Source: Clostridiales bacterium
GTDB lineage: Bacteria; Bacillota; Clostridia; Lachnospirales; WQUN01
Assembly (NCBI GenBank): GCA_031263155.1
Contig: JAISGK010000096.1
Coordinates: 1 to 64,000, forward strand
Length of the DNA stretch: 64,000 bases
Direction of reading: 5' to 3'
The notes beneath the pieces are model-generated. The model made no database searches. It had not been told where the DNA came from and saw only the letters and a list, made by a program, of their open reading frames with translations. Positions 1-64,000 of this stretch are shown one piece after another. Both the position numbers and the translations under genes were made by a program. Within the stretch, counting starts at the first letter, position 1. The number at the start of each line of letters is the position of its first letter.

Positions 1-69
1 TGTACATAAATAAAATGCAAGCAAGAATAGCTATTTTACAAACTTTTTTGACCGCATGAAGACACCGGA
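1..69. other. Window edge without a gene
   Basis: I see no coding sequence here. The stretch lies beyond the point (about position 108) where the second permease of the ABC importer stops resembling its family. It may therefore belong to whatever interrupted that gene, but too little of it is in the window to identify. Confidence 0.4.
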
Positions 70-339
70 TTATGTGCAGAATCGTTTTGTGTACACTTTA
101 TCCGACTTTTGAGTTAAAATGTCACGCCCAAGCATATCGCAGCCCAGAACATGCCCGCCCCAGCCATTGGAAAACCATTGCGGAGGAGAATTTCTCATTG
201 TAAGATCTGAAACTGACGGATCGTGTACACAATAAACCGGCGCAAGCACGCACAGAATTCCAATAACGACAATACCGAAAAAGCCAATCATAAAAGCCGG
301 AGATTTTCGCATTTTACGAATCAAATCTTTTGGTTTCAT
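70..339 (-). pseudogene. OppC/DppC-type ABC permease, truncated 5' fragment
   Basis: Only the first 89 codons remain of an inner-membrane permease of the DppC/OppC family, normally about 280-300 residues. One N-terminal membrane helix (about residues 17-37) is present, then the family motif LGCDMLGRDIL. Right after that the reading frame runs into unrelated sequence (KSDKVYTKRFCT) and stops, so the whole transport domain is missing. The start chosen is the ATG at 339 because AGAGGAG lies 7 bases upstream; the longer frame reaching 384 overlaps the preceding gene. It follows the DppB-like permease by 16 bases and would be the third gene of that operon. The break at about 108 suggests an insertion or rearrangement, possibly a mobile element lying outside the window; this is inference. 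Confidence 0.75.
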
Positions 340-355
340 ATTGATTCTCCTCTGA

Positions 356-1276
356 TTAGTTGAACTCGATGCGTTTATCGACAACCGTATATAGAATATC
401 TGTAGCGAGGACGCCGATTACCATAATGGCAGCCTGAAACAAAAGGATCGACTGAACAAGCTGATAATCACGAACGCCGACTGCCGCGACAAGAAGCTGC
501 CCAATTCCTGGCCATCCGAAGATTGACTCAACTATTACAGAGCCGCCGACCATCGCGCCAATGGAACTCCCTAGCCCTGTAATGATAGGAAGCATCACAT
601 TCTTGAGGGCATATTTCGTGTAAATTTTGTTCCATGTAACACCACGCGCTCTGGTTGCTGTAACATAATCTTCATCAAGCGTGTCGATCATTCCAGAACG
701 AAGCATACGAGTATTGCCCGACGCCTGATTCAATAGACCCGATAAGCAAGGCAGCGCCATATATTTCAGACCGCCTACGCCTTGTACCGGAAACCACCCG
801 AGTTCTACGGCAAAGAACAAAATGAGAAGCAGGCAGAACCAAACTTGTGGACACGCCTGACCGACAAGGGCTATAAACATAACCAGGCTGTCAATCCAAG
901 AACCCTTGTGTGTGCCCGCTATAAGCCCCAGCGGTATTGCAATCAGGTTTCCAAAAATAAAAGTTAAAATTGTCAGTTTTGCTGAATTGATAAATCTCAC
1001 CCACATGAGTGGGCCAACATCCATACGGTACTGATGAGAATACCCAAAATCCCCTCTCAGAATACCGCGCATGTAAATAACATATTGCTCTATGTATGGT
1101 TTATCCAGACCCATTTCAACTCTCTTGGCCTGGATTTCCTCTTCGGTGGCAGTTCCAGGGAGAAGTTCTCTGGCCAGGTCGCCGCCGGCAAGCCTGGGAA
1201 GTGCGAACGCTATAATGGATACGCCGATAAGAGTGATAACTGTAAACAGCAATCGTCGCACAATTTTTCGCCACAC
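356..1276 (-). CDS. ABC transporter permease, DppB/OppB family
   Basis: Inner-membrane permease subunit of a peptide/nickel/oligosaccharide-type ABC importer. It has the N-terminal helix of the family (RRLLFTVITLIGVSIIAFALPR), a periplasmic segment ending in RGDFGYSHQY, five more hydrophobic segments and the EAA-type loop (DEDYVTATRARGVTWNKIY) that docks on the ATPase. The length of about 306 residues is normal for the family. The start chosen is the GTG at 1276, because GAGAGGAAGG lies just upstream; an earlier in-frame GTG at 1294 would itself lie in that ribosome binding site. It sits between the substrate-binding protein and the truncated second permease. No ATPase genes are in the window. 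The substrate cannot be told from the sequence. Confidence 0.85.
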   Translation of the reverse strand: MWRKIVRRLLFTVITLIGVSIIAFALPRLAGGDLARELLPGTATEEEIQAKRVEMGLDKPYIEQYVIYMRGILRGDFGYSHQYRMDVGPLMWVRFINSAKLTILTFIFGNLIAIPLGLIAGTHKGSWIDSLVMFIALVGQACPQVWFCLLLILFFAVELGWFPVQGVGGLKYMALPCLSGLLNQASGNTRMLRSGMIDTLDEDYVTATRARGVTWNKIYTKYALKNVMLPIITGLGSSIGAMVGGSVIVESIFGWPGIGQLLVAAVGVRDYQLVQSILLFQAAIMVIGVLATDILYTVVDKRIEFN

Positions 1277-1336
1277 AATAACCCTTCCTCTCACAGGTTA
1301 ATTTCGCGGATAATATTCGTTTGCCTTCATTTCCGT

Positions 1337-1371
1337 TTTAGGTGGAAGAGAGGTTTTCCCTTCCACCTAAA
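1337..1371 (-). promoter_or_regulatory. 12-bp perfect stem-loop between binding-protein and permease genes
   Basis: Positions 1337-1348 pair perfectly with 1360-1371 around an 11-base loop. No U-run follows on the minus strand. Stem-loops in this position, after the binding-protein gene of an ABC operon, commonly protect the upstream mRNA 3' end so that binding protein is made in excess over the membrane subunits. That role is inferred here. Confidence 0.6.
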
Positions 1372-1392
1372 GTTGTCGCATAATTGCGGATA

Positions 1393-2973
1393 TCAGCTGA
1401 CCTGCAAATGGAGGATATTCCAGTTGCCAGAGGCGTCAACATTCATAGAATTGATATCAACCCTATCATTGCAAGCCTTTATGCCGGTCGTGCAATACAA
1501 GTAGAGATACGGGCCGAAATTATCCATTACATGCTGGTAAACAGCGATTTCCGCTGCCTTTCGAGATTCGAAATCACAGTTGCCGTTCACCTCTTGGCAA
1601 AGGCGGAAGAGTTCTTCATCATCACAAGAAGTCGCAAAGATATCGGCGCCAATAATCTCGGTACATTCTTTATACGCTTCGCCAATTGCTGTACAGTTGA
1701 ATACACCGATTGCCAAGTCATATTGACCAGAGGATCTCATTACATCATAGGTAGCCTCTTCCATCATGTTAATTTTTACATTAAAGCCCGCTTCCATAAG
1801 CATGGATTGAATTGCCTGCGCAAGCTCGTTTACACGGGCTGTGGCGGCGGATGAGGTCAAAAGTGAAATCTCGTTGCCGTCATAGTTTTCAGATACAATT
1901 TCTTTTGCCTTGTCCATATTGTACTCGTAGCCTTTACTGTTTGGGTTAGAGGCCATGCCCTGCGACCAAGCCCATTTTGCTGGCCAGCCAATTCCAATAA
2001 CCGTGTCTACAATCAAAGCGCGGTTGATTGCCAGGCTAACTGCCTCGCGGAGATCCTGATTGCCAAATATACCCGCGTAGTTGCAGCCAAGCATAATATG
2101 CCTATTCTCTATGGTCTCAAGCACCTGAAAGCCTTCATCCTTCAGCAGCTCTGTATCATCAAAGGGAACCAACTCAATGATATCAAACTCTCTTGTACGC
2201 AACGCGGAAACACGAGTCGTGTCCTCGGCTGAAAGGGTGTAAAAAATGCGATCGACATTGGTGGGATTTTCAAACACATCCCAGCCCCACCACTCATCGA
2301 AACGCTCAAGCTCATAAGAGGAGTTTACCGCATCGAAGTTTACGATTTTAAAGGGTCCGGCTGTGGAGGGTTTTGCAAAATACGCGTCTTCGCCGAGCTT
2401 TTCAAATTCCGCGCTGTCGAGTACGGGAAGCGAATTGATATCTTCAATGCAGGTGGGCCAGGGAGAATTCATGACCAGCTTAACTGTATAGTCGTCTACA
2501 ATCTCAACATTTTCCAAGGAGCTGTAAGTGCGGGCGCTGATCATCGTTCTGTCGTTCACGGGCCTCATAAGCGTAAACTGAAGATCTTTAGACGTCATAT
2601 GATTGCCGCTGGTAAAGTAGATATCATCCCGCAGGGTCAACGTGACAGACATTCCGTCAGCAGGCACTTCCCAATCCTCGCATTCGTATGGATCGAAATT
2701 TCCGTCCGCATCCATCTCAAATAGTCTACCAAACGCAAAGTCGGGGCAGTGAACCTGGTGTGACTGCATGGAATCCCATGTTATATGGGAGATATTGCTG
2801 GACATTCTGATTACAACTTCCTCATCATTCGCACCGCTTTTTGCGGTTTGGTTTGCAGTTGGAGATGAGGCGTCAGCTCCTGTGGGGTTCGTGGATGGTT
2901 CCGTTGTGCCTGAACAGGCGGTAAAGATAATCATCATTGCCGCCAGAGCCATGCATAAGAACTTTTTCATCAT
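1393..2973 (-). CDS. ABC transporter substrate-binding lipoprotein, SBP_bac_5 family
   Basis: Extracytoplasmic solute-binding protein of 526 residues, usual for family 5 (oligopeptides, dipeptides, nickel, some oligosaccharides). A lipoprotein signal peptide (MKKF...MMIIFTACSG) puts the lipidated Cys near residue 20, and a Ser/Thr/Asn-rich linker follows to about residue 50. The family fold is visible in YECEDWEVPADGMSVTLTLRDD, in FTLMRPVND and in the C-terminal lobe LREAVSLAINRALIVD. GGGAGG lies 6 bases before the ATG. It is the first gene of the importer operon and diverges from a membrane-bound AraC-type regulator, which may control it. The ChbG-type deacetylase beyond that regulator makes an amino-sugar oligosaccharide a possible ligand; this is inference from position only. 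Confidence 0.88.
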   Translation of the reverse strand: MMKKFLCMALAAMMIIFTACSGTTEPSTNPTGADASSPTANQTAKSGANDEEVVIRMSSNISHITWDSMQSHQVHCPDFAFGRLFEMDADGNFDPYECEDWEVPADGMSVTLTLRDDIYFTSGNHMTSKDLQFTLMRPVNDRTMISARTYSSLENVEIVDDYTVKLVMNSPWPTCIEDINSLPVLDSAEFEKLGEDAYFAKPSTAGPFKIVNFDAVNSSYELERFDEWWGWDVFENPTNVDRIFYTLSAEDTTRVSALRTREFDIIELVPFDDTELLKDEGFQVLETIENRHIMLGCNYAGIFGNQDLREAVSLAINRALIVDTVIGIGWPAKWAWSQGMASNPNSKGYEYNMDKAKEIVSENYDGNEISLLTSSAATARVNELAQAIQSMLMEAGFNVKINMMEEATYDVMRSSGQYDLAIGVFNCTAIGEAYKECTEIIGADIFATSCDDEELFRLCQEVNGNCDFESRKAAEIAVYQHVMDNFGPYLYLYCTTGIKACNDRVDINSMNVDASGNWNILHLQVS

Positions 2974-3089
2974 TGTTTCCTCCCTTGAATTTTAACGGCG
3001 TTTTCCATTTTGACCAAGCGCTGTGCATCACTTTCATTCTCATGTTACAGCCCTGTGATAAAAAAGCCAATAACCGAAATGAAGATTTT

Positions 3090-3125
3090 ATGAACATGAT
3101 TGAAAATAATGCTGATTTTGTTCAT
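3090..3125. promoter_or_regulatory. Inverted repeat in the transporter/regulator divergent region
   Basis: ATGAACA at 3090-3096 is repeated inverted as TGTTCAT at 3119-3125, spaced by 22 bases, between the divergent importer operon and AraC-type gene. It could be an operator, but nothing else supports this. Confidence 0.25.
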
Positions 3126-3225
3126 CTATTCACAATTTTGACTTCTTTCAGATTTTATGTTAAAATCTTAGTTAACAATTATACTTATGAGCTATACTGT
3201 TTTAGGCAATATGCTTATATCCATT

Positions 3226-3474
3226 TTCTTCACTACTAAACGTGCATTTTCCAAATTTGGTATGGGTGCGCAACGGTTAGTGGGTATGATTTCGTAGGGG
3301 CGCGCACTGCGCGCCCGCACACGACAACCGCCCGATAACCAGGTCAAAAAGCCCGCCTGACAAACCGCCCAGTTCCCCGATATTGTCGAGGCTTGGAAAG
3401 GCCCACGGGCGCGCAATGCGCGCCCCTACGAAGGCAAAATCCTTTTGTGAAAACGCACGTTTGGAGTTCTTCAT
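3226..3474. mobile_element. Miniature inverted-repeat element, copy A, with flanking duplication
   Basis: Non-coding element of about 233 bp (3234-3466). Its ends are imperfect inverted repeats (CTAAACGTGCATTTTCC at the left; the complement of GAAAACGCACGTTTGG at the right). Inside each end is a palindromic block built on GGGGCGCGC-ACT-GCGCGCCC. The bases flanking it, TTCTTCAC (3226-3233) and TTCTTCAT (3467-3474), match at 7 of 8 positions and look like a target-site duplication. It carries no transposase, so it would depend on one elsewhere in the genome. It lies between a possible promoter (TTAACA at 3172, TATACT at 3193) and the ATG of the AraC-type gene, so it would be in that gene's 5' leader. 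Confidence 0.8.
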
Positions 3475-3505
3475 ACACACAATATGCTGTGGTAAGGTGG
3501 GTATT

Positions 3506-5834
3506 ATGGAACTGATTGGCCAGCTTAAAAAAATATATAAGATATTTCGCTTTAACAGTATTTTTTGCCGCATCTTTATTGCTGTTTTTTCTGGTGTGCT
3601 GCTCATTGTGATTTTGGCGGTACTGCTATATTACAACAACACCTACAACAACGCTAAGATTGACAGAGAACAAATCATGCATTCGTATATCGAATCCGTG
3701 TCGGCCTCCGCCTCACTCATCTTGTCTGATAATTTGGCGAGAGAGATCAATAACCTTGCGAATAGCTACCTATCTACTGGAGTTGATCTATTACAATGAG
3801 CCGACAAACGCTATGGTCAATTCGGCTATGGTAAACCTGAAAGCGGCAGACACAAATAATATTTATATTGATTCCATTATTGTGAACATTCCCCGTCACG
3901 ATATTTTGATCGACTCACAGTACAGCAGTTACTCATTGAACCGCTCGCCCCATGCCGATATGATTTCTTTCGCCAATCGAAAACCGGGGTATGTGATCGA
4001 GTGCAACAATAAGCGCAGCCGCTTTTTCAGCTACAATAACGATTACATCTTGGCAAGGAATTTCATATTACAGGACAGCAATCACCTTGCAACTGTTTTC
4101 TTCAAAATCAATATGCATCAATTCTATCGGACAATCGTCAGTGAGTTTCCCGCCAAAACCGATATATATATTTACAACGCGGACGGTGTAGGTGTCTTTC
4201 AGGAGGACGTCAACTATTCTTTGATCGATCTTTCCGCAGGGGAGCTGCAAAGTCTTTTGACAGGGGAGCGGGATCAGTTTCAACAGAAGGATTATACCTA
4301 TCTTTGTTATTCCGCTCCTTCCACCGGCTGGAAGGTGATCTCGAAAATTGACGCAAGTCTGCTCACGCCACAAATTGACACTCTGCTACGCCTGTTATTG
4401 CCGATTCTTTGTATCACAATATTGGGCGCTGTCCTAATTTCTATTATTGTTTCTCTCGACATTTACAGTCCGTTGAGAAATATGTTTGATTATGTTTTTA
4501 ATGGCCCTTTCTCAGGGCATTCAAATACATCCGCATCAAAAAACGAGATCGATTATATTACATATGCTTTTTCGGAAGTAAACACAACGATTACAAGAAT
4601 GCAAGATATCATTGACAGTCTATCTCCTGATGTTATTAGCCGTATATTTACCGATTTAATTAACAACAGAGCACCCAGCTATGAATATGTGAAAACCTCA
4701 CTGCAAAGTATTCAGTCCCCTTTTAAGTTTGACAGTATCTATGTTGCGGCAGCAATGGCTTTTCCGTTGGAATATGATCTGGAAGGGGATGATTCCAATT
4801 ACAAAAAGCTTGTAGATATTTTGTCTGCGTTTCATGACCGCACCGGCGCCAACTCTTTCGTCAAATTTATGGAAGACAACATCATTATAATTGTCATATC
4901 ATTTGAAGCGACAACTGATATCAACGAGGCGCATAGGGTCATCGACAAAATGGAAACGCTTCTATCCGGTTATTTCAATAAAGACGGTGTGGAGATCATT
5001 TACGCGCGCGGTCACTTCTATCATTCCATTCTTGATGTGACGGCTTCATATCATCGCGCCATCGGCCTGATACATAAAGCCCGCAGCGCAAACAGCGCGA
5101 CGGATTCTGTGGATAAAGAGCAAGCCGCTCCCTTGCCGGGGTTAAACTCCGAAACGTCCCGCGCTTATTCAGACGAGTCCAAAGAGGCGCTGCGGTATCA
5201 AATTTTGCCTATTTTGGCTGAAATTGAGGCTCAACGTACCAAAGAAGCGATTACCGCGCTCAACAACGTTTTTTCCAACCTATGTACATACAAACCTATT
5301 GGGGACAGCGAAGCTCTTTCTTTGGCGTCTTTTCTTGAGTTGTTTACAGATGCGCTTGATGGAAGAGATCTGACTGAAGAAGCCTTGACAAACAGAGCGC
5401 GCGCGTTACAGGCAAAGTGCGGAAATACCTCTGCCGAGGGTACTGCGATATTGTTGGATGAGTTGCGTAACTTATTTTATGATCTTGTCTACACGGCGCA
5501 AAATCAGTACAAGATCATGCAGAATCAATACCTGCTTAAAGCAAAAGAATACATAAGCATGAATTATGCAAATTCATATTTATCCCTTGAAACAATTGCG
5601 GAAGAATGTGGCATCACACCGAACTATCTCTCTAAAATATTTGTATTGAGTGGAACACATTATTTGGAGTACCTCAACCACTACAGAGTATCAAAAAGCA
5701 TTTCTCTTCTAAGGGAATCCAAAAAGACGATCAGTGAAATAGCGGGCGCTTGCGGATTTAATTCCTCCCAGAGCTTTATACGGGTGTTTAAGAAGCAGAT
5801 GGGTGAACCCCCCGGAAAGTTTAGAAAATTCTGA
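3506..5834 (+). pseudogene. AraC-family membrane-bound transcriptional regulator, frameshifted
   Basis: The first part reads in one frame from the ATG at 3506 (after AAGGTGGG) to a stop at 3799. It covers an N-terminal membrane helix (IFIAVFSGVLLIVILAVLLYY) and the start of an extracellular sensor region. The rest reads in the next frame, joining at about 3770-3800 (IYYNEPTNAM), and runs to 5834. It holds the remainder of the sensor, a second helix (LLLPILCITILGAVLISIIVSL), a long linker and a C-terminal AraC DNA-binding domain with two helix-turn-helix units (LETIAEECGITPNYLSKIF and ISEIAGACGFNSSQSFIRVFKKQ). One inserted or deleted base separates the halves; it may be a true mutation or a sequence error. 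This type of regulator usually controls neighbouring sugar transport genes, and the divergent ABC importer is the obvious candidate target. Confidence 0.85.
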
Positions 5835-5837
5835 CTT

Positions 5838-5954
5838 TCCCACGAGAGATAGCCTATTATTATCGGGAGCAGTCCGCCGAATCAGTCATATACGCCAAGC
5901 CAAACGGTGAGCCATTTTTAGAAGAGCTTAACAATAGCAATCATCCCGCGTGAT
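5838..5954 (+). pseudogene. Coding-like scrap before the deacetylase gene
   Basis: A frame without a convincing start, overlapping no annotated gene, reads TFPREIAYYYREQSAESVIY and then AKPNGEPFLEELNNSNHPA before a stop at 5952-5954. The composition looks like a real protein C-terminus rather than random translation. I do not recognise the family. It may be the tail of a gene otherwise lost between the AraC-type gene and the deacetylase. Confidence 0.3.
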
Positions 5955-6057
5955 TTTTGTTGAAATGATTAATGGTATTTCAGCATTGAACATTGCGCTT
6001 TTCGGTAAGAATGAGTCATACTGTAAGTGACCATAACTGAAAGGGGTAGTGTTATTT

Positions 6058-7050
6058 ATGAAAAAGATGTTTATTCGCTGTGATGATATCGGCTATTCAA
6101 AGGTGTTCAACCTTGGCGCCTTTGAAGCGCTGCAAAACGGTGTTGGTACTTCGGCGGACGTTATGTTGGATTGCCCTGGTACAGAAGACGCCCTTTGCCG
6201 GCTCAAGGAAATGCCCTGGATCTCTGTGGGATGGCACTGCCATTTTTGGGGAGCGCCTGTACTCCCTTCAAACAGAGTTCCCACACTAGTCGAACACAGC
6301 GGAGAATTCGATGGACGGTTTCGGCTTGACCTTCGAACTGCGGGGGATGTCAGCTATATCGAGCTAAAGGCGGAACTTAAGGAGGAGTTGACGCGCTGTC
6401 TCGATTTTTACGGAAAAGTTCCAGCGTATGGCGGCGACAGCGGCGGCGCAGACCGCGACAACCCTATGGCAAAAGCAATGGGTGAAATTATTGAGGAATA
6501 TGGGATTACAACCGGCTGGTGCTTGAAGAAGGGCTCTGACCCAAGAGTCCGCGAGCTGGTCATCAAAAGCCGCCAACAGGATGCCAACTGGGCAGCCGCG
6601 TTCAAACTCCGCCAGACAGGAGACGACCATCTGCCGAGCCCAAAATGGGCTAACCGAAATATTGTTATGCTTGACGGGGAGTTCGCCTATATTGACCTCT
6701 ATACAGACTCCATTGCCGCAGTAGAGGAGAACTATAATCCGGTCAAGTATTATACTGAAAATCGCGCCGGAATTCTCGATTTTGATGATGGTACAATCGT
6801 TGGGCAAGCGTGGCACCCGGGATATATTGATTACTTTGTCTATAGACAAGGCGAGCGTGGAAACAGGCCCAGAGCGCAGCAGTTTGTCGTATGCAGAGCG
6901 CAGGATGCCCATGCCCTTTGCTCAAAAGAGCTGCATGACTGGATTAAGGAAAACAAAATTGAACTTGTGAGCATTGGGGATGCGATTTATGACAAAAGAG
7001 ATTATCAAAACCATTTAAAGAAAATCGGGAGTGACCTTGCCGTATTGTAA
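6058..7050 (+). CDS. ChbG/HpnK (YdjC) family carbohydrate deacetylase
   Basis: Predicted cytoplasmic metal-dependent deacetylase of the YdjC/ChbG fold, about 330 residues, acting on N-acetylated sugars such as diacetylchitobiose in characterised members. Visible family features are the N-terminal metal-binding DD (FIRCDDIGYS), the histidines of VGWHCHF, the GGDSGG region and the late HPG motif (GQAWHPGYIDYF). The ATG at 6058 is preferred because AAAGGGG lies about 10 bases upstream; an in-frame GTG at 6049 is too close to it. It stands alone, co-oriented with the frameshifted AraC-type gene. The exact substrate is unknown. Confidence 0.82.
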   Translation: MKKMFIRCDDIGYSKVFNLGAFEALQNGVGTSADVMLDCPGTEDALCRLKEMPWISVGWHCHFWGAPVLPSNRVPTLVEHSGEFDGRFRLDLRTAGDVSYIELKAELKEELTRCLDFYGKVPAYGGDSGGADRDNPMAKAMGEIIEEYGITTGWCLKKGSDPRVRELVIKSRQQDANWAAAFKLRQTGDDHLPSPKWANRNIVMLDGEFAYIDLYTDSIAAVEENYNPVKYYTENRAGILDFDDGTIVGQAWHPGYIDYFVYRQGERGNRPRAQQFVVCRAQDAHALCSKELHDWIKENKIELVSIGDAIYDKRDYQNHLKKIGSDLAVL

Positions 7051-7147
7051 AGCGCCGTACAAAAAGACGAGCGGGACTTGGGCGCAACACATCGAAAGGT
7101 TGAGCGCGATTGGGATGAAGGGCAGCCTTCTCCTGTTTGACCGGTGA
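7031..7147 (+). pseudogene. Coding-like scrap overlapping the deacetylase 3' end
   Basis: In a second frame, a GTG at 7031 opens a 38-codon ORF (middle part KTSGTWAQHIERLSAIG, end MKGSLLLFDR). Its composition is protein-like and it ends in what could be a genuine C-terminus. Only a weak ribosome binding site precedes it. It could be the tail of a lost gene, or the original tail of a neighbour shifted out of frame. I do not recognise the family. Confidence 0.3.
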
Positions 7148-7191
7148 TATCCGTTCACAGAGTTCACATCCTACATACGTTAGCTATTCAC

Positions 7192-7254
7192 CAGACCTTG
7201 CTGCCCACAGCATCCCCTACAATCAACAAGCGGGATTGTGGGCAGCAAGGTCTG
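7192..7254. repeat. Long perfect hairpin (18-bp stem)
   Basis: CAGACCTTGCTGCCCACA at 7192-7209 is perfectly complementary to 7237-7254. A further 5-bp stem (ATCCC/GGGAT) lies inside after a two-base bulge. No T-run follows immediately, so it is not a standard terminator. With the scrap at 7031-7147 it accounts for most of the stretch between the deacetylase and the antitoxin gene. Confidence 0.75.
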
Positions 7255-7353
7255 ATAATAGTAACGCCTGTAGGATTTTTTTGGTTGCATGGGGTCCTTC
7301 CTCTTGATTAAGAGGGCTAAAAGTGCTAATCTGAACGCAAAGAAGGAGGTAAG

Positions 7354-7638
7354 ATGGAAATGCTGATACAAGCCTACGCTGGTCGAGTGTTTAATGGTAA
7401 ACCAGTAATTTCAGATTCTGTAAGATTACCAGAAAACGCGAATCTGTTAATCACAATCGCTGATGATTTTCCGTTTGTTAAAAAAGCGACAGCTGAAACA
7501 ATCACCCAGACTAACGAGGAAGAAATTGTAAAGCGTATGGAGATGGTTGAATCGTTAATCGGTTGCATGGCTGGGTATGATATCGACCTAAACCAAGCTC
7601 GCGAAGAAAGATTAACGGCGAAAGTGCTGTTGCAGTGA
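7354..7638 (+). CDS. VapB-like antitoxin, partner lost
   Basis: Small protein of 94 residues of the kind paired with PIN-domain toxins. It has an N-terminal beta-rich part (LIQAYAGRVFNGKPVI...VRLPENANLLITIAD) and a helical C-terminus ending in the AREERL motif typical of antitoxins upstream of PIN genes. A strong AAGGAGG lies 4 bases before the ATG. The stop codon overlaps a GTG that starts a PIN-like sequence (KIILDTNIV), which ends after about ten codons, so the toxin has been deleted. DNA binding and autoregulation are inferred from the family type. Confidence 0.6.
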   Translation: MEMLIQAYAGRVFNGKPVISDSVRLPENANLLITIADDFPFVKKATAETITQTNEEEIVKRMEMVESLIGCMAGYDIDLNQAREERLTAKVLLQ

Positions 7639-7664
7639 AGATAATTCTTGATACTAATATTGTC
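7635..7664 (+). pseudogene. PIN-domain toxin (VapC) stub
   Basis: The GTG at 7635 overlaps the antitoxin stop codon, as usual for vapBC pairs. It is followed by KIILDTNIVKH, the first beta strand of PIN nucleases with the first catalytic Asp. The family sequence then ends and the frame runs into the ribosome binding site of the flavodoxin gene. The rest of the toxin is missing. Confidence 0.6.
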
Positions 7665-7692
7665 AAACATAAAAAAGGAGGCCCCCCGACAT

Positions 7693-8094
7693 ATGAAAAA
7701 CCTTGTTGTTTACTATTCAAAAACCGGCCACACCCGCAACGCGGCAGAAAAGGTTATCGCGTCACTTAACTGTGACAAGGATGAAATCACCTATGACGCA
7801 GCCAGCAAAGCAGTCACCGCCTCGCGCAACCCCGCCAACTACGATCGCGTCATCGTTTGCTGCCCCATACACGCGTTTAACCTCCCGCAGCCGGTCGCGC
7901 TGTACCTTACCATTAATAAGGATAAAATTAAAAGCTACAGCCTTTTGGTCACATGCAGGCTTGGCGGCCTTAAATCCTGCGTTGCCAACGCAACACGAAT
8001 TTTAGGCAAAAAACCGCTCGCCTCACTAAAGATTAACGCCAATGCCATACCCGCCGGAAAGTACGACGTGCGCCCCATTATCCAATCATCATGA
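7693..8094 (+). CDS. Flavodoxin-like protein
   Basis: Protein of 133 residues with the flavodoxin fold: an FMN phosphate-binding loop at the N-terminus (VVYYSKTGHTRNAA) and the second cofactor strand (YDRVIVCCPIHAFNLPQPV). It is probably a cytoplasmic electron carrier or a small flavodoxin-type reductase. AAAAAAGGAGG lies upstream of the ATG at 7693; an in-frame upstream extension starts within the PIN stub and has no ribosome binding site. The stop overlaps the start of the DUF1836 gene (ATGA), so the two are translationally coupled. Confidence 0.8.
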   Translation: MKNLVVYYSKTGHTRNAAEKVIASLNCDKDEITYDAASKAVTASRNPANYDRVIVCCPIHAFNLPQPVALYLTINKDKIKSYSLLVTCRLGGLKSCVANATRILGKKPLASLKINANAIPAGKYDVRPIIQSS

Positions 8095-8699
8095 TGGGAG
8101 CGCTCACTGATGAAAAAAATCCTCCTAAAAAAAAGTTGGATTGTGCAATACAAACACCCGATAGTCAATTGACAGAACAGGCCGAGACTTTTATAAATAG
8201 TAGTGTGGAACCGGGCCAACCCGATCGTGTTGCGTCGGAAGACCCTGCCTCCCATGGTTTAAGGCGGCGCGTTAGTCAATATTGGAGGCTGCCGACTAAT
8301 CCATTCGACAAAATAGGCTACAGCAACCACCTTGGCCGGGCAAAAATGTTTAAGCTGCTGGAGCAAAGGGGTATACACATAACGCGGGCCATGTTCGCAA
8401 ACTATATGGCAAAGGGCGCTCTGCCCCCGCCAGTAGATGGCAGAAGCTACACCCACTGGCATGTGGCGCTGCTTGCGCTTATCGACTGGCTTAAGCATAT
8501 GTACAGCATAGATGAGTTGGCGATGGTGCTAAAGCGCGTCGAGCCATTACCCGTTGGCGAACTCTGGCGCGTTATGCCCGCCAGTGCTGACGACCCCGTG
8601 CCCGATAATGACGAGGCTCTATCTGTACTAATGCTTATGATAAAAACAGAGTGCACGCGCCGCGCGATTATCTGTTGCCTTGCCTCCGACACGCAATGA
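8091..8699 (+). CDS. DUF1836 domain protein, putative regulator
   Basis: Protein of 202 residues. The second half matches the pattern of DUF1836, a MerR-like helix-turn-helix family of Firmicutes: ITRAMFANYMAKGALPPP, then a tyrosine-containing turn (RSYTHWHVALLALIDWLKH) and SIDELAMVLKRV. The first 65 residues are polar and variable. It is coupled to the flavodoxin gene by an ATGA overlap and lies 31 bases before the alpha-xylosidase gene. A role in regulating these neighbours is possible but not shown. DUF1836 members are mostly uncharacterised. Confidence 0.65.
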   Translation: MMGALTDEKNPPKKKLDCAIQTPDSQLTEQAETFINSSVEPGQPDRVASEDPASHGLRRRVSQYWRLPTNPFDKIGYSNHLGRAKMFKLLEQRGIHITRAMFANYMAKGALPPPVDGRSYTHWHVALLALIDWLKHMYSIDELAMVLKRVEPLPVGELWRVMPASADDPVPDNDEALSVLMLMIKTECTRRAIICCLASDTQ

Positions 8700-8730
8700 A
8701 CGCACTACAATTTATAAAGGATGATCAATT

Positions 8731-10962
8731 TTGAAATTCTCTTACGGCTATTGGGTAAATAAAACGGGCGTAAACGTTAACGGCGCGGTTGACTTGCGGG
8801 CGTTCGAAAATCGCGGGGGAGTATGGACCGCGTTTGTTTCATGCGCGATAATTCAACACAGGGGTCAAACCCTGCAAGGCCCTCTCATCACTATTGAGTT
8901 CTCCTCTCCCCTTGAAAATGTAATAGACGTTCGCGCCTACCATTACAAAGGCGATACTGTAAACCCCGCTTTCGAGTTATATAAGACCCCCGTCTTGCTT
9001 GACGTGTCGGATACGGCAGAGTCGATAACGCTTACAAGTGGTAAGCTGTCGCTTGTTATTAATCGCAGACCGTTTTCGATGTCGTTTTACGACGATGGGA
9101 GGTTTTTGACAAAATCGGATACCAAGAGCTTGGCGTATATAAACGCGCCGGATGGAATCTTTATGCGCGAGCGGCTGGATCTTTCTGTCGGCGAATTGAT
9201 ATACGGGTTTGGCGAGCGCTTCGGGCCGTTCGTAAAAAACGGGCAGGTCGTCGATATTTGGAATGAGGATGGCGGTACTGCGTCCGAAATCTCCTACAAA
9301 AATATCCCATTCTATTTGTCCAGCTGTGGTTATGGCGTGTTCGTCAACGACCCCGGCAAGGTCTCGTATGAAATCGCGTCTGAGGGCGTCAGCAAAACGC
9401 AGTTTTCCGTTCCCGGTGAGGTTCTTGATTATATGATAATAGGCGGCGGGACGCGCAGCGCGTTGTCACGGTACACAGCGCTGACGGGCAAACCTTCTCT
9501 GCCGCCCTACTGGTCTTTCGGGCTGTGGTTGTCCACATCGTTTACAACGGATTATGATGAAAAAACGGTAATGAGCCTTATAGACGGGATGCAAGAGCGC
9601 GATATACCGCTTAGCGTATTCCACTTTGACTGCTTTTGGATGAAGGCTTATGAGTGGTGCAACTTTGATTGGGACTCCGCCACATTCACCGACGCGCCGC
9701 GTTTATTGTCCCGCCTTAAGGAGCGTGGACTGCGCGTGTGCGTGTGGATAAATCCCTACATAGGTCAAAAGTCTCCATTGTTTGATGAGGCGATGGGGTT
9801 GGGCTACATGTTAAAAAAGCTCGGCGGCGGCGTGTGGCAATGGGATATGTGGCAGCCTGGCATGGGCATAGTGGATTTTAGCAATCCTGAAGCGGTAAAG
9901 TGGTATCAATCCAAGCTGGAACGATTGCTCAATATGGGCGTCGATTGCCTTAAAACCGATTTTGGCGAGCGTATTCCCACCGACGTTGTGTATTTTAATG
10001 GCGCTAACGCCGAAAAAATGCATAACTTTTACACCCTGCTTTACAACAAGGTGGTTTTTGAGTTGCTTAAAGCCAAGCGTGGGGAGGGCGAGGTTGTTTT
10101 ATTCGCCCGCAGCGCCACGGTTGGAGGGCAGCAATTTCCCGTTCACTGGGGCGGCGACAGTTTCGCGACATATCCCTCCATGGCGGAAACGTTGCGCGGG
10201 GGTTTGTCGCTGGCGATGTGCGGGTTCGGCTTTTGGAGTCATGATATTGGGGGGTTTGAGAATACCGCCACGCCTGATTTATATAAGCGTTGGCTGGCGT
10301 TTGGCCTGTTGAGCACACATTCACGTTTGCACGGGTCAACGAGTTATCGCGTGCCATGGATGTTTGATGACGAGGCCACCGATGTGTTGAGATTTTTCGC
10401 CAAATTAAAGCAGAGGCTTATGCCCTATATCTTTGCGCAGTCTATCCAATCCATACAGGAGGGCGTTGGGGTGATGCGCCCCATGGCGCTAATGCACCCC
10501 GAAGATGTGATCGCTCAAAAATTGGACTTGCAATATTATTTGGGCGAGTCGCTTATTGTCGCCCCTATATTTAACGATCAAGGCGTGTGTCAATACTACC
10601 TGCCCTGCGCTGAAGGCGTTTACACACATTTATTGACCAGCGAGAAGCGCGCGGGTGGGCGTTATCACACCGAAACCTATGATTACTACAGTCTGCCCTT
10701 GTTTGTCGTTCCCAACTCCATTATCATAAGCTCCTGCGGTGACGATACTTTTGAGCTTACAGCGTATGAGCCGACAAACTGTGAGACCATGTTATATAAT
10801 CAAAGCGGCGCGTTGGCGGCCACAATCACCGCCGCAAGTGACGAGTCCAATACCATATATAGCATAACGACTACAGATAAGGCGCTAACCTTCCGCATAG
10901 GAGGGCGCGAATACGAGTGCGGACGCGGCGCGGCAATAGATATCGCTGCGGGAGATTTTTGA
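8731..10962 (+). CDS. yicI: Glycoside hydrolase family 31 alpha-xylosidase, YicI type
   Basis: Cytoplasmic exo-enzyme predicted to release alpha-xylose from isoprimeverose and xyloglucan-derived oligosaccharides. It has 743 residues, close to E. coli YicI, and no signal peptide. The catalytic nucleophile is Asp410 in the motif KTDFGERIPTD, which is diagnostic for the YicI group, and the general acid is Asp476 in HWGGDSFATYPSMAE. The GFGFWSHDIGGF motif follows. The start is a TTG at 8731 with AAAGG about 10 bases upstream. A 35-codon ORF and an OPT-like transporter follow. Alpha-glucosidase activity is the alternative, but the nucleophile motif favours xylosidase. Confidence 0.88.
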   Translation: MKFSYGYWVNKTGVNVNGAVDLRAFENRGGVWTAFVSCAIIQHRGQTLQGPLITIEFSSPLENVIDVRAYHYKGDTVNPAFELYKTPVLLDVSDTAESITLTSGKLSLVINRRPFSMSFYDDGRFLTKSDTKSLAYINAPDGIFMRERLDLSVGELIYGFGERFGPFVKNGQVVDIWNEDGGTASEISYKNIPFYLSSCGYGVFVNDPGKVSYEIASEGVSKTQFSVPGEVLDYMIIGGGTRSALSRYTALTGKPSLPPYWSFGLWLSTSFTTDYDEKTVMSLIDGMQERDIPLSVFHFDCFWMKAYEWCNFDWDSATFTDAPRLLSRLKERGLRVCVWINPYIGQKSPLFDEAMGLGYMLKKLGGGVWQWDMWQPGMGIVDFSNPEAVKWYQSKLERLLNMGVDCLKTDFGERIPTDVVYFNGANAEKMHNFYTLLYNKVVFELLKAKRGEGEVVLFARSATVGGQQFPVHWGGDSFATYPSMAETLRGGLSLAMCGFGFWSHDIGGFENTATPDLYKRWLAFGLLSTHSRLHGSTSYRVPWMFDDEATDVLRFFAKLKQRLMPYIFAQSIQSIQEGVGVMRPMALMHPEDVIAQKLDLQYYLGESLIVAPIFNDQGVCQYYLPCAEGVYTHLLTSEKRAGGRYHTETYDYYSLPLFVVPNSIIISSCGDDTFELTAYEPTNCETMLYNQSGALAATITAASDESNTIYSITTTDKALTFRIGGREYECGRGAAIDIAAGDF

Positions 10963-11001
10963 TCCGAACCATTCCATACAAATCAAGAGGAGTTCGGTGA
11001 A

Positions 11002-11109
11002 TTGACCAATCAACTCAACGATCACGGCACGCCGATAGTGTCGCGCCTACATACAAATTCGGAAATTGTAGAGTTTGTTGTCTTAGCAGCCCGTGCGCGT
11101 ACCATATGA
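11002..11109 (+). CDS. Short ORF (35 codons) coupled to the membrane transporter gene
   Basis: A TTG at 11002 lies 9 bases after AAGAGGAG and opens a 35-codon frame (LTNQLNDHGTPIVSRL..., ending VVLAARARTI). It stops at 11107-11109, overlapping the ATG of the next gene in an ATGA arrangement. The transporter gene has no good ribosome binding site of its own, so translation of this ORF could deliver ribosomes to it. I do not recognise the peptide. It could also be a gene remnant. Confidence 0.4.
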   Translation: MTNQLNDHGTPIVSRLHTNSEIVEFVVLAARARTI

Positions 11110-12686
11110 AAAATTTTGACGTTTTGAAAAGTATGCTATCGGGCGCGATAGTATGTGTTATCGTTTTGGTTTTAACGGTATTTAGCACATTCAAAACAGG
11201 CATGACCGCAGTTATGGATACTGTGCTTCTGTCAATTATGTTTTTAGCGGTTTTTCGTGGCATGACAACAAAGAATGTCGCGTTGTCTGATACGTTCGCC
11301 AGGGCGTCGATATCATGCGTTTCGACAACGGCCATATACTTTGCGACAGTATTCATATTCCATATTGTTATAGATTTGAACACCATTATCCGGTTTGGGG
11401 CGCTTATTATTTCTTCGGCGATTTTGGGTATTCTTTTCTACTCGACTATTTCAGAATATTTCTCGGACGATAAATATAAGTTTCCACAGCTTACACCGCG
11501 AGTAGTTATGATTTCAGCCGCAGGCAATGATCTGATGAGAAATCTGGCGATCATCGCCTCGACATTGGGAGCGGCGTTTTACTCAATACCCGTCAATATA
11601 GTAAACCTAATCCCCGGTCAGATACAATGGGTAAAGAACGCTATGTTTTCGTTAGATAACAGTCTACTTATTGTATCCACCGGATATTTTATTGGTTATG
11701 ATACATACTTGAAAATGGGGGTTGGGTTTATATACTCGCTCCTCATTTACGCGCTATTCCCAAGCAGTGATTACGCAAGCCATATTATGAATCCATTTGT
11801 CTACTCTGTTATTCTGGGTTTTTCCATTATGCAGGGCGTTATAACAATCTATAGATCAGTAAAGATGTGGAGACGCCCTTCTTTAGGTTTCGCTGTCAAT
11901 AAATTAAAGATAAAACGCTCAAGTTTGATTGTTATTATTATTACATTTGTTCTTTACGGTTTATTTTTTTTGCAACCTATTAATCCTCAGTATAGTTTGC
12001 CAGTATGGATATTCTTGTTATTGATTCCAATAACCATTGTGTCTAGCATGTCAACCCTCGTTAGTGTCGCCGAAACCGGCTTCTGGTTTTCGCCCTTGGA
12101 GGATATACTGCCCATTGTTATTATATTGCTAACGCAAACCACAAATATCACCGCAATTATTTTAGTAGTAACCGGTTTGACGGCTTTCGAGATGGCGGGG
12201 ATATATTATGGCATCAATTATCAAGTTAGCCGCCGATTTGAGTTGGAAAAGAGTGCACTTACCTTTGGAAGTATAATAAGCAACATATTAGGCGGATTTA
12301 TTTGCGTTGGGTTGGTTGTTTTGCTGGCGCAAGGAATTGGGATTGGAGGCCAGGCTCTGCCAGTACCTGGCGCTCAGGTGTTGGGAATGACCCTTGAAGG
12401 TTTGACCGCTGCGTTTGCGAATTTTAGATTGCCTGATTATCTGAATATTTATGTGTTTTTGGCGGCGTGCGCTTTATGTGTAGCTTTGCGGAAAACAAGC
12501 CTGTCTCCTATGGTATTGCTGGGTGGGATACTACTGCCTTTTGGTTCGTTTTTAACGATTGGTATTGGCGCGGCTATCTCATTTGCTTTAAGAAAAAGGG
12601 ATAAATATGATGAGCTGTTTTCTGGCCTGGCAATTGGTGATGGGTTAGTTTCCGCCATAGCCGCTTTGGTAAGCGCGTTGTCATAA
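11106..12686 (+). CDS. Polytopic membrane protein, OPT-transporter-like
   Basis: Very hydrophobic protein of 526 residues with roughly 12-14 membrane segments. The N-terminal segment (TVFSTFKTGMTAVMDTVLLSI...LSDTFARASISCVSTTA) and the C-terminal GLAIGDGLVSAIAALV resemble OPT oligopeptide/siderophore transporters (GLKTG near the N-terminus, GLIAGEGL near the C-terminus). The resemblance is partial and the ligand is unknown. The ATG overlaps the stop of a 35-codon ORF. A hairpin without a T-run follows the stop codon. Confidence 0.55.
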   Translation: MKNFDVLKSMLSGAIVCVIVLVLTVFSTFKTGMTAVMDTVLLSIMFLAVFRGMTTKNVALSDTFARASISCVSTTAIYFATVFIFHIVIDLNTIIRFGALIISSAILGILFYSTISEYFSDDKYKFPQLTPRVVMISAAGNDLMRNLAIIASTLGAAFYSIPVNIVNLIPGQIQWVKNAMFSLDNSLLIVSTGYFIGYDTYLKMGVGFIYSLLIYALFPSSDYASHIMNPFVYSVILGFSIMQGVITIYRSVKMWRRPSLGFAVNKLKIKRSSLIVIIITFVLYGLFFLQPINPQYSLPVWIFLLLIPITIVSSMSTLVSVAETGFWFSPLEDILPIVIILLTQTTNITAIILVVTGLTAFEMAGIYYGINYQVSRRFELEKSALTFGSIISNILGGFICVGLVVLLAQGIGIGGQALPVPGAQVLGMTLEGLTAAFANFRLPDYLNIYVFLAACALCVALRKTSLSPMVLLGGILLPFGSFLTIGIGAAISFALRKRDKYDELFSGLAIGDGLVSAIAALVSALS

Positions 12687-12703
12687 ATCGTATCAAAAAA
12701 GCT

Positions 12704-12735
12704 CGCCGATTTGGCTTTAGTCAGCCTCATCGGCG
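12704..12735 (+). terminator. Possible terminator after the transporter gene
   Basis: CGCCGAT (12704-12710) pairs with ATCGGCG (12729-12735), with a further TGGCT/AGCC pairing inside. It follows the transporter stop codon by about 17 bases. There is no U-run, so intrinsic termination would be weak. Confidence 0.35.
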
Positions 12736-12812
12736 CATTGCGTTAACAGTCTTGGCGATTTCTTTATTGGTTGGCTGCGGCGCGGCGGAAGAGTTCAGAA
12801 AGACGTCGGAAT
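12734..12812 (+). pseudogene. Fragment of a second pstS (signal peptide region)
   Basis: These 79 bases align without gaps to the 5' end of pstS at 13616-13694, with 13 mismatches by eye (about 83% identity). They encode the same lipoprotein signal (ALTGLAISLLAGC region). Nothing further of pstS follows: after the fragment comes the toxin-antitoxin pair. It looks like the stub of a duplicated pstS, and it supports a history of tandem duplication at this locus. Confidence 0.75.
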
Positions 12813-12845
12813 CGTGTTTTTCTTTCTGAATCGGGTAGTCAATTA

Positions 12846-13107
12846 TCAATCGTCATAATGCCCCTTACATTGCAAAATCTCAATGGAACCGTCAGCTTTA
12901 AGCTGATAAACAAGCCTGTTGACATCATCAATGCGTCTGCTCCAACCGTCGCGGTGGCGGAGTGGTTCTGGCTTGCCGATTCCGTCGTTGCCATTCCGGG
13001 CAATATCTTTGAGAAGCATATTCACACGCTTGAGCGTTTTTTTTGTCGGTTTCTTGCCAATACAGATATTCTTCCCATGCTCTTTCGGCGAAGGTCAGCT
13101 TAACCAT
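12846..13107 (-). pseudogene. yoeB: YoeB/Txe-type mRNA interferase toxin, frameshifted
   Basis: Read from the ATG at 13107 the sequence gives MVKLTFAERAWEEYLYWQET and DKK, strongly matching YoeB. The frame is then broken in a run of eight A (minus strand, 13037-13044). Removing one A restores the rest: KTLKRVNMLLKDIARNG, then GKPEPLRHRDGWSRRIDDVN, RLVYQLKADG and a terminal GHYDD with the catalytic-type His-Tyr. As sequenced the toxin is inactive. Homopolymer errors are common, so an intact gene cannot be excluded. The start overlaps the antitoxin stop by 8 bases, as in real pairs. YoeB toxins cleave mRNA on translating ribosomes. Confidence 0.85.
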
Positions 13108-13372
13108 TCTCCATCGCCTCTAATTCCTCAAGGGTTTTAACGACCACTTGCCCGCGCTCAATCTGTTTGGCGGCTTCGTCGATAGCGGCTATGTTTTTGT
13201 CGCTGTAAAACGGGTCAACCGAAACCTCAAAGGGGATACGCTGCTCACGGCTCATTTTCTTCGCGAAAATTGTAAAAGCAGTCGTCATGTTCATCCCCAA
13301 ATTTTGGCAAGTACGCTCCATAGACCTTTTTAAGTCCTCATCCATTCTGATGTTTACTAAAACCTGTGCCAT
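13100..13372 (-). CDS. RelB/DinJ-family antitoxin
   Basis: Protein of 90 residues: N-terminal ribbon-helix-helix DNA-binding domain (AQVLVNIRMDEDLKRSMERTC...LGMNMTTAFTIFAKKM) and an acidic C-terminal tail that would wrap the toxin. The start chosen is the ATG at 13372, with AAGGAAG 8 bases upstream. It precedes and overlaps a YoeB-type toxin gene that carries a frameshift. Pairs of this kind repress their own promoter. The pair sits between a pstS fragment and pstS, which suggests it was inserted there. Confidence 0.85.
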   Translation of the reverse strand: MAQVLVNIRMDEDLKRSMERTCQNLGMNMTTAFTIFAKKMSREQRIPFEVSVDPFYSDKNIAAIDEAAKQIERGQVVVKTLEELEAMENG

Positions 13373-13499
13373 TGTTGTCACTTCCTTTCAATCGTATTTA
13401 TACGCCAAAATAAAGACAATGTCAATATGCCGTCTTTAAAAATCCGGAAACACACAAACAAAACAACGAATTATTTCCGGCCTATTTTTTATCTATATC

Positions 13500-13562
13500 T
13501 TACAAACATCTTACACTAATACTGTGCATATTTATTGACCGGCCCAAATTCTCTGATATACT
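13500..13562 (+). promoter_or_regulatory. pstS promoter with Pho-box-like direct repeats
   Basis: TTACAA (13500-13505) and TTACAC (13511-13516) are direct repeats spaced at 11 bases, the period of PhoP/PhoB half-sites. Downstream are TTGACC (13535-13540) and TATACT (13557-13562), separated by 16 bases, a good sigma-A-type promoter. This arrangement fits induction of the pst operon by phosphate starvation. No phoR/phoP genes are in the window. Confidence 0.55.
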
Positions 13563-13601
13563 TAAGATGTTCTCACAAATTTAATAGGGAGATGTTGTGT
13601 C

Positions 13602-14462
13602 GTGCAAAAATTTATGCGCATTGCGTTAACAGGCTTAGCGATTTCTTTATTGGCTGGCTGCGCTACTGCGGAGGCGTTCAAAAAAACGACTGAAATATCT
13701 GTCGTTTCGCGCGAAGATGGATCCGGTACACGCGGCGCGTTTATAGAGTTGTTTGAGATTCAGGAAAAGGTAGACGGCAACACGATCGACAAAACTACAG
13801 AAGAGGCGATTATCGCCCGCGCCACAGACATTATGATGACCAACATGGCGGGGGATAAATACGCCATAGGGTACATATCATTAGGCTCGCTTAACGACAC
13901 GGTAAAAGCGCTGGAGATAGAAGGCGCGCAGGCCACTACAGATAATGTCAAAAACGGATCATACACCATTTCCCGCCCGTTCTTTATAGCGCAAAAGGGC
14001 GAGCTTAGCCCACAGGCCGCAGAATTTTTATCTTACATTATGTCTAAAGAGGGTCAAGAAGTGATCGGCGCCTCGTACATCGCAATAGACGCTAACGCGC
14101 CGTCATTCGCAAGCGCCAACGCAAGCGGCAATGTAGTAGTCGCCGGCTCTTCATCCGTTTCGCCCGCCATGGAGAAGTTAAAAGAGGCTTACACAAAGGT
14201 TAACCCCAACGTCAGCGTAGAGATTCAAACCAGCGACAGCACAACCGGTATGAACGCCGCAATAGAGGGCACATGCGACATTGGCATGGCAAGCCGCGAG
14301 CTTAAAGACTCAGAGCTCGAAGCGCTTACCCCCACGCAAATAGCCATAGATGGCATCGCCGTTATCGTCAACAAGGGCAACCCCGCCAGCGACTTGACAA
14401 AAGAGCAAGTAAAAGGTATATTTACTGGTGAAATATCAACTTGGGACGCGATTGTTGAGTAA
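13602..14462 (+). CDS. pstS: Phosphate-binding lipoprotein PstS, circularly permuted
   Basis: Phosphate-binding protein of the PstSCAB importer, 286 residues, anchored by a lipoprotein signal (AISLLAGC, Cys20). The order of its parts is unusual. Residues 31-165 match the C-terminal half of ordinary PstS (VVSREDGSGTRGAF, then YISLGSLNDTVKAL, then SRPFFIAQKG and SKEGQEVI). Residues 175-286 match the N-terminal half (VVAGSSSVSPAMEKL, CDIGMASRELKDSEL, DGIAVIVNKGNPASDLTKEQ, FTGEISTWDAI). All phosphate-contact loops are kept, so binding should be possible. The GTG at 13602 follows AGGGAG by 9 bases. pstC follows at once, and a pstS 5' fragment lies upstream. Confidence 0.85.
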   Translation: MQKFMRIALTGLAISLLAGCATAEAFKKTTEISVVSREDGSGTRGAFIELFEIQEKVDGNTIDKTTEEAIIARATDIMMTNMAGDKYAIGYISLGSLNDTVKALEIEGAQATTDNVKNGSYTISRPFFIAQKGELSPQAAEFLSYIMSKEGQEVIGASYIAIDANAPSFASANASGNVVVAGSSSVSPAMEKLKEAYTKVNPNVSVEIQTSDSTTGMNAAIEGTCDIGMASRELKDSELEALTPTQIAIDGIAVIVNKGNPASDLTKEQVKGIFTGEISTWDAIVE

Positions 14463-14509
14463 AGGCTGCTTGCAGGTTTTTTTCCCGCAACATGCCGAAT
14501 GGTGATATC

Positions 14510-15379
14510 ATGAACAAAAATAAATCCTTTAGCCTGGAAATACTGATGCGCGGTGTGTTTTTATCATGCGCCGCCGTCAGTATTTTGGCAGTGCTTCTAA
14601 TATGCCTGTTCTTGTTTGCCAACGGTATACCCGGCATTGGCAAGATAGGGCTACTTGATTTTTTAACGGGTACATCGTGGAAGCCAAATGACATACCGGC
14701 TTCTTTCGGTATATTACCCATGATAGTGGGCAGTTGCCTGGTCACTTTGGGTGCGATTTCCATCGGTGTTCCCATTGGCGTGGCCAGCGCTGTATTTATG
14801 GCGTTCTGCTGCCCAAAAAACCTGTATAAAATCCTAAAACCCGCGATAAACCTGCTTGCGGGTATCCCCTCTGTTATTTATGGTTTCTTTGGCATGGCCG
14901 CTATCGTTCCTGTATTTGGCAACAGTATCATATCCGCCTGTATCTTGCTTGGATTGATGATTTTACCTACCGTTATCGGACTTTCCGAAAGCGCGTTACG
15001 CGCCGTGCCCGAGCAATTTTACGAAGGCGCGCTCGCGCTGGGTTCAGGGCATTATCGCGCTGTGTATAGGGTCGCTCTGCCCGCCGCTAAATCCGGTGTT
15101 ATGGCCGCCGTCGTTCTTGGAGTAGGGCGCGCCATTGGCGAAACCATGGCGGTTATTATGGTAGCGGGCAATCAAGCGCGTATGCCAAAAGACATGTTTC
15201 CAATTCCGAAAGGCTTGTTTAGAGGTATCCGCACACTTACCGCCAACATAGTCATCGAGATGGGGTACGCCGCCGAATTGCACCGGGAAGCGCTCATAGC
15301 CACAGGCGTTGTGCTGCTCATATTTATTTTGATTATCAACCTCTGTTTTGGCGATACGCTTAGGAGAAAAAAACAGTGA
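14510..15379 (+). CDS. pstC: Phosphate ABC transporter permease PstC
   Basis: Inner-membrane permease, about 289 residues, six helices. Family features are GIGKIGLLDFLTGTSW after the first helix, PAINLLAGIPSVIYGFFGM, the EAA-type loop (RAVPEQFYEGALALGSGHYRAVYRV) and GVGRAIGETMAVIMVAGN. The ATG at 14510 gives a normal N-terminus; an in-frame ATG at 14492 is also possible, and neither has a strong ribosome binding site. It pairs with PstA and overlaps it by four bases (GTGA). Confidence 0.9.
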   Translation: MNKNKSFSLEILMRGVFLSCAAVSILAVLLICLFLFANGIPGIGKIGLLDFLTGTSWKPNDIPASFGILPMIVGSCLVTLGAISIGVPIGVASAVFMAFCCPKNLYKILKPAINLLAGIPSVIYGFFGMAAIVPVFGNSIISACILLGLMILPTVIGLSESALRAVPEQFYEGALALGSGHYRAVYRVALPAAKSGVMAAVVLGVGRAIGETMAVIMVAGNQARMPKDMFPIPKGLFRGIRTLTANIVIEMGYAAELHREALIATGVVLLIFILIINLCFGDTLRRKKQ

Positions 15380-16212
15380 ATATCAAAAAAATGAAGCCGA
15401 CCGAACTTATAATGCATGTACTGACATGGGGCGCGGCCATACTCACCATCTGCGCGCTCATTTATCTTATTGGATTTATTTTGTTAAAGGGTCTACCATA
15501 TCTCAAGCCGTCGTTGTTTTCCCTTACATATAACAGTGACAATGTATCGTTAATGCCAGCCCTTATCTCCACCGTATTTATGACGTTTTTGTCGTTGCTT
15601 ATAGCCGCGCCGTTGGGCATAGGCGCGGCTATATACCTTGCCGAGTATGTGCGCCGCGAAGGCAGGTTTGTTACCTTTGTGCGCATGATGTCGGAAACGC
15701 TGGCTGGCATACCATCTATTGTATACGGCTTGTTTGGCATGCTGTTTTTTGTTAACGCCCTGCGCTGGGGCTACTCGTTGATCGCGGGAGCGTTTACGCT
15801 CTCTATAATGATTTTGCCGCTGCTCATGCGCAGCACAGAAGAGGCGTTAAAGTCTGTGCCCGATGTTTGGCGAGAGGGTTCGTTTGGCCTTGGCGCGGGT
15901 AAATTGCGCACAGTGTTTAAGGTTGTGCTGCCAGCGGCCTCGCCGGGCATTCTCGCGGGCATAATTCTTGCCGTGGGGCGTGTGGTCGGCGAAACCGCCG
16001 CGTTGATATTTACCTCGGGCACGGTTGCGCAAGTGCCCTCTAGCGCGCTAAAGTCGGCGCGTACACTGTCTGTGCATATGTATGTGCTTTCGGGCGAAGG
16101 CTTGCACATGGGCGAGGGCTACGCTACCGCCGTGGTACTGCTGGTCGTCGTTGTCGCGATTAACGCGTTGTCGGCGTCGCTGGCCAAAAAGATTGGGGCT
16201 GGGGACAAATGA
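15376..16212 (+). CDS. pstA: Phosphate ABC transporter permease PstA
   Basis: Inner-membrane permease of 278 residues partnering PstC. It shows the [16 protein letters not shown] motif, the coupling loop ([28 protein letters not shown]) and [16 protein letters not shown]. The GTG start overlaps the pstC stop (GTGA), and its own stop overlaps the pstB ATG (ATGA), so pstC-pstA-pstB are translationally coupled. Confidence 0.92.
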
Positions 16213-16958
16213 GCTGCTTTGACATAAAAAACCTGAATTTATACTACGGTGATTTTCAAGCTCTTAAGGGCATAAATATGAATATCTTAAAAAATAACAT
16301 AACAGCTTTTATTGGCCCCTCGGGTTGTGGCAAAAGCACCCTGATAAAATCGCTTAACCGTATGAACGATTTAATAGAAAACTGCCGCATAACCGGAAAG
16401 GTTGAACTGTTTGGCGAGAGCATCTATGGCGATATGGACGTTAATCTGTTACGCAAGCGCGTTGGCATGGTATTTCAAAAGCCGAACCCTTTCCCCATGA
16501 GCGTGTATGACAATATCGCGTTTGGTCCCCGTACCCATGGTATAAAATCCAAGCCACAGCTTAACGAAATAGTGGAGCGTTCGCTTCAAGACGCCGCCAT
16601 TTGGGGTGAGCTAAAAGACAGGCTGGGCAAGTCCGCGCTGGGTCTTTCAGGGGGGCAGCAGCAAAGATTGTGTGTGGCGCGGGCGCTGGCTGTCGAGCCG
16701 GAGGTCTTGTTGCTGGACGAACCCACAAGCGCCCTTGACCCCATATCTACCGGCAAGATAGAGGAACTTTTGCTAACGCTTAAAAATCGCTACTCCATTA
16801 TTATCGTAACGCACAACATGCAACAGGCGACGCGCATCAGTGACTATACCGCGTTCTTTTTGCTTGGAGAGGTCATAGAATTTGGCCCGACAGAGAACCT
16901 GTTTTCCATGCCTGTAGATAAACGTACAGAGAATTATATAACAGGCAGATTCGGTTAA
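16209..16958 (+). CDS. pstB: Phosphate ABC transporter ATP-binding protein PstB
   Basis: ATPase that drives PstCA, 249 residues, full length. Walker A is GPSGCGKST (residues 36-44), the signature is [15 protein letters not shown], Walker B is [12 protein letters not shown] and the switch His is in [10 protein letters not shown]. The C-terminus YITGRFG is the normal PstB end. The gene overlaps pstA by four bases. The usual downstream phoU is absent; instead a partial mobile repeat begins three bases after the stop codon. Confidence 0.95.
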
Positions 16959-16960
16959 TG

Positions 16961-17042
16961 GCATATGATTTCGCAGGGGCGCGCAGTCTGCTGGCGCGCC
17001 CCTGCGAACGCAAAATCGTTTTGTTAAAATGCACGTTTAGAG
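16961..17042. mobile_element. Miniature inverted-repeat element, copy B, partial
   Basis: About 82 bp that match the inner part and right end of the full element. CATATGATTTCGCAGGGGC opens the first palindrome, followed directly by the second GCGCGCC block, AAAATCGTTTTGTTAAAATG and the terminal CACGTTTAGAG. The left terminal repeat and the central spacer are missing, so it is an internally deleted or end-truncated copy. It starts three bases after the pstB stop codon, where phoU is often found in other genomes. Confidence 0.7.
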
Positions 17043-17105
17043 AACTAATTATGTGAAACCTTACATATACCCTGCCCGCTTGGCTAATGATATTAAAAAA
17101 GACGG

Positions 17106-18530
17106 ATGGGGGTTTTTCATTTGCACAAAGAGGGCAGTAGCAGACGCAAATGGTCACGCTTTGAGAAACGCCGCGTATATATAATAATCTTGGCCGCCTC
17201 AATAGTGTTAGTAACCGCGCTTAGTATGCGCGGCGCGTTTGCGTGGTTAACGGACGTTGGGCGCGTGCCGTCAGTAAAGGTTTCTACCAATTACGGCCAA
17301 ACGCTGGTATATAACGCTGCCCCTATAAACGGCGCCGCTGGGCAACTGGATGTTGTAGCTACCAATGATAGCGCTCAAACCCTGTTGCCCGGCGAGACGG
17401 GTTACGCGCGGCTCAATTTTAAAAACCTTGGCGACGGGCCTTTAGTGTTTCGCGTATCGCTAGAGGCGGACACGGATGATACGATAGATCGTTACAATGG
17501 TTTTGAGGTGTGGGATATGCAAGGGCGCATACTCGCCAACCACACGCGAATGTATGATTTGGGCTTTGCGCCGCACAGCCCCCTCGAAGGCGAGCCAGAA
17601 TACTATTATGGATTTGTGGGCCCAAAAGATGAAATATATCTAGACGCGCGTTACACGCTAAGTGTGTCGCCCATACAGTCCATTGAAAGTTTGGAGCATG
17701 GCGAATTTAATGTTCACATACGCGTGGACGCCGTGCAGGGTACAGAGATAGGCGTGAGGGACTACTTTGGTTTTACAGCCGACATTCTCGGAAACCTGAC
17801 CCCATTTACTCCAACCCCCACTGTGGCGCTCACTATTCCCAATACGCCAACGCGAAAGGCATCGCCCACAAGCAAGCCGCGACCGACGTTTACTCCTTCG
17901 CCAACGCCGATGAATCCATCTACACGTATTCCAGACGCGACTAAAACGCCACTGCCTACGAGAGGGGGAGGGACAGCGCCAATTAATACACCAACGAATA
18001 CGCCAACCAACACGCCCGTCAACACTCCAACGAATACGCCAACCAACACCCCAACCAATACACCAACGAATACGCCAACCAACACTCCGACCAACACCCC
18101 AACGCCTGTGCCCGCACTTAATTGCAACACTGACGCGCCGCCCACACCAGTTTTGTTTGGACCGGCATATACCTACCCAGGACGAATTCATCTAAGTTGG
18201 GAGGAAGTCCCCTGCGCTGACACCTACTATGTATATCTGGTTGTTGTAAACAAAAATGAGTCTCCGCCAGACGAGAGCAGATATGACCAAGTGGTGGCCG
18301 TCTCTTCAGAGTTATTTATGAATGAGGATGATGGGCCAGGATGGATTAATGTTAATTTATATAATTTTAGGAACGGACGTAACAACGTTAAGGCCGACTG
18401 CGACGACACTAATCTTATGTGGTACTTCAAGATTAAGGCTATCAACTATGCCGGCTGCCCACAATGCGGAGCCAACCCCAAAAGCAACTGGTACAGGTGG
18501 AATAATAACGTTGGCGAGGTACAGCCATAA
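17106..18530 (+). CDS. Secreted surface protein with NTPT-repeat stalk
   Basis: Protein of 474 residues exported by an uncleaved or late-cleaved N-terminal helix (VYIIILAASIVLVTALSMRGAFAWLTD); the AFAWLTD end resembles SipW-type signals of TasA/camelysin-like proteins. Residues about 48-235 form a beta-rich domain, about 240-345 a Thr/Pro/Asn-rich stalk with ten tandem N-T-P-T units, and about 350-474 a Cys-containing domain resembling a fibronectin-type fold (PGRIHLSWEEVPCADTYYVY). I do not recognise a specific family. It is monocistronic; the start ATG at 17106 has only a weak ribosome binding site. Cell-surface or matrix location is inferred. Confidence 0.65.
   Translation: MGVFHLHKEGSSRRKWSRFEKRRVYIIILAASIVLVTALSMRGAFAWLTDVGRVPSVKVSTNYGQTLVYNAAPINGAAGQLDVVATNDSAQTLLPGETGYARLNFKNLGDGPLVFRVSLEADTDDTIDRYNGFEVWDMQGRILANHTRMYDLGFAPHSPLEGEPEYYYGFVGPKDEIYLDARYTLSVSPIQSIESLEHGEFNVHIRVDAVQGTEIGVRDYFGFTADILGNLTPFTPTPTVALTIPNTPTRKASPTSKPRPTFTPSPTPMNPSTRIPDATKTPLPTRGGGTAPINTPTNTPTNTPVNTPTNTPTNTPTNTPTNTPTNTPTNTPTPVPALNCNTDAPPTPVLFGPAYTYPGRIHLSWEEVPCADTYYVYLVVVNKNESPPDESRYDQVVAVSSELFMNEDDGPGWINVNLYNFRNGRNNVKADCDDTNLMWYFKIKAINYAGCPQCGANPKSNWYRWNNNVGEVQP
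17985..18104 (+). repeat. Ten 12-bp tandem units encoding N-T-P-T
   Basis: Ten near-identical 12-base units (for example AATACGCCAACC, AACACCCCAACC) run without interruption inside the surface protein gene, starting at codon 294. One unit carries V in place of the second T. Tandem DNA of this kind can expand and contract by slippage in steps of four residues, changing stalk length without breaking the frame. Confidence 0.9.
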
Positions 18531-18580
18531 ACGCTCCCCGCGCCATGTTGCCGCACCCGATTTGTGATTGACGCGTTTAT

Positions 18581-18609
18581 AGGGGCGCGCGGTCTGACCG
18601 CGCGCCCCT
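18581..18609. repeat. Isolated GC-rich palindrome like the mobile-element core
   Basis: AGGGGCGCGCGGTC and its complement form a near-perfect hairpin with almost no loop, about 50 bases after the surface protein stop codon. It matches the internal palindrome of the mobile repeats but has no terminal repeats. No T-run follows. It may be the remains of an element, or it may act as an RNA 3'-end stabiliser. The rest of the 18531-18786 gap holds only a small hairpin (GTAGCC/GGCTAC at 18672-18688). Confidence 0.55.
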
Positions 18610-18786
18610 TCACTAATACAACCACTGTTCTCCTCCTTGAAAAATTTGATATTGTAGCTTACAATAATATTGTAGCCCCTGTGGCTACTACATGGCAATA
18701 GCAGCTCTTAATTTTATCTGCCAAAGAAGTACCAATATTAATTTATTCGCTTAACGAAATAAATCAAAAAGGCAGGTGTATCCATT

Positions 18787-20022
18787 ATGGCTTACAACTC
18801 AGCAAAGTCGCGTTACGCCGACTTGGGCATAGACACCGAACGCGCGATCGAGACACTGTCTAACAAGGCCATTTCCATTCAATGCTGGCAGGGAGACGAC
18901 GTGATCGGTTTTGACGGCGGGGGGGCGGACGGAGGCATTCAGGCTACAGGCAATTATCCTGGCAGAGCGCGCAACTTTAGAGAATTGACGGCTGATTTCA
19001 AAAAGGCGTGCGAATTGATACCCGGCAAAAAACGCGTTAATCTGCACGCGTCATATGCCGTGTTTGACGATGGCGAACACGTTGACCGCGATAAGATAGA
19101 ATATCGCCATTTTGCCCCATGGGTTACTTTCGCTCAAACACTGGGAATGGGTATTGATTTTAATCCCACATGCTTCGGTTCGCCCATGGTAAAAGACGGC
19201 CTCACTTTGTCCAGCCCTGATGAAGCGACAAGGCGGTTTTGGATACAGCATTGCGTCGCGAGCCGTAAAATAGCGGAGCAGATTGGTCAGGCATTGCGCG
19301 ACAAAGTTCTTTGCAACATTTGGATACCAGACGGTCTAAAGGACATCCCCGCCGATCGCCTGGGCCCCCGTATGCGGCTAAAGGATTCGCTGGATCAGAT
19401 TTTGGAGCAAAAATACACTCACGTTATAGATTGTGTGGAAAGCAAAGTTTTTGGTATCGGCTTAGAGAGTTACACTGTCGGCAGCAACGAGTTTTACTTG
19501 GGATATTGCAAAAACAGGCAAGGCGTCTACAATCTGATTGACAACGGACACTTTCACCCAACAGAAAATGTGGCGGATAAAATTGCTTCGCTGCTTTGTT
19601 TTTATGATTACATACCATTGCACATTACACGCTCCGTGCGCTGGGATAGCGATCATGTCGTTTTGTTTGACGACACGGTAAAAGAAATTTTTACCGAGAT
19701 AGCGCGCAATAACGCTTTGGACAAAGCGCTGATAGGGCTGGACTTTTTCGACGCTTCGATTAATCGCGTGGCCGCGTGGGTTATCGGTACGCGCAGCGCG
19801 CAAAAAGCGTTGTTGTACGCGCTGCTTATACCGCACGAACGCTTGACAGCCATGCAAAACAGTGGAGATTTTACCCAAAAGCTCACCCTTGCGGAAAATG
19901 TTAAGTTAATGCCTTTTGGCGCTGTGTGGGAAGAATACTGCGCCCGCCAAAATGTCCCCGCCGATAACGAGTGGTTCGACGCTGTGACGATCTACGAGCA
20001 GCAGGTGTTATTGGCCCGATAA
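18787..20022 (+). CDS. rhaA: L-rhamnose isomerase
   Basis: Converts L-rhamnose to L-rhamnulose in the cytoplasm using Mn2+/Zn2+. The 411 residues are close to the 419 of E. coli RhaA. Family features are the N-terminal ISIQCWQGDDVIGFDGGG... then GGIQATGNYPGRARN, the metal-site region (GIDFNPTCFGSP, CNIWIPDGLKD, NGHFHPTENVADK) and the C-terminal LIPHERLTAMQNSGDFT. AGGTG lies 9 bases before the ATG. The kinase and aldolase of the pathway and a rhamnose regulator are not adjacent; the next gene is unrelated. Confidence 0.93.
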   Translation: MAYNSAKSRYADLGIDTERAIETLSNKAISIQCWQGDDVIGFDGGGADGGIQATGNYPGRARNFRELTADFKKACELIPGKKRVNLHASYAVFDDGEHVDRDKIEYRHFAPWVTFAQTLGMGIDFNPTCFGSPMVKDGLTLSSPDEATRRFWIQHCVASRKIAEQIGQALRDKVLCNIWIPDGLKDIPADRLGPRMRLKDSLDQILEQKYTHVIDCVESKVFGIGLESYTVGSNEFYLGYCKNRQGVYNLIDNGHFHPTENVADKIASLLCFYDYIPLHITRSVRWDSDHVVLFDDTVKEIFTEIARNNALDKALIGLDFFDASINRVAAWVIGTRSAQKALLYALLIPHERLTAMQNSGDFTQKLTLAENVKLMPFGAVWEEYCARQNVPADNEWFDAVTIYEQQVLLAR

Positions 20023-20052
20023 AAATGGATAATACTGTGGGCGTGATTTTAA

Positions 20053-21270
20053 ATGACTATAAACATACCACGCGATGTGCGCGATATACTTGCCAAGCTT
20101 GAATTATACGGTCATGAGGCTTACGTAGTCGGCGGCTGCGTGCGCGACGCGCTTCAAGGCAAGCAGCCGAAAGACTGGGACATTACCTCCTCCGCCATGC
20201 CGAAGGAAGTAAAGCGTTATTTTGCCCGCACGTTTGATACGGGCATAAAACATGGCACCGTTACTGTCGTGCTCGATCACGCGAATTATGAGGTGACAAC
20301 CTACAGAACAGACGGCGTATATTCGGATATGCGTCATCCTGACACTGTCACCTTCACACGCAAGCTCGAAGACGACCTGGCGCGGCGTGACTTTACGATT
20401 AACGCCATGGCATACAATCCCGCGCGCGGGATTGTGGATCCGTTTGGCGGACAAAAAGATCTGGCGGCAAGGCTTGTGAGCTGTGTGGGCAATCCCCGTG
20501 AACGTTTTAACGAAGACGCGTTGCGCATGATGCGAGCCGCGCGCTTTGCCGGCCAGTTGAACGCTCTAATAGAAAAAAAAACTTACGACGCTATTGTCAG
20601 CACCGCGCCCAATCTATGCCATATAAGCGTGGAACGCATACGCGATGAGTTTGTAAAAATAATGATGAACAGCCCTTATTGTTTGAATATTTTAATTGAT
20701 ACAGGCTTAATTAACCACTTTCCAATGCCCGCTCCGTTGGAAGACGAGGCGCGACGCTTTGCACGTGAAATGAATTTGTCCGCGTTAAGTTTTGATGGTA
20801 ACAAGCTGCCATATAACCTGGCAGTAGCGCTCGCGGTTTTATTGCGCGGCAGAGATCGCGAAAATGCTGCCTGGTTTTTGCGCAAATGGCGGTTTGACAA
20901 TAATACGGTACGCAAGGTTTCTGCGCTTATTCACTGGTCAAAGCAAGGCATGGAAGGCGGGCCGGCAAATTTTAGACGATTTGTCGCAGGTTGTGGCAAG
21001 TGTTTGTTTAAAGAAGTTATAGCTGTTAAACTGTTAACAAGGGTTGTTGGCGAAGACAAAACAGAACGCGCTTTGCGCGAGTTTGAATTGATAATTGATC
21101 ACGGCGATTGCCTTAGCATAAAAGACCTGAAGATAGACGGACACGTATTAATGAGCATGGGGTATGTCGGGCGTGAAATAGGAGGAGCTTTATCAAAACT
21201 GCTGGATGCGGTGCTGGACGACCCAAGCCTTAATGACAGGGATAAATTAGCACAGATTTTGCAATCCTAA
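20053..21270 (+). CDS. cca: CCA tRNA nucleotidyltransferase (class II)
   Basis: Adds or repairs the 3' CCA end of tRNAs. The nucleotidyltransferase head has the GGCVRDAL loop (residues 27-34) and the metal-binding DWD at 41-43. The RRDFTINAMAYNP motif, NPRERFNEDALRMMRAARFA and the ERIRDEFVK segment define the class II enzyme. The 405-residue length is normal. It starts 30 bases after rhaA at an ATG without a clear ribosome binding site; a PEGA-domain protein gene follows after 18 bases. Poly(A) polymerase I is the alternative reading, but it is unlikely outside Proteobacteria. Confidence 0.92.
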   Translation: MTINIPRDVRDILAKLELYGHEAYVVGGCVRDALQGKQPKDWDITSSAMPKEVKRYFARTFDTGIKHGTVTVVLDHANYEVTTYRTDGVYSDMRHPDTVTFTRKLEDDLARRDFTINAMAYNPARGIVDPFGGQKDLAARLVSCVGNPRERFNEDALRMMRAARFAGQLNALIEKKTYDAIVSTAPNLCHISVERIRDEFVKIMMNSPYCLNILIDTGLINHFPMPAPLEDEARRFAREMNLSALSFDGNKLPYNLAVALAVLLRGRDRENAAWFLRKWRFDNNTVRKVSALIHWSKQGMEGGPANFRRFVAGCGKCLFKEVIAVKLLTRVVGEDKTERALREFELIIDHGDCLSIKDLKIDGHVLMSMGYVGREIGGALSKLLDAVLDDPSLNDRDKLAQILQS

Positions 21271-21288
21271 TTCATAAGAGGTGAGCGT

Positions 21289-22956
21289 ATGGATAATGGC
21301 GGTTGGGACGGCTATAACCCAAGGCATAAACGCAATAACGCGTCGGACAGCCACAACGCAAGCAGAGGGGCCGACCCCGACAGATCGCGCGATCCCGCAA
21401 ACGCGGTAGATCGCACCGAACTGCCGAAAATGAAATACCCCCCTTTTCGCGATAACCCATATGGCAAGGATAATCCATACGACACAGATGAACTTTACGA
21501 TTCCAGCGACGCTTATGACGATGACGACGATTTTGAAGACAAGTACCGCCGCGCTGGCTCAAGGGCCAAAAAGACTCCTCAAAACCTTGCGCTGTTTTAT
21601 ACTATATTGCTGGCTGTAGCCGTTATATTGTGCATGGTTATTTTTGCTACTATTTATAATTCGTTTGCATCAAAAAAGATTGACACGACCACAAGCAACT
21701 CCAGCGCGTCGGACGCGGCACTGCCCAACGCCTCATTTGTCGCCGCCGCTGACAGACAAAACGCCACAGGCGCGATTGTTTCCATCGATGTGGCCAACGG
21801 ACTGGTCGACGCGCTTAACGTTAGCAGCGGCGCAAGCTACAAGCTTGAAATTACTTCTACGTCTGTGCTTAAGGATAAATCTGGAGCAAGTTTATTGATC
21901 ACAGAGTTTAATCTTGGCGAAATAATTGAGGTGGAATATAACAAACTTAACAACCAAATCATTGAAATGAGCAAGAGCGCCACAGCGTGGATTGTGCGTG
22001 ACCGCAGCAAGGTAGAGTTTGAAACCATGACCAACATAATAAGGGTAGACAACGACGTTTATAATTATAACGACAACCTTATTACATTTTACGAAGGCAA
22101 GAATTTTTCGCCCTCTATTATAGAACCCATTGATGTGCTTACCATTTCGGGCGTGGCCACACAAGCGTGGTCTGTGATTTTGGAAAAAGGGCACGGCACC
22201 ATAATGCTAAGTGAAACAGACGGCATAGTAAACGGCGTAATAGAAGTAGACAATGACGTCTATACATCCCTCTCATCAAACGAACCCATTTACCTAACAG
22301 AGGGCAGCCATAAAATTGTCGCGCGCGGCGACAATATCGATCCTTTCACAAAAGAAATAACTGTGAAACCCAACGAGACAGAGTACATCAGTCTTGGCGA
22401 CGCGGAGATAAAAATGTGTTTGCTCAACGTTGTACCTAATGTTACAGACTACAGGCTAATAATAGATAACGAACAACGAACCCCCGGCGAGCCGATCGAA
22501 TTGCCCTATGGCTCTCACCTTGTACGCGTGGAAAAGGATGGTTATACCCCTGCCGAGCGAACTGTAGAGCTTAAGGAATTTACGCAAACTGTAGACATGA
22601 ACCTAAACCCCGTGCTTAGGCTGGGTAAAATTGTGGTAAACAGCCGCCCGGAGGGCTGCAAAGTTTTTGTAGACAGCGCATATGTTGGCGACACACCCAT
22701 AAGCATTAGCAGCGAATTGGGCTTGCATACTCTAATGTTGAGCAAGGACGGCTACAACTCATTCTCCATGACCATTAGCGTAGACAGAACCGATCCGCCA
22801 TACAATCAATATAACCTTGAGCTTACGCCGACGCAGCCAACGTACAACCCGGGCGACTGGGGTTACTGGCCGGGATGGGGCGGCAGTGCAACCGAAAGCG
22901 TAGAGCCGGAACCGTCGCAAAGCGAGCCATGGTATAGCACGGAGCAATTTCGATGA
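21289..22956 (+). CDS. PEGA-domain membrane protein
   Basis: Protein of 555 residues. A polar, Asp/Arg-rich cytoplasmic N-terminus (about 1-98) precedes one membrane helix (LALFYTILLAVAVILCMVIFATIY). The extracellular part starts with a beta-rich domain, then has three PEGA-type repeats (around YLTEGSHKIVARGD, LPYGSHLVRVEKDGYTPAER and VVNSRPEGCKVFVDSAYVGDTP). The C-terminus is rich in Trp, Gly, Pro and Glu. PEGA domains are found in cell-surface proteins of Gram-positive bacteria; the function here is unknown. AAGAGGTGAG precedes the ATG, and the gene follows cca by 18 bases. Confidence 0.7.
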   Translation: MDNGGWDGYNPRHKRNNASDSHNASRGADPDRSRDPANAVDRTELPKMKYPPFRDNPYGKDNPYDTDELYDSSDAYDDDDDFEDKYRRAGSRAKKTPQNLALFYTILLAVAVILCMVIFATIYNSFASKKIDTTTSNSSASDAALPNASFVAAADRQNATGAIVSIDVANGLVDALNVSSGASYKLEITSTSVLKDKSGASLLITEFNLGEIIEVEYNKLNNQIIEMSKSATAWIVRDRSKVEFETMTNIIRVDNDVYNYNDNLITFYEGKNFSPSIIEPIDVLTISGVATQAWSVILEKGHGTIMLSETDGIVNGVIEVDNDVYTSLSSNEPIYLTEGSHKIVARGDNIDPFTKEITVKPNETEYISLGDAEIKMCLLNVVPNVTDYRLIIDNEQRTPGEPIELPYGSHLVRVEKDGYTPAERTVELKEFTQTVDMNLNPVLRLGKIVVNSRPEGCKVFVDSAYVGDTPISISSELGLHTLMLSKDGYNSFSMTISVDRTDPPYNQYNLELTPTQPTYNPGDWGYWPGWGGSATESVEPEPSQSEPWYSTEQFR

Positions 22957-23037
22957 TTTTTGGGATGATTAAACAAGTCATATATTGGTTGCCTGGTGTA
23001 TAAAATAATACAAGAACAATAACGAGAGGCGACCATT

Positions 23038-23205
23038 ATGGCATATTATTATCAAACACTACGCGACATACCCATGGCGTTTAAACGCTACAGACACGCC
23101 GACCTTGCCGTTGGCGACACAACGGCGCAAAATGTAAAGTCGGCAGATATGCTTTTCATTCTGTTTCTATTCTTTATGGTAAGGGATGAACCTTATTTTG
23201 CCTAA
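23038..23205 (+). CDS. Small hydrophobic protein (55 codons)
   Basis: The ATG at 23038 lies 8 bases after GAGAGG and opens a 55-codon frame. The first half is polar (AYYYQTLRDIPMAFKRYRHA), and the second half ends in a membrane-like stretch (MLFILFLFFMV) followed by RDEPYFA. The TAA stop (23203-23205) lies inside the terminal repeat of mobile element copy C. The present C-terminus was therefore set by the insertion, and the original protein may have been longer. I do not recognise it. Confidence 0.5.
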   Translation: MAYYYQTLRDIPMAFKRYRHADLAVGDTTAQNVKSADMLFILFLFFMVRDEPYFA

Positions 23206-23414
23206 ACGTGCGTTTTCACAAAAGGATTTTGATCTCGTAGGGGCGCGCAGTGCGCGCCCGCGCGTCCTCTCGGCAATCGCCCGGTTATTCGAAATTGGTG
23301 TGAGTCCTTGGCAATCGCCCGGTTACCACACGGGCGCGCACTGCGCGCCCCTACGAGATCATACCCACTGACCGTTGCGTACTCATACCAAATTTGGAAA
23401 ACGCACATTTAGAG
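23200..23414. mobile_element. Miniature inverted-repeat element, copy C
   Basis: Full-length copy of about 215 bp in the opposite orientation to copy A. The CTAAACGTGCGTTTTCACAA end is on the left, and the GGTATGAG...AAATTTGGAAAACGCACATTTAGAG end is on the right. Both palindromes (GGGGCGCGC-AGT-GCGCGCCC and GGGCGCGC-ACT-GCGCGCCCC) are intact and enclose a spacer with two copies of GGCAATCGCCCGGTTA. A clear target duplication is not visible (only CTTATT is shared by the flanks). It ends 7 bases before the -35 box of the partner-switching operon. Confidence 0.8.
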
Positions 23415-23421
23415 GTACTTA

Positions 23422-23449
23422 TTGTAAATTTTTTGCAATGGTGTATACT
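23422..23449 (+). promoter_or_regulatory. Promoter of the partner-switching operon
   Basis: TTGTAA (23422-23427) and TATACT (23444-23449), spaced 16 bases, resemble a sigma-A promoter. The start point would fall near 23456, just before AGGAGG at 23464, so the leader is very short. The -35 box begins 7 bases beyond the right end of mobile element copy C, so sequence upstream of -35 is now element DNA. Confidence 0.55.
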
Positions 23450-23478
23450 AATAAAAACCGATGAGGAGGCAGATAGCA

Positions 23479-23808
23479 TTGGATTACACAATCGACGCAA
23501 AATTTGATGATTCACGAAAGTGTTGGGCCGTAGCCATTACTGGCGAGGTAGACATTTTTAACGCGCAAGATATGAAAAAGTCGCTCACCGAGCTTATAAA
23601 CGATAAAAACACCGACATGGTGATCGATTGCAAATTGCTGGATTATATCGACTCTACCGCGCTTGGCGCGTTGGTTGGCGTGCTCAAAAATGTTCGCAGC
23701 TACGGCGGTACCATGTACTTGCGCGGCGTAAAGCCTAGCCTGGCAAAACTGTTCCATATAACAAAACTTGACAAGGTGTTTGAGATAGAAGGTGAAACCG
23801 GTGAGTAG
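23479..23808 (+). CDS. STAS-domain anti-sigma factor antagonist
   Basis: Protein of 109 residues with the STAS fold of SpoIIAA/RsbV: DYTIDAKF...WAVAITGEVDIFNAQDMKKSL, then MVIDCKLLDYIDSTALGALVGVLKNVRSYGG. The Ser in YIDSTALG is at the position phosphorylated by the partner kinase in this family. The start is the TTG at 23479, because AGGAGG (23464-23469) lies 9 bases before it; an upstream in-frame ATG at 23461 overlaps that site. It is the first gene of a four-gene partner-switching operon and overlaps the next gene by 8 bases. Confidence 0.85.
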   Translation: MDYTIDAKFDDSRKCWAVAITGEVDIFNAQDMKKSLTELINDKNTDMVIDCKLLDYIDSTALGALVGVLKNVRSYGGTMYLRGVKPSLAKLFHITKLDKVFEIEGETGE

Positions 23809-24190
23809 CGAGGAATGTATTCAACTGTCCCTGCCTCTTAATTCGGCTTATGTAAGCGCCGCTCGGCTTACCTCGTCTTCTGTGGCCAATCGTCTTAGGT
23901 TCGATACCGATGAGATAGAGGACATAAAGGCTGCGGTTTCAGAATCGTGTACTTATATAATCAAAAGTCAGTGTGACCAGGCGGAAAATTTTGTCGTGCG
24001 CTTCTACACCAGTGTGGATTTGCTCAAAGTGGAGATACGCGCGGCAGGATGCCAAAACATTGATAATGACGAAATGAGCTTAACGGTTATTAAGGCGCTA
24101 ATGGATGATGTTACCATCAAAAAAGTGAATAATGAAACCACCATAACCATGACAAAATATCACCAGAGTAACAGGTTTACCATCGAATAA
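23801..24190 (+). CDS. GHKL-type anti-sigma-like protein lacking ATP-binding motifs
   Basis: Protein of about 129 residues laid out like SpoIIAB/RsbW: an N-terminal strand with LPLNSAYVSAARLTSSSVANRL, an acidic helix (DEIEDIKAAVSESCTYII) and C-terminal strands. The catalytic parts of the family are missing. The N-box has Ser-Cys-Thr where Asn is expected, and no DxGxG or G-rich lid is found (VEIRAAGCQNIDNDEMS occupies that place). It is probably a non-kinase partner. The GTG at 23801 is preferred after AAGGTGA; GTG 23792 is an in-frame alternative. It lies between the STAS gene and an intact ATPase gene. Confidence 0.65.
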   Translation: MSSEECIQLSLPLNSAYVSAARLTSSSVANRLRFDTDEIEDIKAAVSESCTYIIKSQCDQAENFVVRFYTSVDLLKVEIRAAGCQNIDNDEMSLTVIKALMDDVTIKKVNNETTITMTKYHQSNRFTIE

Positions 24191-24222
24191 ATCTTAACGG
24201 GCGCTTCCTTACGATCGAATTC

Positions 24223-24660
24223 TTGCACGAAAGGGGTGCGATTACGCAAAAATTTCTAATCCATTTTGCCAGCGACGCTTCTTCTGTAAGAACGGTCGTA
24301 AAAAACGCTCTGGTTTTTTTGCGTGCCGCTTATCCCTCGCTCTCACCCGACGAACTGATAGAGTTTAAGCTTGTATTTTCAGAGCTGTTGCACAACGCGG
24401 TTGTTCACGGTAATGGAAACGACAGGCTTAAAAATGTTAAATTCGAAATAGAGCTAAATGGCGACACAGTACTTGCGTGCGTCGCCGACGAAGGCAGCGG
24501 ATTTAATTATAAAGGCGTTATTGATAAGTTTGATTGCGACGACATATTTAGCGAAAGCGGCAGGGGTATTATGCTGGCATACAAGCTGACAGACAAATTA
24601 TTTTTCGACATGCCGGGCAATGTTATCCACTTTCGCAAAAGGGTGACATTCCGTGGATAA
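24223..24660 (+). CDS. RsbW/SpoIIAB-like serine kinase (HATPase_c_2)
   Basis: Protein of up to 145 residues with a complete GHKL ATPase core: N-box ELLHNAVVHGNGN, G1 box VADEGSGF, and lid/G2 box SESGRGIMLAYKL. Members of this group phosphorylate a STAS protein and sequester a sigma factor or another effector. The start is uncertain. A TTG at 24223 has no ribosome binding site, while AAAGGGG (24230-24236) points to an ATT at 24241 giving a normal N-terminus (TQKFLIHFASD). The gene overlaps the phosphatase gene by 8 bases. No sigma factor is adjacent. Confidence 0.8.
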   Translation: MHERGAITQKFLIHFASDASSVRTVVKNALVFLRAAYPSLSPDELIEFKLVFSELLHNAVVHGNGNDRLKNVKFEIELNGDTVLACVADEGSGFNYKGVIDKFDCDDIFSESGRGIMLAYKLTDKLFFDMPGNVIHFRKRVTFRG

Positions 24661-25816
24661 AATCTTGATAGTGGACCCCGTTACGGCAAGCTCTGATCTA
24701 ATACGGCAATGCCTCGCAAATAGAGACTATGAAATATACACTGCGGAAAGTGGGCTTAACGCCCTTGCCAAGGTGTCGTTATTTCTGCCCGATTTAGTTA
24801 TGCTTAACGCGGAGCTGCCCGATATAAGCGCCTATGACGTGTGCAAGCGCATAAAGGAAAATTCAAAAACAGAATACACGCTCATTTTGTTTATGTCTAG
24901 CCTTGACACAAGAGACTCTCGTGTGCGAGCGGTTCAGGTGGGCGCCGATGACTACATGGAAAAGAATTTTGACGCGTATTTGCTAATGTCTAAGGTCAAT
25001 AGCCTGTTGCGCGTTAAGCATTTATCCGATCAGCTCAAAAAGAAATTTGAAGAGTTGGAAGAAAAGAACCACATACTGGACCTGCAACTAAAAATGGGCA
25101 AGCAGGTGCAGCAAGCCTTAATGCCCGACATAGACCTCACATTCAAAAACATTCGCTTTATAAGCAACTATTTGCCCGCCATGGACATTGGCGGCGACTT
25201 TTATGATGTTATACCTCTGTCTGACACCCGAATCGCGGTAGCTATGGGTGATATTAGCGGGCATGGCATATCGGCCGCGCTGCTGACTGCCATGCTGTTG
25301 CTTATGATACGCACGTTCGCGCCCCACTATCAGCGCCCAGATAAATTTATGTTTTACCTTAACCAGGCGCTTAATAAGATATTTGAAAATGGTGTGCGCG
25401 AGTTATATGTATGCTTGTTTTTCGCTGTTATAGACACGGTGGAAAAAAAGATAATTTACAGCAACGCTGGTCAGGCGCTGCCTGTTTTGGCGCGAGGCGA
25501 AGACCAAGCGTTTTTTTTGGACAGCGCCGGCTTGCCCATAGGCATGATGCCCGACGCGGCGTATGAGGTGCATTCGCTTGATTTTGACGAGGGCGATATG
25601 GTGGTGTTTATCACCGATGGCATTCAAGACATATTTTATAAGGACAACCCTGAAGAATTCGCGCAAAAATTTAAAGAGGTGGCCTTGGACGCCAAAGGCC
25701 TTGACGACCCCAAAGAGATTATAGAAATGATTCTCAACGCGTTTTATAATTACAACGCGCAAGACAGCGAAAAATTCGAAATGGACGACGTAAGCTTAAT
25801 ACTATGTAAAATGTAA
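24653..25816 (+). CDS. PP2C (SpoIIE/RsbU-type) phosphatase with pseudo-receiver domain
   Basis: Protein of 387 residues: an N-terminal receiver-like domain (1-120), a coiled coil (about 125-155, QLKKKFEELEEKN) and a C-terminal PP2C phosphatase domain. The phosphatase metal sites are present (MDIGGDFYDV, MGDISGHGIS, TDGIQDIF, DDVSLI). It would dephosphorylate the STAS protein and so switch partners. In the receiver the phospho-acceptor Asp is replaced by Asn52 (PDLVMLNAELPD), although Ser82/83 and Lys104 (DDYMEKNF) are kept. Ordinary phosphorylation is thus unlikely and another signal must control it. GTG start overlapping the kinase gene. Confidence 0.87.
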   Translation: MDKILIVDPVTASSDLIRQCLANRDYEIYTAESGLNALAKVSLFLPDLVMLNAELPDISAYDVCKRIKENSKTEYTLILFMSSLDTRDSRVRAVQVGADDYMEKNFDAYLLMSKVNSLLRVKHLSDQLKKKFEELEEKNHILDLQLKMGKQVQQALMPDIDLTFKNIRFISNYLPAMDIGGDFYDVIPLSDTRIAVAMGDISGHGISAALLTAMLLLMIRTFAPHYQRPDKFMFYLNQALNKIFENGVRELYVCLFFAVIDTVEKKIIYSNAGQALPVLARGEDQAFFLDSAGLPIGMMPDAAYEVHSLDFDEGDMVVFITDGIQDIFYKDNPEEFAQKFKEVALDAKGLDDPKEIIEMILNAFYNYNAQDSEKFEMDDVSLILCKM

Positions 25817-25827
25817 GGAGGATAAAC

Positions 25828-25854
25828 ATGATAATCAAGATCTCCGGCATTTGA
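25828..25854 (+). CDS. Eight-codon leader ORF before the ABC-F gene
   Basis: AAGGAGG, six bases, then ATG opens MIIKISGI and stops at TGA (25852-25854), which overlaps the TTG start of the ABC-F frame. The ribosome binding site is the strongest in the area and begins at the stop codon of the phosphatase gene. ABC-F genes are often controlled by short translated leaders that sense ribosome stalling. Whether this one does so, or is only the relic of the gene's old start, is open. Confidence 0.45.
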   Translation: MIIKISGI

Positions 25855-27410
25855 CCCCCAATAATCTAAAAGGCGGAGATAGTATACAAGTAAAACATTT
25901 AAGTGTGACGCATAAAAAAGACACGCGCCTTATTATAAACGATCTCTCACTCACGCTTAACCAAGGCGACAAGGCGGTAATTATTGGTGAGGAAGGCGAC
26001 GGAAAATCCACCCTGCTTAAAATAATTGCCGAACCTGATAGCGTAGACTACGCCGACTACACAGGCGAGATATCACCCGTTGGGATCATTGGCTATCTAA
26101 AGCAAGAGTTAAACGCTGATGAAAAATCACAAACGCTAGCGGGATACTTTGCCGGTATCGATGAATTTTCGCTGGCTTCTCCCGCCGAATGGGCTGAGGT
26201 CTCCCGCGCGGTGGGGCTAGAGCCAGACTTGTTTTTTGCCAACACTACCGTAGGCCAATTGTCAGGCGGCGAGCGCGTTAAAATTCAATTGGCCAAAATT
26301 CTGTTTGCCAAGCCCGATATATACCTGTTGGACGAACCATCCAACGATATTGATATAGATACGCTCAATTGGTTGGAGCGTTTTATCAATACCGCAAAGG
26401 TACCCGTGCTGTATGTCTCACATGATGAAACCCTTATTGCCAACACGGCCAACGTTATTGTGCACATGGAACAGGTGCGCGGTAAATCATTGGCGCGCAT
26501 CACGGTTGCGCGCTCTTGCTATGATGATTATATTATGGCCCGCCAACGCGCCATGTCTTATCAGGCTCAGCAGGCGCGGCGCGAAAAGGATGAACATGAC
26601 GCAAAGCTGCGGCGTTTTCACCGCATTCAGCAAAGTGTGGAGCACGCTCAAAATACCGTATCGCGCCAAGACCCCGCTAAGGGGCGGCTGCTTAAAAAGA
26701 AAATGCGCTCCGTAAAATCCCTTGAGCGCAGGATCGACCGCGAATCGCAAGACATAACGGCGGCGCCCGAAAGCGAGAACGCTATCTTTCTGTCGTTCGA
26801 CAATGCCAACCATGTGCCAAACGGAAAAGTTGTGCTTGATTTTTTGTTGGACGAACTGCGCGTTGGAAACGAGGTGCTGAGCACGGGCGTTGAGTTGCGC
26901 GTAACAGGGCCGGAGCATGTATGCGTAATAGGCAAGAACGGGGCGGGAAAGTCCACGCTCATAAGGAAAATAGCGGACATGCTGCTATGCCGCAACGATA
27001 TTCGCGCGGCCTACATGCCGCAAAACTATGAGGAACTGCTAGATTACGGCGCGGTCGCGGCGGAATTTCTCGCCCCTGCGGGCGATCGGGCGGCCGTTAC
27101 GCGCGCTATGAGTTTGCTGGGCAGCGCCAGATACACCAGGGACGAGATGAGTCACACTATTGGCGAACTATCCGGTGGGCAAAAAGGTAAACTGTTTTTC
27201 TTAAAGATGATTATAGATGGAGCCAACGTGTTGGTACTGGACGAGCCAACGCGTAATTTTTCGCCGTTAAGCAATCCTATATTGCGCGATATGCTTAAGA
27301 ACTTTAAGGGCGCGATAATAAGCGTGTCGCACGACAGGCGCTATATCGCGGAAGTGGCGACGCGGGTGTATGAGCTTAAACCCACGGGACTGCGCGAATT
27401 TAAGGGATAA
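25851..27410 (+). CDS. ABC-F family ATPase (ribosome-associated)
   Basis: Soluble protein of about 519 residues with two ABC domains and no membrane segments, the layout of ABC-F translation factors and antibiotic-resistance proteins. First domain: GEEGDGKST, LSGGERVKIQLAKIL, IYLLDEPSNDID. A charged linker follows (RREKDEHDAKLRRFHRIQ...KGRLLKKKMRSVKSLERR). Second domain: GKNGAGKST, LSGGQKGKLFFLKMI, VLVLDEPTRNFSP. The start is uncertain: a TTG at 25851 coupled to the leader ORF, or an ATA at 25884 placed 5 bases after AGGCGGAG, which gives the N-terminus typical of relatives (QVKHLSVTHKKD). It follows the phosphatase gene by 34 bases. Role in resistance or in translation is not decidable. Confidence 0.85.
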   Translation: MTPNNLKGGDSIQVKHLSVTHKKDTRLIINDLSLTLNQGDKAVIIGEEGDGKSTLLKIIAEPDSVDYADYTGEISPVGIIGYLKQELNADEKSQTLAGYFAGIDEFSLASPAEWAEVSRAVGLEPDLFFANTTVGQLSGGERVKIQLAKILFAKPDIYLLDEPSNDIDIDTLNWLERFINTAKVPVLYVSHDETLIANTANVIVHMEQVRGKSLARITVARSCYDDYIMARQRAMSYQAQQARREKDEHDAKLRRFHRIQQSVEHAQNTVSRQDPAKGRLLKKKMRSVKSLERRIDRESQDITAAPESENAIFLSFDNANHVPNGKVVLDFLLDELRVGNEVLSTGVELRVTGPEHVCVIGKNGAGKSTLIRKIADMLLCRNDIRAAYMPQNYEELLDYGAVAAEFLAPAGDRAAVTRAMSLLGSARYTRDEMSHTIGELSGGQKGKLFFLKMIIDGANVLVLDEPTRNFSPLSNPILRDMLKNFKGAIISVSHDRRYIAEVATRVYELKPTGLREFKG

Positions 27411-27472
27411 GAAACTCATATTCTAAATTTATACAAGCCGCCATATACTATAAAATATTGATATGCGTTGCA

Positions 27473-27704
27473 TAATATGCCTCTAAACGTACGTTTTCCA
27501 AATTTGGTACCGGTGTATGATCTCGTAGGGGCGCGCAGTGCGCGCCCGCAGGCCTTTCCAAGACTCAACAATATCGGGTAACCGGGCGGTCGTCGGGTGG
27601 CTTTTTGACTTGGTTATCAGTCGGTTGTCGGGTGCGGGCGCGCAGTGCGCGCCTCTACGAAAGCAAAACCCTTTTGTGAAAACGCACGTTTAGAGTAATA
27701 TGCG
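27473..27704. mobile_element. Miniature inverted-repeat element, copy D, with perfect 8-bp duplication
   Basis: Full copy (27481-27696, 216 bp) with ends CTCTAAACGTACGTTTTCC and the complement of AAAACGCACGTTTAGAG. Palindromes GGGGCGCGCAGTGCGCGCCC and GGGCGCGCAGTGCGCGCC enclose a variable spacer. TAATATGC flanks it on both sides (27473-27480 and 27697-27704), a perfect 8-bp target duplication. It defines the exact ends of the family. The remaining sequence up to the SpoIID-type gene (27705-27799) holds only another GGGCG-rich scrap. Confidence 0.88.
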
Positions 27705-27799
27705 TTGCATATCGGGTAACGGGCGCTCGTCGAGGAGACGCGCCCCTGGCCTCAACAACCAAGTCAATTATGATACTGCATTAACGCGGGGGACGCTTC

Positions 27800-30319
27800 A
27801 TGAAATTTTGTCGTGCATTATACATCGCATATTCATTTGTCGCTATCGTCATTTCTTTGGCGTATGTTTCATTCATGTGCGTGGGCTGCGGCGCGCCTGA
27901 CAAAGCCGGATTAGACAGCGCCCTGATAATAGAGCCGCTGGTGTCTGAACGCGCCGAACCCGAGCCAGACGACGCCAGCGACGCCTTGATCAAATCAGAT
28001 ACGCCCGCCCCCACCAAAATCATTCCTCCAGAAAGCAATCGCATAGGCGCAGACCTTTCTGTGTCGCGCGGTATGGCGGCAAAAATGCTTGCGTTGCTCC
28101 TCTACACGCCCGGTGAGATAGACTCTATGGAGCGCGAAATAACCTACTCTGACAGCGAGCCGTCCATGTGGTTTGATAAATATATAAACGCGTGTTATGT
28201 ACATGGCTGTATGAAGGGCGGCGGCGAAACCTTTTTGCCAAACTCTCCGCTTACGCTGGAACAAACGCGCGTTATTATTAACAAACTGGATGTTGATAAA
28301 GTAGTTAACTTCCGCTTTGCCGACGTTAATGGCCAAAAACCCATATCCTTTGAGCTGTGGGCAGATATATACATCTCGATGCTTAACTATTACTCCGAAA
28401 CGGGAACAATCGCAAACACAAACATTAGAGTAGAAAGTGTCGTCGTGCTCGCTGCGTCGGGCAATCACACCAAACTGGCCAATTGGCACGCCATAACGGA
28501 TATTGGCCCAATGAAGCGCGCCGGGCTAAATCTTAACTCCTATATTGACAAGCGAATAAGCGTTCTTATAGAAGACGATGAGATAATAGCCCCTGTGTCG
28601 ATCGACGACGACGCGCCGATTATAAAAAATGCCTATGTGGTAAATTGCTCATCTAAGGTTATCACGATATTTTGCGGCGGGGCGGAGCGCACATTCGCGC
28701 TTAACAATAACATTACGCAGGCTACCGGTTATATTTGCGATATACATATAAAAGATGGCGAAGCGCTTGATGTTACCCTAAAGTCTCGAACCATATCCGG
28801 CGTTGTAACCAAAACAACCGACACAGAGATAGAAATAGACGGGCGTGTATATGCTCAATCAGATAGTTTTAAGGTATATTCCACAGCGGATGGTCCTGTA
28901 AAATGGAAGTCTGCCATAGCCTTGATAGTCGGCGCCGATATCGCGGTGTTTTTCTTGGATAACGAGCAAATCTGCGCCGCTGTGATACAAAAAGCCGCCA
29001 CGCCGGAGGTAATACGCGTCGCGCTCAATACGACGGGGTTTGAGGGGCTTATACACGAAAATGTAATAGGCGCATGCAACACCCCATACATATTGCAAAC
29101 CGACGAATATGAAAAATCTTGCGATCCCGGTGAAATTTTTAACGCAAACGATCTGCCGTTTAATAAATTGCGCGTTATCCCGACCGAGACTGATGCTCTG
29201 ATAGAAATACAAACGATATCGCGCAGTTGGCCAGGCGGAGAAAATCCCAAGTACGCGGGCGTTATTGAAATTGAAAAAACGCCGGGCGGTTATACAGTGG
29301 TAAACGAGTTGCCGCTTGAGCAATATCTATACTCTGTGGTGCCCAGCGAAATGCCTTCCGGCTTTGGTGTCGAGGCGGCAAAAGTGCAGGCTGTCGCCGC
29401 GCGCAGTTACGCGTACAACCAATTCTATCAAAATAAGTTTCACAACTACGGCGCGCACATAGATGATTCGGTATCATGTCAGGTGTACAACAACATCCCC
29501 GCCAACGAGGTGTCCATCGAAGGTGTCGATGCGACGCGGGGCATGACCCTTGCGTACAATGGCAGCGTCATTAACGCTACATATTATTCCACATCGGCTG
29601 GTGTTACCGCCAACAGCGGCGAGGTATGGCCGGAGTCGCAAACGCAGCAATTCCCCACGGCATCCAGCCCCTACCTTGTTTCTTCCCGCGAGTATACGGG
29701 GGTAGACTACGGCGATTTGACACTGGAAGATAATGTGACCGCGTTTTTTAAAGCGCAAGACGTACCGTGTTATGACAATGAATTTGCCTGGTTTAGGTGG
29801 GATGTGCGGTTAACTCGCTCTCAGCTAACAGAATCCATTAACGCCGCGCTGCCCAGTCGCTACAAAGCCGCGCCCGCCTTGATAAAGACATTGCAGCCCG
29901 ATGGCGTGTTTCGCTCCCGCCCTATAGAAAGCATAGGCGCGTTGACAGGGTTGGAGGTCGTTAGCCGAGGGCAAGGCGGCAATATTTTGGAGATTATTTT
30001 TTACGGCGCAAACGCTACCATAAGCGTAGAAACAGAGTATAATATACGCGCCTTACTTGCGCCGCGCTCTGCTACAGTGCGCCGCAAAGATGGCACAACG
30101 GCGGATAATCTGACTCTGCTGCCCAGCGCGTTTTTCGTGTTCGACAGCTCGACGGACAGCGACGGCTCGCTCGCGGCGGTTACTATATACGGGGGAGGGT
30201 TTGGTCACGGCGCGGGCATGAGCCAAAACGGCGTAAAAGGTATGATAGATAAGGGCTTTAACTATATTCAAATACTCGCGCACTACTACCCCGGCACAGA
30301 TATTAAATCAATTGACTAA
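27800..30319 (+). CDS. SpoIID/LytB-domain exported protein
   Basis: Protein of 839 residues with an N-terminal hydrophobic signal (IAYSFVAIVISLAYVSFMCVGCG) that may end in a lipobox. Residues about 80-170 look like an S-layer-homology-type region (WFDKYINACYVHGCMKGGGETFLPNSPLTLEQ). The C-terminal third is a SpoIID domain: LPLEQYLYSVVPSEMPSGFG with the catalytic-type Glu, VQAVAARSYAYNQF, YSTSAGVTANS, and the final GGGFGHGAGMSQNGVKGM...YYPGTDI. SpoIID is a lytic transglycosylase acting on peptidoglycan denuded of stem peptides. The extra N-terminal region suggests a cell-wall protein outside the sporulation locus. A strong terminator follows. Confidence 0.85.
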   Translation: MKFCRALYIAYSFVAIVISLAYVSFMCVGCGAPDKAGLDSALIIEPLVSERAEPEPDDASDALIKSDTPAPTKIIPPESNRIGADLSVSRGMAAKMLALLLYTPGEIDSMEREITYSDSEPSMWFDKYINACYVHGCMKGGGETFLPNSPLTLEQTRVIINKLDVDKVVNFRFADVNGQKPISFELWADIYISMLNYYSETGTIANTNIRVESVVVLAASGNHTKLANWHAITDIGPMKRAGLNLNSYIDKRISVLIEDDEIIAPVSIDDDAPIIKNAYVVNCSSKVITIFCGGAERTFALNNNITQATGYICDIHIKDGEALDVTLKSRTISGVVTKTTDTEIEIDGRVYAQSDSFKVYSTADGPVKWKSAIALIVGADIAVFFLDNEQICAAVIQKAATPEVIRVALNTTGFEGLIHENVIGACNTPYILQTDEYEKSCDPGEIFNANDLPFNKLRVIPTETDALIEIQTISRSWPGGENPKYAGVIEIEKTPGGYTVVNELPLEQYLYSVVPSEMPSGFGVEAAKVQAVAARSYAYNQFYQNKFHNYGAHIDDSVSCQVYNNIPANEVSIEGVDATRGMTLAYNGSVINATYYSTSAGVTANSGEVWPESQTQQFPTASSPYLVSSREYTGVDYGDLTLEDNVTAFFKAQDVPCYDNEFAWFRWDVRLTRSQLTESINAALPSRYKAAPALIKTLQPDGVFRSRPIESIGALTGLEVVSRGQGGNILEIIFYGANATISVETEYNIRALLAPRSATVRRKDGTTADNLTLLPSAFFVFDSSTDSDGSLAAVTIYGGGFGHGAGMSQNGVKGMIDKGFNYIQILAHYYPGTDIKSID

Positions 30320-30323
30320 TGTT

Positions 30324-30357
30324 AAAAAGCCCGATCAATGTTCTGATCGGGCTTTTT
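30324..30357. terminator. Bidirectional intrinsic terminator
   Basis: AAAAAGCCCGATCA (30324-30337) pairs perfectly with 30344-30357 around a six-base loop, giving a GC-rich stem with an A-run on one side and a T-run on the other. It serves the SpoIID-type gene on the plus strand and the 947-residue surface protein gene on the minus strand. Confidence 0.92.
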
Positions 30358-30380
30358 ACAAGTATAGCCTGAATAATTAA

Positions 30381-33224
30381 TTATTTATTAACATTCGCGC
30401 CTTCATTGTAGATAGCGGTAGATGTTGTCGCATCCCATGTTACCGGCACGCCAAACGCGTTGCCTATGGCACGGAATGGTAAGTACATTCTGTCCGCTTT
30501 TATCTCCGCCGCCACAGGCAAATTGTCAGGGCTAAGCATGTTTACGCTAACTCCGTTAACAATCATGGCTGTTTTGCCAAGAGTAAATTGCACTGTGGTT
30601 TCCTTGGCAAATATGGTAGCCGTCTTTGTGCTGTCATCCCACACTATGGCGTTGTCGCTTATGCCAAGAGCGTTGGCTACAAAGCGAACGGGCACCATTG
30701 TGCTGTTGCTGGCCGTGGAGATGTAAGCCGCAGCGTCCATGGTAAACGTTTTGCCATTAACTGTGTAATATGTCTGGCCAATGGTTACGCGCACTTCTTG
30801 GGTCAAAATGCCCGTAACGTCGTCAGCGCTGGAAACGATGTTGACGTAAGGCACTAATTCGCCTGGTGTGTCAAAGCTGGATTTCCACACGTTGCCATGT
30901 GGGTCGCGTATGCCATAGTTTTCAGCAATGGCGGTTCCCCACACAACAGCGCGATAAGATTCTTTGTTGGTTACGGGAACAGTGCGGTCTACCTTAACGC
31001 CAATGCCGCTAATGGTGACTGTGGACGCCGTGGTAGATTGCTTATCAATATCAAACGCGATGGTGCCAGACTGCGTATTGTTTAGCGTGCTGCCGCTTTG
31101 CGTTGTAAACCCGCCCAGCTTGTTTGTCAAGATGTTTTTGATTTTAATATCGCCGCCAGTTACATCGATCTTAATGTCACCAGCAAACGCAAAGTCTTGA
31201 GCGAACATGTCTGTTATGCTTACTAAAACTGTCTTATCCCTAAGCAGCATGCCCGCGTCCGTTTCGCTTATGATAATATCGGCTGTAGGTTGATATTGAT
31301 AACCGATCTTAAGGTCTGTTATAGACGTGGTAACTGTTACGGGGTCTACGACATCGGCTATTACGACGCTCTGATCCGAGATACCCGTGTACCCTGTGGT
31401 AGATTTTTCATCTATCTTAAGGGTAAGTTCTTTGTTGGTTTTGGCAAAGCCATATTCAATGCTAACCCACATGTCTATGTCTATATAGCTCCTGCCAGTG
31501 ATGTGAATATCATAGAATATAATCTGGCTGCCGTCTACTTCGACACTGCCATGCTGCTCAGCGTCATTAAAGTACACGCCGTCTTTAATAAGGCCGCTGC
31601 CATACAAATTGCTATCGTCCGTAACATAAAGGTTGTCGCTTATCTTGTCATAGTCCGTTATTTTAATTTTGCGGAATTTCGCGCCCGCTGGCAAGCTCAA
31701 GATTGTATATCTCGCGCCCCACCAAGACTGCGATACATTCTCGCTCAAGCGCACACTGGCGGTTTTGTGTATGTTGTCTTGCGCGTCGACGCCGCTGTAG
31801 CTGGCGCCAATATATCTTCCGCTAACAAGTTTTGGTATTTTTTTGGAGGTTACGCTAAGCGCAAGGTTATAGTTGACGCGCTTGGCCGCAACTATGGTTT
31901 GCTCTGTAACATTATTACCGCGAACAGTTAACTCTATGTTCTCTTCGCTGCCTATCGCCAGGTCAGATACTTCTTTGCCGGCATAAATGCTAAGGCCGCT
32001 TATATAGATTTTACCCTTAAGTTGATCGGTGGGGATTATACCATTGAGATCAATCTGAAGAATAGAATCTCTGATAGTAGCGGTTGCGGCTCCGCTCAAC
32101 TTATCCCTGTTGTATGTAATTGGTACGAATTCGTAAGTAAAATCAGTTCCCAGAACGCCTTCACCTGTACCTCCGGCCCAGGAGATCCCCTCCAAATATA
32201 CGCCGATTGTCTTATTCAGATCTGTTACTGTTGAGAAATGATATCCATAAGGCAGTTCCAGTTCAATAACTTCGCCATTTCTTATCGTGCCAGCACCAAG
32301 TTCCGCAATGGTTATGTCGTCTAAATCAAATTTATCATAGCCCGTTACAATGCTCGCGATTTCCGTGAGAGTTTTTCCAGAGCCTGTTTCTGCAAATTTA
32401 AATTTGCCACTAGCTATAGTACTCTGATTCCCGCTGTCTATAATAACAGAAGCGCTGCTGCTATCTCCTATCAAAGTGACCAACGGAACTCTGATAACCC
32501 ATTTGGTACCGAGAGCCTCATTCAAATTGTAGTTGCCCAATATAGTAAGCACTGCGTTTGAAGAATTTTGGCTGTCAACGGCCAACTTATACGCAACTTC
32601 AACAGGTGTGTTTGAGATAATGGACCGCGGTCTTACAGAAACGTTTGAAGTAGTCCAGGGGTTGTAATCTATCTTCCTAAAATAAGCGCCTTCTTTGCTG
32701 GGTGTTGCGGGTACAAAAATGCCTTTATCACTATCATACGAGAACAGATTTGCTGGTAAAGCCTCAAACGCATCCTTGCTGGACGAATATACATTATACG
32801 ATTGTCCAGCAACATAGCTCGCTACTTCATTGGCATAGCCTGTATTAATGAGAGTGGTAAATGCTTGGATGTTGCCGATAGTAACCGCATCATCGCCATC
32901 GTTATTTCTAAAGAACCATTTTGCGCCGGTCAGGTTAAGCCCAACTTGATAGCCATCTTTAACATCTGCCCCAAGCTCCATAACCAAATCTGTGCCGTCT
33001 ACAAACATATCAATGCTGTCCGAAAAACCTGTCGGGGACAACATGTATGGGCTGCCGCTGCCGGAGATTGTGGCAAGCACTCCATCTTCAAGCAACAGCG
33101 AATTCTCGTGTACGGTTAGCGTGCTGTCAACATTGTTTGTGGAAGCGGCAAAGAATGAGACGGTCGCCACAGATAATGCCAGAACTCCAGCCATTACTGC
33201 GGCCATTCTCTTTTTTAGTTTCAA
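30381..33224 (-). CDS. Large secreted protein with Cu-amine-oxidase-N-like stalk domain
   Basis: Protein of 947 residues with a Sec signal peptide (KLKKRMAAVMAGVLALSVATVSFFAAS). The long middle is beta-rich and unrecognised. Residues about 800-940 form the domain annotated as copper amine oxidase N-terminal (stalk) domain, common in Clostridia cell-wall proteins: YTVNGKTFTMDAAAYI, MVPVRFVANALGI, AMIVNGVSVNM, RMYLPFRAIGNAFGVPVTWD. The domain is an adhesion or wall-association module there, not an oxidase. TTG start with AAGGAG 10 bases upstream, a good promoter at 33298-33326 and its own terminator, so it is monocistronic and probably abundant. An S-layer-like role is possible but unproven. 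Confidence 0.75.
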   Translation of the reverse strand: MKLKKRMAAVMAGVLALSVATVSFFAASTNNVDSTLTVHENSLLLEDGVLATISGSGSPYMLSPTGFSDSIDMFVDGTDLVMELGADVKDGYQVGLNLTGAKWFFRNNDGDDAVTIGNIQAFTTLINTGYANEVASYVAGQSYNVYSSSKDAFEALPANLFSYDSDKGIFVPATPSKEGAYFRKIDYNPWTTSNVSVRPRSIISNTPVEVAYKLAVDSQNSSNAVLTILGNYNLNEALGTKWVIRVPLVTLIGDSSSASVIIDSGNQSTIASGKFKFAETGSGKTLTEIASIVTGYDKFDLDDITIAELGAGTIRNGEVIELELPYGYHFSTVTDLNKTIGVYLEGISWAGGTGEGVLGTDFTYEFVPITYNRDKLSGAATATIRDSILQIDLNGIIPTDQLKGKIYISGLSIYAGKEVSDLAIGSEENIELTVRGNNVTEQTIVAAKRVNYNLALSVTSKKIPKLVSGRYIGASYSGVDAQDNIHKTASVRLSENVSQSWWGARYTILSLPAGAKFRKIKITDYDKISDNLYVTDDSNLYGSGLIKDGVYFNDAEQHGSVEVDGSQIIFYDIHITGRSYIDIDMWVSIEYGFAKTNKELTLKIDEKSTTGYTGISDQSVVIADVVDPVTVTTSITDLKIGYQYQPTADIIISETDAGMLLRDKTVLVSITDMFAQDFAFAGDIKIDVTGGDIKIKNILTNKLGGFTTQSGSTLNNTQSGTIAFDIDKQSTTASTVTISGIGVKVDRTVPVTNKESYRAVVWGTAIAENYGIRDPHGNVWKSSFDTPGELVPYVNIVSSADDVTGILTQEVRVTIGQTYYTVNGKTFTMDAAAYISTASNSTMVPVRFVANALGISDNAIVWDDSTKTATIFAKETTVQFTLGKTAMIVNGVSVNMLSPDNLPVAAEIKADRMYLPFRAIGNAFGVPVTWDATTSTAIYNEGANVNK

Positions 33225-33297
33225 AGTAATCTCGCTCCTTCTGTTAATTTTTTTGGTATTACCGGTGATATCTCGCGTATACTACCGGATAAAACAG

Positions 33298-33326
33298 ATA
33301 ATACTACATTATTCGGCCTCAGTCAA
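33298..33326 (-). promoter_or_regulatory. Promoter of the large secreted protein gene
   Basis: On the minus strand TTGACT (33326-33321) and TATTAT (33303-33298) are spaced by exactly 17 bases, a strong sigma-A-type promoter. The transcript would have a leader of about 65 bases. Confidence 0.65.
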
Positions 33327-33615
33327 TATAAAACAACAATTGTCATACATGAGTAATACAATATCCAAAATAAACCAATAATATTAAATGGAATTTCGTG
33401 GTATTTTAGTTATATCTACAGAACTTACTCGCTAAATGCCGTAACTTATGAATATCTGCGTATGTTTTACGCCACGTTTACCACTGCATATTTCGTCACT
33501 CATTTGAAATCACTACTATATTTGACAACTTTCGTAAATTTTGCGTTTATTTCTCTAAAAATAAAATCCCCATTGTGGCATACTATGCGTGTATCAATAT
33601 TTTTGGGGGCTTTTT
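33327..33615. other. AT-rich intergenic region
   Basis: Divergent spacer between the large secreted protein gene and the flagellin-region gene. It is AT-rich and I found no ORF, terminator or repeat. A motility (sigma-D type) promoter could be expected before 33616, but no convincing match was seen. Confidence 0.4.
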
Positions 33616-34350
33616 ATGTTAAACACAAAAAGCTCCTCCCCAAAACACCCCGCACCCTCGATTAAATCAAATAGCAATAACAAAAAAAAGAGTTTTGCAA
33701 GATCCCGCATTATGAAGAGCTTAGAGAGCATGGCTACTGTCCCTAACGCTCGCTATGGCGATAGCGTACAGAAAGTAAAAAATAGTTTCGAGACATTATT
33801 GCTCGCGCAAGGATTGCCAGCCGACGTTAACGTCGCAATCATCTTGTCTCGAAACAATATGGACATAAACAAAGAGAATTTTTACGCGGTTAAATCATTG
33901 CGAGACGCAATACAAAAACTGCGTAACGACCTGCACCCGCTGGAGGCCGCGCTACTGTTTACAGAGGGCAAAAATCCACTGGACATGACCGTAGACGACA
34001 TACAGGCGTTTCATGATAGCCTGCCCAACTACGGCGATAACTCTGGCGATAAACTCGCTGAAAATATTTTGAAATTAGATAAAGATTTGGATGTAGACAT
34101 ACGCGGCGCCGTTGTAAATCTTTACCGTTGCTTTGCGGTAATAGATCAAAACGGCGGCGCGGCGATAGGCTCGCTTATAGCCTCGGGCAAGTCCGCCACA
34201 CTGGGCAGTCTGCTTAGCGAAGCGCAAAATTTTGGCAATCACACAGAATATATAATAGGTCTAGAAATAGATGAGCGCGCGCAGCTCGACACCATGCGCC
34301 AAATGATCGCGAAGGGGCTAAACAAGGCAAAGCAAAAATTGACGACGTAA
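33616..34350 (+). CDS. Hypothetical protein preceding flagellin
   Basis: Protein of 244 residues, soluble, without signal peptide or membrane helix. The first 30 residues are basic and Ser/Asn/Lys-rich; the rest is mostly helical (VKNSFETLLLAQGLPADVNV, LRDAIQKLRNDLHPLEAALL). GGGGGC lies 5 bases before the ATG at 33616, which is preferred to the ATG at 33589. I do not recognise the family. Its position 36 bases before flagellin, in the same direction, suggests a motility-related role, for example a chaperone or regulator. Confidence 0.6.
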   Translation: MLNTKSSSPKHPAPSIKSNSNNKKKSFARSRIMKSLESMATVPNARYGDSVQKVKNSFETLLLAQGLPADVNVAIILSRNNMDINKENFYAVKSLRDAIQKLRNDLHPLEAALLFTEGKNPLDMTVDDIQAFHDSLPNYGDNSGDKLAENILKLDKDLDVDIRGAVVNLYRCFAVIDQNGGAAIGSLIASGKSATLGSLLSEAQNFGNHTEYIIGLEIDERAQLDTMRQMIAKGLNKAKQKLTT

Positions 34351-34386
34351 CCAATACGCAAAAAAATAACCCTGGGAAGTGTTTTA

Positions 34387-35991
34387 ATGAGAATCGCAAC
34401 CAATATAGCCGCGCTTAACGCGTCAATAACGTTAAGGCGCACAAATTCTTCTGTCGTATCGGCCATGCAAAAGCTCTCCACCGGCGTTAGGATTAACAGC
34501 GCGGCGGACGATGCCGCTGGCCTTGCCATATCCAACAAGCTAAGCACGCAAGTGACAGGGCTTAACAGGGCAAGCCTTAACGCGGCCGATGGGGTTTCCC
34601 TTGTACAAACTGCGGACGGAGCGCTCTCGGGTGTCACCAATATGCTACAGCGTATGCGTGAGCTTGCCGTACAAGCGGCCAGCGAGGCGCTTACCCCCGA
34701 CGACGAGGCGAAAATACAGGGGGAGATAAACCAACTGGTGATGGAAATAAACGACAACGCGCTAAGAACAGACTTTAACCAGATACAGCTGCTTAATGGT
34801 GAGGCCAACCGCGTGGCGCTCAGCCGAACAGGTATGAGCGCCCCTCAAACAGGCTATCCATTCGCCGACTCAGTTAACGTAGAGAAGAATACGCGCCCCG
34901 GCGATACAATAGTTTCCATACTGTATTCCACGCTCCCCATCGGTTATTTAGAATATCAAATAGATGAAGCGGGCAGACCCCCAGTGGTTACGCTAACCAG
35001 AACCCAATTAGAACAGCTTGCGGCAAATAGCGAGACATTGATAATAAACGAATTGCGCATAGAGTTCGCGCCCGACGACGACTGGCCCGCCATACGCGCG
35101 AAAATGGCGCAGGCTACCAGCGTCGTAGGGTTGCAGCTTAAATACGACGGCGACGACATGTACCTTGCGACCGTACTTGCCGGAAGCAAACAGCAGTTGC
35201 GCGTTACATCGACAAATGGCGCCATCGATGAAAATGAATTTGGCACAGACGCGCGACTGAGCAATATAAAACTAATAGACGAGCTGGAGGGAGAAGACAC
35301 GAGCTTCGCCGCGTCTATGGGCGTTTTGGCAGATGGGAACAACGTAACTGTCGTCGGCGCTGATGGTTTTAGGATAGACTTAGGTATACGTGTGTACTTT
35401 GACCCGACCATACCCGGAAATTTTGTCTACGGCAACGGCACCTATACTGGCGACTCGCCAAGGCCGACTGATCCCACAGGCACACCGCCCGGAGGCTTTC
35501 CCACAGCGCCTTACGCGAACGGTTATCCCATCGACACCCCCATAATAATGCACGGCGTGATGACTACGCATGGCAGCGTCATGCTCCAGGTGGGAGCAAA
35601 TTATAATCAAGACATGCCGGTAAATATTCCACGTACAGACGCGGAATCGCTTGGGTTTGTGGAATATGTTGGAGGCAAACAGGTCATACTTTTGGACTAT
35701 ACATCTTTAGCGGGGGCTACGCTGGCCATAAGCGCGGTAGATGACGCTTTGGCAAAAGTAACGACTACCCGCGCCAATTTAGGAGCGTATCAAAACAGGC
35801 TGGATCAAACTATGGTAAATCTCGGCAATGCCGCCCAAAATACCGAAGCGGCGCGCAGCCGTATCCTGGACACCGATATGGCATCGGCCATGATGGAACT
35901 TACCCAAGAAAATGTCCGGTACCAAGCCGGCATCGCCATACTTGCCCAAGCGAATCAACGCCCTCAGCAAGTGCTGTCGCTTATGCAATAG
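34387..35991 (+). CDS. hag: Flagellin
   Basis: Filament protein of 534 residues. The conserved N-terminal D0/D1 region (MRIATNIAALNASITLRRTN, MQKLSTGVRINSAADDAAGLAIS, MLQRMRELAVQAA) and C-terminal region (LGAYQNRLDQTMVNL, NTEAARSRILDTDMASAMMELTQ, ILAQANQRPQQVLSLMQ) are both complete. The middle part, residues about 150-440, is a long variable surface region. It is longer than the minimal 280-residue clostridial flagellins. GGAAG precedes the ATG. FliS follows after 12 bases. No other flagellar genes are in the window. Confidence 0.96.
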   Translation: MRIATNIAALNASITLRRTNSSVVSAMQKLSTGVRINSAADDAAGLAISNKLSTQVTGLNRASLNAADGVSLVQTADGALSGVTNMLQRMRELAVQAASEALTPDDEAKIQGEINQLVMEINDNALRTDFNQIQLLNGEANRVALSRTGMSAPQTGYPFADSVNVEKNTRPGDTIVSILYSTLPIGYLEYQIDEAGRPPVVTLTRTQLEQLAANSETLIINELRIEFAPDDDWPAIRAKMAQATSVVGLQLKYDGDDMYLATVLAGSKQQLRVTSTNGAIDENEFGTDARLSNIKLIDELEGEDTSFAASMGVLADGNNVTVVGADGFRIDLGIRVYFDPTIPGNFVYGNGTYTGDSPRPTDPTGTPPGGFPTAPYANGYPIDTPIIMHGVMTTHGSVMLQVGANYNQDMPVNIPRTDAESLGFVEYVGGKQVILLDYTSLAGATLAISAVDDALAKVTTTRANLGAYQNRLDQTMVNLGNAAQNTEAARSRILDTDMASAMMELTQENVRYQAGIAILAQANQRPQQVLSLMQ

Positions 35992-36003
35992 GGAGCGAGG
36001 TTT

Positions 36004-36420
36004 ATGTATAGCAAACGATACGATCATGATCATACAAACAATACGAAGAACATGAGCGGTACAGCTTTACTTATCTTTAGTTTGGATACGGCTGTTCAAT
36101 ACATTGGCAATAAAGATGTGTCTCGAGCGAAGGGAATTATTGTTAATATAATGGTCGCGCTCAATTTCAATTATTCCATCTCATACCAGTTGCTTGCGCT
36201 TTACGAATATATTCTTGGGATAATAAACGCGGCGGACGTTTCGAGATATGACGAGGCGATAAATATATTAACCAGGCTTCGCGCGGCGTGGCAATACGCC
36301 GATCGCATCAACGATCACCAAGCCAGGCGCGGCGCAATGTTAATAGCGGGCTTAACATATGGCTGTGGCGGCTTAGATACCTATGCCGCGCAGGATGAAA
36401 CCGGGGGATTTTTTGCTTAA
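36004..36420 (+). CDS. fliS: Flagellin chaperone FliS
   Basis: Cytoplasmic export chaperone that binds the flagellin C-terminus, 138 residues, all helical as expected. Family features are LLIFSLDTAVQYI near the start, then LALYEYILGIINAADVSRYDEAINILTRLRAAW. It lies directly behind flagellin (12 bases) and is followed by a strong terminator, so the pair forms the end of a transcription unit. Confidence 0.85.
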   Translation: MYSKRYDHDHTNNTKNMSGTALLIFSLDTAVQYIGNKDVSRAKGIIVNIMVALNFNYSISYQLLALYEYILGIINAADVSRYDEAINILTRLRAAWQYADRINDHQARRGAMLIAGLTYGCGGLDTYAAQDETGGFFA

Positions 36421-36435
36421 CGTTTACCAATATCT

Positions 36436-36475
36436 AAAAATCCAGCAGAGTACTCTGTAGCCTCGCTGGATTTTT
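36436..36475 (+). terminator. Intrinsic terminator after fliS
   Basis: AAAAATCCAGC (36436-36446) pairs with GCTGGATTTTT (36465-36475). The loop contains the small palindrome AGAGTACTCT. The final T-run makes it a good terminator for the flagellin-fliS transcript. Confidence 0.88.
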
Positions 36476-36615
36476 GTGCGCCTGGCATAGCAGTCTAATG
36501 GACAAAAGTCTCGGATTCTTCAGCATGGGAAGAGTATTTTTTGGTTTACTTTTTTACCGTTTGGATATATACTATTGGCATATCCTCAAGGATTCTTGAG
36601 ATTGGAGGTTTGGTT

Positions 36616-36852
36616 ATGAACTTGGCAAAAGTATCCGCGAACGGACAAATCACCGTTCCTGTTGAGATACGCCGAGCTTTGAAATTGAAAGAAGGAGATA
36701 AGATGTTGTTTTTCCAGAAGGAAAACGGCGAAATCGTGGTAAACAACACATCCCTTGTCGCCATAGGGGAGGCTCAACGGGCTGTGGCTGGCGCGAAATA
36801 TTCCGAGGACGAAATCCTTGCGGATATCATGCGGTTGCGGTATGGAGGATAA
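36616..36852 (+). CDS. AbrB/MazE-type antitoxin
   Basis: Protein of 78 residues with an N-terminal swapped-hairpin AbrB DNA-binding domain (AKVSANGQITVPVEIRRALKLKEGDKMLFF) and a C-terminal tail for toxin binding. GGAGG lies 7 bases before the ATG at 36616; the longer frame from 36541 lacks a ribosome binding site. It is followed after 6 bases by a PIN-domain toxin gene, so it is the antitoxin of a VapBC-type pair and probably represses its own promoter. Confidence 0.85.
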   Translation: MNLAKVSANGQITVPVEIRRALKLKEGDKMLFFQKENGEIVVNNTSLVAIGEAQRAVAGAKYSEDEILADIMRLRYGG

Positions 36853-36858
36853 AAGCGA

Positions 36859-37248
36859 ATGAGGGTTATGATCGATTCAAACGTCATTGTTTCCGCTGTG
36901 TACAACCCTAACTCCAAGCCTGCCCGCGCCGTGCGCGACGTTTGTGAGAATCATGAGCTTCTGCTGTGCGATCATATCGTTGCGGAGTGTTACGATGTAG
37001 TAAGGCGCAAATTCCCGCAACATACGCTGGTGTTGGATAAGTTGCTCACCTCCCTAGGTTATTCATTGGTAGTCGCTCCGCGAGGAAGCGGCGCGGCTAT
37101 CGCCGATCCCAAAGATGCCCCTATTTTGAACGCCGCCATTATGGAAGATGCGGACGTGATCATCAGCGGCGACAATCATTTTTTAAGTCTTGATATAGAG
37201 CGCCCCAAAGTCTTAACCCCCGCGCAATACCTTGAAATGATCAAGTAG
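36859..37248 (+). CDS. PIN-domain toxin (COG1569 type)
   Basis: Predicted Mg2+-dependent ribonuclease toxin of 129 residues. The acidic active-site residues are in place: MIDSNVIVSAV (Asp5), HIVAECYDVV (Glu), DPKDAPILNAA (Asp) and ISGDNHFL (Asp). It is intact and follows the AbrB-type antitoxin by 6 bases. Unlike the other two toxin genes in the window (VapC stub, frameshifted YoeB), it shows no damage. Confidence 0.85.
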   Translation: MRVMIDSNVIVSAVYNPNSKPARAVRDVCENHELLLCDHIVAECYDVVRRKFPQHTLVLDKLLTSLGYSLVVAPRGSGAAIADPKDAPILNAAIMEDADVIISGDNHFLSLDIERPKVLTPAQYLEMIK

Positions 37249-37283
37249 GAGGCTACCCATTAATTGAGTAACCTCCTACTTGA
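37241..37283 (+). terminator. Hairpin at the 3' end of the PIN toxin gene
   Basis: TCAAGTAGGAGG (37241-37252), which contains the toxin stop codon, pairs perfectly with CCTCCTACTTGA (37272-37283). There is only a weak T-run afterwards. It probably acts as a terminator or 3'-end stabiliser for the toxin-antitoxin transcript, and it also faces the end of the DUF2922 gene. Confidence 0.6.
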
Positions 37284-37305
37284 TCTATCTTGTCCAATCA
37301 ATCAA

Positions 37306-37539
37306 CTATTCTTCTGAAATTGTATACGGCGTCTCGCTTACTGTATATTTACGAAGGCTTACCTTTTCTGTCAAGTCACCGTAAATAGTGGGGAAAGCGT
37401 TTGCGTCAAAGATTTTGTCCATAGCGTCCTTTGCTTCCTCGTCCGTTACGCTGTCCGATGCCTTGCGCACGCGTAAGGTTATCATTTTGCCTGTGTCTGT
37501 CTTAAATTGCAAGACATAATAAATATCTATATCCTTCAC
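37306..37539 (-). CDS. DUF2922 family small protein (second cassette)
   Basis: Protein of up to 77 residues matching DUF2922: YYVLQFKTDTGKMITLRVRKAS, DEEAKDAMDKIFDANAF and a C-terminal strand. It is a paralogue of the protein at 37799-38014. Comparison with that paralogue places the true start at the ATA codon at 37530, 8 bases after AAGGGGGG; the GTG at 37539 lies inside that ribosome binding site. It is the last gene of a DUF1659-DUF2922-DUF1659-DUF2922 series. The function is unknown. Confidence 0.75.
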   Translation of the reverse strand: MKDIDIYYVLQFKTDTGKMITLRVRKASDSVTDEEAKDAMDKIFDANAFPTIYGDLTEKVSLRKYTVSETPYTISEE

Positions 37540-37574
37540 CCCCCTTCTTGAATTCTCGTTGGCAAGGCTGATAG

Positions 37575-37772
37575 TTAACCCTCTACGCGGGTAGTCTCTA
37601 TTTTCTTTATCTTTTCTACCGTAGCCGATTGCAGGCTGTTTATGGCCAATCCCGTATCGTACAGCGCGCCATTGGTTGATGCCGTGGCTATATCACTGTA
37701 AGAGAGCGTGCCGGGGCGATAGGTCAATTGCAATTTCTTTTTCACTATTGTCGGAATAATCAACACCTCCAT
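37575..37772 (-). CDS. DUF1659-like small protein (second cassette)
   Basis: Protein of 65 residues similar in layout to the one at 38052-38285 (Pro at position 7, then LQLTYRPGTLSYSDIATAST and a helix ALYDTGLAINSLQSATVEKI). These match DUF1659, which usually sits directly before a DUF2922 gene, as here. The ATG start has a poor upstream ribosome binding site, and GGAGGTG occurs inside its first codons. The function is unknown. Confidence 0.65.
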   Translation of the reverse strand: MEVLIIPTIVKKKLQLTYRPGTLSYSDIATASTNGALYDTGLAINSLQSATVEKIKKIETTRVEG

Positions 37773-37798
37773 TTATACCTATTATTCATTAACCGCTG

Positions 37799-38014
37799 CT
37801 AAAGTTCTATTTCATCCATTACTGTTGTTACTAACGCCGCGCTGCTTTTTTCAGCCAAATATCCTTTCGAACCGTAAAATGAGTTGGCGGCCAATATCGT
37901 TTCCATAGCGTCATCAACTTCCGAAGAGGTAACGCTTGAATTCGCTTTTGGTATCGTAATTGTATACGTGTCGCCGTAAGTCGTAATAAAGGTCAACTTG
38001 ATGGTATACTCCAT
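37799..38014 (-). CDS. DUF2922 family small protein (first cassette)
   Basis: Protein of 71 residues, a DUF2922 member: YTIKLTFITTYGDTYTITIPKAN, SEVDDAMETILAANSF. GGAAGGGGG lies upstream of the ATG. It follows a DUF1659-like gene by 37 bases. Both families are small cytoplasmic proteins found paired across Firmicutes; no function is established to my knowledge. Confidence 0.78.
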   Translation of the reverse strand: MEYTIKLTFITTYGDTYTITIPKANSSVTSSEVDDAMETILAANSFYGSKGYLAEKSSAALVTTVMDEIEL

Positions 38015-38051
38015 ATTTCGCCCCCTTCCGAGTTATATATAACCGACCGTT

Positions 38052-38285
38052 TCATCTCCGATTATGCGACACTCGCCGTCTGCTCAACTCTTCAACGCTT
38101 AGCTCATATTCCACTTGCCTCAGCAAATCCAAAATGCTTTTACCCTGCAAATCGGCAATACCTTCAGCAAGCTCATAAACCTGAGCATCTGTTGATGTTG
38201 GATTAATGGAACTAACGCTGTATCGATCGTTGTCGCCATAATCAATGATCGCCACGCCTTTTAAGGGGGTTGCGATAACTGCCAT
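38052..38285 (-). CDS. DUF1659-like small protein (first cassette)
   Basis: Protein of 77 residues: AVIATPLKGVAIIDYGDNDR, then a helix AQVYELAEGIADLQGKSILDLLRQ and a basic tail RRRVSHNRR. A strong AAAGGAGG lies 7 bases before the ATG. It begins the four-gene DUF1659/DUF2922 series. An inverted repeat AGAGAAC/GTTCTCT (38320-38340) lies in its upstream region and could be regulatory. Confidence 0.68.
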   Translation of the reverse strand: MAVIATPLKGVAIIDYGDNDRYSVSSINPTSTDAQVYELAEGIADLQGKSILDLLRQVEYELSVEELSRRRVSHNRR

Positions 38286-38377
38286 TCATACGCCTCCTTT
38301 CTTTATAGGATAACGAAGCAGAGAACTTGTCTTGTTCTCTATACCAATCTATGTATGTTTGCGCCGAAATGTGACAT

Positions 38378-38497
38378 TTATCTTGCTTGTCGGGCGACTA
38401 TAATCGAAGCGGCAACCCACGCTACGATACACACGCCCAATATCACAGCAATAAAGGCAACAAGTATATCACGAGAAAGCCAGTGGTTATAGAGTTT
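38378..38497 (-). other. In-frame membrane-helix ORF after a TGA stop
   Basis: Directly after the TGA of the preceding small membrane protein the same frame continues open for 39 codons: KLYNHWLSRDILVAFIA, then a hydrophobic stretch ending VARQAR before TAA. It looks like a genuine membrane segment. No usual start codon precedes the helix, so it is either read by stop-codon readthrough, initiated at a non-standard codon, or the remains of a small membrane protein gene. Confidence 0.3.
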
Positions 38498-38827
38498 TCA
38501 CTCCAGGTCCTGAACGCTCATTTTCTCTAAATCGCGCCGCTTTTTGCGCCTTTCTTTGCAAACCGCATATATGCCCAATAAAACGACCGTGGGTATGTTA
38601 CCCAGCAGAAAAACAGATACTATAGTCATAATCACTGATGACAATTCGCCTATGTTCGCTACATTAAGCAGATAAATAAATGACGCGCAAAATGTGATAA
38701 TCGGCAGTATAAGACCCGCCCATTTGCCTTCTTTCTTTGAAAGAAATATTTGCAGCAATATCCCGCCCACGCCAACAACCAAAAGAAAAAAAATACTGAA
38801 TATGATAGTTCTTGAAGTAATTGCCAT
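38498..38827 (-). CDS. Small membrane protein paired with DUF2089
   Basis: Protein of 109 residues with three membrane helices (about 8-28, 38-57, 62-86) and a basic cytoplasmic tail CKERRKKRRDLEKMSVQDLE. Small membrane proteins with this type of tail commonly follow DUF2089 genes. Its ATG overlaps the stop of the DUF2089 gene, so the two are translationally coupled. It may tether the putative DNA-binding partner; this is inference. Confidence 0.65.
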   Translation of the reverse strand: MAITSRTIIFSIFFLLVVGVGGILLQIFLSKKEGKWAGLILPIITFCASFIYLLNVANIGELSSVIMTIVSVFLLGNIPTVVLLGIYAVCKERRKKRRDLEKMSVQDLE

Positions 38828-39126
38828 TATGCTTTCACCCCTTGCTTTTTATACTCGGTAATCAGAATTTTAGCGGTATCTAAATCAAGTTTTTCATTGA
38901 TCGCCAAGCGCTTAATTAACGCGACATATGGCTCATGGGCGGCGTTCTCGCTGATTTGGATTTTTTGTATCAGTTTATCCATCCGCAAGCGCACGGTCGG
39001 ATATGTTACTTCGTACTGCCGCGCCATCTCTTTCAGCGAGCCGGATGCCTGTAAAAATCTCTTGATAAAAGTAACATCCTCATCTTCGAAGTTAACCATC
39101 CATTCGGGTACAATTTCCAATGCCAT
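38827..39126 (-). CDS. DUF2089 family putative DNA-binding protein
   Basis: Protein of 99 residues with a helix-turn-helix-like core: PEWMVNFEDEDVTFIKRFLQ, SGSLKEMARQYEVTYPTVRLRMDKLIQKI. This matches DUF2089, small putative regulators of Firmicutes. AAAGGAGG precedes the ATG. It is coupled to a three-helix membrane protein downstream, which makes a membrane-linked regulator pair likely. Confidence 0.75.
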   Translation of the reverse strand: MALEIVPEWMVNFEDEDVTFIKRFLQASGSLKEMARQYEVTYPTVRLRMDKLIQKIQISENAAHEPYVALIKRLAINEKLDLDTAKILITEYKKQGVKA

Positions 39127-39216
39127 AGGCCCAGCCTCCTTTCTTTAATAATATTCATTATATATTTTAATTATATTAAGGTCAATAGCAAATTTCTATT
39201 TTTATTTTATCAGCGT

Positions 39217-39324
39217 AGGCCACCCAATAAAAACGGCAAGCCCCTTTGCGGTAAGGCATCGCAGAGGGGCTTGACACTATGTTTCAATCGCGGTGACACG
39301 TATAGGGTTGCAATGATACTTCAT
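39217..39324 (+). repeat. 108-bp direct repeat, left copy
   Basis: These 108 bases match 41464-41571 in the same orientation with 9 mismatches by eye (about 92%). The segment contains a hairpin (CAAGCCCCTTTGCG with its near-complement, 39237-39273) and a copy of the last codons of the gene at 41524. Immediately after it, 39329-39347 repeats 19 bases from the end of the histidine phosphatase gene (41387-41405). The two copies bound a 2.1-kb unit with the AlbA_2 regulator and phosphatase genes. This repeat explains most of the gap 39127-39450. Confidence 0.88.
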
Positions 39325-39450
39325 CAGACAATGATTTTTCTCATATTAATCTTTTAATTTTCACTGAATATATATGAAAGTAATTAAATATTCACTTGAC
39401 ACGTTGAAAGTTTAATGCTACTATAATGGCGGAAGCGAAAGGAGGCAACG

Positions 39451-40746
39451 ATGAAATTTTCAGAGAGTGTAAATTGCGAATTAAAGTCCCAGTTTACGGA
39501 TGAGATAAAGCGAACTGCCGTGGCGTTGGCCAATACGGACGGAGGGAAAGTCTATATCGGCGTAGACAATGATGGGACTGTCGTAGGGTTGGACGACCCT
39601 GACTTTTCGGCGCGACAGATTGGCGATAGCATACGAAAATCAATAAAACCGGACATCACCCGATTTATGCGGGTAGATATTGTGGAAGACAGCGGTAAAA
39701 GCATTGTCGCGGTCACGATAGAGCGCGGCGTTTACACGCCGTACTATCTCGCCGAGCGTGGGCTGAAACCAACAGGCGTTTTTGTTCGCGTGGGAACGGC
39801 TACAGTCCCGGCAACCGACGAGCATATACGCCAGATGATAAAGGACGCAGACGGCGAACGCTATATAACCGCTCGTTCTCTCATACAAGAGCTTACGTTT
39901 GCGCGAGCGAGTAAGGAGTTTTTAGATAAAAAACTTGCTTTTGAGTTGCAGCAGCAGCAAAGCCTGGGGATTATCAGCGAAAACGGGATGTATACCAATC
40001 TTGGCTTGCTCCTTTCCGAACAGTGCCAGCACACGGTAAAAGTCGCCGTATTCGAGGGGACGAGCAAATCCGTGTTCAAAAGTCGCAAGGAGTTTGGCGG
40101 GTCACTAATTCAGCAATTGTACGATGTTATCGAATATGTTGACTACTTCAACCTAGTGCAAGCTAAAATTGGAAAGGTCAGGCGCACTGAACGGCGCGAT
40201 TACCCGATTGATGCTATCCGCGAAGCTGTGCTGAATATGCTCGTGCATCGGGAATATGCGCTTTCGGCAAGTTCTTTTGTCAACGTCTATGATGACCGTA
40301 TGGAGTTCCTATCGGTAGGCGGGCTTGCCCCCGGCATATCGCTTGACGCGGTTTTGTCCGGCGTGTCTCACACGCGCAACGAGGGGCTTGCGAATATTTT
40401 TTACCGTTTGGAATTGGTAGAGGCATACGGTACTGGCATTATACGCATAATGGACGATTATGCCGAGTGCCGGCGCAAGCCGGAAATCAAAGTCACCGAT
40501 ACCAGTTTTATGCTTATTCTCCCAAACACTCGCTATGAAATAACAAACGCCCCTCTTAATGAGCAGGAGCGCATTGTGATGATGCTGATTGAACGTGATG
40601 GTTACACTACATCAAAGTCCTTGTCTGAGGAATTAAGGCTTGGCGCTACCCAGAGCTACAACATTTTAAAACGAATGGTGGACACAGGCAGACTCATCGC
40701 CAGTCGGAACGGACATCATATTAAATACAGGGATAAAGCAGAATAA
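39451..40746 (+). CDS. AlbA_2 / Schlafen-like ATP-binding regulator (COG2865)
   Basis: Protein of 431 residues. The N-terminal AlbA_2 domain (about 1-130) shows ESVNCELKSQFTDEIKRTAVALANTDGGKVYIGVDNDG. A central region leads to a GHKL-type ATPase domain (HATPase_c_4): DAIREAVLNMLVHREY, VNVYDDRMEFLSVGG and GTGIIRIMDDY. A winged-helix end follows (TTSKSLSEELRLGATQSYNILKRM). Members are annotated as transcriptional regulators, and several relatives occur in defence islands. AAAGGAGG precedes the ATG. The gene lies inside a unit bounded by 108-bp direct repeats. Confidence 0.8.
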   Translation: MKFSESVNCELKSQFTDEIKRTAVALANTDGGKVYIGVDNDGTVVGLDDPDFSARQIGDSIRKSIKPDITRFMRVDIVEDSGKSIVAVTIERGVYTPYYLAERGLKPTGVFVRVGTATVPATDEHIRQMIKDADGERYITARSLIQELTFARASKEFLDKKLAFELQQQQSLGIISENGMYTNLGLLLSEQCQHTVKVAVFEGTSKSVFKSRKEFGGSLIQQLYDVIEYVDYFNLVQAKIGKVRRTERRDYPIDAIREAVLNMLVHREYALSASSFVNVYDDRMEFLSVGGLAPGISLDAVLSGVSHTRNEGLANIFYRLELVEAYGTGIIRIMDDYAECRRKPEIKVTDTSFMLILPNTRYEITNAPLNEQERIVMMLIERDGYTTSKSLSEELRLGATQSYNILKRMVDTGRLIASRNGHHIKYRDKAE

Positions 40747-40802
40747 AATTTCGCTATTAAATGAAGGTGCTTCTGAAAGGATAGCGAGGGAGGATTGATG
40801 TT

Positions 40803-41414
40803 ATGGAAATCTATTTGATAAGGCATGGGGAGTGCTACAATTCGACGATCGAGTATTATGATGCTGAGAAAAAAACAATGAACCCCCCATTAACATATAA
40901 AGGGATGATGCAAGCTGAAAAATTGGCTGTGAGATGTAAAACTATCGGATTTGATATGATTATTTCAAGCGACTTATTACGTGCCGTACAAACGGCCGAA
41001 AAAATAAAAATTGTTACTTCGTGTGAGTTTTCTACAACCCCGGCTTTTAGAGAAATTGATATGGGCGCCATTTATGTAAAATCGTGGGATAACTACCCGG
41101 ACTTGTATGCTCAATGGGTATTACATAATCAGGATCTTCCATATCCTGATGGTGAAAATGGCGAGGACATTTGGAGCAGATGCAAAACACAGCTTGAAAG
41201 TTTAATCGCGACGCACAATAAAAAGATAGCTATTGTTTGTCATGGCGGTACTATACGTTCAATTATTTGCGGAGTTTTAGGCATACCACAACAAAAACGG
41301 TTTTATTTGGGCTTGCTCCTCGAAAACTGCTCCATATCAATCATTAGATATAGTGAAAAAGAAAAACGGTTTTACCTACATACATTCAATGATTTTTCTC
41401 ATATTTCAGGATAA
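40803..41414 (+). CDS. Histidine phosphatase family protein
   Basis: Protein of 203 residues of the phosphoglycerate-mutase-like phosphatase fold. Catalytic residues are in YLIRHGE (Arg7, His8) and IVCHGGTIRS (second His). SSDLLRAVQTAEKI and FREIDMGAIYVKSWDNYPD are the other family segments. It is more likely a phosphatase (CobC or GpmB type) than a glycolytic mutase. GGGAGG lies upstream of the ATG. It follows the AlbA_2 gene by 56 bases, and a fragment of its 3' end is repeated at 39329-39347. Confidence 0.82.
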   Translation: MEIYLIRHGECYNSTIEYYDAEKKTMNPPLTYKGMMQAEKLAVRCKTIGFDMIISSDLLRAVQTAEKIKIVTSCEFSTTPAFREIDMGAIYVKSWDNYPDLYAQWVLHNQDLPYPDGENGEDIWSRCKTQLESLIATHNKKIAIVCHGGTIRSIICGVLGIPQQKRFYLGLLLENCSISIIRYSEKEKRFYLHTFNDFSHISG

Positions 41415-41463
41415 GCGAAGCCGTCCAAATGCCTGAAAGCGTATGGGTGGCTTCGTAAACAGC

Positions 41464-41571
41464 AGGCCACTCAATAAAAGCGGCAAGCCCCTTTGCGGTA
41501 AGGTATCGCAGAGGGGCTTGCCACTATGTTTCAATCGCAGTGACGCGCATAGGGTTACAATGATATTTCAT
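41464..41571 (+). repeat. 108-bp direct repeat, right copy
   Basis: Counterpart of 39217-39324. Its hairpin (about 41481-41517) lies between the convergent histidine phosphatase and YiiX-like genes and could terminate both. The last 48 bases are the 3' end of the YiiX-like coding sequence, so this copy looks original and the left copy secondary. Confidence 0.85.
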
Positions 41572-42099
41572 TAGGTTTCCTTCGAAAATAATCTTTCCGT
41601 TTAGCCTCAGCAAATCTTGCGGCCGAATGAACCCTCTATGTAATCCCAAGTCACAAACGCCGCTTCCGTTAAGCACATAATATACAAATTCAGAGCAGAA
41701 AAACCTTTCGTTATCTTCAAGCGGTCCGCCAAACGGGTTCCCGAATAGGTTAACAAATAGCCCCCAATAATTATAACCATAGTCAACGCTATCTAACATA
41801 AAGTTATCTATATGGTGTGTGACGCTTTCGTATTGTTCTGGCGACACGGGGACTTGAATTACTGTTCCCGGCAGATAAACGTGAGATTTATAAATTCCTT
41901 CATTCAAATTTTCGCGCCTGAAACACCCTACAAAAGGATTGTATGTCCACCGCCTGCCGAAGCTGAACATATGCTTCAAATCCCTGTCGAGTGACAACGC
42001 GGCGTGTGTATATTTATCACCCTTTATCAGATGTATTGCCTGCGACAGTATTGTATTGCTGCGGGACAAAACGATATAGACATTATTGTGAGCGTCCAT
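41524..42099 (-). CDS. YiiX/permuted-papain-like hydrolase
   Basis: Protein of about 191 residues resembling the NlpC/P60-related YiiX group (permuted papain fold). The likely catalytic His is in DKYTHAALSLD and the Cys in ERFFCSEFVYYVL. Other segments are VYIVLSRSNTILSQAIHLIKG at the N-terminus and FIRPQDLLRLNG near the end. GGGGGGAG precedes the ATG codons at 42108 and 42099; the longest frame starts at 42162 without a ribosome binding site. There is no signal peptide. The substrate is unknown. The last 16 codons are duplicated at 39277-39324. Confidence 0.55.
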   Translation of the reverse strand: MDAHNNVYIVLSRSNTILSQAIHLIKGDKYTHAALSLDRDLKHMFSFGRRWTYNPFVGCFRRENLNEGIYKSHVYLPGTVIQVPVSPEQYESVTHHIDNFMLDSVDYGYNYWGLFVNLFGNPFGGPLEDNERFFCSEFVYYVLNGSGVCDLGLHRGFIRPQDLLRLNGKIIFEGNLMKYHCNPMRVTAIET

Positions 42100-42400
42100 C
42101 CCCCCCATTACTCCCCCCTTACCCATATCTTCTTGCGGCTCAAAATCGCTTATTAAGCGCATAAGTCACAACAAAACGAATTTTGGCGTAATAAACCAGG
42201 CCGTCTCAAACTCAGAAACAGCCCAATGCCTTTTTCGGGATCATCCGCAATTCCTGCAAATAGTTACGACCTTCACGCGATTTGGTCTCGCGAAACCTCA
42301 CCGGATCCTACTGCAATTATACCCAGGGTAATTCAGGAACATATTGCGAAAATATGGACGGCATGGATGGGATGCTGATAAAGTTACACAAAATGAAGGC
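42100..42400. other. Intergenic region between YiiX-like gene and engB
   Basis: I see no gene here. A plus-strand open frame from 42282 runs antisense into engB and has no coding character. The only structure noticed is a near-palindrome around 42316-42333 (ATTATACCCAGGGTAATT). Confidence 0.4.
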
Positions 42401-42997
42401 TCACGATCTGGTTATGCTATTAATAACATCCCACAGTTCATTGCGGCCATTAAGGGTTTCAGATGAAAATGGATACACATTCGTGTTGTACGCCTCTCGC
42501 AAGATCTTTAGCTGCCTGGGTACTTGCGATCGTTTCAGCTTGTCGGCCTTGGTAGCGATAATGTAAAAGTTAAATCCATAATGATTTAGCCACTCAAACA
42601 TTTGCCTGTCCAACTCGGATGGCTCATGCCGAATATCTGCCAGCATAAATATGGCCCGTAAAGGTTCGCGATTAAGGAGATATCGCTCTGCCATCGCGCC
42701 CCATTTTCGCGAGGCTTCGCGCGATATTTTCGCATAACCATAACCCGGCAGGTCAGTGAAAATAAGCCGGTTATCTATGTTAAAAAAGTTGATAGTACGC
42801 GTTTTGCCTGGGCTTTGACTAACGCGGGCCAGCCTTTTTCGCCCTGCCAGCGCGTTAAGCAGAGACGATTTGCCCACATTACTCTTGCCCACAAAGGCGA
42901 ACTCCGGCAAGCCTTCGGCGGGAAATTGCTCTGGCTTGACGGCGCTGATTAACAACGCCGCCCTGCCAATGTTGATAGTCGCAGCACTACCTTTCAT
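42401..42997 (-). CDS. engB: Ribosome biogenesis GTP-binding protein EngB/YsxC
   Basis: Essential GTPase needed for 50S subunit assembly, 198 residues, full length. G1 is GKSNVGKSS (37-45), G2 lies around SQSPGKTRT, G3 is DLPGYGYAK, G4 is TKADK and G5 is FSSET. It lies 5 bases after lon, and its ribosome binding site is in the lon 3' end. lon-engB is a conserved pair in Firmicutes. Confidence 0.95.
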   Translation of the reverse strand: MKGSAATINIGRAALLISAVKPEQFPAEGLPEFAFVGKSNVGKSSLLNALAGRKRLARVSQSPGKTRTINFFNIDNRLIFTDLPGYGYAKISREASRKWGAMAERYLLNREPLRAIFMLADIRHEPSELDRQMFEWLNHYGFNFYIIATKADKLKRSQVPRQLKILREAYNTNVYPFSSETLNGRNELWDVINSITRS

Positions 42998-43002
42998 TTG
43001 CC

Positions 43003-49511
<6,509 letters not shown>

Positions 49512-49548
49512 AATACCCCTTCGTTAACCGCGATCAGACATTCGCCCT

Positions 49549-51690
49549 TCACGCCTCTTTGTTTATCTCTTCTTCGGGTATCTCTTTTACATAGCCGCAT
49601 TGCACGTTACTGCAAACGATCTTGCGGTTGCGTCCGCCTTTTTCCACCAAGTAGCCTCCACATTCGGGGCAGGTTTCACCTGTGGGCTTATTCCACGACA
49701 TAAAGCCACACTCTGGGTTGTTTTCGCAACCGAAATACTTCCGCCCCTTTTTGGTCTTCTTAATTATTACCTTGCCGTCGCATAGCGGGCACTTCACACC
49801 AGTGTCTTCATAAAACGGCTTGGTGTTGCGACATTCTGGGAAGCCGGGGCAGGCCAAAAATTTGCCAAACTTGCCATACTTTATTACCATGTTGCGCCCG
49901 CAATGTTCGCAAATAACATCAGATTTTTCGTCTTCTATCTCAATGTCACCTATGCGCTCTTCCGCTTCAATGATTTTCTGTTCAAAAGGGTTGTAGAACC
50001 CTCGCAATATCTCTTTCCATTCCAACTTACCCTCTTCCACTTGATCAAGACTTTCTTCCATGCGGGCTGTGAACTCTACATCGACGATATTTTCAAAGTT
50101 TTCCATCATAATATCGTTTATTAACACGCCCAATTCTGTTGGAAACAACGTTTTGTTTTCCCTTATTACATAGCCGCGAAATATAATGGTGGTTATCGTC
50201 GCGGCATAGGTGCTTGGGCGGCCAATGCCCATCTCTTCCATGGCTTTAACAAGGCTCGCCTCATTATAACGAGGCGGCGGTTGGGTAAAGTGCTGTTCGG
50301 GAGATAATTTGTTCAGGGCAATCGCTTGCCCGGCCGCTAACTTGGGCATAAAAACGTCTTGATCAGTTTCCTCCAGTTTGTCATACACCGCGAGAAAGCC
50401 CTTGAATTTTAGTATAGAACCGGAGCAACGGAAAGTCACGATTTCTGGAGGCGGCGGTCCGCCGACATTCTCGCTTACCCCTTCGCCAGACGATATCTTT
50501 GCCGAAACAGTGTCGTATACCGCTGGGGCCATTTGGCTGGCAAAAAAACGTTCCCAAATCAATTTATAGAGTTTATATTGCTCTTTCGTAAGCGAGTCTT
50601 TCACACTTGCCGGGGTTATTTCCAGATACGATGGGCGTATAGCCTCGTGAGCGTCTTGCGCGCGCCCCCGCATTTTATATTCTGGGCGTTCGTCGGGCGC
50701 ATACTCCGCGCCAAATCGCCCGGCTATAATAGCTTTGGCTGTATTGTACGCCTCGTCAGCTACGCGCACGCTATCGGTGCGAATATAGGTCACAAGGCCA
50801 AGTGTGCCATGCGAGGCCACATCCACCCCTTCATAAAGCTGCTGTGCCACAGACATGGTTTTTTGCGTGGTAAACCCTAAAGCTTTAGACGCTTCCTGCT
50901 GCATTGCGCTAGTTGTAAAGGGCGCTTGCGGTTTTTTGACGCGCGTGCCATTTTTAACCTCACGCACAAGCCAGGAGTCAGATTGGGCGCGGCTGATTAT
51001 CTCTTCGCAATTGGCTTGAGATTTGAGCTCAAAACCATTATTGTCATTGGCCAGGTACTTGGCCGTAAAACTGGTTTTGCCAGAGCGAAATATCGCGTCA
51101 AGCGTCCAATATTCTTCCGGCATATAGTTATCTATTTCGGTTTCCCTATCACAAATAATGCGTAGCGCCACGGACTGCACGCGCCCGGCGCTTAACCTGC
51201 GCTTCACTTTGCGCCACAGCAAAGGACTTATCTTATAACCTACTATCCTGTCTAACTCACGTCGCGCCTGTTGGGCGTCAACAAGGCGCATATCTATATC
51301 ACGGGCGTGCTTTATAGAATTTTTGACCGCCGTTTTTGTTATCTCATTAAATGTTATACGTGACGTTTTTTTCTCATCCAGCTTAAGGGCGTGCATAAGA
51401 TGCCAGCTTATAGCTTCGCCTTCGCGATCGGGGTCTGTCGCCAGGTATATTTTGTCCGCCGACTTCACTTCTTTACGCAACTTTTGCAATATTTCACCCT
51501 TGCCGCGTATAGTAATATACTTTGGCTCGAAATCATTGTCCACGTTAATGCCCAGCTCGCTTTTTGGCAAATCGCGCACGTGCCCCACACTGGCCTCCAC
51601 CGTATAGTTGGCCCCCAGGAACTTCTTTAACGTTTTTGCCTTTGCCGGTGATTCTACAATTACAAGATTCTTTTTTGCCGTTTTATTCAA
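49549..51690 (-). CDS. topA: DNA topoisomerase I
   Basis: Type IA topoisomerase that relaxes negative supercoils; 713 residues. The TOPRIM domain has IVESPAKAKT and TDPDREGEAIS. The active-site Tyr302 is in LVTYIRTDS, and the MGIGRPSTYA motif is present. The C-terminus has three Cys4 zinc ribbons (CEHCGRNM..CPGFPEC, CPLCDGK..CENNPEC, CPECGGY..CSNVQC). TTG start with GGGGA upstream. It lies 90 bases after dprA, the conserved dprA-topA arrangement. Confidence 0.96.
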   Translation of the reverse strand: MNKTAKKNLVIVESPAKAKTLKKFLGANYTVEASVGHVRDLPKSELGINVDNDFEPKYITIRGKGEILQKLRKEVKSADKIYLATDPDREGEAISWHLMHALKLDEKKTSRITFNEITKTAVKNSIKHARDIDMRLVDAQQARRELDRIVGYKISPLLWRKVKRRLSAGRVQSVALRIICDRETEIDNYMPEEYWTLDAIFRSGKTSFTAKYLANDNNGFELKSQANCEEIISRAQSDSWLVREVKNGTRVKKPQAPFTTSAMQQEASKALGFTTQKTMSVAQQLYEGVDVASHGTLGLVTYIRTDSVRVADEAYNTAKAIIAGRFGAEYAPDERPEYKMRGRAQDAHEAIRPSYLEITPASVKDSLTKEQYKLYKLIWERFFASQMAPAVYDTVSAKISSGEGVSENVGGPPPPEIVTFRCSGSILKFKGFLAVYDKLEETDQDVFMPKLAAGQAIALNKLSPEQHFTQPPPRYNEASLVKAMEEMGIGRPSTYAATITTIIFRGYVIRENKTLFPTELGVLINDIMMENFENIVDVEFTARMEESLDQVEEGKLEWKEILRGFYNPFEQKIIEAEERIGDIEIEDEKSDVICEHCGRNMVIKYGKFGKFLACPGFPECRNTKPFYEDTGVKCPLCDGKVIIKKTKKGRKYFGCENNPECGFMSWNKPTGETCPECGGYLVEKGGRNRKIVCSNVQCGYVKEIPEEEINKEA

Positions 51691-51780
51691 TGAGTTTTTC
51701 CCCTTAACACATGCTGATGATTATTCCAATATTCGCACAGGCTGAGCGTGTGTTTAAAAATCAGTACCAAATACATTTGA

Positions 51781-52875
51781 CTAGATCTTGACGTATCGCT
51801 GGCCGGACATCCTTTGCGCAACCCCTTTTAGCTCCAACATAGTCATTATATAATGGACGGTTTGGGCGTCGCTAAGCGTTTTTTCAATTATTTCATCAAG
51901 ATGTATGGGTACAAAATCCAGCATATCATAAACCAATTTTTCTTCAGGCGCAAGATCTATTACTTGATCGGATGAAGTACTTGCGGATAGAATGCTCCTG
52001 CGTCCCGTCAGTTTAAGTGTATGCAAAATATCTTCATATGATGTGACAAGTTGCGCGCCCTGTTTAATTAATTCATTTGCGCCCGCGCTTAACGGGCTGG
52101 TAATGTTGCCGGGCACGGCCATAACATCACGACCGCAATCCAACGCGCTTGCCACTGTAATCATAGTGCCGCTGTTGAGGGCCGCTTCCGTCACCAGGGT
52201 AGCGTGAGACAGCCCCGCGATAATACGGTTACGCTCTGGAAACAAGCCGCGCTGCGGAAATACCCCGGGGGGATATTCAGATATTACACAGCCATGGCTT
52301 ATGATACGCTCTCGCAGTCGCTCCGCTCCTTTAGGGTAGCAAATATCTATGCCACAGCCCATCACGGCTATTGTTAACCCTCCCTCGCTTATCGCGGCGT
52401 CGTGCGCCACGCTGTCTATGCCCCTCGCCATGCCGCTTACAATGACAACGCCGCTTTGCGCCAGCCCTTTACATATATCGCTCGTGATCTTTACTCCATA
52501 TTGCGAACACGAACGCGTGCCAATTACGCTTATTTTTGTAAGCGTATTGTTTGGCATTTCGCCCAGCACATATAGAATAGACGGCGGATAGGGCGTATGT
52601 TTAAGCGGCTCGGGGTATTCGTCATCGTTTTGGGTGTAAACCTTTACGCTCAATTTTGTTAGCCTGGCCAACAGATTTTCAGCTATGGTCAAGTCGTGGT
52701 TATGTAATATGGTATGCACAGCCTTGTCGCCTATTCCAACTTCGCGCAAATATTCTACGCTCGTTGTGTTAAACACCGACTCCGCGTCGCCGAACGCGCC
52801 TACAAGCGCGTTAAATTTCATGTATCCCACGCCATTCAGTTGGCTAAGCCACAAATCGTATATCCTATCGCTCAA
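51781..52875 (-). CDS. dprA: DNA processing protein DprA/Smf
   Basis: Loads RecA on incoming single-stranded DNA during natural transformation; 364 residues. An N-terminal HhH/SAM-like region (WLSQLNGVGYMKFNALVG) comes first, then the Rossmann core (SVIGTRSCSQYGVKI, VVSGMARGIDSVAHDAAI, GLTIAVMGCGIDICYPK, FPERNRIIAGLSHATLVTEA), and a C-terminal winged-helix-like domain. TTG start. It diverges from comM, 106 bases apart, so two transformation-related genes share the spacer. Confidence 0.94.
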   Translation of the reverse strand: MSDRIYDLWLSQLNGVGYMKFNALVGAFGDAESVFNTTSVEYLREVGIGDKAVHTILHNHDLTIAENLLARLTKLSVKVYTQNDDEYPEPLKHTPYPPSILYVLGEMPNNTLTKISVIGTRSCSQYGVKITSDICKGLAQSGVVIVSGMARGIDSVAHDAAISEGGLTIAVMGCGIDICYPKGAERLRERIISHGCVISEYPPGVFPQRGLFPERNRIIAGLSHATLVTEAALNSGTMITVASALDCGRDVMAVPGNITSPLSAGANELIKQGAQLVTSYEDILHTLKLTGRRSILSASTSSDQVIDLAPEEKLVYDMLDFVPIHLDEIIEKTLSDAQTVHYIMTMLELKGVAQRMSGQRYVKI

Positions 52876-52981
52876 TACATCATACCTGCCTCGAATGTTT
52901 ATGACTTTTCTTATGTTTCATTATGTGATAAAATTTTACATATGTAAAGAAAAAAAGATAAAATTGAAGGCGTGAGACGTA

Positions 52982-54505
52982 ATGCTGGCAAAAGTCATAA
53001 GCGGAGCGGTATTGGGCATAGACGGCTATATTGTGGAAGTGGAGGTAGACATGGGCAAGGGTATGCCCGCTTTCGAAATAGTAGGTTTACCTGATAGCGC
53101 CGTTAAAGAGTCTAAAGACCGTGTGCGCACAGCAATAAAAAATATTGGTTACAATTTTCCCTCTGGGCGGCTGACCGTCAACCTTGCCCCGGCCAATACA
53201 AAAAAGGAGGGCCCCGCTTACGACCTGCCCATAGCCTTGGGGATATTGCGCTGCATGGAGATGTTTCCCAACAGCGCGCTGGATGGCGTCTTCTTCGCCG
53301 GAGAACTGTCGCTTGACGGGAGCCTACGCGCCATTTCAGGGGTGCTGCCCATGGTATACGCGGCCCAAAAGGCTGGGTACAGTCGCGCCGCGCTTCCGGC
53401 GGATAACGCGGAAGAAGCGGCGCTGGTAGCGGGTATGGACGTGATGGGCGTTCGCACATTGCGTGAATTGGTTAGCAAACTGGTCGCTAACGAATGGGAA
53501 CGTACATATGCCGATATAGACGCGATGTTAAAAAATAACAATGACTTTACGCCAGATTTTGGCGAGGTAAAGGGCCAAGCCGCCGTTAAGCGCGCTTGCA
53601 CCGTCGCGGCGGCGGGTTTTCATAATATACTGCTCATAGGCCCGCCAGGGTCGGGCAAAACAATGATGGCAAAGCGCCTGCCGGGCATTTTTCCAGAGCT
53701 AACGCTTAATGAGAGTTTAGAAATAACAAAGATATACTCCATAGCCGGGCTGATAGACAATAAAAGGGCATTGGTAACCCAGCGCCCGTTTCGCAGCCCG
53801 CATCACACCGCCAGCACAGCCTCCCTTTCCGGCGGAGGGCGAAACCCCATGCCAGGCGAGATAAGCCTTTCGCACCATGGGATATTATTTTTGGACGAGT
53901 TGCCAGAATTCAAAAAAGCCGCGCTGGAAGCGCTAAGGCAACCGCTTGAAGATAGAGAGATAACGATAACGCGCGTGAACGGTACGCACACATACCCTTG
54001 TTTTTTTTTGCTTGCGGCGAGCATGAACCCGTGCCCGTGCGGGTACCACGGCACATCGGACAAATGCCGCTGTACACGTACAGAGATAGCGAATTATCTA
54101 TCTAAAATATCAGGGCCTTTGCTGGATAGAATAGACATTCAGGTCGAAGCGCCGTTTGTAGATTATTCCGCGCTGAAAGAAGCGCGCCCGCCCATCAGCA
54201 GCGCGGACATTCGCGCGCAAGTCGCAACGGCGGCGCGAATACAACGTGAGCGTTATGCCAAACTTAAGATAACATATAACGCGCAGCTTAGCAGCGGGCA
54301 GATAGACGCGTTTTGCGCCCTGGGGCCTGACGAGCACAAACTGCTAAAAAGCGCGTTTGATCGAATGAGGCTGTCCGCGCGCGCTTATCATAAAATATTG
54401 CGGCTGGCCAGGACAATCGCCGATCTCGACAACGCAAAAGATATAAAAACGCGGCATTTGGCAGAAGCCATACAATATCGCGGGCTAGACAGGAAATATT
54501 GGTGA
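52982..54505 (+). CDS. comM: YifB/ComM Mg-chelatase-like AAA+ ATPase
   Basis: Hexameric helicase-type ATPase; ComM drives branch migration during transformation in characterised bacteria. The 507 residues comprise an N-terminal Lon-like domain (VEVDMGKGMPAFEIVGLPD, RLTVNLAPANTKKEG), then Mg-chelatase AAA+ with Walker A GPPGSGKTMMAKRLPG, HHTASTASLSGGG, Walker B ILFLDELPEF, the zinc-binding-like MNPCPCGYHG...CRCT and the C-terminal domain SARAYHKILRLARTIADL. It is divergent from dprA. Confidence 0.93.
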   Translation: MLAKVISGAVLGIDGYIVEVEVDMGKGMPAFEIVGLPDSAVKESKDRVRTAIKNIGYNFPSGRLTVNLAPANTKKEGPAYDLPIALGILRCMEMFPNSALDGVFFAGELSLDGSLRAISGVLPMVYAAQKAGYSRAALPADNAEEAALVAGMDVMGVRTLRELVSKLVANEWERTYADIDAMLKNNNDFTPDFGEVKGQAAVKRACTVAAAGFHNILLIGPPGSGKTMMAKRLPGIFPELTLNESLEITKIYSIAGLIDNKRALVTQRPFRSPHHTASTASLSGGGRNPMPGEISLSHHGILFLDELPEFKKAALEALRQPLEDREITITRVNGTHTYPCFFLLAASMNPCPCGYHGTSDKCRCTRTEIANYLSKISGPLLDRIDIQVEAPFVDYSALKEARPPISSADIRAQVATAARIQRERYAKLKITYNAQLSSGQIDAFCALGPDEHKLLKSAFDRMRLSARAYHKILRLARTIADLDNAKDIKTRHLAEAIQYRGLDRKYW

Positions 54506-54585
54506 AAAAACGTATTCTATAGGGGAGTTGCCTCAGAGGTATCAAACAGATGGCATAATCAGAACATTTTTCGGTTTTGTCTCTG

Positions 54586-55662
54586 CTATTTCCTCACAGC
54601 TTTCTTATGCCAGCGCAATTTCTCGATCGATATGGCCAGCGCGCCAAACAAGGCCGCCGCCAGTACCAATGGGGCAATCACGCTTTGTCCGTCGGTTTTG
54701 GGGTTGGCCTTAACGCCCTCATTATCATCCGCGTCATCCGCCGGATTTTCTGGAGTCGCAACCTCGCCGTCGCCGCGAGTGAACTTGCTTTTACCTGAAG
54801 ATGACTTTGTCTTTACCGTCGAACCTTCCACTTTTGACCAAGGGTTAAACTCCTTTGCCTTATCGGACTGAATACGCATAAACGCCTCGGCTGATGGCTC
54901 GTCACCATTGAATACAAAATTCTCGTCTTCATAGCCGCCCATATCTTCGGCGGTGAGAAAACCGGTGTACTCAAATTGGTTATCCTTAACAACAGAACTT
55001 TTGTTGCCAAGCGCAATGAGATAGTCTAGATAGTTATGCGTCAGCATTTCCGGTTCTGCGCCTTCCAGCGTGTTGCCTACAAGGCAAACGCGGGTGTTGG
55101 CGTCAAGAAATTGTATCATGGGAAATACTCTGCCACCGCCGTAAGAGATAAACCGGTTGTTTTCCATCATGCACAGATTGGAGCTGGCATAACTGATAAT
55201 GGCCGCGCTGTTGCTAGGCAGGCTAAATGTATTATCTCTCACATTTAAGTCGTCGCCCTTGCAATGAATTATGCCGACTGAGCCTCCGGCATACGGCGAT
55301 TTAAAATGTATGCCCTCTATGCTAACGCCATCGCTCCAAACGGAGAATATAAAATTGCTTTCTACCGAAGCGGCATTGGTTTTATTAAGCTCGGGGCGAA
55401 TAGTCACATTGCCATTGGCGCGAATGGTCATGGGTCTGGTTATTGTAATGCCGCTAACTGTATACTCGCCTTCCGGTATATTACACGTACCCTCTTCCGG
55501 TGTGGAATATATCAGGTTTGCAAGGTATTCCCCATCATTTATGGTATCAGCCTCCGCCGCAAACGCGAAGTTTCGTGCGGAACAAACGACGACCGCCGCT
55601 ACAGCGCACACCACCAGCGAGCGCCGCACATACCTTTCTATCATATCAAAGGATCTTTTCAC
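54586..55662 (-). CDS. Exported right-handed beta-helix protein with C-terminal anchor
   Basis: Protein of about 358 residues. The signal peptide (RRSLVVCAVAAVVVCSARNFAFA) is followed by a pectate-lyase/NosD-like parallel beta-helix (GEYTVSGITITRPMTIRANG, VSIEGIHFKSP, LNVRDNTFSLP, LCMMENNRFISYGG, VCLVGNTLEG). A charged linker and a C-terminal membrane helix (VIAPLVLAAALFGALAISI) with a basic tail come last. The GTG at 55662 is preferred after GGGAGG; the frame is open to 55737. It probably binds or acts on polysaccharide outside the cell; no catalytic residues could be assigned. Confidence 0.65.
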   Translation of the reverse strand: MKRSFDMIERYVRRSLVVCAVAAVVVCSARNFAFAAEADTINDGEYLANLIYSTPEEGTCNIPEGEYTVSGITITRPMTIRANGNVTIRPELNKTNAASVESNFIFSVWSDGVSIEGIHFKSPYAGGSVGIIHCKGDDLNVRDNTFSLPSNSAAIISYASSNLCMMENNRFISYGGGRVFPMIQFLDANTRVCLVGNTLEGAEPEMLTHNYLDYLIALGNKSSVVKDNQFEYTGFLTAEDMGGYEDENFVFNGDEPSAEAFMRIQSDKAKEFNPWSKVEGSTVKTKSSSGKSKFTRGDGEVATPENPADDADDNEGVKANPKTDGQSVIAPLVLAAALFGALAISIEKLRWHKKAVRK

Positions 55663-55750
55663 TTTACACCCTCCCAATATTTTCTGGTTGGATGTAGTTT
55701 TTCCATAATTGACAAATTTTATGTAGGGCATACTCAAAACAAACGCGCAG

Positions 55751-56725
55751 TCACATAGATCTTGTGCGTTTTATCTCTATGCCTGGTTTTATATCCGCCT
55801 TATCAACAATCGCCATTTCACCGTCAAGGTATTTTACCCTAAACTTGTCGGTTTCTCCACTATATTCAGAAAGCAACCCATACGGCGATCCCGCCAAGTC
55901 CTCCACCACCGCGCAGGGTTCGCCGTTTTTCAGATTTGTCGCCTCAAATAATATAAAATGCATCCACCTGCCCGACCACGCGTATTGCTCCATTACATCA
56001 CGGCTGCGCACAAGCTCAAATTCATTGTCAGCCGGGAGTTTTTCTTGCGCGGCAAGGATGCTCAAGCCGTATGTTTGATGAAAAAGCACATGCAGAACGG
56101 GCGAGTCTTCATCCTGCCAAACCATATCCGCGCGCTGTGACAGGCGCTGCCAGTTTGATCTGTTTGCCGGTTTGTTTTTATCGGCCAATTCGTTGTGATA
56201 CCAGCAATACCGCTCAAGTATGCTAAGCACCTGCGTAAAATGATCGTCTTGCCACGCGTAGCCCTTTATGTAAGTCGCCTGAGTACCCTCACTGTTGACG
56301 CGATCTCGCACGATGATCGCGCTCCCGCCCTGCTCGCGGATGGGAAGCGCTTGAGCCTCTCGCACGTCAGTAAAAGTGCCCACCAACGCGACAAATTTAT
56401 ACACGTCGCCACGCTTTTCATACAACGCAATGACGCACTTTTCCAATTTTTGGCGCAACACGACCACCGCGTCTTTTTGCCGTCCTTTTATTCTTGTTAG
56501 TGTGATGTCTACCTTGGTCTCGTCTGTGTTAAATTCGAACAAATTGTTTGTGTTTATGCGCGTGGCGAGAATGATATCACGCGCTGTAGACGCGGTCACC
56601 TCGCCATCGACATACGCGTTTATCGCCGCCGCGTCCAAACGAGCCAGGCGCGATAGAATAACATATCCGCCGATTCCCACAATAATAGCAAAAATCAATA
56701 CGCCCATCAAAATCTTTTTGCCCAT
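55751..56725 (-). CDS. Membrane-anchored exported protein, unknown function
   Basis: Protein of about 324 residues with one N-terminal helix (ILMGVLIFAIIVGIGGYVIL) and the rest outside the membrane. The soluble part is mixed alpha/beta (VDITLTRIKGRQKDAVVVLRQKLEKC, YGLSILAAQEKLPADNEFEL, a C-terminal SH3-like KFRVKYLDGEMAIVDKADI). I do not recognise the family. The ATG at 56725 is preferred because GCGGGGG lies 6 bases before it; the ATG at 56731 touches that site. It lies between the beta-helix protein and the RDD-family gene, same strand. Confidence 0.6.
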   Translation of the reverse strand: MGKKILMGVLIFAIIVGIGGYVILSRLARLDAAAINAYVDGEVTASTARDIILATRINTNNLFEFNTDETKVDITLTRIKGRQKDAVVVLRQKLEKCVIALYEKRGDVYKFVALVGTFTDVREAQALPIREQGGSAIIVRDRVNSEGTQATYIKGYAWQDDHFTQVLSILERYCWYHNELADKNKPANRSNWQRLSQRADMVWQDEDSPVLHVLFHQTYGLSILAAQEKLPADNEFELVRSRDVMEQYAWSGRWMHFILFEATNLKNGEPCAVVEDLAGSPYGLLSEYSGETDKFRVKYLDGEMAIVDKADIKPGIEIKRTRSM

Positions 56726-56810
56726 GCCCATACCCCCGCTTGTCTTTATACAACATATGCAAGTAGGTTAGAGCGAATTACAAGCTTAAGAGAATAATTG
56801 TTCTGATTTT

Positions 56811-57524
56811 TTATCTCCTGTTCATCATCATTATGTTGTACATGTCGTGATCGGTAAGCGTACCATTGTTAGCGTTAAATTTATTGATCAGATACGCCCG
56901 TATCTTACCTCCCAGCTTTTCACCGCCGTCTAAAAACTCTGCGCGGCGGGAAAAATACTCTGACACCATATAATATTCTTCGTCAGATAAAAAGAAGTTG
57001 GTGTGCAGCCCAGCGGAGGACTCATCCACTGCGGCGGGTATCTTTGTTATGTCTCTGGCGTCACGCTCGCACACCACCACAGTTGAGGCAACCATGTCTC
57101 CAACCCTCTTGGCTCTTTTATTAAAGAAGATGCAAAACGCTGCGGGCCCGTTAATATCTATTATCAGCTTAAATAGATTACGCACGAGAGAATTAACAAA
57201 GCCTATGGGCATTCCATTGTCGCGCAATACGCGCAGACCGAACAGCTTTTTGCCCAGGGTTTGCCCATTCAGCGCCAGCTCGAGGATGATACAGTAGCCA
57301 AAGTATACGACAAAAAATCCCAGCAGTGCCAGGGCGGCAATCGTTCCAGCATCCAGGCTAAACAGGCTGTTTTTCAACTCGGCATAGAAAATGAGAAACA
57401 ATATGCCTATAGCCGCCATTTGTACTAGCAGATCTACAAAAGCGGCGGCAAACCTTGACGCTACATTCGCAAGACGGTATTGGATCTCCACGTTGTCCGG
57501 TGTTATAATAGAAATGTATTTCAT
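56811..57524 (-). CDS. RDD family membrane protein
   Basis: Protein of about 237 residues with RDD-type helices near the N-terminus (YRLANVASRFAAAFVDLLVQMAAIGILFLIF, TIAALALLGFFVVYFGYCIILE) and the motif LGKKLFGLRVLRDNGMPI, followed by a soluble C-terminal part. RDD proteins are membrane proteins of uncertain function, some linked to transport. GAGGTG lies 6 bases before the ATG at 57524. Only 23 bases separate it from the divergent SpoIIM gene, and the two belong to the MoxR-type neighbourhood. Confidence 0.8.
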   Translation of the reverse strand: MKYISIITPDNVEIQYRLANVASRFAAAFVDLLVQMAAIGILFLIFYAELKNSLFSLDAGTIAALALLGFFVVYFGYCIILELALNGQTLGKKLFGLRVLRDNGMPIGFVNSLVRNLFKLIIDINGPAAFCIFFNKRAKRVGDMVASTVVVCERDARDITKIPAAVDESSAGLHTNFFLSDEEYYMVSEYFSRRAEFLDGGEKLGGKIRAYLINKFNANNGTLTDHDMYNIMMMNRR

Positions 57525-57547
57525 GTCAATCACCTCAAGGAGAATAT

Positions 57548-58501
57548 ATGACCGAAGCTAAATTTATAGAGACCAACGAACCGCGCTGGCGCGAGCTGCA
57601 TCAAATGACGTCAGCCTTGCGCAAAACCTCCATCAAAAAAATGACGACCAACAAGGTGCGCGAGTTCGCGCGCTCGTTCCGCAACGCGTCGATGCACTTG
57701 GCTTACGCCAAAACGCACTATCCCAACGGGCGCGCGGCGCCATATCTTAATCAGCTTGTGGGCGCGGCGCACATGTATTTTTTTAGAACACGTAAATCGG
57801 CGTTTGGTACGGTAATGGATTATCTGCGTTCGGGGTTTGCCAAGGCGCTTAGGCAACAAAAATCTTATATTATCGCCGCGTTCATAATATTTATGGTGGG
57901 CGTCGCCGTGGCAGTCTCTATGGTATTGGTTAATAAAGAATTCGCGGCGCTCTTTTTGCCGGTCGAATATCTGGAAGCCGCAAATGGGTTTAATGAAAGC
58001 GCGGGCGAAGCCGGCAGCCTTAGTCAGGCGTTTATGAGTTCAGCCGTGATGACGAACAACATAAGCGTGTCGTTTATGTCGTTTGCCCTGGGCATCACCG
58101 CCGGCCTGGGCACTATTTACGTCATGTTTCTAAACGGCGGTATGCTGGGCGCTCTGTCAGCCCTGGTATTCTCTACCGGCGGCAGCGCCGCGCATTTCTT
58201 CGCGCTGATACTCCCCCACGGGTTTATAGAACTTACCGCCATTTACATCGCGGGCGGATGCGGGCTGTTAATTGGGCGCGCCATGTTGATACCCGGCAAT
58301 CTTAAGCGCAAAGACGCCGTGATACTTGCGGGCAAACAAGCGGCGGCGCTGCTGCCCGGGGTAGTGATCATGCTGGTTATCGCGGGCATTATCGAAGGGT
58401 TTTTTACCCCTGCCAATATCGCCCCGTGGATAAAGCTGGCATTTTCGTTCGGCACGATCGCACTTATGGTGGTCTATTATCGCCTGGCTTTAAAAAATTG
58501 A
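57548..58501 (+). CDS. SpoIIM (DUF95) family membrane protein
   Basis: Protein of 317 residues. A basic cytoplasmic N-terminus of about 100 residues is followed by six or so membrane helices typical of SpoIIM: SYIIAAFIIFMVGVAVAVSMVLV, AFMSSAVMTNNISVSFMSFALGITAGLGTIYVMFLNGGMLGAL, FFALILPHGFIELTAIYIAGGCGLLIG. SpoIIM takes part in septal peptidoglycan remodelling in B. subtilis, but homologues next to MoxR/DUF58 genes are common and probably have another role. AAGGAG lies 5 bases before the ATG. Confidence 0.85.
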   Translation: MTEAKFIETNEPRWRELHQMTSALRKTSIKKMTTNKVREFARSFRNASMHLAYAKTHYPNGRAAPYLNQLVGAAHMYFFRTRKSAFGTVMDYLRSGFAKALRQQKSYIIAAFIIFMVGVAVAVSMVLVNKEFAALFLPVEYLEAANGFNESAGEAGSLSQAFMSSAVMTNNISVSFMSFALGITAGLGTIYVMFLNGGMLGALSALVFSTGGSAAHFFALILPHGFIELTAIYIAGGCGLLIGRAMLIPGNLKRKDAVILAGKQAAALLPGVVIMLVIAGIIEGFFTPANIAPWIKLAFSFGTIALMVVYYRLALKN

Positions 58502-58518
58502 TATTATAATACGCGCTA

Positions 58519-59829
58519 TCAGCGCTTGACCTTTAGATATTGATTAATGGCCGTTAAGGTAAAATTTTCCGCCGCACATTCCGCGCAGAAACAGCCCATA
58601 CGATTCATGTCGCGTATCAAATCACGGCGGCTCGTGAGGAATTCGCGCGCGGCGGCCTTTTCATACAGCGTTTTTAAATCGTCGCCCTGCTGATTTTGCA
58701 AGCGCTGCAAGCTCTCATTTTCCATAAGTATAACAAACGGCGTATGTCTCTTTTTTATGATAAGAAGATATTTGGTAAGCTCCCTTGCCTGCTCGGGGGT
58801 TTCTATATCTGTAAATAAAAAGACGAGGCTATGCCGCTTTTGTTTGTTAAGAAATTCCAAAAAAGCCCCTTCGTAGTCTGATGTTTCCCGCGTGTCTCCC
58901 AAATGATACAGCTCCTGCATAATCGCGTTGCGGTGCGCGTCGCCTTTGCCGGGCTTTATTATGGCGCGCACTTGCGTATCAAACGCCAGCATACCGCTTA
59001 GGTCGCCTTGCGTATTAACTATGTCCGACAGCGTGAGACACGCGTTTATTGCGTAATCTAGCTTCTTATAGCCCTTTATGTCGTAACTCATCGGTCTTCC
59101 ACAATCTATAAGACAAAACACGGGCTGGTTGCGTTCGGTTTGAAACTGATTTACAATGAGTTTATTTTCTCGCGCGGTTGCCATCCAATTTATTTTTCTT
59201 ATGTCATCCCCCACCACATATTCGCGCAGCGACTCAAACTCCGATCCCAGCCCTCGCGTTTTGGTTACTCGGCTCCCTTCAGAACGCAAACGGCGGTTTT
59301 GGGTTAATATGCGATATTTGCTCAAGTCGCGCAGGTTGGGGTATACCTTATACTCTATGGGTAAGTCAACCTTGAAATATACTTGGCAAAGCCCAAGAGA
59401 GCTTATTTTATACGCGTATACCGTAGGCAAATTAAACGCGCCTCGTTTTATTGGCGTCACTGTGTACGAGAATGATGTTTCTTGCCCAGGCTCAACCCTA
59501 TGCGTCATATCCTCGCGCACCACTCTAAAATGTCTGCCGGGCAATGTGTCTTTCAGCGTGAGCGTGATAGGGTAGTCAAATTCGTTACGCGCGAAGATCT
59601 GTACAATATTGTCAGATTTATAAAATAGCCTGTCTTCTTTATCGCGCCACAGGATTATCTTGCGCGAGCTGCGACTCATAAGGTAGTCCGCCAGCAGCGC
59701 AACCAGCCAGATCATGTTGTAGAGTAGAAACACCGCCGCCAGAGTGCTTACATCCAAGAATATGGCTGATATTATGATAAAAACCAACCCAGCCGCAACG
59801 CATATCACAAACCGTTTTGTAACAGTCAT
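58519..59829 (-). CDS. DUF58 domain protein
   Basis: Protein of 436 residues with two N-terminal helices (FVICVAAGLVFIIISAIFLDV, LAAVFLLYNMIWLVALLADYL), a beta-rich domain and then the DUF58 core (RVTKTRGLGSEFESLREYVVGDDIRKINWMATAREN) leading into a von Willebrand A-like part (QPVFCLIDCGRPM, ALVFLFTDIETPEQA region). DUF58 proteins accompany MoxR ATPases. The ATG overlaps the MoxR stop by one base, so the pair is coupled. Confidence 0.88.
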   Translation of the reverse strand: MTVTKRFVICVAAGLVFIIISAIFLDVSTLAAVFLLYNMIWLVALLADYLMSRSSRKIILWRDKEDRLFYKSDNIVQIFARNEFDYPITLTLKDTLPGRHFRVVREDMTHRVEPGQETSFSYTVTPIKRGAFNLPTVYAYKISSLGLCQVYFKVDLPIEYKVYPNLRDLSKYRILTQNRRLRSEGSRVTKTRGLGSEFESLREYVVGDDIRKINWMATARENKLIVNQFQTERNQPVFCLIDCGRPMSYDIKGYKKLDYAINACLTLSDIVNTQGDLSGMLAFDTQVRAIIKPGKGDAHRNAIMQELYHLGDTRETSDYEGAFLEFLNKQKRHSLVFLFTDIETPEQARELTKYLLIIKKRHTPFVILMENESLQRLQNQQGDDLKTLYEKAAAREFLTSRRDLIRDMNRMGCFCAECAAENFTLTAINQYLKVKR

Positions 59830-60764
59830 CAGCGAGGCACCTTTATCTGACCCATTATAGATTCTATAACCTGGTCTGGCTTTACCCCGTCTATTTCCGC
59901 TTCCGGTTTTAGCAATATCCTGTGCCTTAGTATTGGCAGCGCTATGTCGCGAATATCTTCAGGTATAACAAAGTCGCGCCCGCTAACCGCCGCGCTGGCC
60001 TTGGCGCATAGCAGCAGCGCGATAGAACCCCGCGGACTGGCTCCAACCTGCACCGCTTGTGTTCGGCGTGTAAACTCTATAATAGTTACGATGTAGTCAT
60101 ATATGCTGTCATCTACCTTTACGGCGGCGATCTCTTCACGGCACCGGGCTATGTCCAGCGCGGTGCATACCTTATCCGGCTTTTGATGTATCGCGCCCGT
60201 GTCATGCATATGCAAAATTTCCCTTTCAGCCGCCACACCGGGGTATGTGGTAGATATTTTCATCATAAACCTGTCGGTCAGCGCCTCGGGCAAGGGATAC
60301 GTACCCTCGTATTCTATAGGGTTCTGAGTGGCAAAAACGATAAACGGTTCCGCCAGGCGTGTCGTATCGCCATCTATCGTGATCGAGCGTTCTTCCATGA
60401 CCTCCAGCAAGGCCGATTGCGTTTTGGGCGGTGTACGGTTTATCTCGTCGGCCAAAAAAAGATTGGTAAACAGGGGGCCCCTGCGGAGAGCAAATTCAGA
60501 GCGCTGCGCGTCAAATATCTTTGTGCCTAAAATGTCTGATGGCATCAAGTCTGAGGTAAACTGCACGCGTTTGCAATCCACATCCAGTGTGGCGGCAAGG
60601 GTCTTTACCCACAAGGTCTTGGCCAGCCCTGGCACGCCTTCTATCAATACATGCCCGCCGCATAGCATCGCTATAAGCGACATGTCTGTCAACTGTTCCT
60701 GATTTATCACTATTTTTGATATTTCCGATTTAATTTTCTGAATGGTAGACTGCGTGAACAGCAT
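59829..60764 (-). CDS. MoxR-family AAA+ ATPase
   Basis: Cytoplasmic AAA+ chaperone-like ATPase of 311 residues. Walker A is EGVPGLAKTLW, with Ala-Lys-Thr as usual in the MoxR branch. Walker B is LFLADEINRTPPKTQSALLEVMEE, sensor 1 is FATQNPIEYEGTYPLPEA and the C-terminal lid has GASPRGSIALLLCAKA. GGGAGA precedes the ATG. MoxR proteins act with VWA/DUF58 partners on membrane or metal-enzyme assembly. Its start lies inside the 3' end of the DUF4350 gene (35-base overlap). Confidence 0.92.
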   Translation of the reverse strand: MLFTQSTIQKIKSEISKIVINQEQLTDMSLIAMLCGGHVLIEGVPGLAKTLWVKTLAATLDVDCKRVQFTSDLMPSDILGTKIFDAQRSEFALRRGPLFTNLFLADEINRTPPKTQSALLEVMEERSITIDGDTTRLAEPFIVFATQNPIEYEGTYPLPEALTDRFMMKISTTYPGVAAEREILHMHDTGAIHQKPDKVCTALDIARCREEIAAVKVDDSIYDYIVTIIEFTRRTQAVQVGASPRGSIALLLCAKASAAVSGRDFVIPEDIRDIALPILRHRILLKPEAEIDGVKPDQVIESIMGQIKVPR

Positions 60765-61767
60765 CTGACTCTCCCTTTTGATACAATATTTTAGTCAAGC
60801 TCTTTAACTTGCACAAGTTTCGCCGCATCTTACCGCGTGTCATCTTGCCGCCGTTGGCAAACAGGTTGTCCACCCAATCTTGATGCTGCAGCCCCGCGTT
60901 TCTCCATAACCGCGAAATATTATCGCTCGCGTATTTTTCACTAACGTGAAATGCGTGAGCCACGCACCTTATAAATTGATCTAAGCCTTCGCCCGCCGCG
61001 ACTTCGTATGACAGCGACGCGTTGTATAGGTTGGCAAGCGCTTTGGCGTGCTCGTTCTCTTCCCGTTCTACCTCTTCATAGTACATAATGGGCTCGCCAA
61101 ATCGCTTGCCGTAATGCCAAACGAGATAAAAAGCCAAAATAGCGATGTGAAAAACTATTACTTTAAGCTGGTCAGGCACTTTTTGCCAAGTTGAGCGTTC
61201 GTCAACATAACCGTGAATAGCCTCGTTAAACACTATGCGACCATGGCTCGTCTGCCCCAGTATCTCGGCAAGCGCGGCGCCGGGACGCGAGTTTTCCATC
61301 AGCGCCGCATTGGTAATCGGCCCGCTGTCTCCGGTCACAATCATACCCAGTCCATAGTAATAACCGTAATAATAGTCGTTCGCCACATCGGCGAAATAAA
61401 AATCCTCAAAGTAGTAGTCAAACTGCGTATAGCCGCCAGATTCCAAAACTATTAGACGCCCCCCGCTTGCCACCCATTCCATTATTTCATCCTGCTCATC
61501 AGGGCTAAACCACATGGCGGGCTGTATGAGCAACTGCGTTTGGCGGGTATCCGCATCAAGCGTCACAAATTCGAATCCACGATCCACGCTGTATCCCATT
61601 TTTGAAAGCGTATCGTATAACAGGGCGGTTCCCTTACCCTCGGTGTCGTATGTGCTAAAATTCGGCGCGGTGCTTTCGTACATGCCCACTACAAAAAAAT
61701 TAACCACAAAAAACAGCAGAAACATGATAAGGATGATAACAATGCCTTTAGACTGCCTTTTTAACAT
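60730..61767 (-). CDS. DUF4350 domain membrane protein
   Basis: Protein of 345 residues: N-terminal helix (IVIILIMFLLFFVVNFFVVGMY), then an extracytoplasmic DUF4350 domain (GKGTALLYDTLSKMGYSVDR, EIMEWVASGGRLIVLESGG, a striking YYYGYYYG run), a second helix (LKVIVFHIAILAFYLVWHYG) and a cytoplasmic helical tail. DUF4350 regularly sits between MoxR and DUF4129 genes. The ATG at 61767 follows GGAGGG; GTG 61773 is the in-frame alternative. It overlaps both neighbours. Confidence 0.82.
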   Translation of the reverse strand: MLKRQSKGIVIILIMFLLFFVVNFFVVGMYESTAPNFSTYDTEGKGTALLYDTLSKMGYSVDRGFEFVTLDADTRQTQLLIQPAMWFSPDEQDEIMEWVASGGRLIVLESGGYTQFDYYFEDFYFADVANDYYYGYYYGLGMIVTGDSGPITNAALMENSRPGAALAEILGQTSHGRIVFNEAIHGYVDERSTWQKVPDQLKVIVFHIAILAFYLVWHYGKRFGEPIMYYEEVEREENEHAKALANLYNASLSYEVAAGEGLDQFIRCVAHAFHVSEKYASDNISRLWRNAGLQHQDWVDNLFANGGKMTRGKMRRNLCKLKSLTKILYQKGESDAVHAVYHSEN

Positions 61768-62377
61768 TACCACCCTCCACTATCATTGCCGACGCCGCGT
61801 TTTTAACATCGGCAAATTCTTCGGCTGTTAACCCTTTATGGCCAAACCAAACGCGATCAAACGCTGCGCTTATTCGTTCAAAACGCGGCATTAGCGTCGG
61901 AGCGACAAAGCGCAATTCGCGCAAAAACTGCCTATTGGTTTTTGTCATAGTCACTCGTAAAACACGCGTTTCGTTTAGCATTAAAAGGACAGCGGCAAAA
62001 CAATACCGTACTGCGTCCCTTGTTTTCCCTTCCGCGAAAAAAATATTGGCGCGCGTCAGCAGAGAAGCCGGCGCCGCCTTTTGATCCACCCCGTTAAAGA
62101 TCGCGCTAAGCAAGCGGCGTTTTCGTCTGCGGCGGCTTAGTATTATCACCGCAGCGACAGCGGCGGTCAGCGTTATGATAATGATTATAATAAATACCTG
62201 CGCCCAGCCGCCGCCCTCGCTTACGGTTAACGTTCCTTGGTTTAGATGTCCCAAAACCCAGTTTACTATTGCCATAAACTTTTCAGCAATCCACTCGCGC
62301 CAGTCAAAGTAACGACCAGTCAGCTTGTTGTACTTTGCGTTAAGCAGCGCGGAATTCATTGCCTCGTTAAACGACAT
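61748..62377 (-). CDS. DUF4129 domain membrane protein
   Basis: Protein of 209 residues. One helix (VFIIIIIITLTAAVAAVIILS) is followed by basic residues and the DUF4129 domain (ASLLTRANIFFAEGKTRDAVRYCFAAVLLMLNE, KTNRQFLRELR). This domain is the usual companion of MoxR, DUF58 and DUF4350. It overlaps the DUF4350 gene by 20 bases and the preceding membrane protein gene by 11 bases, so all are tightly coupled. Confidence 0.82.
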   Translation of the reverse strand: MSFNEAMNSALLNAKYNKLTGRYFDWREWIAEKFMAIVNWVLGHLNQGTLTVSEGGGWAQVFIIIIIITLTAAVAAVIILSRRRRKRRLLSAIFNGVDQKAAPASLLTRANIFFAEGKTRDAVRYCFAAVLLMLNETRVLRVTMTKTNRQFLRELRFVAPTLMPRFERISAAFDRVWFGHKGLTAEEFADVKNAASAMIVEGGNVKKAV

Positions 62378-63377
62378 GTTTGTACTCCAAGTGTTCTAAT
62401 GTTATCCCTATATCGAGTCCCTCATGTTTAATTTTCTGATTAAAAAACACCATCGACGTAAATATATTTTGCAGCGGCGCGACGATAGCGGAGGCGGCAA
62501 GCATCACTATATAGGTGAGTGCCATGGAGGCTGTCGCCAAACCCATATAGTCGCCATATCCCGTTTCGGATATCCCTGCGGTCACACCGGTAATAATGGC
62601 AAACAAACCCATGATACTGTATTCGATGAGAAATGACGCGCCAAAAAACGCGATACGCAAGCCCAGTATACGCAAAAAATCCCCCTTTATGAGCATAAAG
62701 GATTTTGCAAGCGCCCCAAAAAAGTGTCTGTTGTCAAACAGGGCGGCAGATGTAGCAAGCGAGAAATAGTTAAGTATCACCACAACAAACAAGGCAAAAA
62801 TTATTATAACTGCGTAGAGCCTAAGCACCGCAAAAAGCGCTCTGCTGTCGTCCAAAACGAAATCCCAGCTTTGAGGATTAAACAGCCAGCTTGCCGACGA
62901 GAGCAGATCGGGCGCAAACAGTTGCAGCAAAGCAAAAGCCACGGCTATAACGGCGCTAATGGCAATTAGTTGAGCGAATGTTGCGGTCGCCAACCTGCCC
63001 AACGCCATAAACGAACGTTTTAAGGCGTCACCGAAGTCTATGCGCCGCTCGCTAAAAACCTGCCATGATAAAAGGCTCCCGGCTGACAACATAAAATTGT
63101 TAAGAAGCACAAAGAGGTACATAAACACAAAGCCGACGATAAATAACAAATACCAGTCGTCAAATTGGCTGAAATACTGAATAGGGTCAGGCGTCGCCAT
63201 CAGCGCTGATACCAGTCCCACGCCTCCCACAAAGCCAAACAGTGTGATAATGCTGGACGATATCATTTGACATACCATGTACATACCTATTTGCTGAATG
63301 AAGGATTTTTTAAAAATGACCATGCACCTGTCAAGCAATTCGGCCGCGTTGTGAAAACCAATTTTTTCCGTCGCCAT
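62367..63377 (-). CDS. Polytopic membrane protein of the MoxR cluster
   Basis: Protein of about 336 residues with an amphipathic start (FHNAAELLDRCMVIFKKSF) and about six long membrane segments. The layout resembles the membrane domain found in glycerophosphodiester phosphodiesterases and in DUF7544-like proteins, without any enzyme domain. It is the first gene of the MoxR cluster. The start is uncertain: ATG codons at 63386 and 63377 flank a GGGGGTG, and the frame is open to 63473. Confidence 0.65.
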   Translation of the reverse strand: MATEKIGFHNAAELLDRCMVIFKKSFIQQIGMYMVCQMISSSIITLFGFVGGVGLVSALMATPDPIQYFSQFDDWYLLFIVGFVFMYLFVLLNNFMLSAGSLLSWQVFSERRIDFGDALKRSFMALGRLATATFAQLIAISAVIAVAFALLQLFAPDLLSSASWLFNPQSWDFVLDDSRALFAVLRLYAVIIIFALFVVVILNYFSLATSAALFDNRHFFGALAKSFMLIKGDFLRILGLRIAFFGASFLIEYSIMGLFAIITGVTAGISETGYGDYMGLATASMALTYIVMLAASAIVAPLQNIFTSMVFFNQKIKHEGLDIGITLEHLEYKHVV

Positions 63378-63545
63378 CACCCCCATATAAAATTGTGAAG
63401 ATAACTGATAGTAAGTATAACCTAAAAGCTGGTGTTTAGCAAAACATATATTTATCTTATATATACTTACCAATATAATACATGATAATAATTTCTAGTG
63501 ACAAGTCCTGTGGATACGTATATTATTTGTGTAAGGGGGAGTGAT

Positions 63546-64000
63546 ATGGATAGACCTATAAGCGCGGTATGGGAATTGACCATGGGCTGCAATATGAGGT
63601 GTAAACACTGTGGTTCCTCTTGCGCCGAACCTTTGTCAGATGAGCTAAACACAGAAGAGGCGCTTGGGCTATGTGACGATTTGGGCAGGTTAGGGTTAGA
63701 AAGAGTTACCCTTTCAGGTGGGGAGCCGACCACCAGGTCCGACTGGCTAAACATAGCCAAACGCCTGCATGACAATGGCATTATAGTGACAGTGATAACA
63801 AACGGTTGGCTGCTGACGCCAGAGATTATACAAGGCGCGGCAAACGCGGGTGTGCAGGGCATAGCGGTAAGCTTGGATGGCATGGAGAGCACGCACGATT
63901 ACATACGGCGAAAAGGGTCTTTTGAGCGTAGCGTTAACTGCCTTAAGTTGTTGCGCGAAAGTCCTGTAACCAGCGCGGTGGTAACGACCATAACAGAAAA
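63546..64000 (+). CDS. Radical SAM protein, 5' part (gene runs off the window)
   Basis: The first 151 codons of a radical SAM enzyme. The cluster-binding motif CNMRCKHC (residues 16-23) ligates the 4Fe-4S cluster, GGEP is the SAM-binding motif (VTLSGGEPTTR), and the barrel continues with TVITNGWLLT and AVSLDGMESTHDYIRR. The opening AVWELTMGCNMRC and GSSC after the motif resemble SPASM-type peptide-modifying or coenzyme maturases. GGGGGAG lies 5 bases before the ATG. No precursor peptide gene is seen just upstream; what follows is outside the window. Confidence 0.85.
   Translation, partial: MDRPISAVWELTMGCNMRCKHCGSSCAEPLSDELNTEEALGLCDDLGRLGLERVTLSGGEPTTRSDWLNIAKRLHDNGIIVTVITNGWLLTPEIIQGAANAGVQGIAVSLDGMESTHDYIRRKGSFERSVNCLKLLRESPVTSAVVTTITE

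Follow-up and report, generated by a model that had tools for sequence, protein, structure and literature searches.

We conclude with high confidence that the gene at 13602-14462 codes for the lipoprotein that binds phosphate with high affinity for a Pst ABC importer, and that this protein belongs to a PstS branch of single origin whose chains are naturally circularly permuted, the S. pneumoniae PstS2 type. The window, i.e. the whole stretch of DNA analysed, comprises 64,000 nucleotides of a Clostridiales genome; the features relevant to the gene are the following.

13499-13515 (+): Pho-box-like direct repeat CTTACA-N5-CTTACA, CTTACAAACATCTTACA, about 100 bp 5' of the start codon
13586-13591 (+): ribosome-binding site AGGGAG, from the sequence
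13602-14462 (+): permuted pstS, phosphate-binding lipoprotein, 286 aa, from sequence, profile and structure comparisons
13602-13661 (+): lipoprotein signal peptide, lipobox LAGC ending at Cys20, from the sequence
13686-14066 (+): normally C-terminal PstS half, residues 29-155, with the SREDGSGTRGAF ligand loop, from collinear PstS profile positions 114-233
14070-14123 (+): linker that joins the former C- and N-terminus, residues 157-174, from the rotation optimum, coil in the model and linker lengths
14124-14450 (+): normally N-terminal PstS half, residues 175-283, AGSSSVSP to FTGEISTW, from collinear PstS profile positions 1-109
14492-15379 (+): pstC permease, TIGR02138, 263 bits, above the curated cut-off
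15376-16212 (+): pstA permease, TIGR00974, 264 bits, above the curated cut-off
16209-16958 (+): pstB ATPase, TIGR00972, 402 bits, above the curated cut-off

Circular permutation of the PstS chain

The original prediction described a protein that, behind a lipoprotein signal, begins with what is normally the C-terminal half of PstS and ends with the normally N-terminal half, and this swapped order is confirmed as a real circular permutation. The reading frame has exactly the predicted limits, starts with GTG, and carries the expected lipobox. Compared to a reference profile built from about 35 collinear PstS, the native chain does not align collinearly but as two exchanged blocks, residues 29-155 scoring 121.7 bits against profile positions 114-233, and residues 175-283 scoring 132.3 bits against positions 1-109. 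The chain was then cut at every 4th residue and each rotation scored against the collinear profile: cuts at 157-173 form a plateau of 260.4 bits in one piece, the maximum of all rotations tried, with scores dropping on either side and the best native piece reaching about 132 bits. The old termini are therefore joined at residues 156-174, a range that contains most of the predicted join at residues 165-175. The new termini are located where canonical PstS has a short loop that connects the '[IF]xG.I..W' helix (FTGEISTW) to the strand leading toward SREDGSGT.

Pfam PBP_like_2 (PF12849) covers the native chain in two stretches (130 bits), with the N-terminal part of the profile placed on residues 170-282, and the rotated chain in a single stretch (141.6 bits, profile 8-267 of 267). 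Rotation also raises the scores of TIGR02136, the NCBI PstS-family model, from 179.5 to 192.0, and of TIGR00975 from 54.2 to 58.1. Both forms stay below the respective cut-offs of 206.6 (the rotated chain by about 15 bits) and 205, which are annotation thresholds of collinear models and no biological feature.

In agreement with the profiles, structure prediction and comparison, one of the checks proposed with the prediction, returned a model that matches a known permuted structure end to end and collinear PstS over one half only. The AlphaFold2 model, computed with 33 permuted sequences, has a mean pLDDT of 91.5 and a pTM of 0.82, and is also confident at the joining linker, a coil; confidence is low at residues 1-11 and 15-21, as expected of a signal peptide. 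Using Foldseek, whose alignment keeps chain order, it superposes on 4h1x, S. pneumoniae PstS2, with TM 0.83/0.91 over 256 columns (E 5.6e-34, 45% identity), whereas the collinear PstS 1twy and 4gd5 cover 91-130 columns only, i.e. one half. By phmmer, 4h1x is likewise the best PDB sequence match (residues 31-284 to 10-264, E 7e-62, end to end), and collinear PstS from C. perfringens (4gd5, 4q8r) and V. cholerae (1twy) match as two swapped blocks only. The 4h1x record, which refers to SP_2084, was made public in October 2012, and the permuted order has therefore been present in the PDB since then.

An assembly error joining two genes or contigs, or a frameshift, would mimic such an order, and the genome assembly is indeed fragmented (110 contigs), with a rearranged region just upstream of the permuted pstS. 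However, more than 100 loci (Coprococcus comes, Blautia, Streptococcus mitis and Intestinimonas), from independent assemblies and isolates, show this order with the same length of linker, and the crystal structure 4h1x has it, too. We therefore give an artefact practically no chance; the joining of two genes by misassembly, named in the prediction as what would overturn it, is ruled out by these independent loci and 4h1x. The other such condition, a collinear best alignment to PstS, does not hold either, since ordinary PstS is matched best in swapped blocks.

Phosphate cleft, operon and function

The nearest collinear sequence relatives with structures are C. perfringens PBP-1 (4gd5, 4q8r) and V. 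cholerae 1twy, of the PBP_like_2/TIGR02136 type, which have the same two lobes and the same ligand motifs GS.S..P, MASR and SREDGSGTR, but the ordinary order of halves, with the termini in lobe 1 and a continuous lobe 2. Placed on the canonical architecture, as given for example by the domain limits of CpPstS (PMC12421899), the cut in the permuted protein would lie within lobe 2, and the old termini would be joined in lobe 1. Thus lobe 1 would be continuous and lobe 2 split, opposite to ordinary PstS; with its new termini in lobe 2, the protein would carry its lipid anchor there instead of on lobe 1. Judged by the canonical protein, both lobe-to-lobe crossovers, i.e. the SRPFFIA strand (about 124-132) and the DGIAVIVN strand (about 242-256), are intact, so that the hinge is expected to be unchanged. 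Because both crossover segments and all ligand loops are retained, the two lobes would close on phosphate as in ordinary PstS.

Both halves of the cleft were predicted to be complete, and the ligand motifs of each are present: R37, S41-G42-T43, G182-S183-S185 and S231-R232 are invariant in both alignments of permuted proteins (18 and 33 sequences), and align with those of 4gd5, for which the PDB title states bound phosphate. By motif alignment, the E. coli ligand Asp56 corresponds to Arg232 of the MASR motif, as in the C. perfringens PBP-1 type. PBP-1 is not known to form the short low-barrier hydrogen bond that E. coli PstS has, and poorer discrimination against arsenate is thus possible.

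The arginine at the position of E. coli D56 could also be taken to mean that the permuted protein binds another oxyanion, or that it serves mainly as a sensor rather than in phosphate import. A very divergent permuted PstS-like gene in another locus (L075, 1496-2425) fits a sensory role, being located away from pstCAB and flanked by a Na/Pi-cotransporter-like and a polyphosphate-kinase-like reading frame; the locus has another permuted pstS that heads pstCAB, and the divergent gene is possibly a phosphate-sensing accessory. For the protein studied here we consider a different ligand or a sensor function very unlikely, as the SR and SREDGSGTR motifs are shared with the phosphate-bound 4gd5, the gene, preceded by a Pho box, heads pstCAB, and Pst2 of S. 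pneumoniae is a phosphate importer (PMC4913102).

As predicted, the gene heads a pstSCAB operon, with pstC, pstA and pstB following. The arrangement holds for nearly all permuted genes: pstC/pstA come next in 95 of the 99 with enough downstream sequence. In the window's own genome, which is 92% complete, neither search detected a second PstS, and PhoU is encoded on another contig. The Pho-box-like repeat is matched once in the window against 0.02 matches expected, and a box of the same layout precedes permuted pstS in 41/105 cases (0.18 in base-shuffled copies) and collinear pstS in 16/36 (0.04 in base-shuffled copies). The pneumococcal Pho box, TTTACACAATCTTTACA, has the layout of the 13499-13515 repeat (PMC4913102), and the operon would probably be induced by phosphate starvation via a PhoP/PnpR-type regulator.

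S. pneumoniae PstS2 is the closest known system, with the same permuted chain order over residues 31-284 and likewise the PstS of a Pst operon. It differs in sequence divergence only, and in that pst2 is reported to be constitutive and without a recognisable Pho box (PMC4913102), whereas the gene in the window has a Pho-box-like repeat. At 1 mM Pi, Pst2 is enough to take up phosphate, and encapsulated strains need pst1 or pst2 (PMC4913102). As Pst2 imports phosphate with a permuted PstS2, the permuted form works, and this pneumococcal genetics is the best support, by analogy, for its being functional. The window protein, which was predicted to be likely functional, is PstS by its fold, motifs and operon, and is supported by analogy as a working, ordinary one.

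Distribution and origin of the permuted form

The prediction held that similar orders occur in some gut Clostridia, which is the case, but the range is wider. The permuted order was found in at least 100 homologues from Clostridia, Streptococcus, Treponema, Desulfovibrionaceae and others, and at least 448 relatives are present in GTDB genomes, of which the best 80 are all permuted. Permuted relatives include Blautia, Coprococcus comes, Intestinimonas, Thermoclostridium, Streptococcus mitis, Treponema, Desulfovibrionaceae and a Coriobacteriia bin, some bin names possibly being wrong. Among sampled relatives, 19/41 genomes carry a permuted gene. In evenly drawn samples, counted from match tables and including the window's own genome, full-length permuted matches were present in 34/116 genomes at order level; at class level 21/99 genomes had a permuted match (E <= 1e-40, one truncated), and at phylum level 7/150.

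With both halves put back in register, a tree of 56 permuted and 30 collinear genes, from which three very long rows had been dropped, separates permuted from collinear genes by one branch (100/95). The same split is recovered from the C-terminal half alone (support 98) and from the N-terminal half, there with negligible support, and all 110 permuted genes share one cut site and a joining linker of 11-14 residues. Several independent origins, which would argue against one class, could be read from the best tree with all rows, which requires two changes rather than one, and from a divergent subgroup within the family of the window, placed between the collinear genes and the main group of permuted ones. 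However, 66% of the bootstrap trees with all rows still give a single change, and in the light of the clean split and the common cut site and linker we regard multiple origins as improbable. The best reading is that the permuted class arose from one event.

The origin would likely have been a tandem duplication of a collinear pstS, followed by fusion and loss of the outer halves. Tandem collinear pstS duplicates adjoin in one locus (L142), and two permuted pstS (319-1263 and 1365-2327) adjoin in another (L054), followed by pstCA. Among 143 loci, none showed an intermediate with fused tandem halves (N-C-N or C-N-C in a single frame); only C-N (110) and N-C (36) orders were found.

Taken further, we lean towards the view that a single ancient permutation founded a distinct, undescribed PstS class, which spread through Clostridia and into streptococci, treponemes and some Desulfovibrionaceae, in which the continuous lobe and the anchor lobe are reversed, and which is systematically under-annotated, since collinear family models score permuted PstS as two pieces. 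Two plasmid-borne permuted genes, for example, are annotated only as 'substrate-binding domain-containing protein'. This is a warning that a common phosphate transporter is scored too low by profiles derived from a single chain order.

Functional transport proteins are rarely circularly permuted in nature. The nearest parallel described is TpMglB-2 (Tp0684), a type I sugar-binding protein from Treponema pallidum that is circularly permuted and assigned to 'Type Ic / Cluster Bc', which occurs in treponemes and Gram-positives (PMC4990184). It is likewise a naturally permuted binding protein of an ABC importer with retained function, in treponemes and Gram-positives, but it has a type I sugar-binding fold and belongs to another protein family, i.e. 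it is an analogue and no relative of the PstS permutation. Type Ic proteins are defined by the type I fold and glucose/galactose-binding homology, and both Pfam and Foldseek place the window protein with PstS types, not with MglB. The authors of the TpMglB-2 study suggest that permutation helps tethered proteins (PMC4990184). For PstS, the idea that permutation serves lipid tethering is weakened, because collinear relatives are equally often lipoproteins (lipobox by a simple rule in 30/36 collinear and 88/107 permuted genes) and permuted forms without lipobox occur, e.g. in Blautia and Desulfovibrionaceae. The permuted PstS of the Gram-positive Blautia (L101, L102, L057 and L085) have a Sec signal and no lipobox.

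The prediction knew of no description of a permuted class, and in the freely accessible literature searched we found no paper that describes a permuted PstS or names it as a class, and no mention of 4h1x; the order itself, however, was already in S. pneumoniae PstS2. What is new here may thus be only the recognition and naming of permuted PstS as a single-origin class, while this gene is an ordinary representative of a kind that is widespread, functional and already crystallised. As permuted and collinear relatives exist by the hundreds, in some cases within a single genome, the effects of chain order and anchor position on closing, affinity and docking are testable.

Sequences flanking the operon

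Downstream of the operon, the reading frame at 17106-18530 (+) encodes 474 aa with a TPTNTP tandem repeat region and has no Pfam match; upstream, that at 11106-12686 (+) encodes a predicted multi-pass membrane protein of 526 aa without Pfam or NCBIfam match. The signal-peptide segment of pstS (13616-13694, +) is one copy of a 79-nt direct repeat, the other (12733-12811, +; 84% identical) being located 883 bp 5'. This upstream copy reads RIALTVLAISLLVGCGAAEEFRKTSE, is not attached to a pstS body, and may be what is left of another or a displaced pstS; it has no visible role in the permutation. Between both copies (about 12850-13381, -) are a RelB-like antitoxin gene (PF04221) and a YoeB-like toxin gene (PF06769), the latter broken into two frames close to a run of eight T (T8, about 13035-13042).
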